Shown here: piece after piece, positions 1 to 53,334 of the stretch
Layout: the number at the start of each line of letters is the position of its first letter
How positions within the stretch are numbered: position 1 is the stretch's first letter
Source: Thermoprotei archaeon
Lineage (GTDB): Archaea; Thermoproteota; Methanomethylicia; Nezhaarchaeales; B40-G2
DNA: 53,334 nt
Reading direction: 5' to 3'
NCBI GenBank assembly: GCA_003649615.1
Contig: QMSI01000003.1
Coordinates: forward strand, 1-53,334
Notes under the pieces: generated by a model
What the model saw: the letters and a program-made list of their open reading frames with translations, nothing else
What the model was told of the DNA's origin: nothing
Database searches by the model: none
Translations under genes and position numbers: made by a program

Positions 1-228
1 TATGCTCCAGGCGTAAGCAACCCTGAGCCTGAAGGATTGACGTTAACCTCCCTCTTAGAAGTGTTAAACTTGGTTATAGATAGAAGGATTGTAGGGCTAG
101 ATGTTGTTGAAGTCTGCCCTCCCTTCGATAACGGCTTAGCTGCTATCCATGCCGCTAAACTACTCTTCGAAGAGATCGCGTACGTCAGTAGATCGCTTAG
201 AGCTTCTTTCAACCCTGAGCAGGATTAA
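1..228 (+). CDS. Agmatinase/arginase-family ureohydrolase, C-terminal part
   Basis: The reading frame is already open at base 1 and gives about 75 residues. The text YAPGVSNPEPEGLT followed by IVGLDVVEVCPPFD is the usual C-terminal block of Mn-dependent ureohydrolases (agmatinase, SpeB family), where the protein ends shortly after a helix beginning AAKLLFE. These enzymes hydrolyse agmatine to putrescine and urea, or the analogous arginine-type substrate. The metal-binding part lies outside the window, so the exact substrate cannot be judged. The only ATG/GTG/TTG-type codon near the left end (TTG at 37) is internal, not a start. Confidence 0.85.
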   Translation, partial: YAPGVSNPEPEGLTLTSLLEVLNLVIDRRIVGLDVVEVCPPFDNGLAAIHAAKLLFEEIAYVSRSLRASFNPEQD

Positions 229-235
229 GAAAACA

Positions 236-379
236 TTACTCAGCCTTTATCTTCTTCACTACGGGAGGCCTAATCTTATAGATGATCCTCGAGTCACAGT
301 AGGGACATCTAACCCAAGGCAGTCTCTGAAGCTCCTCTAACGTAAACGTTCTTCCACACCTTCCACACCTATACTGCAT
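236..379 (-). CDS. rpoP: RNA polymerase subunit Rpo12 (RpoP)
   Basis: A 47-residue protein, easily missed because it is short. It starts [17 protein letters not shown], has CxxC pairs at residues 5/8 and 25/28 (CPYC), and ends [11 protein letters not shown], the signature of archaeal Rpo12/eukaryotic Rpb12. This is a zinc-ribbon subunit of the RNA polymerase assembly platform that contacts Rpo3 and Rpo10. The ATG at 379 is preceded in frame by a stop 12 bases upstream, so the start is fixed. Its TATA box at 413-420 is back to back with that of the aIF1 gene. Confidence 0.93.
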
Positions 380-412
380 GGAGAACGCCTAAGCCCAATT
401 CCACTAGCTCGA

Positions 413-420
413 GTATAAAG
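413..420 (-). promoter_or_regulatory. TATA box for rpoP
   Basis: On the minus strand the sequence reads CTTTATAC. It lies 34 bases upstream of the rpoP ATG, the spacing expected for a transcript with a leader of about ten bases or less. No other A/T-rich box is closer. Confidence 0.55.
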
Positions 421-458
421 GTTTATCTTCTCAACCTGCCCTATGATGCTCCGCAAGC

Positions 459-467
459 AATAAATAG
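459..467 (+). promoter_or_regulatory. TATA box for the aIF1 gene
   Basis: AATAAATAG lies 30 bases upstream of the aIF1 ATG at 497. No good SD precedes that ATG, so the transcript is probably almost leaderless. It forms a divergent pair with the rpoP box. Confidence 0.5.
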
Positions 468-496
468 TAAACTAGCATTAGCAGTGCCAGAGACGA

Positions 497-805
497 ATGA
501 GTGAAACATGTCCAGTCTGTGGCTTACCGCGTGAAATTTGCGTATGCGAAGCGATAGCGAAGGAGCAGCAGATCATTAGGGTATACGTGGAGAGAAGAAA
601 ATGGAATAGGGACGTGACCGTAATTGAAGGTATCAGCGGCAAGGACCTCGACCTAAGGGAGATCGCGGGTAAACTTAAGACTGCTTGTGCCTGCGGCGGC
701 ACCGCTAAGAACGGTAGGATAGAGCTTCAAGGGGACCATCGAAATAAGGTAAAAGAGTTTCTAACGGAGCTAGGGTTCTCCCCAGACAACATCAGCGTGG
801 AGTAA
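497..805 (+). CDS. sui1: Translation initiation factor aIF1 (SUI1 family)
   Basis: A 102-residue SUI1-domain protein that helps the small ribosomal subunit select the correct start codon. The N-terminus carries a zinc knuckle (CPVCGLPREICVC) typical of archaeal aIF1. The core contains the family block KTACACGGTAKNGRIELQGD, followed by KVKEFLTELGF. Length and domain order match the usual 100-110 residues. It is divergent from rpoP, so a transcription and a translation factor share one promoter region. Confidence 0.93.
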   Translation: MSETCPVCGLPREICVCEAIAKEQQIIRVYVERRKWNRDVTVIEGISGKDLDLREIAGKLKTACACGGTAKNGRIELQGDHRNKVKEFLTELGFSPDNISVE

Positions 806-811
806 AAAACC

Positions 812-1369
812 TCACTCTATCTTTATTCTCTCTCCTTTTGGTTTTTCCTCAGCCTTGTTGAGAGTAACCTCTAGAACCCCGTTCTTATATGAGGCTTTAG
901 CGCTCTTAGGGTCCACCTTGACTGGAAGGGAGACTACTTTATGGTATTTACGCCTCTCCGACTCGGCTGAAATTACTAACTCGTCCTCGGTGGCTTCAAG
1001 CTTAATGTCCTCCTTACTGACCCCTGGCATCTCAGCTACTACATGTACTACCCTGTCGCCAGGGATAACATCCACGAGGGGTTCCCTTTCCTCAGAGGGC
1101 TTCATTAACCCCAGCCTTGAAGGCTTAACGTTGCCAAACTCTCTTATCACAGGCTTACCGTCGGGGCCTATGGTCATGGTGTAGCCGTAGACTATGGGAC
1201 CTAAAGTTCTCACCGTGCTTCCATCGGGAAGCTTATATTCACGGTATAGCTCCTTGGGTAAGACTTCAAAGAGGTCCCTGAAGGCTTCTTCCATCATTCT
1301 GCTCATCTCTTCAAAGAACGATAAACCCCACCGTCTCCTACGGAACCAATCATCCCAAAAACTCATCAA
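812..1369 (-). CDS. hsp20: Small heat shock protein, Hsp20/alpha-crystallin family
   Basis: A 185-residue ATP-independent holdase chaperone. Residues about 1-85 form an arginine-rich variable N-terminal arm. The alpha-crystallin domain follows, with the block VVAEMPGVSKEDIKLEATE and the conserved end ASYKNGVLEVTL. The C-terminal tail ends with ERIKIE, containing the I-x-I motif (IKI) used in oligomer assembly. The gene has its own promoter (TATA-like box at 1398-1406) and is convergent with the aIF1 gene. Confidence 0.93.
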   Translation of the reverse strand: MMSFWDDWFRRRRWGLSFFEEMSRMMEEAFRDLFEVLPKELYREYKLPDGSTVRTLGPIVYGYTMTIGPDGKPVIREFGNVKPSRLGLMKPSEEREPLVDVIPGDRVVHVVAEMPGVSKEDIKLEATEDELVISAESERRKYHKVVSLPVKVDPKSAKASYKNGVLEVTLNKAEEKPKGERIKIE

Positions 1370-1397
1370 ACCACCTGATAACTAAATAACTCTTTAT

Positions 1398-1406
1398 GTT
1401 TAAAAA
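1398..1406 (-). promoter_or_regulatory. TATA box for hsp20
   Basis: The minus strand reads TTTTTAAAC, 29 bases upstream of the hsp20 ATG. An SD-like AGGTGG directly precedes the ATG. I see no palindromic operator next to it. Confidence 0.45.
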
Positions 1407-1496
1407 CATACCGGCGATGGTTTCGCCTCTCGCTGGGAGACATTAAAGCTTTTAAGCATATGTGGACTAGGTGAGGTGGAGTCCATGTAGGCTGGC

Positions 1497-2585
1497 TTGG
1501 AGGCGTGGTCCTTGTCAGCTCAACCCAAGAAGAAGATCTTTGGGTCCTTAATCACTGAAGTGGTTAAACCAGGACTATGTACAGCGTGCGGAGGATGTGT
1601 AGCTGCTTGTCCTGTAAACGCCCTCATCATGGACGGTGAGCAGCCTAAGATCGTAGGACAGTGTGTAACCTGTGAAGTATGTTACCATAGCTGCCCACAG
1701 ACCGAAGTACCCTACTCTGATATTGAGAAGACGGTGTTCGGTAGGGAGAAGACGGTTGAAGATGCTTTCGGCGTATACCGTGAAGTATACTCGGTTAAGA
1801 CTAAGCTGGAGGAAGTAGGTAAGGTGGCGCAGGATGGAGGAGCCGTAACCACCATGCTAGTGTATGCCCTTAACAACGGCATGGTTGATTGCGCCGTAGT
1901 GGCAGGTGTTAAAGACGAGCCTTGGAGAGCATGGCCTAAGGTAGCCTTAACTGCTGAGGAGGCTGTAAAGGGAGCTGGAACCAAGTATACACCCAGCCCC
2001 AACTTGATAGGCCTAAGCGAAGCTGTCAACAACTATATGAAGCGTCGAATAGCCTTCGTAGGCACCCCCTGCCAAGTCAGGGCGATCAGGCAAATGCAGT
2101 TTAACGCTAAAGGCTGCCTAAAGCTAGGGGAACGCGTAGCAGTCGTGATAGGGCTTTTCTGCATGGAAAGCTTTAACTACAGGAAGCTAATGGACGAGTT
2201 TTTGAAGTCTAAGGGATATGAGCCCAAGGATATAGATAAGTTCGCTATAAGCAAGGGCAAGTTCATCGCATACTCGGGAGGCAATGAAGTCATAAACGTG
2301 CCACTCGCCGAGGTGAAGGACTATGTTAGGAGTAGCTGTCACCACTGCCAAGACTTCACTGCTGAGTTAGCTGACATCTCCGTAGGGTCTGTAGGCAGCC
2401 CAGACGGCTGGAGCACGGTTATCATCAGAAGCAGCGTAGGGGAAGAGCTATTCAGGGGAGCTGTTGAGGCAGGTTTACTTGAGGCTAAACCGATAAGTGA
2501 AGTTAAACCTGGGCTAGACCTAGTCATAAAGCTATCCAAGAGAAAGAAGGAGCAAGCCGCTAAGAGCGAGGAAAAAACTGCTTAG
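1497..2585 (+). CDS. FrhB/FpoF-like iron-sulfur flavoprotein (coenzyme F420 hydrogenase/dehydrogenase beta family)
   Basis: A 362-residue protein. Residues about 24-75 form a ferredoxin-like module with CTACGGCVAACP and CVTCEVCYHSCP. The FrhB N and C domains follow, including GTPCQVRAIRQMQ and the block around CHHCQDFTAELADIS. The family moves electrons between FAD/Fe-S clusters and F420 or a partner enzyme. The gene stands alone, with no hydrogenase, formate dehydrogenase or Fpo subunits beside it, so partner and substrate are unknown. The TTG start at 1497 is supported by GAGGTGG about 17 bases upstream; a TTG at 1512 is an alternative. Confidence 0.85.
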   Translation: MEAWSLSAQPKKKIFGSLITEVVKPGLCTACGGCVAACPVNALIMDGEQPKIVGQCVTCEVCYHSCPQTEVPYSDIEKTVFGREKTVEDAFGVYREVYSVKTKLEEVGKVAQDGGAVTTMLVYALNNGMVDCAVVAGVKDEPWRAWPKVALTAEEAVKGAGTKYTPSPNLIGLSEAVNNYMKRRIAFVGTPCQVRAIRQMQFNAKGCLKLGERVAVVIGLFCMESFNYRKLMDEFLKSKGYEPKDIDKFAISKGKFIAYSGGNEVINVPLAEVKDYVRSSCHHCQDFTAELADISVGSVGSPDGWSTVIIRSSVGEELFRGAVEAGLLEAKPISEVKPGLDLVIKLSKRKKEQAAKSEEKTA

Positions 2586-2645
2586 ATCTTTCTTTAAACA
2601 TTTTAAACATAAATTCTATCTTGACCCTACACATCGGTGCTTGAT

Positions 2646-2663
2646 CCTAGAGCTAGGCTTTTT
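2646..2663 (+). terminator. Possible short hairpin plus T-tract between convergent genes
   Basis: CCTAGAGCTAGG is followed by CTTTTT, in the spacer between the convergent FrhB-like gene and nadM. The stem is only 4 bp with a 4-base loop, so the T-tract may matter more than the hairpin. Confidence 0.3.
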
Positions 2664-2680
2664 CTCGATAAAACCTTTAG

Positions 2681-3202
2681 TCAAGGTACTTTATCGCTCC
2701 TTAAGAGGTCTTTTATCCTCTCGACCCCACCTATCTCTTTGATAAAGGAGGCTGCAGGGCTAGGAACATAGCTTTCCCAATCGCCACCCTCCGCCATCAG
2801 CCTCCTTATCCTAGTAGCGTCGTAAAACTCACGGTTAAAGCGAGGAATCCCCTCCACCTTGAAACCTGCCTCTAAAAACAACCTCCTAGTTAAGGGTTCA
2901 TTGGTGTATACGACGTCAAACCTCGGACAGAACTGGCGTACCACGCTCACCCAGAGAGAATGTTGTCCTATATCGGGAATAGGTATTATGAGGCACCTGT
3001 CTGTTAATCCTTCGCTCATTAATACCCTCCTTATCATCTCTATACGCTCTCCAGCTGTGAACAGGTTGTCTAGTTGATGACTATATTGGGCTGATCCCAC
3101 CCCTATAATGACCTCGTCACATCTTTCCAAGATCCACTTTAAGGTCTCGAGGTGTCCTTTATGGAAGGGCTGGAAACGCCCTACATAAAGGGCCCTAGTC
3201 AA
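2681..3202 (-). CDS. nadM: Nicotinamide-nucleotide adenylyltransferase, archaeal NadM
   Basis: A 173-residue nucleotidyltransferase that joins NMN and ATP into NAD+, the last step of NAD synthesis and salvage. The N-terminal GRFQPFHKGH (residues 8-17) is the T/HxGH phosphate-binding motif in its archaeal NadM form. The sequence GVGSAQYSHQLDNLFTAGER matches the family almost without change. The length is normal. The TTG start at 3202 has the SD-like GGGAGG and AAGGAG just upstream. Confidence 0.95.
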   Translation of the reverse strand: MTRALYVGRFQPFHKGHLETLKWILERCDEVIIGVGSAQYSHQLDNLFTAGERIEMIRRVLMSEGLTDRCLIIPIPDIGQHSLWVSVVRQFCPRFDVVYTNEPLTRRLFLEAGFKVEGIPRFNREFYDATRIRRLMAEGGDWESYVPSPAASFIKEIGGVERIKDLLRSDKVP

Positions 3203-3279
3203 CTCCTTGAGCCTCCCGCTTTAAGCACGGTTAAGCTTTACAACCAACCTGCTTTAAAGCTTGTCAGGCAACGTATAGC

Positions 3280-3996
3280 GTGATAGCCGTGGACAGGGCG
3301 GCCAAGGTATTAAAGGATGTTATGGAGATATATGAAGAGATCGCCGAAGACTACGTGGCTAAGCGTAGGAAACCATGGAGCCCACTACTCTCACGCCTAG
3401 ACACTCTTCCGACCCCCTCTCTCATACTCGATGCAGGGTCTGGTGGAGGCAGGCATGCCCTACCCTTAGCAAATAGAGGTATGGAGGTGGTTTGCCTCGA
3501 TTTCTCAAAAGCCCTACTTAATACTGCTAAACAGCTGGTTAAACGAGCCACAGTACATTTAGTTAGAGGGGATCTACGTTGTTTACCCTTTAAGCACAAT
3601 AGCTTCAACGCTGTAGTCAACATAGCTGCACTCCACCATTTACCTACCTCAAGGCTTAGGCTAGAGGCTCTGCAAGAAGCCTTGAGAACCTTAAGGAAAG
3701 AGGGGCTCCTACTTGTCAGCGTGTGGAGTAGAAGACAGCTTCGCTTCTTCTGGCCATTGATTAAAGGCTTCTTCGCTAAGCTCAGAGGAAGACTATTCGA
3801 GTATGGGGACGTCGAGGTGCCTTGGAGGTATCGAGGTGAAGTGTATTTAAGGTTCTACCACCTCTTTACATGCTCAGAGCTGAGAAAGCTTATTGAGCAG
3901 GCAGGGTTTAAGATGGTGGAGGTCTATGGCTTCTCACTTAAGAGCAAATTGTTGCCGCAAAACTATGTAGCAATAGCTGTTAAGCCAGCGGGATGA
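3280..3996 (+). CDS. Trm9/ABH8-like tRNA wobble-uridine methyltransferase
   Basis: A 238-residue class I SAM-dependent methyltransferase. The N-terminal IYEEIAEDYVAKRRKPW matches the Trm9/ALKBH8 opening block, followed by motif I LDAGSGGGR (residues 50-58). The later IAALHHLPTSRLRLEALQEA resembles the Trm9 catalytic region. Trm9 methylates 5-carboxymethyl-uridine at tRNA position 34, downstream of Elp3. The next gene is Elp3 and the two overlap by 4 bases (ATGA), so they are co-translated and probably in one pathway. No Trm112 partner is visible here. A generic methyltransferase remains possible. Confidence 0.72.
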   Translation: MIAVDRAAKVLKDVMEIYEEIAEDYVAKRRKPWSPLLSRLDTLPTPSLILDAGSGGGRHALPLANRGMEVVCLDFSKALLNTAKQLVKRATVHLVRGDLRCLPFKHNSFNAVVNIAALHHLPTSRLRLEALQEALRTLRKEGLLLVSVWSRRQLRFFWPLIKGFFAKLRGRLFEYGDVEVPWRYRGEVYLRFYHLFTCSELRKLIEQAGFKMVEVYGFSLKSKLLPQNYVAIAVKPAG

Positions 3997-5429
3997 ATAT
4001 GAGAAGCGAGCTGAAGAAGCCCATCAGAGCCTATTCAGGTGTGACCGTAGTAGCGGTAATGACTAAGCCCTGGCCTTGCCCTCACGGTAAATGTCTTTAC
4101 TGCTTCGGTGGACCACCCCATACACCTCAGAGTTATTATGGTGAGGAGCCCGCACTGATGAGAGCGGTTAGGGTAGGCTACGACCCCTATCTGCAGATAT
4201 CCTCTAGGTTAAGGCAATATGAGCATTTAGGGCATAACCCCAGCAAAGTAGAGCTCATAGTCATGGGGGGCACGTTCCCATCCATGCCCATAGACTACCA
4301 GGAATGGTTCATAACCATGTGTCTAGAAGCCTTAAACTGCTACCCACAACCACCCCCTAGCCAGCCTCCCAGCCTCGAAGAAGCCCAGTTAAATAATGAA
4401 GAGGCTGCGATAAGGTGTGTAGGTTTAACCATCGAGACTAGGCCTGACTGGGCTAAGGAAAAACATATAGACTTCATGTTAAGGCTCGGAGCCACTAAAG
4501 TCGAGGTAGGCGTTCAGACCGTCTACGACGAAATATTAAGAAGCGTTAAGAGGGGACACACCGTCGAGGACGTGGTGGAGGCAACACGTAGGCTTAAGGA
4601 CGCTGGGTTGAAGGTAACCTACCACCTAATGCCGGGGCTACCGGGCTCGACGATGGAAATGGACTTAGAGGCCTTCAAGACGGTCTTTAAAGATCATAGA
4701 TTTAGGCCAGATGCCCTGAAGATCTATCCTACGCTAGTTATACCTGGCTCAGAACTCTATGAGATGTGGAGAAAAGGAGAGTACAAACCTATGGAGGTGG
4801 AAGAGGCTATAGAGCTTCTCTGCAAGGTCAAATCCATGGTTCCAAGGTGGGTTAGAATCATGCGTGTACAGAGGGACGTGCCAGCCCCTCTGATAGCCGC
4901 TGGGGTTAGGAAGAGTAATCTACGGGAGCTCGTGGCTAGAAGGATGGAGGCTTTAGGGCTTAAATGCCAGTGTATTAGGTGTAGGGAAGTCGGAGTAGCT
5001 AAGGTAAAGTACGGTTTAGATGCTGACCCCGACCGGGTTAAGCTGCTGAGAGAGAGGTATGAAGCTAGTGAAGGGGTAGAGGAGTTCCTTTCCTTCGAAG
5101 AAGTAGATAGAGGGTTGCTCATAGGCTTCCTTAGGTTAAGGATGCCCTCTCCCAAAGCTCATCGACCTGAAGTGGATGAGAGGACCATGCTCGTCAGGGA
5201 GCTGAGGGTCTATGGGCTACAAGTGCCTATCGGCGAGAAGATGAAAGATGCCTGGCAACATAGAGGTTATGGGACGGCTCTCCTACGTGAAGCTGAACGT
5301 ATAGCGCGGGAGGAATACGATGCTAAGAGGCTACTCATCACCTCAGCTGTAGGAGTAAGACCATACTATAGGAGGCTAGGTTACCGTAGACCTTTAGAAA
5401 GCCCATACATGGTAAAGGAGCTCCATTGA
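3993..5429 (+). CDS. elp3: Elp3, tRNA uridine-34 carboxymethyl-forming radical SAM/acetyltransferase
   Basis: A 478-residue protein that makes 5-carboxymethyl-uridine at the wobble position from acetyl-CoA and SAM. The radical SAM domain has Cx4Cx2C (C29, C34, C37 in CPHGKCLYC), then MGGTFPSMP and a long barrel. The C-terminal GNAT domain (about residues 385-478) includes HRGYGTALLREAE. Archaeal Elp3 usually has about 520-550 residues with a helical tRNA-binding N-terminus. Here the protein begins right before VTVVAVMTKP, and the 4-base overlap with the upstream gene leaves no room for that extension. Confidence 0.95.
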   Translation: MNMRSELKKPIRAYSGVTVVAVMTKPWPCPHGKCLYCFGGPPHTPQSYYGEEPALMRAVRVGYDPYLQISSRLRQYEHLGHNPSKVELIVMGGTFPSMPIDYQEWFITMCLEALNCYPQPPPSQPPSLEEAQLNNEEAAIRCVGLTIETRPDWAKEKHIDFMLRLGATKVEVGVQTVYDEILRSVKRGHTVEDVVEATRRLKDAGLKVTYHLMPGLPGSTMEMDLEAFKTVFKDHRFRPDALKIYPTLVIPGSELYEMWRKGEYKPMEVEEAIELLCKVKSMVPRWVRIMRVQRDVPAPLIAAGVRKSNLRELVARRMEALGLKCQCIRCREVGVAKVKYGLDADPDRVKLLRERYEASEGVEEFLSFEEVDRGLLIGFLRLRMPSPKAHRPEVDERTMLVRELRVYGLQVPIGEKMKDAWQHRGYGTALLREAERIAREEYDAKRLLITSAVGVRPYYRRLGYRRPLESPYMVKELH

Positions 5430-5439
5430 GGCGGAGTGC

Positions 5440-6258
5440 TTGGTCCTCACATTCATAGGGATGGGACTCCACGACCCCTTAGACCTCTCGGTCAAGGGCG
5501 TCGAGACAGCTAAGCGATGCGACAAAGTCTACGTAGAGCACTACACCAGCTTAATGCCGGGTTTCACCATTAAAGACTTAGAGAAGCTATTAAAACGGAA
5601 AGTAGAGGTCTTAACGAGAGAGGACCTCGAAGGAGAGAAAGGAAAGAAGCTTGTGGAGGAAGCTAAGGTAAAGGACGTAGCTCTACTTACCCCAGGAGAC
5701 CCTTTCATAGCCACTACTCACGTAACTCTCCGTCTAGCAGCTAAGAAAGCTGGTGTAGAGGCAAGAGTTATTCATTCCTCCTCCATAGCTACTGCCGCTC
5801 CTGGTCTAGTAGGGCTATCTTTCTATAAGTTTGGTAAGACAGCTACCGTAGTCTACCCTGAGCCAGGTTACTACCCCGAAACCCCCTACGACGTGTTGAA
5901 GGAGAACTTGAGGAGAGGGCTCCACACCTTACTAGTGTTGGATTTGAAAGTGGAAAGAGGGTTGTACATGTCGATTCCTGAAGCCCTACAGATACTCCTC
6001 TCCATAGAGGAGAGGAGGCTTGAAAAAGTACTGGATCTAAACACTTTAGTGGTGGGCATAGCTAGGGCAGGGTCCCTTAGCCCCACGGTTAAAGCCGAAA
6101 GCATAGAAAGGTTGATGAAGATAAGCTTTGGACCTCCTCCACACTCCTTAATATTTCCAGGGAGGCTTCACTTCATAGAAGAGGAGGCATTGATAGAGCT
6201 CTGTGAAGCCCCTAGAGACGTCATTGAAAAGCATAAAGCCAAGTTTACAGCTCCTTAG
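5440..6258 (+). CDS. dphB: Diphthine synthase
   Basis: A 272-residue SAM-dependent methyltransferase of the CbiF/DphB fold. It adds the methyl groups that make diphthine on the target histidine of aEF2. The opening VLTFIGMGLHDPLDLSVKG and the block LLTPGDPFIATTHVTLRLAA are family hallmarks. Length is usual. It starts at a TTG 10 bases after elp3 ends, so the operon combines tRNA wobble modification and elongation-factor modification, both serving decoding fidelity. The 3' end overlaps the convergent aldolase gene by 14 bases. Confidence 0.96.
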   Translation: MVLTFIGMGLHDPLDLSVKGVETAKRCDKVYVEHYTSLMPGFTIKDLEKLLKRKVEVLTREDLEGEKGKKLVEEAKVKDVALLTPGDPFIATTHVTLRLAAKKAGVEARVIHSSSIATAAPGLVGLSFYKFGKTATVVYPEPGYYPETPYDVLKENLRRGLHTLLVLDLKVERGLYMSIPEALQILLSIEERRLEKVLDLNTLVVGIARAGSLSPTVKAESIERLMKISFGPPPHSLIFPGRLHFIEEEALIELCEAPRDVIEKHKAKFTAP

Positions 6259-6838
6259 CCTCCTTAAATCGTAAACCTAAACCTCTCAAAGCCTCAACCA
6301 GATACTTGAGCTGCGATGAACGCTCCACCAAACAGGCATAGCGATAAGCAGCGTCTAGCATTTTAGCAGCTGCAAAGACACCGTGTCCTCGCACTATCAC
6401 GGCGTGGGAATCCTTTAATGCCTCCGCAACCCTCTCCGCCATCTTAACTGAGCCTGCCTCCCCTTCAACCACCGGTACCTTTCTCAGTACGTAGCTCGCT
6501 TCAGCATCGAGAGGTTCCAGTTCGTCTAGGAAGAAGGAAATGGCCACAGCATATGGACTATGGGTGTGAACAATGGCTAAGTGTTGGGCTCCATTTAGGT
6601 AAACAGCACGGTGAAGCAGGACCTCACTACTAGCTATGGAGTCAAAGCTTGACTCCCCTTCTATGGGAATAGCTATTATGTCCTCTAACCTAAGGTCTTC
6701 AAGCCTAGCTCCATGCCTAGTAATGTACATGGTGTTACCCGACCTCAAACTTAAGTTGCCTCCATGGCCAACCACATAACCATGTAAGGACAGCAGCCTT
6801 CCATACTTCCTGAACATTTCATATACTACGTTCTTCAA
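6245..6838 (-). CDS. Class II aldolase/adducin family protein (fuculose-phosphate aldolase-like)
   Basis: A 197-residue zinc-dependent aldolase-type protein. Metal-binding histidines are in IVHTHSPYA and VIVRGHGVF, and the N-terminal GHGGNLSLR is the family phosphate/substrate loop. Length fits L-fuculose-1-phosphate aldolase, which yields dihydroxyacetone phosphate and lactaldehyde. Related family members act as dehydratases or epimerases, so the substrate is not fixed. It lies 22 bases downstream of the aldehyde:ferredoxin oxidoreductase on the same strand, which fits an aldehyde product being oxidised by its neighbour. Confidence 0.82.
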   Translation of the reverse strand: MKNVVYEMFRKYGRLLSLHGYVVGHGGNLSLRSGNTMYITRHGARLEDLRLEDIIAIPIEGESSFDSIASSEVLLHRAVYLNGAQHLAIVHTHSPYAVAISFFLDELEPLDAEASYVLRKVPVVEGEAGSVKMAERVAEALKDSHAVIVRGHGVFAAAKMLDAAYRYACLVERSSQLKYLVEALRGLGLRFKEAKEL

Positions 6839-6860
6839 CTACCTTCACCTCTCATAAGAC

Positions 6861-8651
6861 CTACATAGTAATACGTTCACCGGGCAAACCTAGTTCCTCT
6901 AGTTTAGCTTCTATAGGCTTCCCAGCTCTATTCCATCCCCTGACCTCATAGTACTTTTCTAACATGGCTTGAAGAGGGGGGGCTCCAGGCGAAGATAGTA
7001 TTCTTTCAGGGAGGGTGTCGTGGCTTGACGTGAAGCCTTCCTCCAAGTTGAAGAGACGTTCCAAGTTCCATATACGCTCCCCAGCCTTAATCAATTCAGC
7101 TCTAGTGAAAAGCCCACCTGTAGCCATCCTTAGCGCTGAGGCGAAAATGTTGTCATCGAGCTCGAGGGAAAGGAACTTACATACGATCAAGGAGTCTATA
7201 GCCGCCAAGAAGTTCTCGTAGTAAGCTACGAGTTCAGCTTTGCCAATCGGGTTTAGCCTATCTAGTAAGATCGGTACACCTAGAAGCTCTGTGGAAATCA
7301 TGTAAGCCCTTAGGTGACAGCCTCCGCGGTTAGAAGTAGCGTAAGCAAGAGCCTGTCCATACGCTCCTCTAGGGTCATAGGCTGGAAGCTCAAGTCCCTT
7401 AACGCTCATTGAAAGCTCAGGCCTGCTTAGACGCTCAGCCATCTTCTTCGACCCTTCAGCCAACGTTCTCCCTAATCCTCTACGGTGAGCCGTATCGGCT
7501 ATGAGCTCCTTCATGGCCTCCACGTCACCCCACGTCACGCGCGTATCCAGTAGACCTTCTTCGGAGAGCTCCATGGCACAGGCCAGCGTGGAGCCCATGC
7601 TTATGGTATCTATACCTAAGTCGTTGCAGAGGGAGTTTAGCTCCACGAGAGCTTCAGGTGAAGCTACCTCGCATAGCGCGCCCAACGCCCATGTAGTCTC
7701 AAACTCTGGCTGAGGGTGCTCCTCGCCTTTAAGATTAACTACCCGTTTACAGGCAATGGGACAATTGAAGCAGCCCTTCCTGCGTTTGAACAGCTTAGCC
7801 TTGAAAAGCTCAGCCGAGATCTTGTAGGCTTCATCGAAGCTCGTGTTCTTAAAGTTGCGTGAAGGAAGCATTCCATGTTCATTAACCACCTGCAACAGGA
7901 AGAGGGTACCAAGGCCCGGTAGCGCCTTCCCGGTTATGGGGTTGCTTTTGATTCTCTTCAGCACTAGGCGATTAAGCTCACGTATCCCTTTCTCATCAGC
8001 CACCTCGAGAGGTTTTGAGCCTCTAACCACCAGTGCCTTAAGGCCCTTAGCTCCCATCACCGCCCCTAGTCCTCCTCGCCCAGCTACATGACCTTCATCG
8101 CTATTTATGGAGGCCATCCTAACCATGTTCTCCCCGGCAGGGCCTATGCAAGCCACCTTAAACTCCTCGCCATAGTCTTTCCTCAAGGCTTCTCTAGTTG
8201 CCTTCGTGGTGTAGCCCCGTAAGCCCTCGGCGTCTTTAATCAAGAAGTCCTCATCATCGATGACCAAGGAGACGAGGCTCTTAGAGGAGCCCTTAACCAT
8301 AAGGGCATCGAAACCAGCTTTCTTAAGCTCTAGTCCAAGTTCTCCTCCACAGCTCGAGTCAAAAAGAGTACCTGTGAGGGGGGACTTAGATATTACGCAG
8401 AACCTAGCTGTAGAATAGAAGGGAGTAGCGGTTAGAGGGCCTACAGCAAAGATTAGTGGTACATCAGGGTGGTAGGCGTCCACCCGGCGAGGTGTATGGT
8501 CATATACTATCTTGACCCCTAAACCTCTACCTCCTATGTAAGCTTTAAGCAACCTGGAGCTTAGCTCAACGGTCTTAAATAACCGTTGCGACAAGTCTAC
8601 TACGAGAAGACGGCCCCTCCACCCCTTAATACTCAACCCCTGTAACCTCAA
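6861..8651 (-). CDS. aor: Tungsten-type aldehyde:ferredoxin oxidoreductase
   Basis: A 596-residue member of the AOR family, which oxidises aldehydes to acids and reduces ferredoxin using a tungstopterin and a [4Fe-4S] cluster. The N-terminal GGRGLGVKIVYD and GPLTATPFYSTARFCV are AOR domain 1. GRGGLGAVMGAKGLKA is the pterin-binding block. Cluster cysteines occur in GCFNCPIACKR, with a further C near residue 500 (IVCKFL). Length is normal. It probably forms an operon with the class II aldolase. The spacer to the divergent recA-family gene is only 38 bases. Confidence 0.95.
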   Translation of the reverse strand: MRLQGLSIKGWRGRLLVVDLSQRLFKTVELSSRLLKAYIGGRGLGVKIVYDHTPRRVDAYHPDVPLIFAVGPLTATPFYSTARFCVISKSPLTGTLFDSSCGGELGLELKKAGFDALMVKGSSKSLVSLVIDDEDFLIKDAEGLRGYTTKATREALRKDYGEEFKVACIGPAGENMVRMASINSDEGHVAGRGGLGAVMGAKGLKALVVRGSKPLEVADEKGIRELNRLVLKRIKSNPITGKALPGLGTLFLLQVVNEHGMLPSRNFKNTSFDEAYKISAELFKAKLFKRRKGCFNCPIACKRVVNLKGEEHPQPEFETTWALGALCEVASPEALVELNSLCNDLGIDTISMGSTLACAMELSEEGLLDTRVTWGDVEAMKELIADTAHRRGLGRTLAEGSKKMAERLSRPELSMSVKGLELPAYDPRGAYGQALAYATSNRGGCHLRAYMISTELLGVPILLDRLNPIGKAELVAYYENFLAAIDSLIVCKFLSLELDDNIFASALRMATGGLFTRAELIKAGERIWNLERLFNLEEGFTSSHDTLPERILSSPGAPPLQAMLEKYYEVRGWNRAGKPIEAKLEELGLPGERITM

Positions 8652-8689
8652 ATTTTTAGGTACATTTAAGTTAATTAAGTTGAGCGGCT

Positions 8690-9610
8690 GTGAGGAGGAA
8701 AGCTGTAACAGTTGATGATCTAGCGATACCGGTTAGCTTAGTGGAGAAGTTAAGAGCACTTAACTTACACCTTGCTGACCAGCTAGCGCTCTTCTCTCCT
8801 CTTGACCTGGCTAAGGCCCTCGAGGTCCGCCTTGAAGAGGCTGAAGCCTTAGTAAAGAGAAGCGCGGAGGCTATAGGGTTAAGGAGAGTTAACTTAGAGG
8901 AGGCTTTAGTCGAAGAGGGAGTAAAGGTAACTACCAGCAGTAGAGCTCTCGATAACTTACTAGGAGGAGGAGTAGAGGTAGGTGTCATAACCGAGTTTTA
9001 TGGAGGCTTCGCGTCAGGTAAAACCCAGCTATGCCATCAATTATGCGTTAACGTTCAACTCCCTAGGGAAAGAGGAGGGTTAGAGTTAAAGGCGGTGTAC
9101 GTGGATACGGAGGGCTCCTTTAGACCTGAGCGAGTCAAAGAAATGGCTAGCGCGTTGAGGCTTAATGAAGACGACGTGCTCAGGAACATAGTGGTCTTTC
9201 AACCGAGGAGCGTTGAAGAACAAGTAAAGGCTGTGAAAGAGGCTGGCAGGATGAGCAGACATGTAGGGTTACTGGCAGTAGACACCGTTACCAACCTATT
9301 CAGAGTGGAGTACGGTGATGACGTAGTAGAGCGGCAGTGGAGACTACTTTTACATTTAAAGGATCTAGAGGAGATAGCTGCGAAAGGCGTAGCAGTAGTG
9401 TTGGCGAATCAGGTGGTGTCAGGGCCAAGGGAAATGGAGGTTATACCGGCTGGAGGAGTTCTAATGGAGGCTGGGTTGGTTAAGGTGAGGTTAAGTAAGG
9501 TTAGGGAAGGAGCATGGCTAGCGAAGCTGGAGAACAGTTTATGTCTACCTGAGGAGGAGGTCTTTTTTAAGGTGTGTAAAGAAGGGGTTAGAGACTTAAA
9601 GGAAACTTAA
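8690..9610 (+). CDS. Divergent RadA-family recombinase paralogue
   Basis: A 306-residue RecA/Rad51-superfamily ATPase. Residues about 8-64 resemble the RadA N-terminal HhH domain but lack its glycine-rich hairpin. The core has Walker A GGFASGKTQ (105-113), where classical RadA has GEFGSGKTQ, then the block VYVDTEGSFRPERV and Walker B LLAVD. The usual linker polymerisation motif (F-x-x-A) is replaced by VNLEEA. The C-terminal block normally reading HAxTxRVxLRKG is EAGLVKVRLSKVREG here. It is probably a recombination mediator or paralogue, not the main RadA. GTG start; first gene of an operon reaching 10655. Confidence 0.8.
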   Translation: MRRKAVTVDDLAIPVSLVEKLRALNLHLADQLALFSPLDLAKALEVRLEEAEALVKRSAEAIGLRRVNLEEALVEEGVKVTTSSRALDNLLGGGVEVGVITEFYGGFASGKTQLCHQLCVNVQLPRERGGLELKAVYVDTEGSFRPERVKEMASALRLNEDDVLRNIVVFQPRSVEEQVKAVKEAGRMSRHVGLLAVDTVTNLFRVEYGDDVVERQWRLLLHLKDLEEIAAKGVAVVLANQVVSGPREMEVIPAGGVLMEAGLVKVRLSKVREGAWLAKLENSLCLPEEEVFFKVCKEGVRDLKET

Positions 9611-9626
9611 CTGGGAGGTTTAAGCC

Positions 9627-9986
9627 CTGTCGTGGCTCGAAGAGAGAATTAAACAATACCTACGAAGCCTATTCTTCGAAGCCTACTCAGAAGCTGCTAG
9701 GATTCTGGAGAAGCTAGGAGAACTAAAAGGAAGGGGCGAGTATTCCGAAGGTAGGTTCCTAGCACTTCAAGGACTCTTTATAGCAGTGCAACGCGGAGAT
9801 AGGGACACTTTATTCTTAAGGGCGAAGGACCAGATGTCTATAGATGAGGTAAGGCAGGTACGCGAGGAAATAGCCGCTAAAGCTAGAAGCCCAATAATAG
9901 ATGACTTCGATCGAGGCTTTTTTGAACAATGGGTAGATATCCTCGACCAGTTAGCTAAATTGAAAGAAGAGAAAGAGCGTTCATAA
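9627..9986 (+). CDS. Uncharacterised helical protein with probable CTG start
   Basis: I do not recognise this family. The frame is open from just after the stop at 9621-9623 to 9986 with no ATG, GTG or TTG before 9786. A strong SD (GGGAGGT, 9613-9619) lies 7 bases before CTG at 9627, giving 119 residues starting SWLEERIKQYLRSLFFEAY. The upstream 53 residues look like real protein (amphipathic helices, repeated EAY/SEAARILEKL). A GTG at 9786 would give only 66 residues and has no SD. It sits between the RadA paralogue and the Sfm1-like gene, so a role in that operon is likely but undefined. Confidence 0.65.
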   Translation: MSWLEERIKQYLRSLFFEAYSEAARILEKLGELKGRGEYSEGRFLALQGLFIAVQRGDRDTLFLRAKDQMSIDEVRQVREEIAAKARSPIIDDFDRGFFEQWVDILDQLAKLKEEKERS

Positions 9987-10013
9987 AACGGATCAGCGTA
10001 GAGGTAGTGCCAG

Positions 10014-10655
10014 ATGGTAAAAGTGGTAATAGAACATTTAGAGCCCTGGCTTAGCAAATGGCTCTGGATAGAGTACGCCCATGCCTCTAAACTCTTAGAG
10101 GGAAGAGTCGAGTTCACCAACGTCAAGAAGAGTAGCCATAGAGAAACCCTGTCTGTTATAGGTAGCAGTGTTAAGGAAAGCGCACTAGAGCTTTATCCAC
10201 ACGAAGAGCTCATCATACTAGATCCTAGGGCCGAAGAACCGTTAAAGCCTGAAGACCTAGGGTCCTCCACGGTCCTCCTTATTGGAGGAATCCTGGGAAG
10301 CCACCCTCCAAGAGGAAGGACATGGAAGTTGTTAACCTCAAAGGCTCCTAGAGCTAGAGCTAGAAACCTAGGTAGAGAACAGTTTACCATAGATGGATCT
10401 GCGTATCTAGCCTTAAAGGTGGCACAGGGGTTTAAGTTAAACGAGTTACCTATACGTAGAGGGCTAGTCGTTAAGGCTCCACCAGTCACCATATACCTAC
10501 CTTACGCTTACCCTCTCGATAACGGAAAGCCTGTGGTTTCACGTCAGTTGTTAAAGTACCTTAAACATGAAATAGTTGAAGACGAGGAGAAGCTGCTTAG
10601 AGAAGGGAAGACGAGGGAAGTTGTTAAGGCCAAGGAAGAGGTCTCTGAAAGCTGA
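10014..10655 (+). CDS. Predicted SPOUT methyltransferase, Sfm1/DUF431 family
   Basis: A 213-residue protein matching the family once called predicted SAM-dependent RNA methyltransferase (PF04252). The yeast member Sfm1 methylates an arginine of ribosomal protein uS3. Diagnostic blocks are VIEHLEPWLSKWLWIEY at the N-terminus, ILDPRAEEPLKPED, the knot region VLLIGGILGSHPPRGRT, and the C-terminal YLPYAYPLDNGKPVVS. Whether the archaeal target is a ribosomal protein or RNA is not known from sequence. Its 3' end overlaps the convergent membrane-protein gene by 32 bases. Confidence 0.85.
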   Translation: MVKVVIEHLEPWLSKWLWIEYAHASKLLEGRVEFTNVKKSSHRETLSVIGSSVKESALELYPHEELIILDPRAEEPLKPEDLGSSTVLLIGGILGSHPPRGRTWKLLTSKAPRARARNLGREQFTIDGSAYLALKVAQGFKLNELPIRRGLVVKAPPVTIYLPYAYPLDNGKPVVSRQLLKYLKHEIVEDEEKLLREGKTREVVKAKEEVSES

Positions 10656-10932
10656 CGGTTAACGACCAAACCATTAGCCAGAGCAAGATGAATGTGAAGA
10701 GGCCGCCTTTCTTTAAGTAAGCAGGGTTGTTCAGGTCGTCAGGCTTTACGTTTAGAACGAAGCGAGCGAAGAGGATTGAAGCATAGTAAATCATCGCTGC
10801 AACTACTATCGCTACGACGTCATAAACATAGGGAGAAAGCGAGGCGAGAAGGTTATCCAGCGCTCCACAGACGAGGCCAGCCATTATTCCCATAAGCGAC
10901 CTAGAGTAATATACTTTTGATCCAGGCTTCAA
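10624..10932 (-). CDS. Small three-helix membrane protein, possibly EMC6-like
   Basis: A 102-residue protein with three predicted membrane segments: about 13-32 (MGIMAGLVCGALDNLLA), 36-60 (VYDVVAIVVAAMIYYASIL) and 76-94 (GLFTFILLWLMVWSLTV). The opening YYSRSLMGIMAGLVCG recalls archaeal homologues of EMC6, a subunit of the membrane-insertion complex, but this is a weak resemblance from memory. The TTG start at 10932 follows a G-rich SD. The gene is convergent and overlapping with the Sfm1-like gene. Confidence 0.6.
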   Translation of the reverse strand: MKPGSKVYYSRSLMGIMAGLVCGALDNLLASLSPYVYDVVAIVVAAMIYYASILFARFVLNVKPDDLNNPAYLKKGGLFTFILLWLMVWSLTVSFQRPLPWP

Positions 10933-11061
10933 ATCAACCCCCTCAGGCCGCCTCCCTAAGGACGAGGCTGCTGCTTAAATAAGCTGTGCTGTAGAAGATG
11001 AACTAGCTAATAAGGATCCTCTACCCCCCTAGGCCTGGAGGGATCCAGATTTAAGAAGGAA

Positions 11062-12978
11062 ATGACGGCGCTGGACGTAGTCGCAGCTGTAAGGGAGCTA
11101 GAGGAGAGAGTTATCGGCCTTTTCGTAGACAATATCTACCAGCTACGCGATGGCTCCATACTTCTTAAACTACGAGGAAAAGAAGGAGTGATATGGCTGA
11201 TAGCTGACTCCCTCGGTAGGGTAGGCTTAACACGAGCTGAATATCCTAAACCTAAAACCCCTCCTGGCTTCTGTGCCCTCCTAAGAAGTAAGGTTAGAGG
11301 AGGACGCGTCGTTAAGGTAGAGCAGCTAAACGATGATAGAGTGGTGGCCTTAACCATTGAGCGTAGAGATGGAAAGTACATTCTTGTCTTCGAGCTAGTG
11401 AGAGGATTTAACGTAGTCCTCTTGAACAGCGAGAAACTCATCGTCAACTGTCTCCACCCTAAAAGGATGAAGGACCGCCTCCTCCTACCCAAGGAGCCTT
11501 ATAAGCCCCCACCTCTGAGAGGCTTAAACCCTTATACATGCAGCCTTGAAGAGTTTAAGCAAAGTCTACTGGAAGCCAAGGGTAAGGTAGCTGGGGTCAT
11601 CGTAAGAGGATTTAACGTGGCAGGCGAAATAGCTGAAGAAGCCTGTTTTAGAGCAGGAATCAGCAAGGATAGCCGCGTTGAAGCGCTTAAAGAAGAAGAG
11701 ATCGTTAAGCTTCACAGGGCTCTCATTGACTTATATGGAGAAGTGAAAGAGAAGCCTCTTGAACCTAACGTCGTATACGTAGAAGAGAAGCCTCACACAG
11801 TACTCCCAGTGGAGTTTAAGTCCGTTGAGGGGAGGCGTGAACGCTACGACAGCTTTAATGAAGCCTTAGATCATTACTTCCTTAAGCTTAGACAAGCAAT
11901 GGAGGAGCGGCGCAGAGCGGAAGCTTTAAGCAGCGAGGAAAGAAGGCTTCAAGAAGTATTAAGGCAACAAAAAGCAAGGCTGGAGGCTTTAAGAAAACAA
12001 AGTGAAGTGAAACGTAAAGCTGCCGAGCTACTGATGTCAAGACTGCTCGAAGTACAGGCCTCGCTGGACGATCTAACGAAGCTGTTACGATCAGGGATTA
12101 AAGGCGCTGAGGTAGTGGAGAGAGTGAAGGCAGGGCTAGGGGTTATAGTTAACGTAGACTTAGCCTCTAGGAAAGCTCTAGTTTCTCTGGATGGCGTCGA
12201 AGTGGAGCTCGATTACACGATGAGCGCTGCCCAAAACGCTTCAAGGCTTTACGAGGAAGCTAAGGAAGCTGAGCGGAAAGCAAAGTCCGTAGAGGAGGCT
12301 ATGAAGCAGGCAGTAGAGAAACTCAAGGAGGCAGAGGCTGAAGAGAAGGCTCCAATTAAGCCCGCTAGGATTAAGGCTTGGTACGAGAAGTTCAGGTGGT
12401 TCTTCTCTTCTGACGGCTTACTCGTCATAGGGGGGAGAGACTCTTCACAGAACGAGCTATTGGTCAGGAGGTACATGGAGGTCGATGACCTCTTCATCCA
12501 CGCGGAAGTACATGGAGCACCAGTAGTGCTTGTAAAGAAAGCTGGCTTAAGTCCACCTCAAGCTACCATACGTGAAGCCGCTCAATTCGCTTTAGCGTAC
12601 TCCAAAGCCTGGAAGGAAGGTCGCTTATTAGGTGATGCCTACTGGGTTAAGCCTAGCCAGGTATCTAAGACCCCGCCCTCAGGGGAATATTTGGCTAAAG
12701 GGTCCTTCATGATTAGAGGGGAAAGAAATTACGTCAAAGGGCTCTCCCTTCTCGTAGCCATAGGCTTAGACCATGAAGATAGGCTCATAGGTGGACCGCC
12801 AGACGCTATAGCCAAGAAAGCCAAAGTCTACGTGTTACTGGCTCCAGGAGAACAAAGAGTATCTAAACTAGCGCGTGAAGTAGCAGACAAGCTTGGGCTT
12901 AAAGCCTCAGCCATGGATGAAATACACCGCCTTCTACCGCCAGGGGGAGGGAGAATACTAAGAGTAGTTAAAGCTTAG
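11062..12978 (+). CDS. rqcH: Ribosome-quality-control protein RqcH/Tae2 (NFACT family)
   Basis: A 638-residue archaeal NEMF/RqcH homologue. It binds 60S/50S subunits carrying stalled peptidyl-tRNA. NFACT-N occupies about residues 1-165 and contains the conserved Asp-Arg pair (D92-R93 in LNDDRVVAL) linked to tail synthesis in RqcH/Rqc2. A helix-hairpin-like segment follows (170-215), a long charged coiled coil (about 270-430), then the NFACT-R domain (FRWFFSSDGLLVIGGRDSSQ and DLFIHAEVHGAPVVLVKK). The ends of the protein are normal. ATG start with AAGGAA just upstream. Confidence 0.93.
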   Translation: MTALDVVAAVRELEERVIGLFVDNIYQLRDGSILLKLRGKEGVIWLIADSLGRVGLTRAEYPKPKTPPGFCALLRSKVRGGRVVKVEQLNDDRVVALTIERRDGKYILVFELVRGFNVVLLNSEKLIVNCLHPKRMKDRLLLPKEPYKPPPLRGLNPYTCSLEEFKQSLLEAKGKVAGVIVRGFNVAGEIAEEACFRAGISKDSRVEALKEEEIVKLHRALIDLYGEVKEKPLEPNVVYVEEKPHTVLPVEFKSVEGRRERYDSFNEALDHYFLKLRQAMEERRRAEALSSEERRLQEVLRQQKARLEALRKQSEVKRKAAELLMSRLLEVQASLDDLTKLLRSGIKGAEVVERVKAGLGVIVNVDLASRKALVSLDGVEVELDYTMSAAQNASRLYEEAKEAERKAKSVEEAMKQAVEKLKEAEAEEKAPIKPARIKAWYEKFRWFFSSDGLLVIGGRDSSQNELLVRRYMEVDDLFIHAEVHGAPVVLVKKAGLSPPQATIREAAQFALAYSKAWKEGRLLGDAYWVKPSQVSKTPPSGEYLAKGSFMIRGERNYVKGLSLLVAIGLDHEDRLIGGPPDAIAKKAKVYVLLAPGEQRVSKLAREVADKLGLKASAMDEIHRLLPPGGGRILRVVKA

Positions 12979-13012
12979 AAGAAGTATAGCGCGAATAGTG
13001 GTGGTGAGGTAG

Positions 13013-13573
13013 GTGAGCGAGGTAAGGCTTAAGGTAGCTGACGTAGCTACCCCCAACCCCTTAAAGGCAGGGCCAGACATCACTGTGAAGGAGGCAGCTT
13101 CAATCATGGCTTCAGTGGACGCTGGATGCATCATAGTTGTTGACCAGGAAGGTAGGCCAATAGGCATAGCTACGGAGGGAGATCTAGTGGCAAGAGTTCT
13201 AGCTAAAGGGTTAGACTCGGAGAAGATTAAGTTAAAGGATGTTATGTCCAAGCCTATCATCACCGTGAAGCCCAGCGATAACGTGGTGGAAGCTCTACGT
13301 ATCATGTCTAAGATGAGAGTACGCCACCTAGTGGTCATGGAAGGAGGGAGAGTGAGAGGAGTGGTTACCGATAGAGACATTATGAGAGTCGCTCCAGCCC
13401 TCGTAGAGATCCTAGCGGAGAAGGCTTCAATGCTAGAGGGAGAGTCGATGGTGAGGGAAGGACTAGCTGGACACTGCGATAGCTGTGGAGAGTGGTCTGA
13501 GAACCTCATCCAGATAGACGGTCAGATGCTCTGCGAAGAATGTAGACTCGAGTATGGAGTAGAGAGGACCTAG
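13013..13573 (+). CDS. Paired CBS-domain protein with C-terminal zinc ribbon
   Basis: A 186-residue protein. Two CBS motifs (about residues 10-70 and 74-135) form a Bateman module of the type that binds adenine nucleotides; the second ends with GVVTDRDIM. Residues about 154-180 form a treble-clef or ribbon with CDSCGEW and LCEEC. The combination suggests a nucleotide-sensing regulator that contacts nucleic acid or protein through zinc. GTG start. It ends 2 bases before the Mut7-C gene and probably shares its transcript. Confidence 0.85.
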   Translation: MSEVRLKVADVATPNPLKAGPDITVKEAASIMASVDAGCIIVVDQEGRPIGIATEGDLVARVLAKGLDSEKIKLKDVMSKPIITVKPSDNVVEALRIMSKMRVRHLVVMEGGRVRGVVTDRDIMRVAPALVEILAEKASMLEGESMVREGLAGHCDSCGEWSENLIQIDGQMLCEECRLEYGVERT

Positions 13574-13575
13574 CT

Positions 13576-14061
13576 TTGAGGCAAGAGAAGCTCCTAGTGA
13601 ACTCGATGTGTGGTAGGCTTACGCGATGGCTACGTATGCTGGGCTTCGACACGTACTACGATAGAGAGGCTGACGACGACCAGCTAATAGCTATGGCTAA
13701 GAAAGAAGGAAGGATTTTGATCACTAGGGATGTAGAGCTTCATGAAAGAGCTTCAAAGGCTGGGTTGCGCACCATCCTTCTTAGAAGCCCCCACCACGCC
13801 GTCCAGCTGGCTACTGTAATATCTATATTAAGAGGCGAGTTAGAAATTGACCCGAACCTCTCACGTTGCCCCACCTGCAACTCATCGCTTAGGAGAGCTT
13901 CGAGGATGGAAGTCGAGGGAAAAGTACCTGAACGCTCATTTAAAGCCCACAACGAATACTGGGTGTGTACAGGGTGTGGCAAAATATATTGGAGGGGGAG
14001 CCACTGGCGAGGCATATCAAAGGTGCTTGAGGAAGCTAGGAGGCTAGCGCCTAGCACATAA
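13576..14061 (+). CDS. Mut7-C (DUF82) PIN-like RNase-domain protein with zinc ribbon
   Basis: A 161-residue protein. The Mut7-C domain is recognised by GRLTRWLRMLGFDTYYD, then ADDDQLIAMAKKEGRILITRD. A C-terminal zinc ribbon has CPTC and CTGCGK. The family is a PIN-like nuclease fold. The first conserved acid (normally Asp in the opening LVDxMLGRL) is Asn9 here (LLVNSMCGRL), so catalysis may be altered or the domain may only bind RNA. Starts at TTG two bases after the CBS gene. Confidence 0.85.
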   Translation: MRQEKLLVNSMCGRLTRWLRMLGFDTYYDREADDDQLIAMAKKEGRILITRDVELHERASKAGLRTILLRSPHHAVQLATVISILRGELEIDPNLSRCPTCNSSLRRASRMEVEGKVPERSFKAHNEYWVCTGCGKIYWRGSHWRGISKVLEEARRLAPST

Positions 14062-14108
14062 AACCATAAAAATACTGGCTAAGAAAATTAAGAGAGGTAG
14101 AGGAGGCT

Positions 14109-14738
14109 TTGAGGCTCGCTGAAGGAGAATTCCTAGTGAGGCTTGCTAGGAGAGCGGTGGAAGCTTATCTAATGGAAGGAAGGCAGATTAAGCCTCCCCC
14201 AGATACACCTGAAAGGTTGCTTGAAAAGAGGGGTGTCTTCGTCACCATTAACAGCTTTGAGAGCCTTGAGGGGAGAGTGTATAAGAGGCTTAGAGGCTGC
14301 ATAGGGTACCCTGAGCCCATCGTACCTCTCGTAGAAGCAACCATAGATGCCGCAATAAGCTCAGCTACCAGCGACCCTCGATTCTACCCCTTGACTGTGA
14401 AAGAGCTGAGCAACGTTGTATTCGAAGTGAGCGTGCTTACTCCATTGGAGCTCATTAAAGTCTCTAGGCCCTCTGACCTACCCAAGAAAATAAAGGTAGG
14501 TAGGGATGGCTTAGTGGTGGAGAGAGGAATCTTCAAGGGCCTCCTACTCCCCCAAGTAGCTGTGGAGTGGGGGTGGGACGAGGAAACCTTCCTTTCCGAG
14601 GCCTGTATGAAGGCCGGGCTCTTCCCCGATGCCTGGCTGATAGAGGGGACTAAGGTCTATAAATTTGAGGCTGAGATTTTTGAGGAGCTTGAGCCTAGCG
14701 GTAGGGTGATCAGGAAGGAGTTAATGGCTTCAAGGTAG
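14109..14738 (+). CDS. AMMECR1-family protein
   Basis: A 209-residue member of the AMMECR1/TIGR00296 family. The invariant LRGCIGYPEP block sits near residue 60, followed by SSATSDPRFYPLTVKEL, VSVLTPLEL and the C-terminal LLPQVAVEWGWDEETFLSEA. The biochemical role is unsettled; in some organisms the gene is fused or linked to MEMO and radical SAM genes. TTG start, 47 bases after the Mut7-C gene and 6 bases before the glycosyltransferase. Confidence 0.93.
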   Translation: MRLAEGEFLVRLARRAVEAYLMEGRQIKPPPDTPERLLEKRGVFVTINSFESLEGRVYKRLRGCIGYPEPIVPLVEATIDAAISSATSDPRFYPLTVKELSNVVFEVSVLTPLELIKVSRPSDLPKKIKVGRDGLVVERGIFKGLLLPQVAVEWGWDEETFLSEACMKAGLFPDAWLIEGTKVYKFEAEIFEELEPSGRVIRKELMASR

Positions 14739-14744
14739 AGCGCA

Positions 14745-15929
14745 ATGAAGCTTTACATAGCAGCTTGCGGTCTAGGTCTAGGGCACGCTACTAGATGCTT
14801 AGCTCTCGCAGAGAAAGCTAAGATGCAAGGGTTTAAGGTAGCATTCTCGACCTACAGCGGTGAAACCCTCAAACTTCTCAGAAACAAAGGTTACCCTGTG
14901 CTAGAGGTTCCATACATGGCTTACCTTCTCGGCGACGACGGGAACGTGGACTTTAAGCTGACCTTGGCTCGAGGGCCTATTGAGCTGCGCAAGTTAGCAG
15001 TTCAGACAGGCTTAGAGTTCAAGTACATGTTGAAGGAAAAGCCCGACGTAGTAGTAGCGGACTCAAGGCTATCAGCAGTGACAGCCGCATACCTCCTAGA
15101 TTTGCCGTCGATCCTCATCCTCAACCAGGTCAAGCTCATCATACCTAGGAGAAGGCCCATTAAAGGAGCCGCACTCAAGGTTAAGGCAGCCACGGAGAGA
15201 TTAGGCTGTGAGCTACTTGGGATGGGCTGGAGCAAAGTCGATAAAGTTTTGGTGGCTGATTTTCCACCTCCCTACACCATTTCCAGAGATAACCTTTACG
15301 TGCCGGCTAGACTTAGAGGAAAACTAAAACTAGTAGGTCCCCTCATAGACTACGAGCGTTACACACTCGAGGATAAGGACCAGGCTAAGGAGAAATTGAA
15401 GCTATATGGTAAGCCGCTTATCCTGGTATCAACGGGAGGGTTGAAGGAGGAGAGGATAAAGCTGTTAAGAACGGTGATCTCCTCCTTTAAGGGCCTGAGC
15501 AAGGTCAACGTGGTAGTATCAGCTAGCCTCCCCGAAAGACAAGGACTAATGTTTGAGGAAAACGGAGTAAAGGTTTACGGCTGGCTTCCTAGCCGACACG
15601 AATACTTGAAAGCCGCAGATCTATTGATCACTCATGGAGGACATACATCGATAGCCGAAGCTATGTATACCGCTACCCCCATGTTAATAGTCCCCAATAA
15701 AGGTCATACAGAAAGGACTGGAAACGCTAGAGCCGCTGAGCAGCTAGGAGTAGCTAAAGTGCTTGACCAAGAAGAAGCTGAAGCAGAGAAGCTGAGAGAA
15801 GTTGCCTTAACCATGCTATCAGACCCTACATATTCCGAGAGGGCTTCAAAGCTGGCTAAGGAGGTCCACAGGTTCAGAGCTGTCGACGAAGCTCTTAAGG
15901 AAATCCTCAACCTGATAGGAAATCAGTAA
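14745..15929 (+). CDS. MurG-like (GT28/GT-B) glycosyltransferase
   Basis: A 394-residue GT-B enzyme. The N-terminal domain opens with IAACGLGLGHATRCLALA, the glycine-rich acceptor loop. The C-terminal domain has LVSTGGLKEER and the donor-binding HGGHTSIAEAMYTATPMLIVP, as in MurG. Archaeal relatives are thought to build N-glycan or lipid-linked sugars. Donor and acceptor cannot be read from sequence. The 3' end overlaps the convergent radical SAM gene by 7 bases. Confidence 0.85.
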   Translation: MKLYIAACGLGLGHATRCLALAEKAKMQGFKVAFSTYSGETLKLLRNKGYPVLEVPYMAYLLGDDGNVDFKLTLARGPIELRKLAVQTGLEFKYMLKEKPDVVVADSRLSAVTAAYLLDLPSILILNQVKLIIPRRRPIKGAALKVKAATERLGCELLGMGWSKVDKVLVADFPPPYTISRDNLYVPARLRGKLKLVGPLIDYERYTLEDKDQAKEKLKLYGKPLILVSTGGLKEERIKLLRTVISSFKGLSKVNVVVSASLPERQGLMFEENGVKVYGWLPSRHEYLKAADLLITHGGHTSIAEAMYTATPMLIVPNKGHTERTGNARAAEQLGVAKVLDQEEAEAEKLREVALTMLSDPTYSERASKLAKEVHRFRAVDEALKEILNLIGNQ

Positions 15930-16747
15930 CAGAAGACTACCTCTAATCCTCGCTCGCTGCATAACATAGATATTTCCTTCTTAAGACCCTCAAAGTAACC
16001 TACCTGCCCTACTTTACTAAGAAAAGTATCCTGGTCGTCTAGGACGCTAAGTACTTCTGAAAGCTTCTCCTTCATCCTAGGCCTCAACCTAAACTTATCC
16101 ACGACCACCCTTCCACAACCATGCTCAACAGCGGAGTCAAGTATTTCCTTAAGCTCTTGTTCAACAACCGCTGGAAGTAGAGGTCCAAGAAAGAGAAAAG
16201 TCTCAAGGCCTACTTCACTAGCCTCCTTAATAGCCTTAAACCTCTCGTGAGGAGGGGGAGAGAAGGGTTCAACTATCTTCGATAGGTTTAAGGTGGTCAC
16301 CGTTATACCCACTTCACAGCTCTTGAGGCCTTGGAGAAGATCTAAGTCCCTTCTAAAAAGCGAAGACTTAGTTAAGAGCACTACGTGCACCCCCGATCCT
16401 TGCATAGCCTCCAAGCAAGCCCTCGTTAAGCCGTACCTAGCCTCTAGAGGTTGATAGGGGTCCGTTATACTACTAACCAAGATACTAGCGTCACGCAGCG
16501 CTTTTACTTCACGTCTAACTAGCCTGGGAACGTTTACCTTTACGTCAACGAAGGCCCCCCATTTCCTCCCTCTAAGGATTGAAGGGTAGGTGAAGGGGAC
16601 ATAGCAGTATACACAGGCATGTTGACAGCCCACATAAGGATTCAAGGAGAAATCGACTCCATAGATGCCACTAGGACTTAGGGCACGGTGGACCTTAACC
16701 TCCCTAACTTTAAGTTGCAAGTCGAGTTCTCCTAGCTTCCACAGCAC
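15923..16747 (-). CDS. SplB-related radical SAM protein
   Basis: A 274-residue radical SAM enzyme with CQHACVYC (C41, C45, C48; Cx3Cx2C) after NPYVG, the arrangement of the SplB/Rv2578c-type group. The next conserved region is SSITDPYQPLE. Spore photoproduct lyase itself repairs a thymine dimer, but most relatives have unknown substrates, and the SPL active-site cysteine cannot be assigned confidently here. GTG start. It is divergent from nreA with only 46 bases between, so the two may be co-regulated. Confidence 0.8.
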   Translation of the reverse strand: MLWKLGELDLQLKVREVKVHRALSPSGIYGVDFSLNPYVGCQHACVYCYVPFTYPSILRGRKWGAFVDVKVNVPRLVRREVKALRDASILVSSITDPYQPLEARYGLTRACLEAMQGSGVHVVLLTKSSLFRRDLDLLQGLKSCEVGITVTTLNLSKIVEPFSPPPHERFKAIKEASEVGLETFLFLGPLLPAVVEQELKEILDSAVEHGCGRVVVDKFRLRPRMKEKLSEVLSVLDDQDTFLSKVGQVGYFEGLKKEISMLCSERGLEVVFCY

Positions 16748-16793
16748 GCCTAATAAAATACCTCGCGCGTGAGGAATAGTGAGAGGTTAAAAG

Positions 16794-18161
16794 GTGAGGG
16801 TTAAGGGGAAGAAGTTCGTCAAGGTAGTGAAGAGGAAGATCCCTTGGCTAGAGCACGTCATCGATAGCCAGGAGGCAGCCTACGACTTAAACCTCGAAGA
16901 AAACCTCATAGCTAGGGTGCCCCGAGGAAGCCTATGTGTATACTGTAAGGCTTCAAAGATGCTGTGCGGAAAACCTACCTGTCCCATCATCCTCAAATTG
17001 AGGTCCTACGTAAAGGTAGGATTACATCTTACGAGCCAGAATATGTATGGCTCAAGTCCACCAGCCGTCTTCGTGGGTAGGCATGGTTACCCATATGTCA
17101 ATGTAGGCCCCCTCATCCCTCCCTTTCAAGGCGATACCAGCCTCTACGACGCTCCTGAACGTTGGCTTGAACAAGGCTTAGGTATCGAGAACGTCGTAGA
17201 CATGAGGGTTAAGCTAGTGAGAGGTAAAGCTAGAGCTCACGTGAAAGAGGCTGAGGAGCCTAATAGACTGCTTGAGGCTGTCCAAGAGGCTGCACTCTCA
17301 GCAACCCCTGTAGGGGCTGAAGTCTGGTTTAAGAGAAAGCCCATAGCCTCCCTGCTACTGGATGATGATGTGCAGCCTATGGGCCCTTCAGCCCCCATGG
17401 AAAAGCTGAGGGTGGAAGAAGTCAAAGTACATCGAGGCTTAGAGAAAGCCTTCAGCGACGTGGATCTTAAGGCCGAAGAGGCCTTAATGAAGCTTTACCT
17501 AGATGGAGTACCTATCTCACAGCTTCAAAGAGCCTTCAGCGTCGGGGTCATGGGGCTCAAGGGTAGGCGAAGATTAGTGCCTACGCGCTGGAGCATTACA
17601 GCTGTGGATAGTACTCTTTCAAGGAGGCTTCGGGACGAGGTGGTTAAGAGAGGGAGGGAGTTAAGCGAGTACAGGGTGTACTCTCTTAATGTGTTAGACA
17701 ACGAGTTCCTCATTCTCATGATGCCTGGTAACTGGAGCTATGAATCCATAGAGGCTTGGTACCCAGGTACAGCCTGGAACCCAGATCAAGGAAACCTAGC
17801 TTTCTGCGGTGACTGGGAAGGATACTGGGGGAGAGCTACCTACGCCTCCATGGGTGGCTGCTACTATGCTGCTAGGTTAGCTGTAACCGAAGCTTTGGCA
17901 AAGGAGAGAAGACAGGCCCAAGTCTTAATTCTACGCGAAGCTAGGCCAGGCTACTTATTACCGGTTGGAGTCTGGATCGTTAGGGAAGCGGTTAGAGAAG
18001 CTTTGAGGAGAAAGCCGGTTACCTTCAGCTCAGCCGAGGAAGTTTTGCAATACGCTTTTTCTAAGCTTAAGATTAGGCCTGAAGCCTGGTTTAGTGTAAG
18101 TAAGCTTCTGGGCGACTTAAAGAAGCAGGAGAAGATAACTAAATATCTTGAAAGGAAGTAA
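16794..18161 (+). CDS. nreA: Archaeal DNA repair protein NreA
   Basis: A 455-residue protein of the archaea-specific Nre family (DUF650/DUF651), linked to repair of DNA damage through interaction with PCNA. A zinc-type knuckle is visible near residue 47 (CVYCKASKMLC and the following PTC), then conserved blocks SSPPAVFVGRHGYPYVNVGP and MLCG-type metal ligands. The C-terminal end QEKITKYLERK contains Q-x-x-I-x-x-Y-L, a good match to a PCNA-interacting peptide. GTG start. Confidence 0.92.
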   Translation: MRVKGKKFVKVVKRKIPWLEHVIDSQEAAYDLNLEENLIARVPRGSLCVYCKASKMLCGKPTCPIILKLRSYVKVGLHLTSQNMYGSSPPAVFVGRHGYPYVNVGPLIPPFQGDTSLYDAPERWLEQGLGIENVVDMRVKLVRGKARAHVKEAEEPNRLLEAVQEAALSATPVGAEVWFKRKPIASLLLDDDVQPMGPSAPMEKLRVEEVKVHRGLEKAFSDVDLKAEEALMKLYLDGVPISQLQRAFSVGVMGLKGRRRLVPTRWSITAVDSTLSRRLRDEVVKRGRELSEYRVYSLNVLDNEFLILMMPGNWSYESIEAWYPGTAWNPDQGNLAFCGDWEGYWGRATYASMGGCYYAARLAVTEALAKERRQAQVLILREARPGYLLPVGVWIVREAVREALRRKPVTFSSAEEVLQYAFSKLKIRPEAWFSVSKLLGDLKKQEKITKYLERK

Positions 18162-18330
18162 ATTTCAAGATGAAAAAGCAGTAGCTAGAACCTTAACCTG
18201 CATAGAGAAGGTAAAGGTTATTAAACGGAAAAAGCCAAGCTTAATGACAAGATAAAAACCAGCCTCACTTTTCCCTGACAGCCTTAATAATATACTTAGT
18301 GCGGCTCTCTTGTTATCATCATTAAGAAGC

Positions 18331-18755
18331 CTATAAAAGCAACACTCTAAAGATGAAGTCGAAGGACCAACCTAGGACCCCCGAGATCAGTATTCCCATT
18401 CCAAAATAAGGCACTACAAATATTATGTGGCCAAAGGCCCAAAGGAGAAAGGATGAGCTAACGATCCTCGCGCCAAGATTTTTCGTAACCTTAGCACATA
18501 TATGAAAATACCAGTATTGTCCATGAATAATACGTATAGAAGGATAGGGTGAGCGAAAACCGTGGTCTCGATCGCCCCATAGAGCTTTGAACCTAGCCCA
18601 AAGTATATCAACGCGGTTATAATAGATGCATTGTCAATTCAGGATAGGGAATTCTTAGTGATTTGGGGAGAGTCTTCCGACTCAAACTACTCAATTACCC
18701 TCCCATCTTTCATAACATGTAGGAAAGCAATTATCTGTGGTCTCTCCACGCTCAT
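18331..18755 (-). pseudogene. Decayed small membrane-protein gene
   Basis: On the minus strand an ATG at 18755 (preceded by AAAGG) opens a frame reading MSVERPQIIAFLHVMKDG. It is broken by an in-frame TAG after GRVIE and a TGA after KNSLS, then continues in the same frame as IDNASIITALIYFGLGSKLYG. Near 18483 the coding frame shifts, and the text resumes as TKNLGARIVSSSFLLWAFGH to a TAG at 18331. Combined, about 141 residues with three or four hydrophobic segments remain. I cannot name the family. It starts 14 bases after the KaiC pseudogene ends, so both were one operon. Confidence 0.7.
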
Positions 18756-18769
18756 CCTTTTCTTAGGTT

Positions 18770-19193
18770 TTATTTCCTTTGCGACTGCGCCTCAAACGTA
18801 TCTTTAATTCTCTTCGCATACTCGATCGCCACTAGGACGCTTTCTATCGTAAACTTTGCCATCTGAACGCCAAGCATTGCTTTCCTGGCCTCTTCACGCT
18901 TTATGTGGATTAATGAGGGGAGGTCAACTATCGCTAGTTTCGACTGTTTCTCGAGGTCTTCATAGGTCCCAGCCAAACCTTTTCATGTCCCCCTTGAGGA
19001 TGGACGGAGAGTCGACAAGCGTCACGAACACGCCTGGTTCATTATACTTCTTAATGCCATTGACTAGAAACTGTATCGAAAGGATAGTTTTACCACTCCC
19101 TGGGCCGCCGCATGCAAGTACGCTGCGCCCCTTCGGATGCCTTCCTTCTAACTATTCATCTAGTCCTTCAATTCATGTTGGAACTCTTTCCAA
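18770..19193 (-). pseudogene. Decayed KaiC-like RecA-superfamily ATPase
   Basis: From a TTG at 19193 the minus strand reads MERVPT, then TGA (19173-19175) where a Gly codon is expected, IEGLDE, then TAG (19152-19154) where Leu is expected, and continues with an intact Walker A (ACGGPGSGKTILSIQFL) and VFVTLVDSPSILKGDMKRFG. After FGWDL one extra T shifts the frame, and the other frame continues EDLEKQSKLAIVDLPSL up to 18770. Only about 141 of the usual 230-270 residues remain. An intact relative is present at 50929-51741. Confidence 0.85.
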
Positions 19194-19444
19194 TAAAATA
19201 AATCCTCCGTAATCTTACTTGATTTAAAGAATATAGGGGTTTCTACAAAACAGAATTAGAAAAACCGAGCCTGAGCTCTGGCTTTGAAGACGTTAAAACT
19301 AATCAGTGCTACAATCACATAAAGGGGCGTGACAGAAAGTTGATGGCATTAAACCTCAGAACAACCTTAGGTAGACCGAGGGTTAACGATCTTCTGAGAC
19401 AATCCTTAAATCTAAGGACCTAACTTAAGCAGCTGAGGATAACG
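19194..19444. other. Non-coding spacer after the decayed operon
   Basis: I see no convincing open frame, tRNA or repeat. The last 15 bases hold GAGGAT, a plausible SD for the small zinc protein at 19445. The segment is A/T-richer than its surroundings, in keeping with relaxed selection next to the pseudogenes. Confidence 0.4.
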
Positions 19445-19624
19445 ATGAGCTGTAGAAGCTGTGCTCAATGTCCCTTTAGCTGGGTGGAGCTGGAGTATTT
19501 TAAGTGCCTTAAGTGTGGTCATGTGTGGCTCGATGACCCCTTCGACCCTGATGCCTGGAAGTGTCCAGGCTGTAGTGCTGAAGGAGAGCAAGTAACGTTA
19601 CTTAAGCAACAAGTTAAAGCTTAG
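19445..19624 (+). CDS. Small two-site zinc protein, rubredoxin/zinc-ribbon-like
   Basis: A 59-residue protein with seven cysteines: C3, C6 and C9 (CRSCAQC), and two CxxC knuckles at C21/C24 (CLKCGH) and C40/C43 (CPGC). The second pair, separated by VWLDDPFDPDAWK, resembles a rubredoxin-like or zinc-ribbon fold. ATG at 19445 has GAGGAT six bases upstream. A real gene is likely because cysteine placement is non-random and codon use matches its neighbours. Function is unknown; metal (Zn or Fe) cannot be told from sequence. Confidence 0.75.
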   Translation: MSCRSCAQCPFSWVELEYFKCLKCGHVWLDDPFDPDAWKCPGCSAEGEQVTLLKQQVKA

Positions 19625-19798
19625 CTACAACACTTCGACGACTGGAGCTCTAAGCTTCTAGATAAGAAAGTCTACTTGAGTAGAGCAGATGATTAAGAGA
19701 TCGACATGCAAGCCTGTTACCTAGATGTTATCTGGAGAGCCTCTTCGTAACGCTCAACTTTAAAACTTCAGTGGCCTCACTAATAACATGGTGAATAC

Positions 19799-19999
19799 AT
19801 GAAAGGAGTGAAGAATGAGCTCAGGATACTAACCGTCCACTTACCTGACGCTTACATCCAAGGCTTGGATGAGCTTGTTAATCAGAGGTTCTATCCAAAC
19901 CGAAGTGAGGCAATAAGGGTGGCGGTCAGAGACCTCCTAAAGAAGGAGCTTTGGGAGCAGCGGAACAAGGAGTTACGGAGCCTCAAAGTATACGGTTAA
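19799..19999 (+). CDS. Ribbon-helix-helix (CopG/NikR-type) transcription regulator
   Basis: A 66-residue protein. The beta strand RILTVHLPDAYI is followed by two helices, with the family turn FYPNRSEAIRVAVRDLLKKE. This is the DNA-binding RHH fold, which acts as a dimer. No metal- or ligand-binding C-terminal domain is present. A TATA-like box (CTTTAAAAC, about 19760) lies some 35 bases upstream. An inverted repeat at 20042-20072, just downstream and before the next gene, is a candidate target. Confidence 0.88.
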   Translation: MKGVKNELRILTVHLPDAYIQGLDELVNQRFYPNRSEAIRVAVRDLLKKELWEQRNKELRSLKVYG

Positions 20000-20041
20000 T
20001 CTCCATATGATTTTTTGTAGATCTACTAGCGAAATGTTTTA

Positions 20042-20072
20042 GCTCTACGCTGCCTCTAGGCGTACGTAGAGC
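20042..20072. repeat. Nested inverted repeat in front of the COG2521 methyltransferase
   Basis: GCTCTACG at 20042-20049 is matched by CGTAGAGC at 20065-20072 (8 of 8 complementary). Inside it, GCCT (20052-20055) pairs with AGGC (20058-20061). It ends 2 bases before the SD GGAGG of the gene at 20087. It could be an operator dyad or an RNA hairpin adjacent to the ribosome-binding site. Confidence 0.6.
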
Positions 20073-20086
20073 CTGGAGGACACTAC

Positions 20087-20962
20087 ATGAAGCTCTACGA
20101 GTTTAGAAGCCTTAACATGCCCATCCTTACCAGCGAGGCTGCTAAATCCTTGCTAAAAGCTAAGGAGGAAGGAGGTCGAAGCCTGTCGCTGACCTTTAAC
20201 CTAGGGCTTTCTAAGGCTTTAGTGGAGCTCCTCGACGATGGTGTGGTTATAGAGGATCATACCGTAAGCTACGAGGAATTGAAATGGGCGTTAAAGGACG
20301 AAGATGCCATTTATATCTTAGAGCCTCCAGGAAGGCTTCGTAAAGCAGTGCTTTACACTGAAGGCAAGCTATACAAGCTTAAGAAGGTAGCTGAGGATAA
20401 AGCGCCCACTTTAGAGGTAAACGGTGTAAACATGCACAGAGTTGAGGGAGTCACGCCTTGGGACGATGCTTACATGAAGGTGGAGGTAACCAGTATAAAG
20501 AAAGGTATGAAAATCCTCGATATCTGTACAGGGCTAGGTTACACAGCTATAATATCTCTAAGAAAAGGAGCCTCAGAGGTTTGGACCATAGAGAAGGACG
20601 TTAACGTACTTAGGATGGCTGAGGCTAATCCTTGGTCAAAGGGATTAGAAAATCAGCAGATAAGGACGATGCTTGGAGACGCCGCTAAAGCCGTAGTGGA
20701 GTTCGAAGATGAAGCGTTCGACGCCATCATCCATGATCCGCCAACAATTTCTCAGGCCACAGGGCTTTATAGCGTAGATTTTTATCGAGAGTTATACCGC
20801 GTCCTCAAGAAAGGAGGAGCTCTTAACCACTACACAGGGCTACCAGGGTCAAGGACTAGAGGCATGGATATTGTTCAAGGAGTATCTAGAAGGCTTAAAA
20901 TGGTTGGATTCACGGTTAAAGTCTCAAAGGAGCTCATGAGCGTAGTAGCTGTTAAGGAATAG
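20087..20962 (+). CDS. Predicted archaeal SAM-dependent methyltransferase (COG2521-like)
   Basis: A 291-residue protein. The N-terminal 135 residues are a family-specific domain that ends NGVNMHRVEGVTPWDDAYMK. The methyltransferase core follows, with motif I LDICTGLGYTA, motif II VWTIEKD and the motif IV-like HDPPT. The D-P-P motif resembles that of N-methyltransferases acting on nucleic-acid bases or amide nitrogens, but the substrate is not established. The ATG is preceded by GGAGGA and by the inverted repeat at 20042-20072. Confidence 0.82.
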   Translation: MKLYEFRSLNMPILTSEAAKSLLKAKEEGGRSLSLTFNLGLSKALVELLDDGVVIEDHTVSYEELKWALKDEDAIYILEPPGRLRKAVLYTEGKLYKLKKVAEDKAPTLEVNGVNMHRVEGVTPWDDAYMKVEVTSIKKGMKILDICTGLGYTAIISLRKGASEVWTIEKDVNVLRMAEANPWSKGLENQQIRTMLGDAAKAVVEFEDEAFDAIIHDPPTISQATGLYSVDFYRELYRVLKKGGALNHYTGLPGSRTRGMDIVQGVSRRLKMVGFTVKVSKELMSVVAVKE

Positions 20963-21031
20963 TTGATTACGATTGTTGAACAAACGAGATAAAATCTTAT
21001 ATATTCGTTGACTTAAAAATTTCAAGAGACC

Positions 21032-21397
21032 TTGTCCGCAGAAGAGCTCTATGAGAAGTTACCCTCAGTAACCAATCTAAAGGAATTAGCTAAGTGTACT
21101 TTAGGCCTACAAGACGTAGAGCTGCAAGTTTACTTAACCCTCCTTCGAGGCGGGCGCATGACCGTTAGGGAGCTAGCTAACGTAATAGGTAAGAGCAGGC
21201 CCACCATTCAAAGAGCGGTCAAGAACCTAGTCAATAGAGGGCTAGCTTTGAGGAAGGAGGGCATTATCGATAGAGGAGGGTACTATTACATCTATGAGGC
21301 AGCTCCTCCGGACAAGATAAAAAACATCATCAAAGCTAAGCTCGAAGATTATTACCAGAAGGTCCTTCAGATTCTCGAGAAGGAGGAGTTCACATGA
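21032..21397 (+). CDS. TrmB-like winged-helix transcription regulator
   Basis: A 121-residue winged helix-turn-helix protein. The DNA-binding core is LQDVELQVYLTLLRGG, then MTVRELANVIGKSRPTIQRA (recognition helix) and a wing with YYYIYEA. The C-terminal 35 residues form a helix for dimerisation; no sugar-binding TrmB domain is present. The TTG start is about 26 bases from a TATA-like TTATATA (20998-21004). It overlaps the next gene by 4 bases (ATGA) and is convergent with the Fe-S assembly operon, so it may control Fe-S or redox functions. Confidence 0.82.
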   Translation: MSAEELYEKLPSVTNLKELAKCTLGLQDVELQVYLTLLRGGRMTVRELANVIGKSRPTIQRAVKNLVNRGLALRKEGIIDRGGYYYIYEAAPPDKIKNIIKAKLEDYYQKVLQILEKEEFT

Positions 21398-21735
21398 ACC
21401 TTAAAGTCGATTTGACAGAGGAGGCTGTGGCAAAGATAAAGGAGAAGAAAATCGAAGCATTAAGACTACGTGTAAGGGAAGAGGTTTATGAATGGACCAC
21501 TTGCTGTATGGGGGATGTCTGCGCTATCGTCCCACTAATAGAAGTGACTGAGGAGCGTGGAGAGGATAGTGATTTCAAGTTGAAAGCCGAGAGCCTTGAG
21601 ATATACTTGAACCCTGAGTTGTTGGAGAGAGTAGGAGACGTCCTAACCATCGACTTTGAGGGAAAATTCGTAGTTAAAGGAGCAAGGCTAAGTTCATCTT
21701 ACATTCTTAAGCCTCCATACGTCAGCTTTGAGTAG
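21394..21735 (+). CDS. Cysteine-pair protein, possibly HesB/IscA-related
   Basis: A 113-residue protein. Its three cysteines cluster as CCMGDVC (C37, C38, C43). The C-terminal half (FKLKAESLEIYLNPELLERV, then LTIDFEGKFVVKGA) recalls the end of A-type Fe-S carrier proteins of the HesB fold. Canonical IscA has its CxC near the C-terminus; that motif is absent. It is therefore either a variant carrier or another redox protein. Its coupling with the upstream regulator and position beside the SmsCB genes support a link with Fe-S metabolism (inference). Confidence 0.55.
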   Translation: MNLKVDLTEEAVAKIKEKKIEALRLRVREEVYEWTTCCMGDVCAIVPLIEVTEERGEDSDFKLKAESLEIYLNPELLERVGDVLTIDFEGKFVVKGARLSSSYILKPPYVSFE

Positions 21736-21764
21736 CTCATGTAAAGTAAGTTTGAAGCGATGTT

Positions 21765-22886
21765 TTACATCCCTTTGGCTAACATAGCTATGAGCGCGTT
21801 TATTTCTGTCGTTAATTCTTGAGGCAGTCCTAGAAGTTCCACGTTAAGGAAGCCTCTCACAATAGTAGAGATCGCCTCTTCCCTCGATAATCCTCTAGTC
21901 ATCAAGTAAGCTATTTCATGGTCAGCTATCTTGCCCACAGCCGCCTCATGAGATAAGTCTACATCCCTCTTCATACCTACGAGCTCGGGGATTGCATGGA
22001 TCACTGAGCTATCGTCAAGTATGAGCCCCCTACATTCAAGATGTGCTTTAACCGGCGAGGAATCTGCTTTCATCATCCCCCTTGACACTATCCTTGAACC
22101 CCCTGCTGCTACTACTCTCGATACAGATTCACCTCTAGCCTCTGGTGCATTGAGTTCTACTTTGGATCCTATATCCATCAACGAGGACTTAGTAGCGTAG
22201 AGAACGTTGTTAAAAACAGCTATCCCATGCCTCCCAGTTATGTAAGCTACAGGATACGCCTGTACCTCCTTTACGGGGTTCAGGCAAATGTAGTTGGAAA
22301 TGAAAACGCCTCCCTCCTCAATCAGTATAGCGCTTCTAGGTTTAACTACAGTACCTACATTCCAGCTATGTATCATAGTAAAGCTCAGCTTCGCCCCCTT
22401 CTTAATGAAGAACTCCGAAACTCCTATATGCAAACCTGAGTGGATGTGAGGATGAAGAGTGCAACCAGTTATTATATGGGCATCCGAGTTCTCCTCGGCA
22501 ATTATTATGTTATGTATGGCCTGCTCAAATCCCTCTTTAGCTATCATTAAGCAAGTCTGTAAAGGGAGATCAACCCTTGCTCCAGGCATGATCCTTATGA
22601 AATAGCCTCCTCCAAACGCCTCCTCCACTCTACGGGTATACTCATCCTTATCTGGAGGTATTAGTCTCCATAAGTATCCTTTGAGCCAATCATGTTTCTT
22701 TAAGGCATCTATCATGCTCAGTACCTCAACCTTACCCTTGTAATACTCGTTAACCGCAGCCAAAACCTTGGAATGATCTATTTGAAAATAGGTAGCGCTC
22801 CTCTTAGACTCATCAGACTCTACTCCTACCTTGAAAGCGGCTTGGAGGATCTGATGAGGAATATCATAGAGAGGGTTCTTAGACAA
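21765..22886 (-). CDS. smsB: SufB/SufD-family scaffold, SmsB-type
   Basis: A 373-residue SufBD-fold protein: a long beta-helix core with helical ends. Recognisable blocks are ENSDAHIITGCTLHPHIHSG, SFTMIHSWN and the C-terminal EAAVGKIADHEIAYLMTRGL, the SufBD end that contacts the ATPase. Bacterial SufB has about 470-495 residues. This shorter form, paired only with a SufC homologue, corresponds to the minimal archaeal SmsCB system. It makes Fe-S clusters in the cytoplasm together with the gene upstream, 18 bases away. Confidence 0.88.
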   Translation of the reverse strand: MSKNPLYDIPHQILQAAFKVGVESDESKRSATYFQIDHSKVLAAVNEYYKGKVEVLSMIDALKKHDWLKGYLWRLIPPDKDEYTRRVEEAFGGGYFIRIMPGARVDLPLQTCLMIAKEGFEQAIHNIIIAEENSDAHIITGCTLHPHIHSGLHIGVSEFFIKKGAKLSFTMIHSWNVGTVVKPRSAILIEEGGVFISNYICLNPVKEVQAYPVAYITGRHGIAVFNNVLYATKSSLMDIGSKVELNAPEARGESVSRVVAAGGSRIVSRGMMKADSSPVKAHLECRGLILDDSSVIHAIPELVGMKRDVDLSHEAAVGKIADHEIAYLMTRGLSREEAISTIVRGFLNVELLGLPQELTTEINALIAMLAKGM

Positions 22887-22904
22887 GACTTTAAACCTCC
22901 TCGA

Positions 22905-23648
22905 TTATAGGTTTCTCCCCATGCACTCGATGCAGGCCTTATAGCCTACCTCGCTTATAGTTTCGAAGATTCTTTTAGGCTCCCTATAGCAATACACGGT
23001 GCCACCGAAGATAACGCATGCCTTCTGTGCCTGAATATGCTCTAAGACCTGTCCTTGATGCGTAACTATGATGGAGGAAGAGCCCGTCGACTTGAGGTAG
23101 CTTTGAATCTCCTTGCCTATCAATCTAAGGCTCTCCACGTCCACGCCTGAGTCCGGTTCGTCCAATAAGAGGAGCTTGGGCTTCATGGATAACACCATCA
23201 ATACCTCCGCCCTCTTACGCTCGCCTCCAGAAAAGCCTACGTGTACTTCGCGATCAAGCAGATCAAGCAACCTAAGCCTTTCAGCTAGCTTTAGGACATC
23301 CTCGCTAAGCTCCTCTTCAGGTTTCTTGCCTACACAGATCTTTAACAGATCTTTTAGTTTGACCCCTTTAACCTCTGGAGGGTACTGAAAAGCTAATGCT
23401 ATCCCCATTCTCGCGCGCTCATCGGTAGGAAAATCCGATAAGTCTTTACCTTCAAAGAGGATCTTACCCTTAACCACTTTATAAGGAGGAATCCCCATGA
23501 TGCTCATGAGTAAGGATGTTTTACCCGAGCCGTTAGGGCCAAAGATAACATAGGTCTCCCCTTCAGGCACAACAAGGCTTAGATCCCTAATTACCTGCCT
23601 ACCTTCAACCTCTACACTTAAGCCTTCAATCTCAAGCAGCGGCTTCAT
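22905..23648 (-). CDS. smsC: SufC-family ABC ATPase, SmsC-type
   Basis: A 247-residue soluble ABC ATPase. It has Walker A GPNGSGKTSLL, signature GFSGGERKRAEVL and Walker B KLLLLDEPDSGVD, followed by the H-loop (IIVTHQG). The opening EIEGLSVEVEGRQVIRDLSL is typical SufC. It powers the SufB-type scaffold. No SufS, SufE or SufU gene lies in the window, so the sulfur donor is elsewhere or is sulfide. An SD (AAGGGG) precedes the ATG. Confidence 0.93.
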   Translation of the reverse strand: MKPLLEIEGLSVEVEGRQVIRDLSLVVPEGETYVIFGPNGSGKTSLLMSIMGIPPYKVVKGKILFEGKDLSDFPTDERARMGIALAFQYPPEVKGVKLKDLLKICVGKKPEEELSEDVLKLAERLRLLDLLDREVHVGFSGGERKRAEVLMVLSMKPKLLLLDEPDSGVDVESLRLIGKEIQSYLKSTGSSSIIVTHQGQVLEHIQAQKACVIFGGTVYCYREPKRIFETISEVGYKACIECMGRNL

Positions 23649-23836
23649 GTTGAGAGCCCCTTACCTATCAGCTTGCGTAGATATTAAGCGCTTGTGTTCA
23701 ACAGGCATATTAGGCCTCTCCTATTTAAGTCCCTAGGACCTTCGCGACTTTAGGAAAACGGTTGTTGATATATCCAGGGAAGCCACGAATGTAGTGGACA
23801 GGGATGAGAACGGGGGTTAGCGAAGATTATGGGAGA

Positions 23837-24451
23837 TCAAAGTAAGGGGGCTAGCTTGTTCAAGAGCTCATTGAGTAACCTTGCCGTGAGCCCCCATATT
23901 ATGTGGCTTCCATGCTTAAAAGCTTCGACCTCTAAAACACCATATACTGAATCTACCTTCACTTTCTCGCGCCTCAGACCTTTTAGTGGAGCCCAAAAAA
24001 CCTCCTCCACCTCGATACCGGGCTTTGTTAACGGCTCTTTCTCCAAGTAAGCCACATAAGGAGCTACTTTAACCTCGGGTCTATTAACCGGGGAAGCGAC
24101 ATTTAACATCCCCACAACACTCTCAGGCTCTATGTTAATTCCCACTTCCTCGGCGACTTCTCGAAGAGCTGTTGTTAAAGTATCTACATCACTACTTAAG
24201 TAAAATCCACCTGGGAAGGCGACATGGCCAGACCATGGATCCCCCTGCCTAGCCCTCCTCTTAATCATTAAGACCTTAAACAGGCCTTCAGCATCGGTCA
24301 AGATAATTGTAACTGCTGCCCAAGGCTCTTTTATCTTGGGAACTATGGGTTGAGGAGGGTCTAGGAGAAGCTTAATCCGTTCCATAAGATCACGCGGCAC
24401 ACCTTCCACCCCTAAGAAAACTTCAAAGACCCCTATGTTAGATCCCCACAT
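23837..24451 (-). CDS. NUDIX hydrolase, CoA-pyrophosphatase-like
   Basis: A 204-residue NUDIX protein. The segment WSGHVAFPGGFYLSSDVD leads into the NUDIX box (81-105), ending TALREVAEEVGI with the metal-binding glutamates. WSGHVAFPGG and the spacing resemble the NUDT7/8-type CoA pyrophosphatases. The exact substrate is uncertain. Its start overlaps the end of the GPN GTPase gene by 19 bases, so it is transcribed with that gene. Confidence 0.85.
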   Translation of the reverse strand: MWGSNIGVFEVFLGVEGVPRDLMERIKLLLDPPQPIVPKIKEPWAAVTIILTDAEGLFKVLMIKRRARQGDPWSGHVAFPGGFYLSSDVDTLTTALREVAEEVGINIEPESVVGMLNVASPVNRPEVKVAPYVAYLEKEPLTKPGIEVEEVFWAPLKGLRREKVKVDSVYGVLEVEAFKHGSHIIWGLTARLLNELLNKLAPLL

Positions 24452-25188
24452 GTGCAGCGAGATTCATGTATTAAATCGTATAAGGCATCCATCCCTAAAC
24501 CTGTCTTAGCTGAAACTTTAACTACCCTTGAGGCCTGAGCAAGCCTCCTAATGATTGAGGCACAGCTTAAAGCAAGGTCGGTAAAGGCGCCTTCACTGGT
24601 CTTTACCATCTTACGTAGCTTAGCGTAGTTGCCTAACAACTTCTCGATTTCAATCTTAGCCTCCACGTCAGCTTTATTCGCCACCATCACCGTGGGGGTT
24701 TCTAAGCGTAGTTGAGAAGCTATCCCTAGCATCATGGACACCACGAGCTCTGAAGGTGAGCTAGCTAAGGTAGGATCAACTATAAAGACAGACACGGTAT
24801 GCCTAATGGCCTTAAGCCTTTTAACAATGTTAGGTCCTGTAGGCCTAAAAACGAAGATTTCCATCTGTCCAGGTGTGTCAATTAACGTAAGCTCCTTGCC
24901 TATAGAAGAAACCTTCTCCACGATTTCATCACACCTTTCCTCCATGAGCTCCGACGCTCTTACCATGGCTCCATTAGGGCCTAAGCCTTCGAGCTTCATG
25001 ATCCCCTGCACGGTGAAAAGCTCCCTGATATCAAAGTCAGGATTAAAAGGGGTGGTTTCACACCCTGGATCTAGGTTGACATATCCTACCTCAAAGCCCA
25101 AACTTTCTGAAAGCCATTCGCCAAATCTATGAGTCAATAAGCTTTTTCCACAACCAGCTGGACCGAGGAAAAGTACGTTCACCTTCAC
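24433..25188 (-). CDS. GPN-loop GTPase
   Basis: A 251-residue GTPase of the XAB1/Npa3/GPN family. G1 is FLGPAGCGKSLLTHRF, the hallmark Gly-Pro-Asn loop is in LGPNGAMVRA, G3 is LIDTPGQMEIF and G4 is NKAD. In eukaryotes GPN GTPases help RNA polymerase assembly and import; the archaeal role is not settled. The gene begins 1 base after the DUF4152 gene ends. Confidence 0.93.
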   Translation of the reverse strand: MKVNVLFLGPAGCGKSLLTHRFGEWLSESLGFEVGYVNLDPGCETTPFNPDFDIRELFTVQGIMKLEGLGPNGAMVRASELMEERCDEIVEKVSSIGKELTLIDTPGQMEIFVFRPTGPNIVKRLKAIRHTVSVFIVDPTLASSPSELVVSMMLGIASQLRLETPTVMVANKADVEAKIEIEKLLGNYAKLRKMVKTSEGAFTDLALSCASIIRRLAQASRVVKVSAKTGLGMDALYDLIHESRCTCGDLT

Positions 25189-25875
25189 TCACCTCCTAGG
25201 GCGTATCGCCACAACCCTGAAACCTGCAGCTACTGGATTTGGGTGTTCTATGAGACTAAGCCCTTGTAGATCTATGTTAGATACGGCGCAGCCCTTAACC
25301 CTCTCCTCTCCAGGTAGGAGGCTCTCAAGCCACATAGAGGCCCCTTCAACCTTAAGGGTAGAGGCCTTAGGTAAACCTACTCTCACCTCCGCGTTCTCCT
25401 GTAAAGCCTTAAGAGAAGCGTAGTACACTCCATAAACCCCTGCTGTAAGCTCCGCTAACCTAACAGGTAAGCTTTCTTTGCCTATTAATAGGCAGGACAC
25501 TTTTACCCCCGACCTTCTAAGCTCCTCTACTAAGCTAGGTAGGACCTCGCCGAGGGCTTTCCTTGCCTTAGAAGATAGAAAGGTCAAGGCTTCCTCAACA
25601 TTCGTGGTGGATAGGTCTATGGAGCCCGCTGTTATATCGAGGTGAAGCTCGTCAGGTCTATGAGTGTCTAGGAGCTTGAGACATAGCTTAAACTCCTCTA
25701 GGAGCACGCTCCTATCACCTACAGGTCTAAAAAGAGGGTAGGCTTCGCAGTATACTGGTTCAAGGTATGGGGGTTCAGCTACTATAGCGGCAATCGCCAA
25801 GATCTCGGTGGGTCTATAAGAGTAATCCAGCAAGGCTGAAGCTGAGTCGGCTGCTATCACCTTCAAATCTATCAC
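25189..25875 (-). CDS. DUF4152-family archaeal protein
   Basis: A 228-residue protein resembling the archaea-restricted DUF4152 family (typified by Pyrococcus PH1570). Recognisable blocks are VIAADSASALLDYSYRPTEI, AAIVAEPPYLEPVYCEAYP, LHLDITAGSIDLS and LIGKESLPVRLAELTAGVYG. The C-terminus ends HPNPVAAGFRVVAIRP. The D-rich blocks look like a nuclease-like metal site, but no activity is established. It is the first gene of an operon with the GPN GTPase and NUDIX hydrolase. Confidence 0.75.
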   Translation of the reverse strand: MIDLKVIAADSASALLDYSYRPTEILAIAAIVAEPPYLEPVYCEAYPLFRPVGDRSVLLEEFKLCLKLLDTHRPDELHLDITAGSIDLSTTNVEEALTFLSSKARKALGEVLPSLVEELRRSGVKVSCLLIGKESLPVRLAELTAGVYGVYYASLKALQENAEVRVGLPKASTLKVEGASMWLESLLPGEERVKGCAVSNIDLQGLSLIEHPNPVAAGFRVVAIRPRR

Positions 25876-25949
25876 CGTTTAAGAAAACCCTCACTTCTCT
25901 ACGTCCGCTAGCTTTTTAATGTCGCTAGGCTTAACCCTGAAGGGAAGCC

Positions 25950-26213
25950 ATGTTGCAGGGAAGGGTTTTAGGGATAAGAAGAGGGTTGAACAGGCAGTAT
26001 CAACGTGAAGCCTTAATAAAGGTCGAGGGAGTAGGCTGCAAGGAGGAAGCAGCTAGACTTGTAGGAGCTAAAGTGGAGCTAAAGTGGAGAGGGAACAAAG
26101 CCTTCGTAGGTAGAGTGGTATCGCTTCACGGTGATGGAGGCACCATCGTGGCTAGGTTTAGAAAACCGCTTCCAGGAGGCGTGGCTGGCATGGAGGCTTC
26201 AATTATTCTTTAA
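25950..26213 (+). CDS. rpl35ae: Ribosomal protein eL33 (L35Ae)
   Basis: An 87-residue beta-barrel protein of the large ribosomal subunit. The opening GRVLGIRRGLNRQYQREALI and the ending FRKPLPGGVAGMEASIIL are the archaeal/eukaryotic L35Ae signature. Length is usual for archaea. The ATG at 25950 follows GAAGGGAAGCC. The end overlaps the convergent galT by 11 bases. The gene is present in several but not all archaeal lineages. Confidence 0.95.
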   Translation: MLQGRVLGIRRGLNRQYQREALIKVEGVGCKEEAARLVGAKVELKWRGNKAFVGRVVSLHGDGGTIVARFRKPLPGGVAGMEASIIL

Positions 26214-27246
26214 AGCACTGCTTAATGGCTAGAGCATATTCCTCAGGCAGCTCTACGATTTCATTCTCCATCAACAGCGCTGGCATGGCCCAGAAGTCGT
26301 TGAGGAAGGGTTCCTTTAACCCTAGCCTAGCACATACTCTTATTATCACATTAAAGTATTCCAGCGGCCTTCCTAGAGGAGATGCATATAGAGCAAAGTT
26401 GAAGCTGAATAGACCCTTATTGTGGTAGAAGGAAAGGACCTTAGCTAAGCCCTCCGCTATCCTACGTAAATCCATATCGCTTAATGAAAGCAGGTCCGAG
26501 TTATCCTGTACTATTCCCCACACCTCGAAGTGTCTCGAAGGAGCGAAGGGTGCAAGCCAAGCCACGTTACCATGCATCCCAATAAACCTTTCACCCATCA
26601 TTTCCTCGTACTCGATTAGCTTCTTCCAGTAATTTGAGGCAGTGTTCAAGTAATGCTCAAAGCTTTTGGCCAAGAGTAAGCGAAGATAATTGAAGGGAAG
26701 GCTTGAAGCGAGAACTTGCATGTGTGGATGGATAATGCTTGAACCAGCCGTAGGAAGGTAGTTCATTATTAACGATGCGAAGGATAGGGAAGGGTTAGCA
26801 CTATGAACACTTCTTAGAACTTCAAGTCCAGCCTTAAAACCTTCATAAAGCAAGTTTCCGTCCATTTCCTTAAGGCTCAGGTAATGCTTTGGCCCTAACA
26901 CCACCACTGCGTTAAGATCAGAATGAGCATGTAGGCTTGGAAACGCATAGCATCTACCTACTTTAATTCTCCCTTCAACCACCATCTCAGGCGGGAACTT
27001 AGGAGTGGTCTCCTCTACTTTACCTGGACAGAACGGACAGGTTGGCTGTGAAGCTTCGGCTAGCTTCCTCAGTAGCTGCTCATCATGTTCAAAGAAGCGC
27101 TTTACATACTGAAACCTTCCCTTAGCCACTATCGTGGAAAAGCCTGTCAAAGGATCGAATCTACGCTCAAGCTCTTGTTCTTCAAGCTCGAAGCCCTTCA
27201 AAGGGTTAAGTATTCTAGCTTTCCCAACCTCCTTGATCAGCCTCAA
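26203..27246 (-). CDS. galT: Galactose-1-phosphate uridylyltransferase
   Basis: A 347-residue HIT-superfamily transferase exchanging UDP between glucose-1-phosphate and galactose-1-phosphate. The zinc pair is in CPFCPGKVEETTP. The active-site triad is IIHPHMQVLAS (H-x-H-x-Q), with the nucleophilic histidine in the second position. The C-terminal half (FAPSRHFEVWGI, YHNKGLFSFNFALY) supports the GalT group. Canonical GalT reads HPHGQ. Homologues in archaea may serve glycan precursors rather than galactose catabolism. Confidence 0.85.
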   Translation of the reverse strand: MRLIKEVGKARILNPLKGFELEEQELERRFDPLTGFSTIVAKGRFQYVKRFFEHDEQLLRKLAEASQPTCPFCPGKVEETTPKFPPEMVVEGRIKVGRCYAFPSLHAHSDLNAVVVLGPKHYLSLKEMDGNLLYEGFKAGLEVLRSVHSANPSLSFASLIMNYLPTAGSSIIHPHMQVLASSLPFNYLRLLLAKSFEHYLNTASNYWKKLIEYEEMMGERFIGMHGNVAWLAPFAPSRHFEVWGIVQDNSDLLSLSDMDLRRIAEGLAKVLSFYHNKGLFSFNFALYASPLGRPLEYFNVIIRVCARLGLKEPFLNDFWAMPALLMENEIVELPEEYALAIKQCFKE

Positions 27247-27289
27247 ACTTAACCCCTATTAGGCTAAGCGAGGTAGCCCTTAAAGGGAT

Positions 27290-29086
27290 TTAAGGCTTCT
27301 GTTCTTCAGCTTCTATCTTCTTGAGCTGCGAACGATACATTTCCAGAAGCTCGTTAACAGTCGTGGCGTCTTCAGGTCCCTTATCAGGCCTCCACCTAAT
27401 GAACCTTGGAAACCTTATAGAGAGGCCAGCCCCCTCCCTCACTACCCCCATGGCCGCTGTAGCCATGGGTGAAAGTGTTATTTCGTCTCCCAGTATCTCC
27501 GCTACAAGTGCGGGAACAAACCAGACGTCAGGCTTAGCTCTGGAATCCACTCTAGGATGTTGATGAGGTATAATGTACGGTTTGAGCAGTTCAGGTAGCC
27601 TAGCTAATTCCTCGTCGCTGAAGCCTGAGCCGCACTTAGACACAGTCTTAAAGGTGTCGGTGTCGGGGTCATAAGCCGCCAGCAGTAGGGCACCATAAGT
27701 ACCAGCCCTTTTACCTCTCCCGTAGAAAGCTCCTATGGGTACGAGGTCCACTGTATCCCTCATCTTGGCCTGGTATGACCTCTTAAGCTTGATCCAGAGC
27801 CATCCCCTAGCACCAGCCTGATAAATAGAGTTAGGCGATAACGATTTACACACAACTCCTTCACAGCCGTCTGCCACAGCTTCTTCAAAGAATTTTTCAA
27901 GCTCTTCAGGACTCTCGATAAGCCTAAACTCCGCTATTCTTATCCGATCAGCCTCCTGAACCACCTTCAATAAGTGTTCACGTCTTTCAGGATACGGTTT
28001 AAGGGTTAGGTCTATTCCATCAACATATAGAATGTCAAACATGAAGAGGGAGACAGGAAACATCTTCATGGCATCTTCTATGCCGTACTTTCTCCTGCGA
28101 TGCATGAGTTCTTGGAAGGGTCTAAGCTCGCCTGTATCTGGATCTATGGCTACACACTCGCACTCCACAATGACCTCCTCTGCCTTTATGTAATTTCTCA
28201 ACAATTCGCAGGCATCCGGATAGTGGTGTGTTATGTTCTCTAGTCTCCTTGAAAAGAGGAGGACCCTGTCCCCCTGTTTATGCGCCTGTATACGTTCACC
28301 ATCATACTTATACTCAGCTATACACTTACCCCCTAGTTTAGATAGAACCTCTTCTGGTGTTGGTAAGCGTTCAGCTAACATGGGTCTTATGGGCTTACCG
28401 ACAGTTATCTTGAACTTTTTAATCCCCTCTAAACCTTCCATAGCTGCAGTCTTGGCTACGAAGCCTAAGTCGCTCGAGAGGTTATAGGCCCTCTCTATCA
28501 GAGGGCGAGCTTCCTTACCCCCGCAGAAAGAAATAGCTAAAGCGTCAAGAATGGTCATATCCGCTATTCCTAACCTAAGTTTTCCAGTCACGGTCCTTAA
28601 GATGTACCTAGCTTCTCTAGGAGTGGAGTCTTTGAGAAGAGCAGAAAGTAAGGTTATCTTGGTCTCTTGAGCCCCTTCTCCCGAAGCCCTAGCTATCCTC
28701 TCAAGGGTATCATAGACCTTGTTAACGGTCAAGGGCTCAGGCTTATGTTCACCTCCCATAAAGGCGAGAAGCGACACTGCTTTAGGCTTGCTTAAGATGT
28801 TTTCAGCCGCCTTACCAATATCACCCATCCTCTTAAGCTCATCCTCAACCACCTTAATCTGCACTCCAGCTGCTTCAGCTATACTGCGCATAACAAGCTT
28901 CTCAGCCATCCCTAGCTCTATACCGACGAAGTCAGGGTAAAGCTTGCCCTGGGTGAGATACACCACTTTATCGACGAGGTCGGTAGGAACCTTTCTGAAA
29001 AGACCTACCAATATATCGGTCATCTCCAGTCTCTTGGTGGTCCTCTCTAAGCTCTCATAAGCATCAACCAGCACTGAATAAAGCAA
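27290..29086 (-). CDS. lig: ATP-dependent DNA ligase
   Basis: A 598-residue replicative DNA ligase. An N-terminal DNA-binding domain (1-225) precedes the nucleotidyltransferase motif I AEYKYDGERIQAH, with K260 as the AMP acceptor. Motif III is LFMFDILYVDG, motif IV EGVVCK and motif V WLWIKLKRSY. The OB-fold end contains the motif VI-type RFPRFIRWRPDK. The last 20 residues are charged. It is an intact housekeeping enzyme; the cofactor could be ATP or ADP. Confidence 0.97.
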   Translation of the reverse strand: MLYSVLVDAYESLERTTKRLEMTDILVGLFRKVPTDLVDKVVYLTQGKLYPDFVGIELGMAEKLVMRSIAEAAGVQIKVVEDELKRMGDIGKAAENILSKPKAVSLLAFMGGEHKPEPLTVNKVYDTLERIARASGEGAQETKITLLSALLKDSTPREARYILRTVTGKLRLGIADMTILDALAISFCGGKEARPLIERAYNLSSDLGFVAKTAAMEGLEGIKKFKITVGKPIRPMLAERLPTPEEVLSKLGGKCIAEYKYDGERIQAHKQGDRVLLFSRRLENITHHYPDACELLRNYIKAEEVIVECECVAIDPDTGELRPFQELMHRRRKYGIEDAMKMFPVSLFMFDILYVDGIDLTLKPYPERREHLLKVVQEADRIRIAEFRLIESPEELEKFFEEAVADGCEGVVCKSLSPNSIYQAGARGWLWIKLKRSYQAKMRDTVDLVPIGAFYGRGKRAGTYGALLLAAYDPDTDTFKTVSKCGSGFSDEELARLPELLKPYIIPHQHPRVDSRAKPDVWFVPALVAEILGDEITLSPMATAAMGVVREGAGLSIRFPRFIRWRPDKGPEDATTVNELLEMYRSQLKKIEAEEQKP

Positions 29087-29134
29087 GCCTTCCCTCCCCC
29101 GAGGTATATGTGGGAGGGTTCGTTAAAGCTTTGG

Positions 29135-29857
29135 CTACCGTAGGTCCTTAGTCCCTAGCAACTCTAAAGCAACCTTAAAGGTCTCAGCCGCCTCCTCTCT
29201 TGAAGCAACCCCAATAGCAACAGAGGAAAACTCGGGATGACTTAAAACAAACTCCAGAGCCTCCCTAGGACTTAATGTTCCTGCTGCGAGCGTCTTCATA
29301 GCCATCGCGGGCTTCCCCACCTTCCTTAACAGGTTGAGGAGGGACCCGGGGTTTATGTCCATGAAGAAGCCTAGTTTGTTGAAGGGTACTATGAGAAAAT
29401 CCACCTCTAAGTCCTCTTCTAGTAACCAGGGTAGGACGATTCCTGGACTATGAACAGCCATGCCAGCATAGCATCCCGCTTCCTTAATCCTATCAATTAA
29501 ATCCCTGATCGCCTCCACGTTAAGTGAATCGCTGGTTTCACCGTGGATGGCTATACCCTCGGCTCCAAGCTTCGTGAAGAGGTCAAAGCCCTTCTCAGGG
29601 TTTGAAGGAGAAAGTGAACCCCATACTTTTAGTTTAAGTCCTTGCCGCATTAGCAATGATATAGCCTCATAAATATGCTTAAAGGGTAAGGCCTGAACGG
29701 CTTCGACCCCCTGAAGATAAGCTTCCTCAAGGACCTCCTTGACGTTCCACGGTTTGCCATAGAACTTTTCATAGTAAAGGGAGGCCCTAGAACCGAATTG
29801 CCCAGCACCTATGAAAGGGCTGGTGCCGACGAGGATAGAGGGTAGTCGCATATCCAC
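29135..29857 (-). CDS. Aldo/keto-reductase-like TIM-barrel protein
   Basis: A 240-residue protein. The opening LVGTSPFIGAGQFG and the ending blocks MKTLAAGTLSPREALEFVLS plus SVAIGVASREEAAETF resemble the C-terminal cofactor region of aldo/keto reductases. The AKR catalytic tetrad (D-Y-K-H) cannot be followed clearly, so enzymatic activity is uncertain. It begins 1 base after the platform gene of the pilus operon, on the same strand, hence may be its last transcribed gene. Confidence 0.6.
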   Translation of the reverse strand: MDMRLPSILVGTSPFIGAGQFGSRASLYYEKFYGKPWNVKEVLEEAYLQGVEAVQALPFKHIYEAISLLMRQGLKLKVWGSLSPSNPEKGFDLFTKLGAEGIAIHGETSDSLNVEAIRDLIDRIKEAGCYAGMAVHSPGIVLPWLLEEDLEVDFLIVPFNKLGFFMDINPGSLLNLLRKVGKPAMAMKTLAAGTLSPREALEFVLSHPEFSSVAIGVASREEAAETFKVALELLGTKDLR

Positions 29858-31516
29858 CTATATGAGGAGAGGAGTTACCTTGATAGAGATTGCGGCTGAG
29901 GAAAGACAGATAAGAGGATGCTTAAAACTAAGGAAGGTTAAATCAGATACCTTGGCTACTATCACGCCTATAATAAAGGAGGAAACCACTATGGTGACCA
30001 TTATGGATGACAAGACTTGGGAAAAGAGTTGATAGCCAGCGAAGAAGGAGGCTAGTTGTGGAGAGGTTATAGCCGAGGAAAACTGCTCTCCTAGAGATTT
30101 TAGTAGAAGCATGCCCATCACCATGAAAGCTGGAGCCCCATAACCTATGTAGGCCTGAAGCTTTACACCAGACTTTCCAGCTACCTTAGCACCATAATAA
30201 TCACCAATATAATTCGCAAGTGTCTCCAATACTACTGGACTACCTCCACCGCTTTCTGCTACTTGCTCTATAATGAGTAGGGTTACTCTAGTGGTCCATG
30301 AAGGGGTCTTAACTGACAACACCGCCTCTTTAAATGAAGCTCCATAACTGAGAGCACGTCTTATCTGTGAAAGTAAATGGTCGAAGTGTTGATTATAGCG
30401 CCTATAACTTAACCTAACCACCGCTTCCTTTACATCGAAACCTAGCTTCCTATGCTCAGTCACGTCTCTAAGAAAATCAGGAAGAACCTTCTCAGCTTGA
30501 TTGCAGGCTCTAAGCCGCTTAGTTGAAGCATAAGCCAATGGGAAGGACAATACCATTAGGGAGAGTAGGAGGGCTTCATAGAGTTCAAGCCTTAGTAAGG
30601 TAAGGGAAGGAATCAGAGAACAGGTTCCCATTATGAGGGAGGGAGGTATCCATGGCTCTAAGTCGTATCGATCAAAAGTTTTAGGTTGACTGAGGTGAAC
30701 AAAGAGAGATGCCAGCAGGGCTGAAGATGGAACTACCAAGAAATTGTATAAATCACTTAGCCATAAGCTAACTTCTCCTACGAAGACAAGTGCCATTAAG
30801 GAGAGTGCCATAGGAGTTAAAAGGAATAATGCCAGTATGGCTTCGCCAAGGACGTTGGTGGTGTTGGCATACCCCATCCACTTACGTTCCACCGATCTTA
30901 GAAAATCCTTGGCTTTGGATGCTAGATAAGAAGCTACGTCACCTCCACTCCTCAGTACACTACTATACCCCAATATCCATAACCTAAAAATCTCAGAGGG
31001 GTGATTTCGAGCTACCTCCTCTAAAGCTTCAAGCGGGCTTCTATTGAAGTATAGAGAGTTCCGCCTGATCAGCATAGCTTCCTTGGAGATGGCCGGAAAG
31101 AGCTTCGTCTCAGAGACCGTGTCGAAGGATCGGATTAGCGAAAGCCCTGAAACCGACATAACTGAGGCTAACACACTGAATAGAGGTAGTTCAGCCTCTA
31201 TAGCTGCCTTACGTTCTAGGGAAGCCACCTTAGGAGCATAGATACCAGCAAGAAGTATCATGAGAGGAGAGAGTATGATTAAGAAAAAAAGTGGGTTCTT
31301 AAAGAAGCCATAAAGCACGAGGCTGATAAGGACAGTTATGAAGGTTAAAGTTAAAACCACCTTAATTAACTTTAAGGAGTATGCTCTAGGTCCTATGAAC
31401 CACAGCGTTTTCGAAAGATCCTGTTCTACGCGGCTGGCAATGAGGTTAGCGAGTTTGATCAAGCGGGGATTAGATTTCACCCCTGTCAATCCCTTGAGCT
31501 TAGCCCCTAAATGCAC
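29858..31516 (-). CDS. Type IV pilus platform protein with two T2SSF-type domains (FlaJ/TadC-like)
   Basis: A 552-residue membrane protein. Hydrophobic helices occur near residues 52-95 and 215-275, then again near 300-330, and 455-475 with a C-terminal pair at 495-525. Two cytoplasmic GspF-type blocks with the pattern (GGDVASYLASKA, then GGGSPVVLETLANYIGDYYG) mark repeated F domains. It anchors the secretion ATPase and drives pilin insertion. It starts 1 base from the ATPase gene, the usual ATPase-platform pairing of archaeal type IV pili. Confidence 0.88.
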   Translation of the reverse strand: MHLGAKLKGLTGVKSNPRLIKLANLIASRVEQDLSKTLWFIGPRAYSLKLIKVVLTLTFITVLISLVLYGFFKNPLFFLIILSPLMILLAGIYAPKVASLERKAAIEAELPLFSVLASVMSVSGLSLIRSFDTVSETKLFPAISKEAMLIRRNSLYFNRSPLEALEEVARNHPSEIFRLWILGYSSVLRSGGDVASYLASKAKDFLRSVERKWMGYANTTNVLGEAILALFLLTPMALSLMALVFVGEVSLWLSDLYNFLVVPSSALLASLFVHLSQPKTFDRYDLEPWIPPSLIMGTCSLIPSLTLLRLELYEALLLSLMVLSFPLAYASTKRLRACNQAEKVLPDFLRDVTEHRKLGFDVKEAVVRLSYRRYNQHFDHLLSQIRRALSYGASFKEAVLSVKTPSWTTRVTLLIIEQVAESGGGSPVVLETLANYIGDYYGAKVAGKSGVKLQAYIGYGAPAFMVMGMLLLKSLGEQFSSAITSPQLASFFAGYQLFSQVLSSIMVTIVVSSFIIGVIVAKVSDLTFLSFKHPLICLSSAAISIKVTPLLI

Positions 31517-31517
31517 G

Positions 31518-33110
31518 TTAAGCCCACCTCGTATAGAAACCCCTAAGCTCGGTTACTACTTCATTGAATGATGTTATCCCCCTCCTGACGAGGTCTTTGA
31601 GGAACTTCTCTCGTTCACTAAGTTCCTTTTTGAGCTGTGACAAGCTCCATCCTGAGAGGTTAGCTATCCTCGATAGGACTATGCTTTTTTCAACTAGTTC
31701 CTCAGCGGTTAAAGGTACATGAACATCGAGATGAGGCTCCCAAACGAAAATAGGCCTACACTCCTTGGAGCTTAAAACCTCAGAAACCTCGACAACTCTC
31801 CTAACAGGTTTACCTCCAAGTGGTGTAAGTCTCTTGATTATGGCGACATTGCTTATTAAAGGTATGAAAGACTCACTTACATTTATGGGAGGTGAGGTTA
31901 ATCTCTGCACCATGGTTTGGAAGCTTTCACCATGGAAGGTACAGGCACATCCATGTCCTGAAGCAGCTGCTTGAACCAGTGCGTATGCTTCCTCTCCTCT
32001 TACCTCCCCCACTATGATGAAATCGGCCCTTTCCCTCAAACTCAACTTAACGAGGTCGAAGAGCTTAATCTCAGTTCTCGACTCACCGAAGGTGTAGGTA
32101 TGTCTGGCAACAAGAGGTTTCCACCCTATATGGGGAAGGCGGAGTTCAGGGTTATCCTCTATTGAGACTACTTTCCAATTAGGCTTAAGCAGCGTGGCGA
32201 GAGCATTAAGAAGAGTCGTCTTTCCGCTAGCCATTGGCCCCACTATCATTAAAAACATTTTATGCTCTAGGAGGAGCCACCAGTAAGCCGACATTAGTGG
32301 AGAGATCGTTCTCCACTTTATCAGGTCGCAGATGGTTAACGGTTCTTCCCTAAATTTCCTTATAGTAATAGAGGAGCCGAAGGGAGTGATTTCACGAGAG
32401 TAGGTGACCGATATTCTATGGTTTTCAGGTAGGGCTGCATCGACGATAGGGAAAGCCGTGCTTACATGCTTGCCTGAAAAGTGTACAAGCTTGACCACAA
32501 AGTGGTCCATGAACTGTTCGTCGTCAAACCTCAAGTTAGTTATTAACCAGTCTAGGTCATTGAAATCTCGGTGAAACACTCTAACAGGTTTCTTTACACC
32601 TTCGATTGAGATATCTTCTATTTTGGGGTCTTCCATTAAAGGAGTTAGAGGACCATATCTTAACGTATCCCTCCTTATGTAGTACAAGATCTTTTCTCTA
32701 ACTTCTCCTGTTATGATATCTAAACCGTATTCTTCAGCAACCTTATCTATGTATGATTCAAGGTATCCTGCTGGGTCTTCATCCATCTGCGAAGAGGGTT
32801 TAACAGTAGTTTTAAGTGCCTTCATTAAGGCAACGTAATATAATAAGTCGCTGTAGCTCAGTTTTGGTTCCTCTATTAAATAGTAACCTGTCCCTTCTTT
32901 GACTCCAATAGTTACCTTAACCTTACTATCGCTGAGTTGGTAACACTCCACAACTTGTAAGTTTCTCAGATACTCGTTGTCGATGGTGCAGAAAATTAGA
33001 GGCGACTGCTCAAACATTATTGGAACATGAAGAGGGTTCTTCTCCTTTTTCTTGATGATCTTGCTAACGAGCTTTAACGCCTTAGAAACCATGTAAAGCA
33101 CCCATCCCAT
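31518..33110 (-). CDS. Type II/IV secretion ATPase (FlaI/GspE/VirB11-like)
   Basis: A 530-residue hexameric assembly ATPase. Residues 1-150 form a variable N-terminal region. The core has MIVGPMASGKTTLLNALATL (Walker A), then the Asp box VSIEDNPELRLP, Walker B-type DFIIVGEVRGEEAYALVQAA and the His box GHGCACTFHGES. The C-terminal 70 residues are helical. The protein is longer than FlaI of most archaella. It stands beside its platform protein and pilins, which supports pilus assembly rather than DNA transfer. Confidence 0.93.
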   Translation of the reverse strand: MGWVLYMVSKALKLVSKIIKKKEKNPLHVPIMFEQSPLIFCTIDNEYLRNLQVVECYQLSDSKVKVTIGVKEGTGYYLIEEPKLSYSDLLYYVALMKALKTTVKPSSQMDEDPAGYLESYIDKVAEEYGLDIITGEVREKILYYIRRDTLRYGPLTPLMEDPKIEDISIEGVKKPVRVFHRDFNDLDWLITNLRFDDEQFMDHFVVKLVHFSGKHVSTAFPIVDAALPENHRISVTYSREITPFGSSITIRKFREEPLTICDLIKWRTISPLMSAYWWLLLEHKMFLMIVGPMASGKTTLLNALATLLKPNWKVVSIEDNPELRLPHIGWKPLVARHTYTFGESRTEIKLFDLVKLSLRERADFIIVGEVRGEEAYALVQAAASGHGCACTFHGESFQTMVQRLTSPPINVSESFIPLISNVAIIKRLTPLGGKPVRRVVEVSEVLSSKECRPIFVWEPHLDVHVPLTAEELVEKSIVLSRIANLSGWSLSQLKKELSEREKFLKDLVRRGITSFNEVVTELRGFYTRWA

Positions 33111-35738
33111 CTAAAGATTTACTTGGTAGACGTCGCCTCCGCTAATCCACACCAGGCCAGTTTGACAAAGAACATTATCTCCATCCTTAACCACGATGTA
33201 ACCCTGAAAACTGGAAGGGCCAAGACCATTTAGTGTAACGAACGCTTCATCGCTGTCAGGGGGGCATACGGCATTGGCTAGTAAATACCACGATTCATTA
33301 TACACCTCTACTTTCAAGTTGGCTTTTAAACCCTTAACGAGTATTACATCCTCGCCATAAATGGTTAAGCTGTAATTATAAGGATCGTACATGAAGCAGA
33401 CTGAGGCTCTCAATGGTGCTGAGCCTGAACTGAAAAGCTGCAGGAAGATGAAGTTGGTTTCTCCTTTTGCAAAGCATGGAGTTGCTTCTACGTCTATGAG
33501 GACAGGTTCAGTATCATCTTCAGCTACGTCTTCCTCATATACTGTCCTCCAGCCAAGCGACTGGCTATAAACCTGAATCCTCTTAGTCAACCGCCCAACT
33601 TTAGTAGGGTCAAGAGCCTGAGTGTCTGAAAGTTTCACTCTTATTCGTATCGGTGCAGGATAATCTTCAGGCACATACACCCCTTCATATATACCTCCCC
33701 ATCCTGAGACCGGTTCATCAGAATCGAAACTAATAGTATACCGACGCAGAGACGGTTCGAAAGAAGCCTCAAAGCCCTCGCCAGTAGATAACCATCTCCA
33801 TTCGGTGTTAAAGGTGTAATGTAGCAGAAGTCCTTCGGACCTCTTTACTATGGTTACCTCCCCAACATTAAGTATTAAGTAAGCTGCATCTCTTGTACCA
33901 TCTTCTCCTACTGCAACTATTGGCAAGATAAAGCTTTGACCTGTATTGGCCGTAGCATTAGCTTGAATGAATATTCTGGAAGTGAAAGGTGGAGAACCTG
34001 TTGAAGATTCAAGCGCTACATTTATGCCTTGAGGTAAGCTTAAAACTTCCAGCTCAATATTACTTGAGTAACCTTCATAGGGAGCAACCTCAACTGTTAA
34101 CTCCTTGGGAAAACCATCCCTAGCTACAGTGATTTGTTCTTGGCTTAAAGTTACCTCGAAGCCAGGAGAATTTTCGCCTATACCAGTGTAAAGTAAGCCT
34201 TCATCAGTACCTAATACCAATAAGGAGCCATGCTCATTAACGTCAAAGACATGTACCATCCCGTACTCTGACTCGACTCTCGTGTATAGAGTACCGTCAG
34301 GTTGATAGATGGGAAGAATGTTTGTTTCGCCTAATTTACCGCTAGGCCATATAGCATAAACTCTACCTTTAACATCGACCTTAACCGGATATAGGGGTAT
34401 GAAAGAGTATATACTGTAGTACCAAGAGTTGCCTTCGTAACGCGGAGAAGTATCCCAGATTAGGTTTCCTTCATAGTCATAGACCATACACCTCGTGTAG
34501 TAATAGGAGACATAATAGTAAGCATCTATGTAAATCACGCTAGCTGCTATTCTATTTCCTTCGCACTTCAACCAGAACACGTAGCTGTTTGATGGTAGCT
34601 CTATGGTTTTCAGTTCTCTTAAGTTTAAATCGTATATGCCTATTAAAGAGCTTCCAACGACGACTCTACCGTACTCTACGTCAAGGTCAACTGCACATAT
34701 TCCTGAAAGCCAAGCTATATCGACAGCTCTTAAAACCGACCCTTCCTTCAGAAGCATGAGGTGGCCACTTCCTGAGGTGGAGACGTAAACTATGGCTGTT
34801 AGATCGTTGTCCGTGGATGCAAAGACCTCACCATTAAATCCTAAGGTTATGGCCTGCGATGTACCATCTTCATTGAATACATATAGTTCACCGTTACATG
34901 TCAGATAATATATCGTTACTCGGTCACCCTTTTCTATACTTAAGAAACTTCCACTAGCAGGTAAAGGTAGTATAGATGACCAGTAAGTCTCGCCTTCCCT
35001 AACCCAGTAAATCTTAGCGTGTTCGTCGCCTTTAATGGTGAGGAGAACCACGTTGTTTTCATCGACGACCTCAACCCGGCGAGCGATGTATCCGTCTTCG
35101 ATCTCGTAGCTAAATACAGCTTCACCGTCTCTTCTTAAGAGGTGTAACGTCGTTTCATCCGCGAAGGCAATAAATCTACCTGTGTCGTCCACATCTGCGC
35201 ATCTAACAGCTCCTGAGGAGGACTGTCTAAAGCCTGTGAAGGGATATGTAGGAGGAGAACCTACTGATGTTCCAACGGTTCTCCTTTCTAAAAGTGTTTG
35301 GTAAGCCTCGAAAACGTTTCCTCTACTGGTTATTACTTTCACGCTCAGTTGAGAGTCTGCCCTCAACTTAGGATAAGGGCCTAGAGTAGTATTAAGTCCA
35401 GGTCCGAGAGTGTTATTCGTCAGTTTTATTACCGTTACATTTAAACCACCATAGTTTATGACTACGTACGACAATTCAACAGGAATAGGTGCTCTGCTTT
35501 TAACATTCAATAATATATCTTGACCTAAATCCTCGAAACTTACCTCTAAATCTTCTCTTATTCTTTCCGCTTCTTCTTCGTGATAGACCTTTAAGGCATT
35601 GAAGTATTCTTGCTGCTCCCTTTGAATGGTAAGTAAGGAGTATATCATGGACATGAAAAGCAGCATTAGTATTAGCCCTCCAATAATACTGCTAATCCCA
35701 CGTACTTGACGGCGCCTTGACCTCATACCTGAAAACAC
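33111..35738 (-). CDS. Giant pilin-headed beta-propeller/Ig-like surface protein
   Basis: An 875-residue protein. The N-terminus has the class III prepilin form: RRRQVRG (8-14) followed by ISSIIGGLILMLLFMSMIYS, then a helical stretch (40-70). Residues about 165-530 show recurrent four-strand units with aspartate turns (such as CADVDDTGRFIAFAD), like a beta propeller. About 540-640 is an Ig/NEW3-like domain (TVEVAPYEGYSS). Residues 650-790 look like a beta-sandwich. It may be a tip adhesin or sensor of the pilus. The start codon overlaps the upstream pilin by 47 bases; the prepilin signal requires at least 35 of them. Confidence 0.75.
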   Translation of the reverse strand: MFSGMRSRRRQVRGISSIIGGLILMLLFMSMIYSLLTIQREQQEYFNALKVYHEEEAERIREDLEVSFEDLGQDILLNVKSRAPIPVELSYVVINYGGLNVTVIKLTNNTLGPGLNTTLGPYPKLRADSQLSVKVITSRGNVFEAYQTLLERRTVGTSVGSPPTYPFTGFRQSSSGAVRCADVDDTGRFIAFADETTLHLLRRDGEAVFSYEIEDGYIARRVEVVDENNVVLLTIKGDEHAKIYWVREGETYWSSILPLPASGSFLSIEKGDRVTIYYLTCNGELYVFNEDGTSQAITLGFNGEVFASTDNDLTAIVYVSTSGSGHLMLLKEGSVLRAVDIAWLSGICAVDLDVEYGRVVVGSSLIGIYDLNLRELKTIELPSNSYVFWLKCEGNRIAASVIYIDAYYYVSYYYTRCMVYDYEGNLIWDTSPRYEGNSWYYSIYSFIPLYPVKVDVKGRVYAIWPSGKLGETNILPIYQPDGTLYTRVESEYGMVHVFDVNEHGSLLVLGTDEGLLYTGIGENSPGFEVTLSQEQITVARDGFPKELTVEVAPYEGYSSNIELEVLSLPQGINVALESSTGSPPFTSRIFIQANATANTGQSFILPIVAVGEDGTRDAAYLILNVGEVTIVKRSEGLLLHYTFNTEWRWLSTGEGFEASFEPSLRRYTISFDSDEPVSGWGGIYEGVYVPEDYPAPIRIRVKLSDTQALDPTKVGRLTKRIQVYSQSLGWRTVYEEDVAEDDTEPVLIDVEATPCFAKGETNFIFLQLFSSGSAPLRASVCFMYDPYNYSLTIYGEDVILVKGLKANLKVEVYNESWYLLANAVCPPDSDEAFVTLNGLGPSSFQGYIVVKDGDNVLCQTGLVWISGGDVYQVNL

Positions 35739-36141
35739 CTCCGCTAGAGGATCTCAACACGAAAACGTAGCATGAGCCCTCTGTCCATGGAAACTCGAGG
35801 TGTAAAGGCTGGACTTCGTAGGGTTCAATAACTAAGTGAGGGTTAAGCTGGAATCTATACCCTCCTACGAGAACCTCAACAAGTTCGCACCTCACCTTAC
35901 CATTATTAAAGACCCAAAGAGTAACGCCATCATTAAAACAGGCATCGATTACACAGAACTTCTCCATTAAACTCCTCTGCTCAGCTTCAAGTTGACTAAT
36001 GAAAACTGAGGTCGTAGATCGAGAACGGCCAAGATAGTTGCTCGCCACGAGGGACATGAACACTATGGTTATGAGGGTCAAAGTAAGAGCGCCAACAACT
36101 TCAGATACGCCCTTACGGTGTAAAAGAAGCCTTATGTTCAT
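35692..36141 (-). CDS. Pilin-like protein 3 (class III signal peptide)
   Basis: A 149-residue protein. LLLHRKG precedes a hydrophobic helix VSEVVGALTLTLITIVFMSL, so a PibD-type peptidase would cut after the Gly. The rest is a short helix (33-60) and a beta-rich head with cysteines (CVIDACF and others, three at 60-100) that may be disulfide-bonded. It overlaps the propeller gene by 47 bases. It belongs to the pilus operon, third from the promoter. Confidence 0.8.
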   Translation of the reverse strand: MNIRLLLHRKGVSEVVGALTLTLITIVFMSLVASNYLGRSRSTTSVFISQLEAEQRSLMEKFCVIDACFNDGVTLWVFNNGKVRCELVEVLVGGYRFQLNPHLVIEPYEVQPLHLEFPWTEGSCYVFVLRSSSGGVFRYEVKAPSSTWD

Positions 36142-36146
36142 TTAGA

Positions 36147-36617
36147 TCACCCTTGACAGACGACCGTTATGGAGTATGAAACCAGCTCTTCCCCGCTCTT
36201 GACATATACCCTAACAAGGTAACTGCTACCTAACTCAAAGTCATTGGGATTTAAGACGCAGCCGTGGGTTAGTAGATCAGCCTCCGTTACAGTGATAGTT
36301 CCTCCAGGGGAGAGGTTTATGTTGAACGGTTGGGTCACGTAGTAGACCTTGTTAGAGGTATGCACGGTGATGTTATACAGCTGACATGGTACGCTGCCAG
36401 TATTCCTAACAGTAATAGACAGGTAGATGTGGTCATTCAACTTGATGAGAGCGGCATCAGTGATAGAGATCCCTACGACACGAGAGGTAGATGAAACATA
36501 GGATGTCATGTATAAGCTTACAAAGCCACCTAAAGCTAGAGCTACGCCAACCATTAATAAAACCGAAACTATAGGTGAGACTCCTCTTAGAGTAAAAATA
36601 AAGGATTGACGAGTCAC
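36147..36617 (-). CDS. Pilin-like protein 2 (class III signal peptide)
   Basis: A 156-residue protein. FTLRG is followed by VSPIVSVLLMVGVALALGGF, the archaeal pilin N-terminal motif used by the secretion machinery. The mature part is a beta-rich domain with NTGSVPCQLYNITV and potential N-glycosylation sequons (NIT, NLS). It lies 5 bases from the third pilin gene and 7 from the first. Size is typical of minor archaeal pilins. Confidence 0.82.
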   Translation of the reverse strand: MTRQSFIFTLRGVSPIVSVLLMVGVALALGGFVSLYMTSYVSSTSRVVGISITDAALIKLNDHIYLSITVRNTGSVPCQLYNITVHTSNKVYYVTQPFNINLSPGGTITVTEADLLTHGCVLNPNDFELGSSYLVRVYVKSGEELVSYSITVVCQG

Positions 36618-36624
36618 GAAGTCT

Positions 36625-37053
36625 TCACCCGCTCACACAATAAGTGGTGGAGGAGAAATTGCCTACATCTGTCTTGACTAATATAGTATAGCTCTTGCCA
36701 GCTATGAAGGTCATGTCGGGCACATCGTCTTCCGTGAAAGACAAGGATAGGGTACTGCCTGCATTGAGCGCAGCATTAACGTCGACTATGTGGTTACCAT
36801 GTTCATGGAATACTAGAAGTTTCTCCACCATTATAGGGGTAGCTCCTATATTTCTCAAGATAACTTGGAGTGAGCTGCCTGATGAACTATTGGTGGCCGT
36901 TGCGTCGATAACCAAGGAGACTGTTTGCGTGGAGGTCTTAGTGTAACTTACGGTGTACCAGTAGGCGAAGGAGCCTAACGATATCGCAACAGCCACCATG
37001 ATAAGTGTAGCTATCACAGGAGATACTGCTCTTCGTTTTTCACACCGCTGCAT
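36625..37053 (-). CDS. Pilin-like protein 1, first gene of the pilus operon
   Basis: A 142-residue protein. The signal KRRA is followed by VSPVIATLIMVAVAISLGSF, again the class III prepilin form. The mature part is rich in Thr and Ser, has NSS and NFS sequons and the motif LRNIGATPIMVEKLLVF found in archaeal pilin-like domains. A likely promoter (37088-37095) lies upstream. I infer it is the major pilin because it is first in the operon, but this is not shown. Confidence 0.82.
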   Translation of the reverse strand: MQRCEKRRAVSPVIATLIMVAVAISLGSFAYWYTVSYTKTSTQTVSLVIDATATNSSSGSSLQVILRNIGATPIMVEKLLVFHEHGNHIVDVNAALNAGSTLSLSFTEDDVPDMTFIAGKSYTILVKTDVGNFSSTTYCVSG

Positions 37054-37087
37054 TCGGCTACATCACCATCTGCACCCACCAAAAAAG

Positions 37088-37095
37088 CCTTTTAA
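37088..37095 (-). promoter_or_regulatory. Likely promoter of the pilus operon
   Basis: The minus strand reads TTAAAAGG, embedded in GGGATTAAAAGGCTTTTTTG. It lies 35 bases upstream of the ATG of the first pilin gene. It is the best TATA-like site in the 93-base spacer. A GGTGATG just upstream of the ATG would serve as SD. Confidence 0.45.
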
Positions 37096-37146
37096 TCCCA
37101 GCGGTTCCTAGATTCAATAAATGGATAAAGCAGTAATCTAAGAGAC

Positions 37147-37692
37147 TTATCTTCGCATCCTTTCAAGCATACGTTCAAAGGTCCATCTGACGGCGCTTCT
37201 AATCTCCCTTACCCTACGTTCGTCAACTACATTCTTTACCAAGATGTACTTCAGCTTGTCTCCTTCAGTATGCACGCGATAATCCATCACTTTATCAGGA
37301 TCTATCAAACCTCTCTCAGCAGCTTCTCTATCCTTAGCCTTCATGGACTCCAAGACCTTATCGATGAGAAAAGGCTTGAAGGGGGAAATGTTGATGTCTA
37401 GATCCAGATCAGGTGATGGTTCAACCCTCATATAATCTTCACCTACATATACCTTCCCCAATACCTTGCCATCCCTTGTGGTTATTAACATAACATTTTC
37501 CTCGGTTGAGGGTGGAAGCTCCATTAACTCCAAGGCTGGCTTAAAACTCGTCTTTGAAAGAGCTTCGTCTACAAGCTTTATTATCGCTTTTAAGTTTTCA
37601 ACTTCTCTCTGAAGAGACGAGAGTTTTTCTTCCAAATACCTCTTTAATTCGGCAAGCTCCTTAGCTTCATCAGACAAAAGACAAACCCCCAA
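37147..37692 (-). CDS. Uncharacterised protein with N-terminal coiled coil
   Basis: A 181-residue protein I cannot assign. Residues 8-50 form a probable coiled coil (AELKRYLEEKLSSLQREVEN), then a beta-rich central part (LITTRDGKVLGKVYVGEDY) and a basic helical end rich in arginine (VRWTFERMLERMRR). The TTG at 37677 has the G-rich SD GGGGG upstream and is a better start than the TTG at 37692. It lies 11 bases from the nitroreductase on the same strand and upstream of the pilus operon. Confidence 0.7.
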   Translation of the reverse strand: MGVCLLSDEAKELAELKRYLEEKLSSLQREVENLKAIIKLVDEALSKTSFKPALELMELPPSTEENVMLITTRDGKVLGKVYVGEDYMRVEPSPDLDLDINISPFKPFLIDKVLESMKAKDREAAERGLIDPDKVMDYRVHTEGDKLKYILVKNVVDERRVREIRSAVRWTFERMLERMRR

Positions 37693-37703
37693 CTCTAAGG
37701 AAA

Positions 37704-38225
37704 CTAGTAGTGTTCAAGATGAATAACAGAGCTTAAAGGTCTTCTAGGCGGTGAACGCGGAGCTTCTCTTCCATAGCCTATAGGAAGAATTGCTATAGGC
37801 CTTACACCAGGAGGTAGCTTGAGTACTTCTGAGAGCTCATAGTCATCGAAAGCTCCAATCCAACACGAAGCCAAGCCGAGAGCATGTATAGCCAAAAGCA
37901 TGTTCTGAACCGCCGCAGAGACATCACATATACAGTAGAAAGCTCTACCTCTCTCCCCATATCCCATTTCAGATCTTTTCTCATTAGCACACGCCACCAC
38001 AACAACCGGAGCCTCAGTTATCCACATTTGATGTAGAGCAGCCCTAGCTATTTTAACCTTCATCTCCTGACTCTTAACCACTATAAACTCCCACGGCTGT
38101 AGATTTCCTGCTGAAGGAGCCCATGTCCCAGCCTCGAGCACCTTTGTAAGAAGATCATCAGGTATGGGCTCAGGCCTAAAAGCCCTTACACTTCTCCTCG
38201 TCTTTATTGCGTCTAGTACGTGCAT
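37704..38225 (-). CDS. Nitroreductase-family flavoprotein
   Basis: A 173-residue protein of the FMN-dependent nitroreductase family. The opening AIKTRRSVRAFRPEPIPDDL gives the phosphate- and FMN-contacting Arg pair, followed by WAPSAGNLQPWEFIVV and, later, GLASCWIGAF. These enzymes use NAD(P)H to reduce quinones, flavins or nitro compounds; the natural substrate is not evident. It forms a unit with the coiled-coil protein gene downstream. Confidence 0.92.
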   Translation of the reverse strand: MHVLDAIKTRRSVRAFRPEPIPDDLLTKVLEAGTWAPSAGNLQPWEFIVVKSQEMKVKIARAALHQMWITEAPVVVVACANEKRSEMGYGERGRAFYCICDVSAAVQNMLLAIHALGLASCWIGAFDDYELSEVLKLPPGVRPIAILPIGYGREAPRSPPRRPLSSVIHLEHY

Positions 38226-38301
38226 AGATCCTCAAAGATACTTACAACCTACTTCCTAGTTTAAAAACTGCTTTTCCATCGTCCAAAATCATAAAAAACC
38301 C

Positions 38302-39423
38302 TTAGGGATGAGGAAGTAAGGCTTCTTCCTCAATCATATAAGCATCATAGCTAGCGAGGAGCTCGGCGATCTTAAGGTTTGAAGCCATATAGTCACTTAC
38401 AGTTATATTACCCTCTACTATAACCGAGTCCGTGAATAAAGCGGAGCCAATGATATGGTCTGAGGGTTTAGAGGCCTTCAAATATAGAGATCCATTAATC
38501 CCCACCAGAGACAGCCCTTCAAAGTAAGTAAAATCGATAGGTAGCCAACCCCATGGTGGAACATAAGACATAGCCCAGCCATGTCTACCCATCCCGTACA
38601 TAATGTGTCTATACCTTGAATCAAAATATTCACTAAAGGACATAGAACCTGGTTCATATATGGCGCCATACTGCAGATAGCTCGGTATTCCCACGCATCG
38701 ACATAGAGTTATGAAGAGATTAGCCCTATCATCACAATCTCCTTCGCGCTCCACATATGTCTGGTTAGGATACCATACTATGTGTTCGGTATCTTCACGC
38801 TCAGAAGGGTACTTGATATTATCGTCAATCCATGTTAGGAAGTTATATATTACATTTAACACCCTTTCATCGCCGCTCAAGGAAGAAGCTAAGCGGCTTA
38901 ATTCAGGGTCTTGAGTATTCCATAGATCTGTGGAGTTACAGAACTTTTCTTTGAGCTCAGCTGGAATATCGTCAAGGAGCTGGGACTCTTCAGGGATTAG
39001 AGGGGTGGTTAAGTTCATAATTGTTGTTTGAAGATTAATGGACAGTTCAAGGTATACTCTTAGACAAGACCTAGGGGGAAGGAACGCAGGTGCCCCTGTC
39101 AGGTTCAATATTGTGTTACCTTCTGGGCTTTTTTGGAAGCTATAACCGTTAAGTTCATCTCCGTTAAGGTAATAACTTACACGTTCAACTAAAACACGCT
39201 GTCGAGAACTATTAGGGAAGATGGTAATCAAGGTTAAGCCTTCTAGGGGCATAGGCTGCGTGCCGTTGTTGATCAACGTAACGTTTAATTTATAAAGAAA
39301 AGTAGATGCTTCATGGCTTGTAGGAGGGGCGCGCAGGAGTAAAAGAGCTGTTAGAGAGAATACAGTGATTAAAATTAAAAGAAGCAGGCGCACGACGAAG
39401 GGTCTCGAATACCTACCAATCAT
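38302..39423 (-). CDS. Membrane-anchored transglutaminase-like protein
   Basis: A 373-residue protein. A membrane anchor spans about residues 11-30 (LLLLILITVFSLTALLLL). The extracytoplasmic part has a beta-rich domain (35-135), then a transglutaminase-like core with Cys230 (GDCDDRA), His281 (RHGWAM) and Asp297 (LPIDFTY), the classical triad in order. The family includes peptidases, cyclases and transamidases, so the reaction is unknown. Many N-x-T/S sites suggest surface glycosylation. Its position between a nitroreductase and a transporter gives no clear clue. Confidence 0.85.
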   Translation of the reverse strand: MIGRYSRPFVVRLLLLILITVFSLTALLLLRAPPTSHEASTFLYKLNVTLINNGTQPMPLEGLTLITIFPNSSRQRVLVERVSYYLNGDELNGYSFQKSPEGNTILNLTGAPAFLPPRSCLRVYLELSINLQTTIMNLTTPLIPEESQLLDDIPAELKEKFCNSTDLWNTQDPELSRLASSLSGDERVLNVIYNFLTWIDDNIKYPSEREDTEHIVWYPNQTYVEREGDCDDRANLFITLCRCVGIPSYLQYGAIYEPGSMSFSEYFDSRYRHIMYGMGRHGWAMSYVPPWGWLPIDFTYFEGLSLVGINGSLYLKASKPSDHIIGSALFTDSVIVEGNITVSDYMASNLKIAELLASYDAYMIEEEALLPHP

Positions 39424-39624
39424 CGAGTAAAGTTAACTCGTGACAGGTTTTAGCTTTGTGGAGTTTATGGATATAGTTCAACTAGACTGAGAGGAGAGCG
39501 ATAAGGAGAGGCTCATGTACAACTCCTATTGTATTCCTCTGATATTCCAGAGAAGTATTTGACGTAGTTAACCTCACCACCCTTATTAATCAACCTTCAG
39601 AAAACTCTTTGATAGGTGGCATAG

Positions 39625-39936
39625 ATGATTGAAGAAGCTGGCCTCATAGCTACATACGTCACCATGGGATTAACACCGATTATATACAACATGCTTACGG
39701 CTAGGAAGGCTTTGAAGAAGAAAAACCTTGAAGAAAAAGAGTTAAACAAGGACAAGGAGGAAGAGCAGCCCATCAATCTAAATGGAGAGGAAGCTGTAAA
39801 GGGCTTCACCCTAACTGTACCGTGCAGCATAACGCTTATACACTCTAACGATTATGGCCAAGCCATACATCTAAGCGTAAAATCAATCCATCCACTCCCC
39901 CTCTCCCACGTGAAGAGAGTCTTACATCAAGGTTAA
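39625..39936 (+). CDS. Small putative membrane protein of unknown function
   Basis: A 103-residue frame with a hydrophobic segment at 5-24 (AGLIATYVTMGLTPIIYNML), a strongly charged Lys/Glu stretch (28-50) and a beta-like C-terminus (FTLTVPCSITLIHSN). An SD-like AGGTGG sits six bases before the ATG, in favour of translation. The opposite strand also has an open frame here, and no homologue comes to mind, so it is tentative. The stop lies just before the hairpin that precedes the transporter gene. Confidence 0.45.
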   Translation: MIEEAGLIATYVTMGLTPIIYNMLTARKALKKKNLEEKELNKDKEEEQPINLNGEEAVKGFTLTVPCSITLIHSNDYGQAIHLSVKSIHPLPLSHVKRVLHQG

Positions 39937-39940
39937 AACT

Positions 39941-39963
39941 CCACCCTCTGGATGTGAGGGTGG
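39941..39963 (+). promoter_or_regulatory. Hairpin sequestering the SD of the NRAMP-like transporter
   Basis: CCACCCTC (39941-39948) pairs perfectly with GAGGGTGG (39956-39963) around a 7-base loop TGGATGT. The right arm carries the GAGG(G)TGG that acts as SD and ends immediately before the ATG at 39964. In RNA this 8-bp stem would hide the ribosome-binding site. Confidence 0.6.
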
Positions 39964-41304
39964 ATGAGCGAGGGGCTGAGGTTATTTAAGATAATGGCCC
40001 CAGGAGTGCTAGCTGGGATTCAAAACGTAGATGCTTGCGCAATTCTATGTCTTTTATCGATTGGAGCTGCATATAGATACTCCTTACTATGGGCTGTTGT
40101 CCTAGGTTTCCTCCTCTACACTTTCATTCTTCAAGTAGCCTCCGAGGTAGCCCTCGTTACAGGGAAGGGATTAGCCGAGAACATGAAGGAGAGGTTTAGT
40201 GAAAAACACGTATCACTTACAGTCTTCACCTCAGTAGCCGCTAACATCTCCCTTATTTCAGCTGAGCTGGCGGGTATGGCAATAGCCTTATCAGCCCTCT
40301 TCAACCTCTCCTTAGTAACGGCAGCTATAGTTTCAGCTTTAATATTATTGGCCGTAGCGTGCACAAGGTCCCTCGATTTGATCGATGAAGTACTAATAGC
40401 GTTAAGCTTAACCTTCATAGCTTACGTCATCCTCGCGTTCGCCGCCAATCCAAACCCCTTAAAGGTCGTAGAGGGGTTCATTAAACCCGCAGCCACCTTC
40501 GATGGAGGCTACTGGATCGCAGTACTGGCAGTCATGGGTATGGCGGTGGGGCCCAATGTCTTGTTCTACGAAGCCAGCGACCTAGCTGAGAAAGGAGTTA
40601 AAGAAAACTCGCTTATACAAGCCATGCTGAGTGCCGTCGTAGGATCACTGATAAGCTTAGCCATATGTATAGCAATAGTGGTGTGTGGAGCCGGTTTAGG
40701 CACGGTTTCTGAAAACATGATTGAAGCTATAGAAGCCTTCAAACAAGTATTTGGCGAAGCCTCCATCTTCCTGTTTTCTCTGGGACTCTTCGCAGGTTCC
40801 TTACTAGCAGCAGTGATAACTCTACATTCCACGGTAGCTCTCCTATCTGAAACCTATGGGTGGAGAGGGGTCGGGCCTAAGAAAGATAATAAGGTATGGC
40901 CTATATGGGTGGCAGTCATAACCATAGCAAGCGTGCTACCACTAATATTGATCACCAAACCCGTCAAGGTGGCGATAGTGTCTTCTGTACTCTCAAGCTT
41001 AGCCACCGTACCTCCATTCGTGCTCCTAGCTAAGCTATGCTGCGACTCTAGGATCATGAAAGGCTTTGAAATTAAGGGTTACATGAAGGTAGTCGCGTGG
41101 TTGATAGTAGCCTTCTTTTCCATCATCAATTTAGGAGGATTACTCTTGGTACTTTACGATAGACCTATCTTAGGCTATGTAACCCTACCTTTAGACCTTC
41201 TCGTCCTCTTGGTCGGAGCCTCCGCAATCCCCTTGGTTTTGAAGGGATTAAGCCTTATGAAGGAGGGTTATCGTAAATGTGAAGGGGGAAGCTTTGAGTA
41301 TTAA
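39964..41304 (+). CDS. Divergent NRAMP-family metal transporter
   Basis: A 446-residue membrane protein with about eleven hydrophobic segments. It matches NRAMP proteins in layout (LeuT-like inverted repeats). TM1 reads LAGIQNVDACAI where classical NRAMP has DPxxN, and TM6 reads MAVGPNVLF where the metal-binding MPH is expected; both metal-binding motifs are altered. This fits the NRAMP-related group whose substrate may be other than Mn2+/Fe2+. Translation begins directly after a hairpin that overlaps the SD. Confidence 0.8.
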   Translation: MSEGLRLFKIMAPGVLAGIQNVDACAILCLLSIGAAYRYSLLWAVVLGFLLYTFILQVASEVALVTGKGLAENMKERFSEKHVSLTVFTSVAANISLISAELAGMAIALSALFNLSLVTAAIVSALILLAVACTRSLDLIDEVLIALSLTFIAYVILAFAANPNPLKVVEGFIKPAATFDGGYWIAVLAVMGMAVGPNVLFYEASDLAEKGVKENSLIQAMLSAVVGSLISLAICIAIVVCGAGLGTVSENMIEAIEAFKQVFGEASIFLFSLGLFAGSLLAAVITLHSTVALLSETYGWRGVGPKKDNKVWPIWVAVITIASVLPLILITKPVKVAIVSSVLSSLATVPPFVLLAKLCCDSRIMKGFEIKGYMKVVAWLIVAFFSIINLGGLLLVLYDRPILGYVTLPLDLLVLLVGASAIPLVLKGLSLMKEGYRKCEGGSFEY

Positions 41305-42055
41305 AGTAGGTTGCTGTGGATGGGCGATTAAAGGTGGAATGGAGGCTTATTTTAAGACCTTTAAACTCATAGAAATACAAAGCACTTTCTACAAGCTACC
41401 TAACCCCTCTACGGCAGAAGGTTGGAGAACTAAGGCTCCTTTAGACTTCGAGTTTACGTTGAAAAGCTGGCAAGCTATTACTCATCCAACCTCAAGCCCC
41501 ACGTGGAAGAAAGCAGGAATAAAAATACCTCCAGAAAAAGCAGATAGGTATGGACTTTTAAAGCCTACAGAGGAAAACTTTGAGGCTTGGAACAAAACCA
41601 TGGAAATAGCCAAGGCACTAAAAGCCAAGATAATGGTTATCCAATGTCCTCCTTCGCTTGATGCCTCTCATGAAAACCTGAGAAATATGCGCGACTTTCT
41701 ATCCTCCATAGATAGGAAGGAGATGAAATTAGCCATAGAATTTAGACATGAAAGCTGGACCCCTGAAAGGATAAGTCAAGTATGCTCGGAGTATGATTTA
41801 ATTCACATAGTAGACCCCTTCAGGGCCCAAACTGTGACGAAAGAGAGAGAAATCATTTACTACAGGCTTCACGGTTTGGGTAAACGAATGTACGTCTATG
41901 ATTATAACGATGAAGAACACCTGAGATTATATGAGGACTGGGTTAAGCCATACCACGAAGAAGGAAAGGAGATATACGTATTGTTTAACAATACATCCAT
42001 GGCTGAAGACGCAAACAGGTTCCAAGAAATAGTGAGGGAAAAACTATCTAAATAA
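41294..42055 (+). CDS. DUF72-family protein
   Basis: A DUF72 protein of about 253 residues. It begins IKVGCCGWAIKGG and continues with EIQSTFYKLPNP, DFEFTLKSWQAITHP, and a barrel-like core containing EFRHESW and YYRLHG, the family's defining positions. TIM-barrel fold; no activity is established. The TTG at 41294 with GGGGGAA five bases upstream is preferable to the GTG at 41279, which lies inside the transporter gene. It partly overlaps the transporter and is probably co-transcribed. Confidence 0.9.
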   Translation: MSIKVGCCGWAIKGGMEAYFKTFKLIEIQSTFYKLPNPSTAEGWRTKAPLDFEFTLKSWQAITHPTSSPTWKKAGIKIPPEKADRYGLLKPTEENFEAWNKTMEIAKALKAKIMVIQCPPSLDASHENLRNMRDFLSSIDRKEMKLAIEFRHESWTPERISQVCSEYDLIHIVDPFRAQTVTKEREIIYYRLHGLGKRMYVYDYNDEEHLRLYEDWVKPYHEEGKEIYVLFNNTSMAEDANRFQEIVREKLSK

Positions 42056-42066
42056 AGATCTAAAGA

Positions 42067-43728
42067 TTAATCAAACTCCGACTTTTCTCCTTCTTCCTCT
42101 CCACCGGTCTTGCTGGGCGTTTCGCTTGCCTTAGTCTCAGTCTTAGCTGCAGCTATGATGTCGTCTATTCTTAGTATCATAGAGGCTGCTTCGGTAGCTG
42201 ATTTAATAGCCATACCCTTAACATTCTGAGGCTCTATAACACCCAAGCCATACATGTCAGCTGGTTTACCAGAGAACACGTCTACGCCTATGGTCTCATT
42301 ACCTGCTTTTTCGTGAAGCGCTCTTAGCTCCATTATCATGTCAAGCGGGTCCAAGCCTGCATTCTCAGCCAGCGTTTTAGGAATAATCTCTAAGGCATTA
42401 GCAAACGCTTCAATAGCTAGTTGTTCCTTACCTCCAACGGTAGGTGCAAATTCACGAAGCCTTCTCGCTAACTCCATCTCAATCGATCCACCGCCAGTCA
42501 CAATCTTACCACATTCGATGGCATCGGACACTGTCGACAGAGCATCGGTTAAAGCTCGTTCAGCCTCGTCGATAAACTTCTCTAGGCCACCCCTTATTAA
42601 TATGGCTACAGCTCTTGGATTCTTACAACCCTCCACGAAAATCATCTTCTCATCAGCAATCTTACGCTCCTCCACCAGCTCAGCCTCACCAAGATCACTG
42701 GGCGAAAGATCCTCGATGTTAGTTACTATTCTGCCTCCAGTAGCTCTTGCCAGTTTCTCCATGTCCGACTTCTTGACTCTCCTAGCCGCTAGGATACCTT
42801 CTTTAGCTAAGAAGTGTTGAGCCACGTCATCTATGCCTTTCTGGCAAAACACTACGTTGGCGCCAGAAGCCTTAATCTTATCCACCATGTTCTTTAACAT
42901 GCGCTCTTCTTCCTCTAGGAAAGCTTTCATTTGTTCAGGGCTCGAGATTCTGATCTCCGCATCCATCTCTGTCTTTTCTATTTCGAGTGGACAGTCCAGA
43001 AGGGCGATCTTGGCCTTCTCGACCTTCCTGGGCATGCCGGAGTGGACCACTTCCTTGTCGATAATGACGCCGTTGATCAACTTGGATTCGGCTAAGCTGG
43101 CACCTTGACGCTTGATCAGCTGTATGTAATCAGTGTCGGCAATTACCTTATCATCTCGCTTCTCCGCGACCTGCATGACTGCCTTGACAGCCATGTCAGC
43201 TAGCATTTCCTTAGAGCCCGCCACGGTCTTAGCCGCCATGGATGTCATGGCTATCTTACGCAAGGTCTCCTTGTCATCCATAGACACAGGCTTGGCCAGC
43301 TCATCCAACACCTTGTTACAGAAGTCTAGGGCTTTACTGTATCCGCTTATGATCACGGTGGGATGTATGTTTTTAGCCATCAACTCTTCAGCTTTCTTTA
43401 ACAACTCTCCTGCAAGAACCACGCTAGTAGTGGTGCCGTCGCCGACTTCATCGTCCTGGGCTTTAGCTACCTCCACCATCATCTTAGCAGCTGGATGCTG
43501 AACCTCTATTTCATCGAGTATTGTAGCACCATCATTAGTAACAGTTACGTCTCCTAGGCTATCGACCAGCATCTTATCCATGCCTCGAGGGCCTAACGTC
43601 GATCTAACGGCCTCCGCTATGGCTTTAGCCGCGGCAATGTTAGCCCGCTGCGCTTCCCTCCCCACGGTTCTAGTAGAGCCTTCCTTTAAGATGAGGACAG
43701 GTACTCCACCTAGCTGAGCAATCGCCAT
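42067..43728 (-). CDS. thsA: Thermosome subunit (group II chaperonin) A
   Basis: A 553-residue group II chaperonin (from ATG 43728, with the SD AGGGGTGG upstream; an in-frame GTG at 43758 is less likely). ATP-site motifs are [27 protein letters not shown] and GDGTTS. The lid and apical domain contain the protrusion [20 protein letters not shown]. The C-terminal tail is charged (EEGEKSEFD), with no GGM repeats. Subunits form two stacked rings, probably with the second paralogue. Confidence 0.97.
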
Positions 43729-43755
43729 AGAACCACCCCTTGTTTTCAGAGGGCA

Positions 43756-43773
43756 CAATAAGTCGCTTCTATA
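43756..43773 (-). promoter_or_regulatory. Promoter element of thermosome A
   Basis: The minus strand reads TATAGAAGCGACTTATTG, preceded by AAAAATATA. It lies 28 bases upstream of the ATG at 43728. The same block with a one-base insertion is found upstream of thermosome B. Confidence 0.65.
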
Positions 43774-43875
43774 TATATTTTTCTACATGAAAAAGAGGTC
43801 TTCTACCTCTTCCTCTAAGTACTTGGATGAAGGACATTTTGAGAATATGTGGACGGGAAAAATTATGTTGATATC

Positions 43876-45507
43876 TTAAAATTCGCTAAACCTAGGGCCT
43901 CCCTCTTTCTTTTCCTTCTCCTCTTTCTTTAGAGCAGAAGCAGCGATAACGTCGTCTATCTTCAGTATCATTAATGCAGCCTCTGTCGCGGATTTAACTA
44001 CCTGCTTCTTTACAAGCGTCGGTTCAATGACGTTGAGTTCATACATATCAGCGACCTTGCCCTCTTTTACATTAATTCCTGCGCTGAAAAACCCTTTTTC
44101 ATGTTCAGCCCTCAGCTTGACCATGATGTCTATAGGGTCTAGGCCTGAGTTCTCAGCTAATATGCTGGGTATGGCTTCTAGGGCCTCAGCGAACTTCAAT
44201 GCCGCCAGTTGTTCACGTCCAGCTAGCGACCTAGCCCAATCCTTCAATCTAAGCGCTAACTCTACTTCAACAGCTCCTCCTCCAGCAACTATCTTAGGTT
44301 CTTGGACTACGTTTCGGACTACGCAGAGAGCGTCATGCATTGAGCGCTCAGCTTCTTTGATCATCATATCGCTGCTGCCTCTGACAAGGATGGACAAGGC
44401 TCTTGGATTCTTACAACCCTCCACGAAAATCATCTTCTCATCAGCAATCTTACGCTCCTCCACCAGCTCAGCCTCACCAAGATCACTGGGCTTAAGGTCA
44501 TCTATGCTAGTCACTGTTCTACCACCTGTAGCCTTAGCTAGCTTCTCCATGTCAGAGTGCTTGATCCTCCTAGCTGCCAAGATACCCTTCTTGGCTAGGA
44601 AATGTTGAGCTGCATCATCGATACCCTTCTCACATAACACTACGTTAGCGCCGACTGAAGCTATCTTATCTACCATGTTCTTGAGCATCTTTATCTCTTC
44701 ATCTAGGAAGGCTTTCATTTGTTCAGGGCTGGTTATCCTGATCTTAGCGGTCATCTCTGTCTTTTCTATTTCGAGTGGACATTCTAGGAGGGCGATCTTG
44801 GCCTTCTCGACCCTCTTAGGCATGCCTGGATGAACAACTTCCTTGTCGATGACTAAACCTCTTATTAGCTGGGTTTCAGTTAGCGATTCTCCTCGCTTCT
44901 TCTCCACTTTTACATCGTCAACGTCGACCACATACTTGCCGTCTACCTCCCTCGCTACCTGGAGAACTGCTTCAACGCTAAGCTCAGCAAGTAATTCTTT
45001 AGCTGAAGCTACCGCGGCTTTCCCTGAGAGCGTAGTCAGGGCGCACTTCTTCAATATTTCTTTATCAAGAGGGTTAACCGGCTTAGAGATTTCGTCGAGA
45101 AGTTCTAGAGCCTTGTTCATGGCCTTCCTATAACCGTCCATTATGACAGTAGCATGGACATCTTGCTCGAGAAGCTCCTCCGCATTCTTCAATAGCTCAC
45201 CTGTTAAGACCACAGCAGTAGTGGTGCCGTCGCCGACCTCGCTGTCCTGGGCTTTAGCTACCTCCACCATCATCTTAGCAGCTGGATGCTGAATATCCAT
45301 CTCCTTGAGTATGGTAGCACCATCGTTAGTTATAGTCACGTCGCCAAAACTGCTTACGAGCATCTTATCCATACCCATGGGACCGAGCGAGGACTTAACG
45401 GCCTCTGCTATTACCTTAACAGCCATGATGTTAGCTCTCTGCGCGTCTCTGCCAACCGTTCTGGATGTGCCTTCTTTTAGTAGAAGTACAGGTACTGCCT
45501 GCGACAT
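43876..45507 (-). CDS. thsB: Thermosome subunit (group II chaperonin) B
   Basis: A 543-residue paralogue of the neighbouring subunit. It carries [33 protein letters not shown] and [20 protein letters not shown]. The tail is GGPRFSEF. A stretch at 44399-44491 is identical, base for base, to 42611-42703 in the other gene, evidence of gene conversion. An SD (AGAGGTG) and a shared promoter block precede the ATG. It has its own promoter; the spacer between the two genes is about 117 bases. Confidence 0.97.
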
Positions 45508-45536
45508 AGCATAACACCTCTAGGTTCAGCGAAGCT

Positions 45537-45555
45537 CAATAAGAGCGCTTCTATA
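45537..45555 (-). promoter_or_regulatory. Promoter element of thermosome B
   Basis: The minus strand reads TATAGAAGCGCTCTTATTG, preceded by AAAAATTTT. It lies 30 bases upstream of the ATG. It differs from the thermosome A element only by the bases between GAAGCG and CTTATTG. Confidence 0.65.
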
Positions 45556-45571
45556 AAAATTTTTCTTGAAG

Positions 45572-46927
45572 TTATCTCAACAACTTTTCCTCATACTCTT
45601 TAAGGTAAGCCATTGACTGCTTGACGTCGACGAACAACTTCTTTGCTTGCTCCACGTCTACAGCAGTCACCTTGCTTCTTCCTGAGCGTTTCGCTATTTC
45701 AAATGATGGTGAAAGCAGTTGTACCGCATATCTTAAAGAGTTCTCTACCCCTACTTTTATTAAGACGGATAAGGCATCTTCCTCCAAGTCTACTCCTTCC
45801 TCTGCTGCCCTTATCTTAAGGATCTCCTTCACTTCGTCGGCAGTATATTCGCGCGTAGTAATTATCAGGAGCCTATCAAGCAGGTCCAGCGGTATACCGT
45901 GAGGAGAAACTATGTCTGTCCCTCTGACCTTCGTTACCCCTCGGTTAGTGGCTAATATTATTACCGGAGCAAGTTCTCCCTCCATAGCTCTTCCTAGGAA
46001 GGAGAAAGCCTCGATATCGAGGGCAGAAACCTCATCTATGAAGAGAACTCCAGGTATAACTTCAGCTCTTCCTTCATCTACCCATCTCTTCACAGTTTCA
46101 TCGACCTCCTGCCTCACTTCAGGCGGTATCTCGCGTTCTTCTCTTCCACCAAAAAGCAAGGTGAAAACGCTGCCACGTCGAGCGTGCATCTCATCTAAAT
46201 CGTGAAGAGTCACGGTATGTACGAACTCTCTCTCCTTAGCTATAGGCCCTTGAGGTAAAGGTATCCTAGGTGAGGCCTCGATGTCATAACGCGCCTCTGC
46301 AGGGGCCTCAATACACTTACCTAGCTTAGTGACCCTTCCCGTCTCAGCGTCTATCCATATTACATCGCCTTTTGAAACTCCTCTTGCTATAAGTTCTTGA
46401 GCCACCGCCTCGTCCACGTTGAAGCTCCTCTCATCAACGTTCGTCTTCAGCTTTATCTTAGCTCCAATGGGTATCTGCTGGTAGGGGTTGTAAGGGTGGC
46501 GGCCTGCCTTAATCTCAAGCTCGGTTATCATTCCTTCATAGATCTTCCTGACCTCTTTTATCCTAACCCCTATGGCCTTTCTCATCGCTTGCATAAGTAC
46601 CTCGGTCTTCTTAACCTCAGCCGAGTATACTTCAGAGGCAGTTATCATCATGAAAGGCACGTCTTCACCCAGCTCCTTAGCTATCGCTGACGCCAACGCT
46701 GTCTTACCAGTACCTGGAGGACCAGCTAGTAGAACAGCTCTACCCGCCATCTTTCCTTCCCTGACCATGCTGACGATGACGCCTGCAGCTTCCCTAGCTT
46801 CAACCTGTCCGACCATGCCCGCAGCTATGGGTAAGGCTTTACCGTCCTTAAGCCCAAGCCCCTTAATATGGCTGTGAGCACCCACTCTCTCGAACCTTCT
46901 GACCTCTACCACTCTGCTCAGGACCAC
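45572..46927 (-). CDS. TIP49/RuvB-like AAA+ ATPase
   Basis: A 451-residue protein of the TIP49 (RuvBL1/2) family, AAA+ motors that in eukaryotes work in chromatin remodelling and complex assembly. Opening GAHSHIKGLGL and MVGQVEAREAAGVIVSMV are signature blocks. Walker A is LLAGPPGTGKTALA, the insert domain carries IKLKTNVDERSFNVD, Walker B is GVLFIDEVSALD and the sensor region ILATNRGVTKVRGTD. It is a single gene, not the two-subunit eukaryotic form. In archaea its partners are unknown. Confidence 0.95.
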   Translation of the reverse strand: MVLSRVVEVRRFERVGAHSHIKGLGLKDGKALPIAAGMVGQVEAREAAGVIVSMVREGKMAGRAVLLAGPPGTGKTALASAIAKELGEDVPFMMITASEVYSAEVKKTEVLMQAMRKAIGVRIKEVRKIYEGMITELEIKAGRHPYNPYQQIPIGAKIKLKTNVDERSFNVDEAVAQELIARGVSKGDVIWIDAETGRVTKLGKCIEAPAEARYDIEASPRIPLPQGPIAKEREFVHTVTLHDLDEMHARRGSVFTLLFGGREEREIPPEVRQEVDETVKRWVDEGRAEVIPGVLFIDEVSALDIEAFSFLGRAMEGELAPVIILATNRGVTKVRGTDIVSPHGIPLDLLDRLLIITTREYTADEVKEILKIRAAEEGVDLEEDALSVLIKVGVENSLRYAVQLLSPSFEIAKRSGRSKVTAVDVEQAKKLFVDVKQSMAYLKEYEEKLLR

Positions 46928-46968
46928 TCACCCCCGGTAGCCTCCATAAGAGAGGAGACGCATAAAGA

Positions 46969-47709
46969 CTACTCTGAAAAAGAAAGTATCGCCTCCATTA
47001 ACTCTTTAAGGGAGTTAACCTCAGCATCAGGGTTTATGATAGGCTCCTGGACCTTCTCTTTCCTCTTAATCCACACCGTTCTCATACCAATAGACTTAGC
47101 TCCATATATATCGGCCCACAGGTCATCACCAACGAAAACCGCCTCCTTAGACGTAAGGCCAAGTAGGCGTAGAGCTTCATTGAAGATAGCTGGGTGGGGT
47201 TTACGCCAACCTACCGAGGCGGAAGTGACAAGAAATTCGAAGAAATGCATTAAGCCGAGCCTCCTTAAGGTCTCCTCCGCCATCCAGTGGACGCTCACGT
47301 TAGACACCACAGCCATCCTATAGCCTAGCTCCATGAGCTTCTCCAGGGCTTCAAGGACATCGTCGTAGACATAGCGTAGATTCACTATAGCTTCGCAGTG
47401 AGCTCTAAGAGCTTCCTTTACTAAAGAGTCGTCAGGCTTAAGCCCTGCATCCTCTAAGTCTCGACGCATCCAGATCTCTCCTAAAACCTCCTTCAAAGTC
47501 TTCTTTCGAAGCTCAGTGAAGAAAGCCCTGTTTCTAAGCCTAACCTCAGCTAATCGCTTAGCGTCTACCCTAAAGCCTAGCTCTCTTAATTTTGAGGCCA
47601 CAGCGAGGATGGAGGCCTTAAATGCTTCGTAGGTGTCAGACCCTCCCGCTAAGGTATTACCCAGGTCGAAGAGCACTGCTTTAATTTCAAGGGGCCTCTT
47701 CGATCCCAT
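46969..47709 (-). CDS. HAD-superfamily hydrolase
   Basis: A 246-residue HAD hydrolase. Motif I is VLFDLGNTLAGG (nucleophilic D), a helical cap follows, motif II is MAVVSNVS, and motif III/IV is KPHPAIFNEALRLLGL with VFVGDDLWADIYGAKSIGM. Such proteins dephosphorylate small metabolites; substrate is not predictable. It is divergent from the EndoIII-like gene, with a 97-base spacer carrying a palindrome. Confidence 0.93.
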   Translation of the reverse strand: MGSKRPLEIKAVLFDLGNTLAGGSDTYEAFKASILAVASKLRELGFRVDAKRLAEVRLRNRAFFTELRKKTLKEVLGEIWMRRDLEDAGLKPDDSLVKEALRAHCEAIVNLRYVYDDVLEALEKLMELGYRMAVVSNVSVHWMAEETLRRLGLMHFFEFLVTSASVGWRKPHPAIFNEALRLLGLTSKEAVFVGDDLWADIYGAKSIGMRTVWIKRKEKVQEPIINPDAEVNSLKELMEAILSFSE

Positions 47710-47765
47710 GCGAAGACTCCCACCGCTTAAGCGTCGACCTTTTCGAGCTCACTCATCAGAGGCCC

Positions 47766-47780
47766 CCTAAAGGCTTTAGG
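47766..47780. repeat. Perfect 7-bp palindrome in a divergent spacer
   Basis: CCTAAAG (47766-47772), one central G, CTTTAGG (47774-47780). It lies 57 bases from the HAD start and 27 bases from the start codon at 47807, within the region expected to hold the promoters. Likely binding site for a dimeric regulator; no factor is identified. Confidence 0.5.
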
Positions 47781-47806
47781 GAAAGCCTGAGATAAATTTC
47801 TCGGAC

Positions 47807-48772
47807 TTGAAGCTAAATCAAGGTCTCATCGAGGCTTTAGGGAACTACCTTATTAAACTCAGCCTTAAACAGATCCCACTCGATACACAGTATCTTCCTC
47901 GCCAAGCTAGCCCTGAAGCTTTGGCAAACTACCTTATCTTCATGGTTTCCATAGACCATAGAACCGGCAGAGGGTTCAAGGCCAAGATGGAAGGCCGGTT
48001 CTATAAGGGTTCAGACCTCCTCTGGAAGCTCGGTGAAATTAAGTGGAGGAAGCAGCCTTCCTTCTTCACCACCACCGAGATGCTTAAGATTAACATGGGA
48101 GAGGTAGTTTCCTGGCTTACAGCCCCTTTCTCAGGTAAGGTTGTTAAAAAACCTGGGCTTAGAGCCCTGCTCCTGAGAGATACCGCCAAGTGGTTAATGA
48201 AGCTCTTCAAAGGAGAAGCTTTCAAGCTCATCGAGGCTGCGCAGGGAAGCTGCATGAGGCTAGTGGAGCTCTTGAGGCCATTCAAAGCTTTTAGCGACCC
48301 TGTGGCCAAGAAACCCTACCTCCTGATCAAGTTCCTAGAGAGAGGAGGGCTCTTCCAGGTAGAAGATCCTGAAAATCTACACGTCCCTGTAGACAACCAT
48401 TTGACTAGGCTAGCTTTAAGGATAGGGCTCATAGAACTATCGAGGAGTGACCTTGAAACTTTAAGGAGTGGGAAGGTGGACTTATCGTTCGACGTAATGC
48501 TTAGGATGCAGACCCGCTCCGCCTTTAAACGGGTAGCCGACATAGCAGAGGTCAAACCCTCCATCCTCGACGACCTTCTATGGTTAACGGGTAGGACTAT
48601 ATGCTTAAGGCAAGGAGCTGCCTGCGTTCATAAACATAAAAGTCCGCGCAAGCTTCAGGCCTTAGTGAAAGGTAAGTGGCATCGCTGTCCTTTCGAGGAA
48701 GTCTGTGAAGGATTACATGACCCGGCGAAGAGAACATTAAAGGAGCCTGAAGTAACTACATGGTGGTACTAA
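47807..48772 (+). CDS. EndoIII-like HhH-GPD-related protein with split Fe-S cysteine motif
   Basis: A 321-residue protein with no clear named family. Residues 193-207 read VPVDNHLTRLALRIG, which matches the EndoIII/MutY block VDTHVxRLxxRLGL that carries the catalytic Asp (D196 here). Residues 258-300 read LWLTGRTICLRQGAAC, then RCPFEEVC: cysteines 266, 273, 294 and 300 with spacing C-x6-C-x20-C-x5-C, the EndoIII Fe-S spacing with an 18-residue insertion in the middle. The usual helix-hairpin-helix with catalytic Lys is not visible. TTG start at 47807 without a convincing SD. Confidence 0.6.
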   Translation: MKLNQGLIEALGNYLIKLSLKQIPLDTQYLPRQASPEALANYLIFMVSIDHRTGRGFKAKMEGRFYKGSDLLWKLGEIKWRKQPSFFTTTEMLKINMGEVVSWLTAPFSGKVVKKPGLRALLLRDTAKWLMKLFKGEAFKLIEAAQGSCMRLVELLRPFKAFSDPVAKKPYLLIKFLERGGLFQVEDPENLHVPVDNHLTRLALRIGLIELSRSDLETLRSGKVDLSFDVMLRMQTRSAFKRVADIAEVKPSILDDLLWLTGRTICLRQGAACVHKHKSPRKLQALVKGKWHRCPFEEVCEGLHDPAKRTLKEPEVTTWWY

Positions 48773-48824
48773 GGAGCTAAGCTTTTTCAAAAGCCTAAGC
48801 TTAAGCTTAACGGAGGGTTGAGCT

Positions 48825-50183
48825 ACGCTTAAACACCCTTCATGTCTCTCCATAGCTGGACTAGACCCTGCAGGTGGAGCAGGAGTATTAGCAGACGCAA
48901 AAACCTTCATGGCATTAGGCTTCCATCCGGCTTGCGTGATATCTGCCATAACCTACCAGGACACGAAGAACGTCAAGGGAGTTTACCCACTGCCTCCGCT
49001 TTGTGTCAAGTCCCAAGCTGAGGCTTTGTTCAGCGACCTTAAAGTGGTGGCAGTGAAGGTAGGTATGCTTTGGTCTAAGGATAATGTTGAGGCCGTAGCT
49101 GAACTCCTCGATAAACATAGAGAAGCGCCTTTAGTGGTAGACCCTGTAGTGGAAGCCAAGGGAGGAGAGCCTCTCATAGAGAAGGAAGGCATCAAGGTGC
49201 TTACCGACAAGCTTCTACCATTAGCTACCGTCGTTACCCCCAACGTGAAAGAGGCTGAAACGCTAACCGGCGTGAAGGTCAGGTCAGAGGAAGACCTGAA
49301 AGCAGCTTTAGAAAACTTAAAAGAGCTTGGAGTAAAGAACCCTGTAATAAAGGGGTGGCGCCGCGGAGAGAAAGTGATCGACCTCCTACTACATGAAGGC
49401 AATATATACATGTTTAAGCGAGAAGCCGTAGAGGACGTAAGAGGTTCTGGATGTACCTTTTCCTCCGCTATAGCAGCTCTTCTAGCAAAAGGCTATCCTT
49501 TACCTGAAGCCGTAGAGGAAGCTGGCTGGTTTACATGGAGAGCTATAAGGTCGAGCGAGCCCGTGGGGTTAGGGTTCAAGGTTATCGAGCCGCTAAAGGA
49601 GATAGAGAAAGCCTCAGCTAAGCTCGAAGCTCTATACGAAGTTCGTAAAGGGCTCAGGGTCTTGGAAGAGAGCCCTGAGTTAGTTAAGCTCATACCCGAA
49701 GTTAGGATGAACTTAGTGGTAGGCATACCTGGAGCCAAGGAGATAGATGACGTATGTGGGGTCGAAGGCAGAGTCACCGAGGTGGCTGGCAAACCGAGAG
49801 CAGCAGGCTGTCCTTCCTTTGGAGCTTCAAGCCATTTAGCTAGGTTGGTCATAGAGGTCATGAAGCATAAACCGCACCTTAGAGCAGCGCTCAACGTAAA
49901 GTATAGCCCTGAAACCTTAGAGGCTTGCCGTAGGCTTGGTTTCAAGCTAGCATGTTTTGACAGAAGAATGGAACCTGAAAACGTTCAAAGTATAGAGGGA
50001 AGAAGCTTAACGTGGGGTGTGCAGGAGGCGTTAAAGAATTTTGAGGGAGACCCTGACGCTATATACGACGAAGGAGGCGTCGGAAAGGAGCCTATGATAA
50101 GGCTTCTTGGACGTAGTGCCCTTGAGGTCGTGAAGAAAGCAAGGAAAATAGCTAGCGAGCTGGAAAACATTATATCTAAGTAG
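48825..50183 (+). CDS. thiDN: ThiD-ThiN fusion: HMP(-P) kinase and thiamine-phosphate synthase
   Basis: A fusion protein for thiamine synthesis. The ThiD part (1 to about 270) contains SIAGLDPAGGAGV, KTFMALGFHPA and VEDVRGSGCTFSSAIAALLAKG (active-site GSGCTF). The ThiN part (from about 280) contains RMNLVVGIPGAKEIDDVCGV, GCPSFGASSHLARL and AIYDEGGVGKEP. The frame opens after TGA at 48819-48821 with no ATG, GTG or TTG before 48909, but the essential ThiD phosphate loop lies upstream. The ACG at 48825, 7 bases after the SD GGAGGG, is the likely start. Confidence 0.85.
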   Translation, partial: TLKHPSCLSIAGLDPAGGAGVLADAKTFMALGFHPACVISAITYQDTKNVKGVYPLPPLCVKSQAEALFSDLKVVAVKVGMLWSKDNVEAVAELLDKHREAPLVVDPVVEAKGGEPLIEKEGIKVLTDKLLPLATVVTPNVKEAETLTGVKVRSEEDLKAALENLKELGVKNPVIKGWRRGEKVIDLLLHEGNIYMFKREAVEDVRGSGCTFSSAIAALLAKGYPLPEAVEEAGWFTWRAIRSSEPVGLGFKVIEPLKEIEKASAKLEALYEVRKGLRVLEESPELVKLIPEVRMNLVVGIPGAKEIDDVCGVEGRVTEVAGKPRAAGCPSFGASSHLARLVIEVMKHKPHLRAALNVKYSPETLEACRRLGFKLACFDRRMEPENVQSIEGRSLTWGVQEALKNFEGDPDAIYDEGGVGKEPMIRLLGRSALEVVKKARKIASELENIISK

Positions 50184-50209
50184 TCGTTGTTCAGGTCAAG
50201 GTCGGTTGT

Positions 50210-50500
50210 ATGACAGAGGTAGAAAATAAACTGGCAGATTTGAGGAGATGGGCTGAAGAATACGCTAGACATAAAGGATTTGAGCTGAACCCCGACGAGA
50301 AGCTGGTAGACGCCATACTTAGGGGATTAATGAGAAACGAGGAGAAGTATGGTGTAAGGTACTGCCCCTGCAGAGTAGTTACAGGAGATCCTGAAAAGGA
50401 TAAGCCTAAGATCTGCCCTTGCATCTGGATGGAGGAAGATGTAAAAACTAAAGGTAGGTGTCATTGCGGGCTCTTCGTGAAAGGTGAGAAAGATGAGTGA
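50210..50500 (+). CDS. ftrB: Ferredoxin:thioredoxin reductase catalytic subunit
   Basis: A 96-residue protein. It has the three FTR cysteine motifs: CPC (52-54), CPC (69-71) and CHC (84-86), which bind a [4Fe-4S] cluster and the redox-active disulfide. It transfers electrons from ferredoxin to thioredoxin. The C-terminal motif HCGLFV is invariant. It overlaps the next gene, a thioredoxin, by 8 bases. No variable FTR subunit is visible, which is normal outside phototrophs. Confidence 0.93.
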   Translation: MTEVENKLADLRRWAEEYARHKGFELNPDEKLVDAILRGLMRNEEKYGVRYCPCRVVTGDPEKDKPKICPCIWMEEDVKTKGRCHCGLFVKGEKDE

Positions 50501-50891
50501 AGAGGATAAGGAGCTGGAGGTCATTAAGAAAAGGATGCTTAGAGAACTAATGGAGGGGAGAAAGGAGGTGCTCGATAAGCCCATAGAAGTCGGTGACCAT
50601 AACATAGAAGAGGTGGTTAAGAAGAACCCTCTAGTCATCGTGGATTGCTGGGCTGTTTGGTGTCCTCCATGTAGGCTCTTAGCACCAGTAATAGATGAAC
50701 TAGCAAAGAGGTATGCCGGGAAGGTTGTGTTTGGCAAGCTTGACGTAGATGTCAATCCAGCCACTGTAGAAAAGTACGCAATCATGGAGGTACCCACCCT
50801 TCTCGTGTTCAAGAATGGGAACTACATGGGCAAGATTATAGGCTATAGGCCTCTACCCCAGCTCGAAGAGCTGATAAGAAGGTATCTTTAA
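50493..50891 (+). CDS. trx: Thioredoxin with WCPPC active site
   Basis: A 132-residue thioredoxin. The active site is WCPPC (56-60) in place of WCGPC. The core DCWAVWCPPCRLLAPVIDEL and VPTLLVFKNGNYMGKIIGYR is normal. The N-terminal 30 residues are a charged helical extension absent from classical thioredoxin. The ATG at 50493 follows AAAGGTGAG; the GTG at 50484 would add three residues. Overlap with ftrB supports the thioredoxin as the direct partner of the reductase. Confidence 0.93.
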   Translation: MSEEDKELEVIKKRMLRELMEGRKEVLDKPIEVGDHNIEEVVKKNPLVIVDCWAVWCPPCRLLAPVIDELAKRYAGKVVFGKLDVDVNPATVEKYAIMEVPTLLVFKNGNYMGKIIGYRPLPQLEELIRRYL

Positions 50892-50928
50892 ACGTAAGGA
50901 AGACCTTTTCCCCTCAGAGGTTAGGTTG

Positions 50929-51741
50929 ATGGAAAGCGCGGTAGAAAGAGTATCGACAGGAGTACTTAAGTTAGATGAGATGCTTCATGGAGGCATACCT
51001 AAAGGCTTCGTAGTAGCTGTGACAGGTGAGCCTGGGACAGGTAAGACTGTGCTTTGCATACACTTCATAGCCAAGGGCGTTGAGGAAGGAGATAAGTGCA
51101 TCTACGTAACCACTGAGGAAAGTAGAGAGTCCATTATTAAGCAAGCTGCCCAGTTCGGCTTCGATTTTAGGAAAGCCATACTGGATCGACGACTAATAGT
51201 CATAGACGCATTAATGAGGCCCGGAGGAGAGCCTTGGTCATTACAAACGTTAAACCCCGAGGAGCTTGTTAGCAAGGTGATAGAGGCTAAGAAGCATCTG
51301 GGTTACGGTGATGGTAGGCTCGTGGTCGATAGCATGTCGGCTTTCTGGCTTGATGCACCAGCCATGGCTAGAAGGCACTCGTACTATGTAAAGAAAGTGT
51401 TGTCACAGTGGGGCTTCACGATACTGCTTACCTCCCAATACGCTATAACTACAAGCGAAGCCTTCGGCTTCGGCGTAGAACACATAAGTGATGGAATAAT
51501 AAGGTTTAGAAGAATGGTGAGGGGAGGAAGGCTGAGGAGGTTTTTACTAATCGAGAAGATGAGGCAGACCCCGCACGACCTTAGGCTACACGAAATAGAG
51601 ATACGTGGCGGTGAAGGATTAGTAATACTTGGTCCTGTCGAGCTTAGGAGAGAGGACGTGGCTTTGCCGTGGAGCGTAGTAAGGAGGATGTTAGAGGCCA
51701 AGAAAGCCTCAGAGCTAGAAAACCCTGATGTAGATGCTTAA
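50929..51741 (+). CDS. KaiC-like RecA-superfamily ATPase
   Basis: A 270-residue single-domain KaiC-family ATPase. Blocks are STGVLKLDEMLHGGIPKGFVVAVTGEPGTGKTVLC (shown in part: GEPGTGKT is Walker A) and IYVTTEESRESIIKQA, then the Walker B VVDSMSAFWL. The C-terminal part has RKM-like blocks (IEKMRQTPHDLRLHEIEI). Such proteins bind ATP and act in signalling or assembly; partners are unknown. ATG at 50929 has GAGGTTAGG upstream; a TTG at 50926 is directly before it. A decayed relative is at 18770-19193. Confidence 0.92.
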   Translation: MESAVERVSTGVLKLDEMLHGGIPKGFVVAVTGEPGTGKTVLCIHFIAKGVEEGDKCIYVTTEESRESIIKQAAQFGFDFRKAILDRRLIVIDALMRPGGEPWSLQTLNPEELVSKVIEAKKHLGYGDGRLVVDSMSAFWLDAPAMARRHSYYVKKVLSQWGFTILLTSQYAITTSEAFGFGVEHISDGIIRFRRMVRGGRLRRFLLIEKMRQTPHDLRLHEIEIRGGEGLVILGPVELRREDVALPWSVVRRMLEAKKASELENPDVDA

Positions 51742-51783
51742 GTTTTTTATCTACGGCAGCCTAGGTTTCATAGGCGCGTTAAG

Positions 51784-52536
51784 TTGGAGGTCAAGTTTTA
51801 CGGCAAGATTAAAGCTGATGAGTTGATAATGGTAGCCGGACTTCCAGGAATGGGATATGTAGCTAAGCAAGCTGTTGATTATCTTATAGAGGAGGCTAAA
51901 GCTTCTCTTATTGGCGAGGTAACTTCGCCTCACCTCTATCCTTCATTGGTGGTATTTAATGATGGAGTTATGGAGTCCTTCCTAGACAAGAAGTTCTATA
52001 GGTTCTATCTAGCACACGCTGAAGAGAAAGACATACTACTTTTCACCGGTGATGCTCAGCCTTCCTCAGCTGAAGGACAGCGTATGCTTGCAGATAAGGT
52101 AGCCGAAGCCTCTGCTGAACTAGGAGTCAAAAAGCTCTTCACGATGGCCGCCTACCCCGTACCTAGACATGTGGAAGAACCTAAAATCTACGCCGTAGCG
52201 ACGCATAGCTCACTGCTTGAGGAACTCGTAAGTAAGGGAGTATCTGTGATGCCAGGTAGAAGCAGTATAAGTGGCATGAACGGGCTCTTGCTCGAATATA
52301 TGGCTCAGCGAGGAGTTAAAGGAGCCTGCTTGCTTAGTGAAACATATATCATCGATGCTCCAGACATTAAGGCAGCCGCCACCTTAGTGAAGGCGCTTAA
52401 GGAGATCCTAGCCATTAAGATCGATACTTCTAGGATAGAGGAGTTAGCTAAGAAGTTTGATGAAGACCTTCACAGACAATATGAACAGCTGAAGCGAGCT
52501 AAAGAAGCAGAGAAAGGTTTGGGGTACATCTACTAG
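51784..52536 (+). CDS. PAC2-family proteasome assembly chaperone-like protein
   Basis: A 250-residue PAC2-fold protein. The opening MVAGLPGMGYVAKQAVDYL and the blocks ILLFTGDAQPSSAEGQRML, TMAAYPVPR and MNGLLLEYMAQRGVKGACLL define the family. The C-terminal 40 residues form a helix that ends in Y-I-Y, close to but not a strict HbYX motif. In archaea PAC2 proteins (PbaA/PbaB) bind the proteasome or related alpha rings. The start lies 42 bases after the KaiC gene, so they may be one unit. Confidence 0.9.
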   Translation: MEVKFYGKIKADELIMVAGLPGMGYVAKQAVDYLIEEAKASLIGEVTSPHLYPSLVVFNDGVMESFLDKKFYRFYLAHAEEKDILLFTGDAQPSSAEGQRMLADKVAEASAELGVKKLFTMAAYPVPRHVEEPKIYAVATHSSLLEELVSKGVSVMPGRSSISGMNGLLLEYMAQRGVKGACLLSETYIIDAPDIKAAATLVKALKEILAIKIDTSRIEELAKKFDEDLHRQYEQLKRAKEAEKGLGYIY

Positions 52537-52567
52537 TTATCTAGTTTCAAACGATTAGGGATTTCTC

Positions 52568-53334
52568 ATGGATCTGGCTCAGGAGTACTACATGAAGCCA
52601 GAAGTCGCAAAGGAGATTGTTGACTACGCTAAAAATAGGTGGGTTAGTGTTCATTGCTCACAAAAGGACAGCAAAGGAAGATATCTCCTTGTGCGGTATG
52701 ATAGAAATAAAAGACCTTTAACCTTAAACGCCCCTGAAGACGTAGTTGGCTTGGTTAAAAGGTTGGCTAAGCTTAGACCTAGAGCTCTCTATGCTTCCTC
52801 TAACCTCTATAGAAGATTGTCCTCAGAGTACGATGTAGCTTCAATGAACAACGTATATGCCTGCACCCCCTGCTGGGACATAGATAATGACCTAGAGGGT
52901 TGGAAAGACACGGTGAAGGTTTGCCAAGAATTAGTATCCTTACTCGATAAGGAAGGAGTATGTAAGTCGGTGTCAGTATTCTGGAGTGGGAGAGGAGCCC
53001 ATGTGAGGATACATCATGAAGCCTTCTCCCGAGAGTTAAGGAGAAAGATGAATCCTCTTGACATAGCGTTTGCGACCGTTGAGTATGTTTTGCGGAAAAT
53101 AGAGCCACATATTGTTGAAAAGTACAGTACAGGAAGGGGTGGCCGACTCAAGATAGAGAATAAAATGGATCCTCAAAGAGTATTCACTTGCCCCTTGAGT
53201 CTACATAGAGAGTTGGACCTGGTATGTATTTGCATACCCGTCAATAAGTTGGACCAGTTTACACCGGGTTGGGCTGAGCCCTCCTCCTTTAAGCATAGCG
53301 ATGAGTGGAAGAGGTATGAAGAAGGTGAGGCCGA
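52568..53334 (+). CDS. PriS-like archaeo-eukaryotic primase, cut by the window edge
   Basis: The frame from ATG 52568 stays open to the last base (255 codons). The AEP catalytic block is CTPCWDIDND (C99, C102, D104, D106), followed by VFWSGRGAHVRIHH (the SGxxGxHV motif, H145) and VFTCPLSLHRELDL (cf. PGSLHxKTGL of PriS), then LDQFTPG. These together define an archaeal/eukaryotic-type primase small subunit fold. The N-terminal 95 residues are not like standard PriS, which starts with a longer YYR/REFGF region, so this may be a paralogue. The ATG comes 31 bases after the PAC2 gene. Confidence 0.82.
   Translation, partial: MDLAQEYYMKPEVAKEIVDYAKNRWVSVHCSQKDSKGRYLLVRYDRNKRPLTLNAPEDVVGLVKRLAKLRPRALYASSNLYRRLSSEYDVASMNNVYACTPCWDIDNDLEGWKDTVKVCQELVSLLDKEGVCKSVSVFWSGRGAHVRIHHEAFSRELRRKMNPLDIAFATVEYVLRKIEPHIVEKYSTGRGGRLKIENKMDPQRVFTCPLSLHRELDLVCICIPVNKLDQFTPGWAEPSSFKHSDEWKRYEEGEA

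Follow-up and report, generated by a model that had tools for sequence, protein, structure and literature searches.

A prepilin-headed beta-propeller protein as a probable modular minor pilin in a pilus operon of Nezhaarchaeales

The pilus operon described here encodes, directly before its secretion ATPase, an 875-aa protein that combines a complete pilin with a bulky C-terminal cargo. In the reading we favor, this protein is a modular minor pilin, and probably a tip adhesin, of a filament that resembles a type IV pilus and belongs to the Ups/Bas superclade. The operon lies in a stretch of 53,334 nucleotides (hereafter referred to as the window), which is contig C3 of a 1.58-Mb genome bin (94% complete, 6% contaminated) from a member of Nezhaarchaeales, class Methanomethylicia.

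Operon organization and conservation

The six consecutive pilus genes of the original prediction were all recovered as ORFs on the minus strand between positions 29858 and 37053, with lengths of 552, 530, 875, 149, 156 and 142 aa from the platform gene to the first pilin gene. They are tightly packed, with intergenic gaps of 7, 5, -47, 0 and 1 nt in the direction of transcription, and encode three small class III prepilins, the large prepilin-headed protein, a secretion ATPase and a platform protein. The features are as follows.

37089..37095 (-), TATA-box-like element TTAAAAG, ~39 nt upstream of the first pilin start
36625..37053 (-), small class III prepilin 1, 142 aa (TIGR02537, 32.8 bits, cut-off 20)
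36147..36617 (-), small class III prepilin 2, 156 aa (TIGR02537, 26.3 bits, cut-off 20)
35692..36141 (-), small class III prepilin 3, 149 aa, overlapping the start of the large pilin
33111..35738 (-), putative modular prepilin, 875-aa ORF
35295..35738 (-), complete pilin module, residues 1-148 (leader RG/ISS, hydrophobic helix, small beta domain ending ITSRGNVF)
34149..35246 (-), predicted beta-propeller, PQQ/WD-like, residues ~165-530 (PF13570, PDB, Foldseek)
33855..34172 (-), Ig-like domain, weakly supported, residues ~523-628 (tblastn, Pfam)
33114..33821 (-), C-terminal domain, residues ~640-875 (conserved in genome G001, all-beta in a low-confidence model)
31518..33110 (-), secretion ATPase, UpsE/BasE-like, on its own branch (PF00437, E 2e-29; tree)
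29858..31516 (-), platform protein, UpsF/BasF-like, with two T2SSF domains (PF00482, E 5e-17)

Two of the three small prepilins pass the TIGR02537 cut-off for a class III N-terminus, and matches to Pilin_N, UpsA or UpsB are weak: prepilins 1 and 2 are UpsA-like (46.7 bits, NCBIfam cut-off 130, and 35.6 bits, respectively), and prepilin 3 matches UpsB (26.3 bits, cut-off 70) and Pilin_N (20.1 bits, under the cut-off). Counterparts of prepilin 2 are present in genomes G001 and G002 and in family f3. For the large protein, an internal ATG at 35726 is the more likely start, giving 871 aa and a 10-residue leader. The TTAAAAG element was found at a similar spacing in six of the seven operons compared (those of the window, G001 and four members of the single family f3); no counterpart was seen in the seventh, that of G002.

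The operon has transglutaminase-like, nitroreductase, prefoldin-like and ligase genes as neighbors in the window, G001 and G002. The transglutaminase-like protein (38302-39423, minus strand), kept beside the operon in all three, has an N-terminal hydrophobic segment. Immediately downstream of the platform gene lies a 240-aa gene (29135-29857, minus strand) whose product weakly resembles a TIM-barrel protein (ribulose-phosphate epimerase); it also follows the platform gene in G001, and not in G002 or f3. Two thermosome (TCP-1/cpn60) genes stand side by side at 42067-45507 (minus strand).

The operon ATPase was detected (E < 1e-120) in eight of the nine Nezhaarchaeales species examined, the genome of the ninth being 67% complete. 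In all eight operons, the gene directly before the ATPase encodes a large prepilin-headed protein, so the arrangement is not due to chance, and the linkage with the ATPase and platform on which the original prediction depended is conserved. The large proteins of families f1 and f2 have 875, 850 and 874 residues; those of f3 are shorter (553-571 aa). A PibD/FlaK-type peptidase is also encoded in the genome.

Pilin module and cargo of the large protein

The 875-aa protein begins, as predicted, with a prepilin N-terminus: a class III site (RG/ISS) and, behind it, a hydrophobic helix. A class III motif was found in seven of the eight orthologs. Homology between f1 and f3 covers residues 1-146 (hhalign E 1e-6; hmmsearch E 1e-8 to 2e-4); beyond residue 146, the large proteins of these two families do not align. 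With a profile HMM of the module, we identified pilins of 147-170 aa immediately upstream of the ATPase in Methanomethylicales (E 1e-10 to 1e-15). The corresponding slot of Thermoproteota S9B1_HD70 holds a matching protein of 405 aa (E 2e-16), and a pilin of 125 aa in the G116 bas operon matched weakly (E 3e-5). In alignment A6, residues 1-148 align end to end with the 147-170-aa same-slot pilins, which stop ~12 residues past the ITSRGN.F strand, at the point at which the large proteins run on into their cargo. Judged by sequence homology, residues 1-148 make up an entire pilin whose short orthologs occupy the same slot, a point missed by the original prediction. That the short pilins terminate where the cargo begins is direct evidence that cargo was grafted onto the pilin at its C-terminus. 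In two Methanomethylicales operons, the second pilin, not the last, is enlarged (L061:5059-6243, 394 aa; L049:3988-5724, a 578-aa ORF in Methanomethylicus).

The hydrophobic helix might alternatively serve only as an anchor, holding a single S-layer surface protein in the membrane without any filament. The protein has this one helix, no further membrane segment having been seen, and archaea do place class III signals on non-pilin surface proteins (PMC4187195). We nonetheless consider an anchor-only role improbable, because the whole pilin beta domain is retained, homologous to the short same-slot pilins, and because the gene shares its operon with an assembly machine in all eight cases.

Residues 165-535 match Pfam PF13570 (E 3e-5, under the curated cut-off), and all 10 PDB sequence matches to the propeller region are propellers (best E 4e-4), most of them designed repeat proteins. 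A single-sequence model of the window protein had a mean pLDDT of 40 (57-77 over residues 181-300), and its Foldseek matches, which carry little weight at this confidence, were dominated by propellers. In the three-sequence model of a 554-aa ortholog (pLDDT 58), a helix (residues 10-53) leads into a small beta domain, and residues 164-553 form about eight units of four strands each; the best 50 Foldseek matches of this model were dominated by WD40-type and designed propellers, with TMt values of 0.53-0.56 for the eight-bladed Tako8 and Cake8. The identification of the cargo as a beta-propeller is thus supported by sequence matches for the window protein and by the modeled fold for the 554-aa ortholog, and the models place propeller-type strands behind a pilin helix, in agreement with the original prediction. 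For the proteins of G001 and G002, propellers are assumed, and none of the tools applied showed one in either. Blade repeats were weak on self-comparison of the window protein (five of 300 shuffles reached its score) and were not detected in most orthologs, so the propeller assignment does not rest on this test. Profile searches of the PDB with alignments A1 and A2 gave no significant match, a protein query with the large gene found no relative in genome contigs and phages, and the large protein revealed neither a binding motif nor a ligand-specific family.

For the Ig-like and C-terminal sandwich domains of the original prediction, the evidence is weak: weak matches for the first and a low-confidence all-beta model for the second. 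The tblastn matches in other proteins of the class are confined to the Ig-like stretch (E ~1e-5; Pfam Ig 0.17). The C-terminal domain had no Pfam or PDB match.

Identity between the window and G001 differs along the operon and its flank: 80% for the ligase, 71% for the ATPase, 50% for the platform, 37-54% for the small pilins, 32% for the pilin module, 27% for the C-terminal third (z 17.5) and 21% for the propeller region, the last of these little above shuffles (z 2.1). At a similar distance in f3 (ligase 83%), the whole large protein is 49% identical. By this measure, no part of the operon changes faster than the propeller region in f1, the family of the window protein. Rapid change or replacement in f1 fits what would be expected of an exposed binding surface, without proving one.

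Relationship of the assembly machine to Ups, Bas and the archaellum

In the ATPase tree, the window ATPase groups with those of its order (96/95) and class (97/98). It adjoins the clade of UpsE and BasE (100/99) but lies outside it, and is far from a FlaI-like ATPase encoded on contig C105 of the same bin. The ATPase is, in this tree, a branch of its own, sister to Ups/Bas and belonging to neither; passages of Makarova et al. (PMC4858521) treat Ups and the bindosome as one subclade, 4I.

The operon resembles that of the Ups pili of Sulfolobales in having an ATPase and platform of the same superclade and UpsA/UpsB-like pilins. However, the Ups gene order is X-E-F-A-B, whereas here the pilins come first and UpsX is missing. 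The window proteins score below every Ups cut-off (UpsF, 241 bits against 400, in addition to the UpsA and UpsB values given above), and the ATPase falls outside the UpsE branch. Gene order, cut-offs and tree are all against membership of Ups, which we reject. UpsX, encoded upstream of UpsE, was considered as a same-position homolog of the large protein and also rejected: it is a predicted cytoplasmic protein (PMC3892339), and three copies had no pilin N-terminus and no propeller, Pfam or PDB match. These features of UpsX, together with the absence of a signaling domain from the 875-aa protein, make it very unlikely that the large protein is a mechanical or chemical sensor pilin, the second option of the original prediction, for which no evidence emerged, or acts in Ups-like DNA handling. 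The latter role is suggested by the relationship to the Ups branch, as Ups pili function in the aggregation of cells and in DNA exchange (PMC3892339).

The similarity to Bas, the bindosome assembly system, is closer in gene order: three small pilins, the ATPase and the platform follow one another as in L104, bar the added large pilin. Large pilin-headed proteins are, moreover, known Bas clients (PMC4187195). The operon could then specify a short envelope-embedded assembly that anchors and displays such proteins to capture nutrients or polymers, in the way that Bas presents sugar-binding proteins in Sulfolobales. The gene order, equal to that of the G116 bas operon and unlike that of ups, and the weak match of the module to the 125-aa pilin of that operon point in this direction. 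Several observations nevertheless leave this as a minority possibility: the ATPase lies outside the BasE branch, the operon has no transporter genes, and the cargo, encoded inside the operon, is a propeller rather than a transporter-type binding protein. The three matches to two substrate-binding protein families in this incomplete genome all have Sec-type N-termini, as judged by eye. The BasE and BasF models scored under their cut-offs in the window (314 against 1000 bits and 205 against 1300 bits, respectively).

The original prediction had also argued for a separate pilus from the lack of archaellum genes. This lack holds for the window, in which neither an archaellin nor a FlaI-type ATPase is encoded, in the operon or elsewhere. 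It does not hold for the genome bin: an archaellin (202 aa; 109 bits against 29.5) and FlaF/G/H-like genes lie on contig C76 (L109), and FlaH/I/J-like genes on C105 (L110). The Fla names, other than those of the archaellin, ATPase and platform, were assigned by eye, and, with 6% contamination of the bin, it is not certain that these genes belong to the same organism. The argument from absence thus does not stand for the genome; the conclusion that this pilus type is distinct from the archaellum is upheld by the separate branching of the window and C105 ATPases. Beside another pilus ATPase and platform of the bin lies a protein of 1427 aa (L060:674-4957) that combines a Sec-like N-terminus with a carboxypeptidase-regulatory-like domain.

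A modular minor pilin and its slot in Thermoproteota

In the favored reading, that of a modular minor pilin, the operon would build a type IV pilus-like filament, and a beta-propeller and further all-beta domains would have been grafted onto the C-terminus of a complete pilin. PibD would cleave the 875-aa protein, and the ATPase and platform would insert its helix as they would that of any pilin. We propose that, because the cargo is bulky, the large pilin would be placed at the pilus tip or incorporated in few copies; a propeller at the tip might bind a surface, a polymer or a partner cell.

The tip position is suggested by analogy with bacterial systems. Bacterial modular type IV pilins (PilB and PilC of Streptococcus sanguinis, CofB; PMC8179133) likewise have an N-terminal pilin followed by a bulky C-terminal module that is not pilus-specific. 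The window protein displays the same elements: a class III signal and helix, a complete N-terminal pilin and a C-terminal module whose propeller matches are not pilus-specific. The bacterial proteins are assembled with the pilin machine and presumed to be exposed at the tip (PMC8179133), as predicted here. They differ in cargo, which is vWA or lectin in the bacterial proteins and a propeller with all-beta domains here, and in that the protein described here has an archaeal class III pilin and an Ups/Bas-type machine. The PilY1/PilC tip adhesin (IPR008707) is also a beta-propeller proposed for display at the pilus tip, but PilY1 is carried by minor pilins without being a pilin itself, whereas here propeller and pilin form one protein; no PilY1/PilC match was present in the window among Pfam families listed up to E 1. 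Passages of PMC4858521 present archaeal type IV pilus loci in which large surface or adhesin proteins are predicted beside the ATPase, including DUF2341 proteins compared to PilY adhesins, and those passages do not describe a pilin-headed propeller or a pre-ATPase slot.

The module profile retrieved many proteins of 300-1700 aa from 398 genomes of the phylum. In five inspected loci, the gene for the large protein immediately precedes that for the ATPase (L120, 405 aa; L121, 1162 aa; L124, 1239 aa; L125, 859 aa; L129, 952 aa). Others, such as those of L117, L119 and L122, lie at other places near pilus genes. Cargo domains near pilus loci include a laminin-G-like, lectin-like domain (L117), DUF2341 with a weak KIB1-4 propeller match (E 4e-5) in a prepilin-headed protein (L129:3392-6250), and a weak Kelch match (E 3e-5) in another (L131:5482-8160). 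Further prepilin-headed proteins lie near pilin genes: one of 2504 aa with ~16 SdrD B-like repeats in a Methanomethylicia genome (L134:5377-12891), and two with no family beyond the pilin N-terminus (L030:631-3729, 1032 aa; L036:23-4507, 1494 aa).

We tentatively suggest, with somewhat less than even confidence, that Thermoproteota pilus loci have a fixed pre-ATPase slot whose pilin can accept cargo, grafting having occurred repeatedly at one and the same pilin end; the slot would thereby set what the tip binds, as a counterpart of the bacterial modular tip pilins. In this scheme, the slot would hold no cargo in Methanomethylicales, propellers in Nezhaarchaeales and, elsewhere, other large domains within prepilin-headed proteins as long as 1239 aa. 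The modular-pilin principle itself is known; what is probably new is an archaeal, propeller-bearing form, of predicted function, on a Bas-like gene order.

Little is known about surface and partner recognition by uncultured archaea, and archaeal pilus tips are uncharacterized in the literature surveyed. The family libraries searched mostly have no model for such proteins, which gene order alone could reveal. A conserved pilin with exchangeable cargo is a concrete, testable candidate for the tip of an archaeal pilus and, if this proves true, the bacterial modular-pilin principle would extend to archaea.
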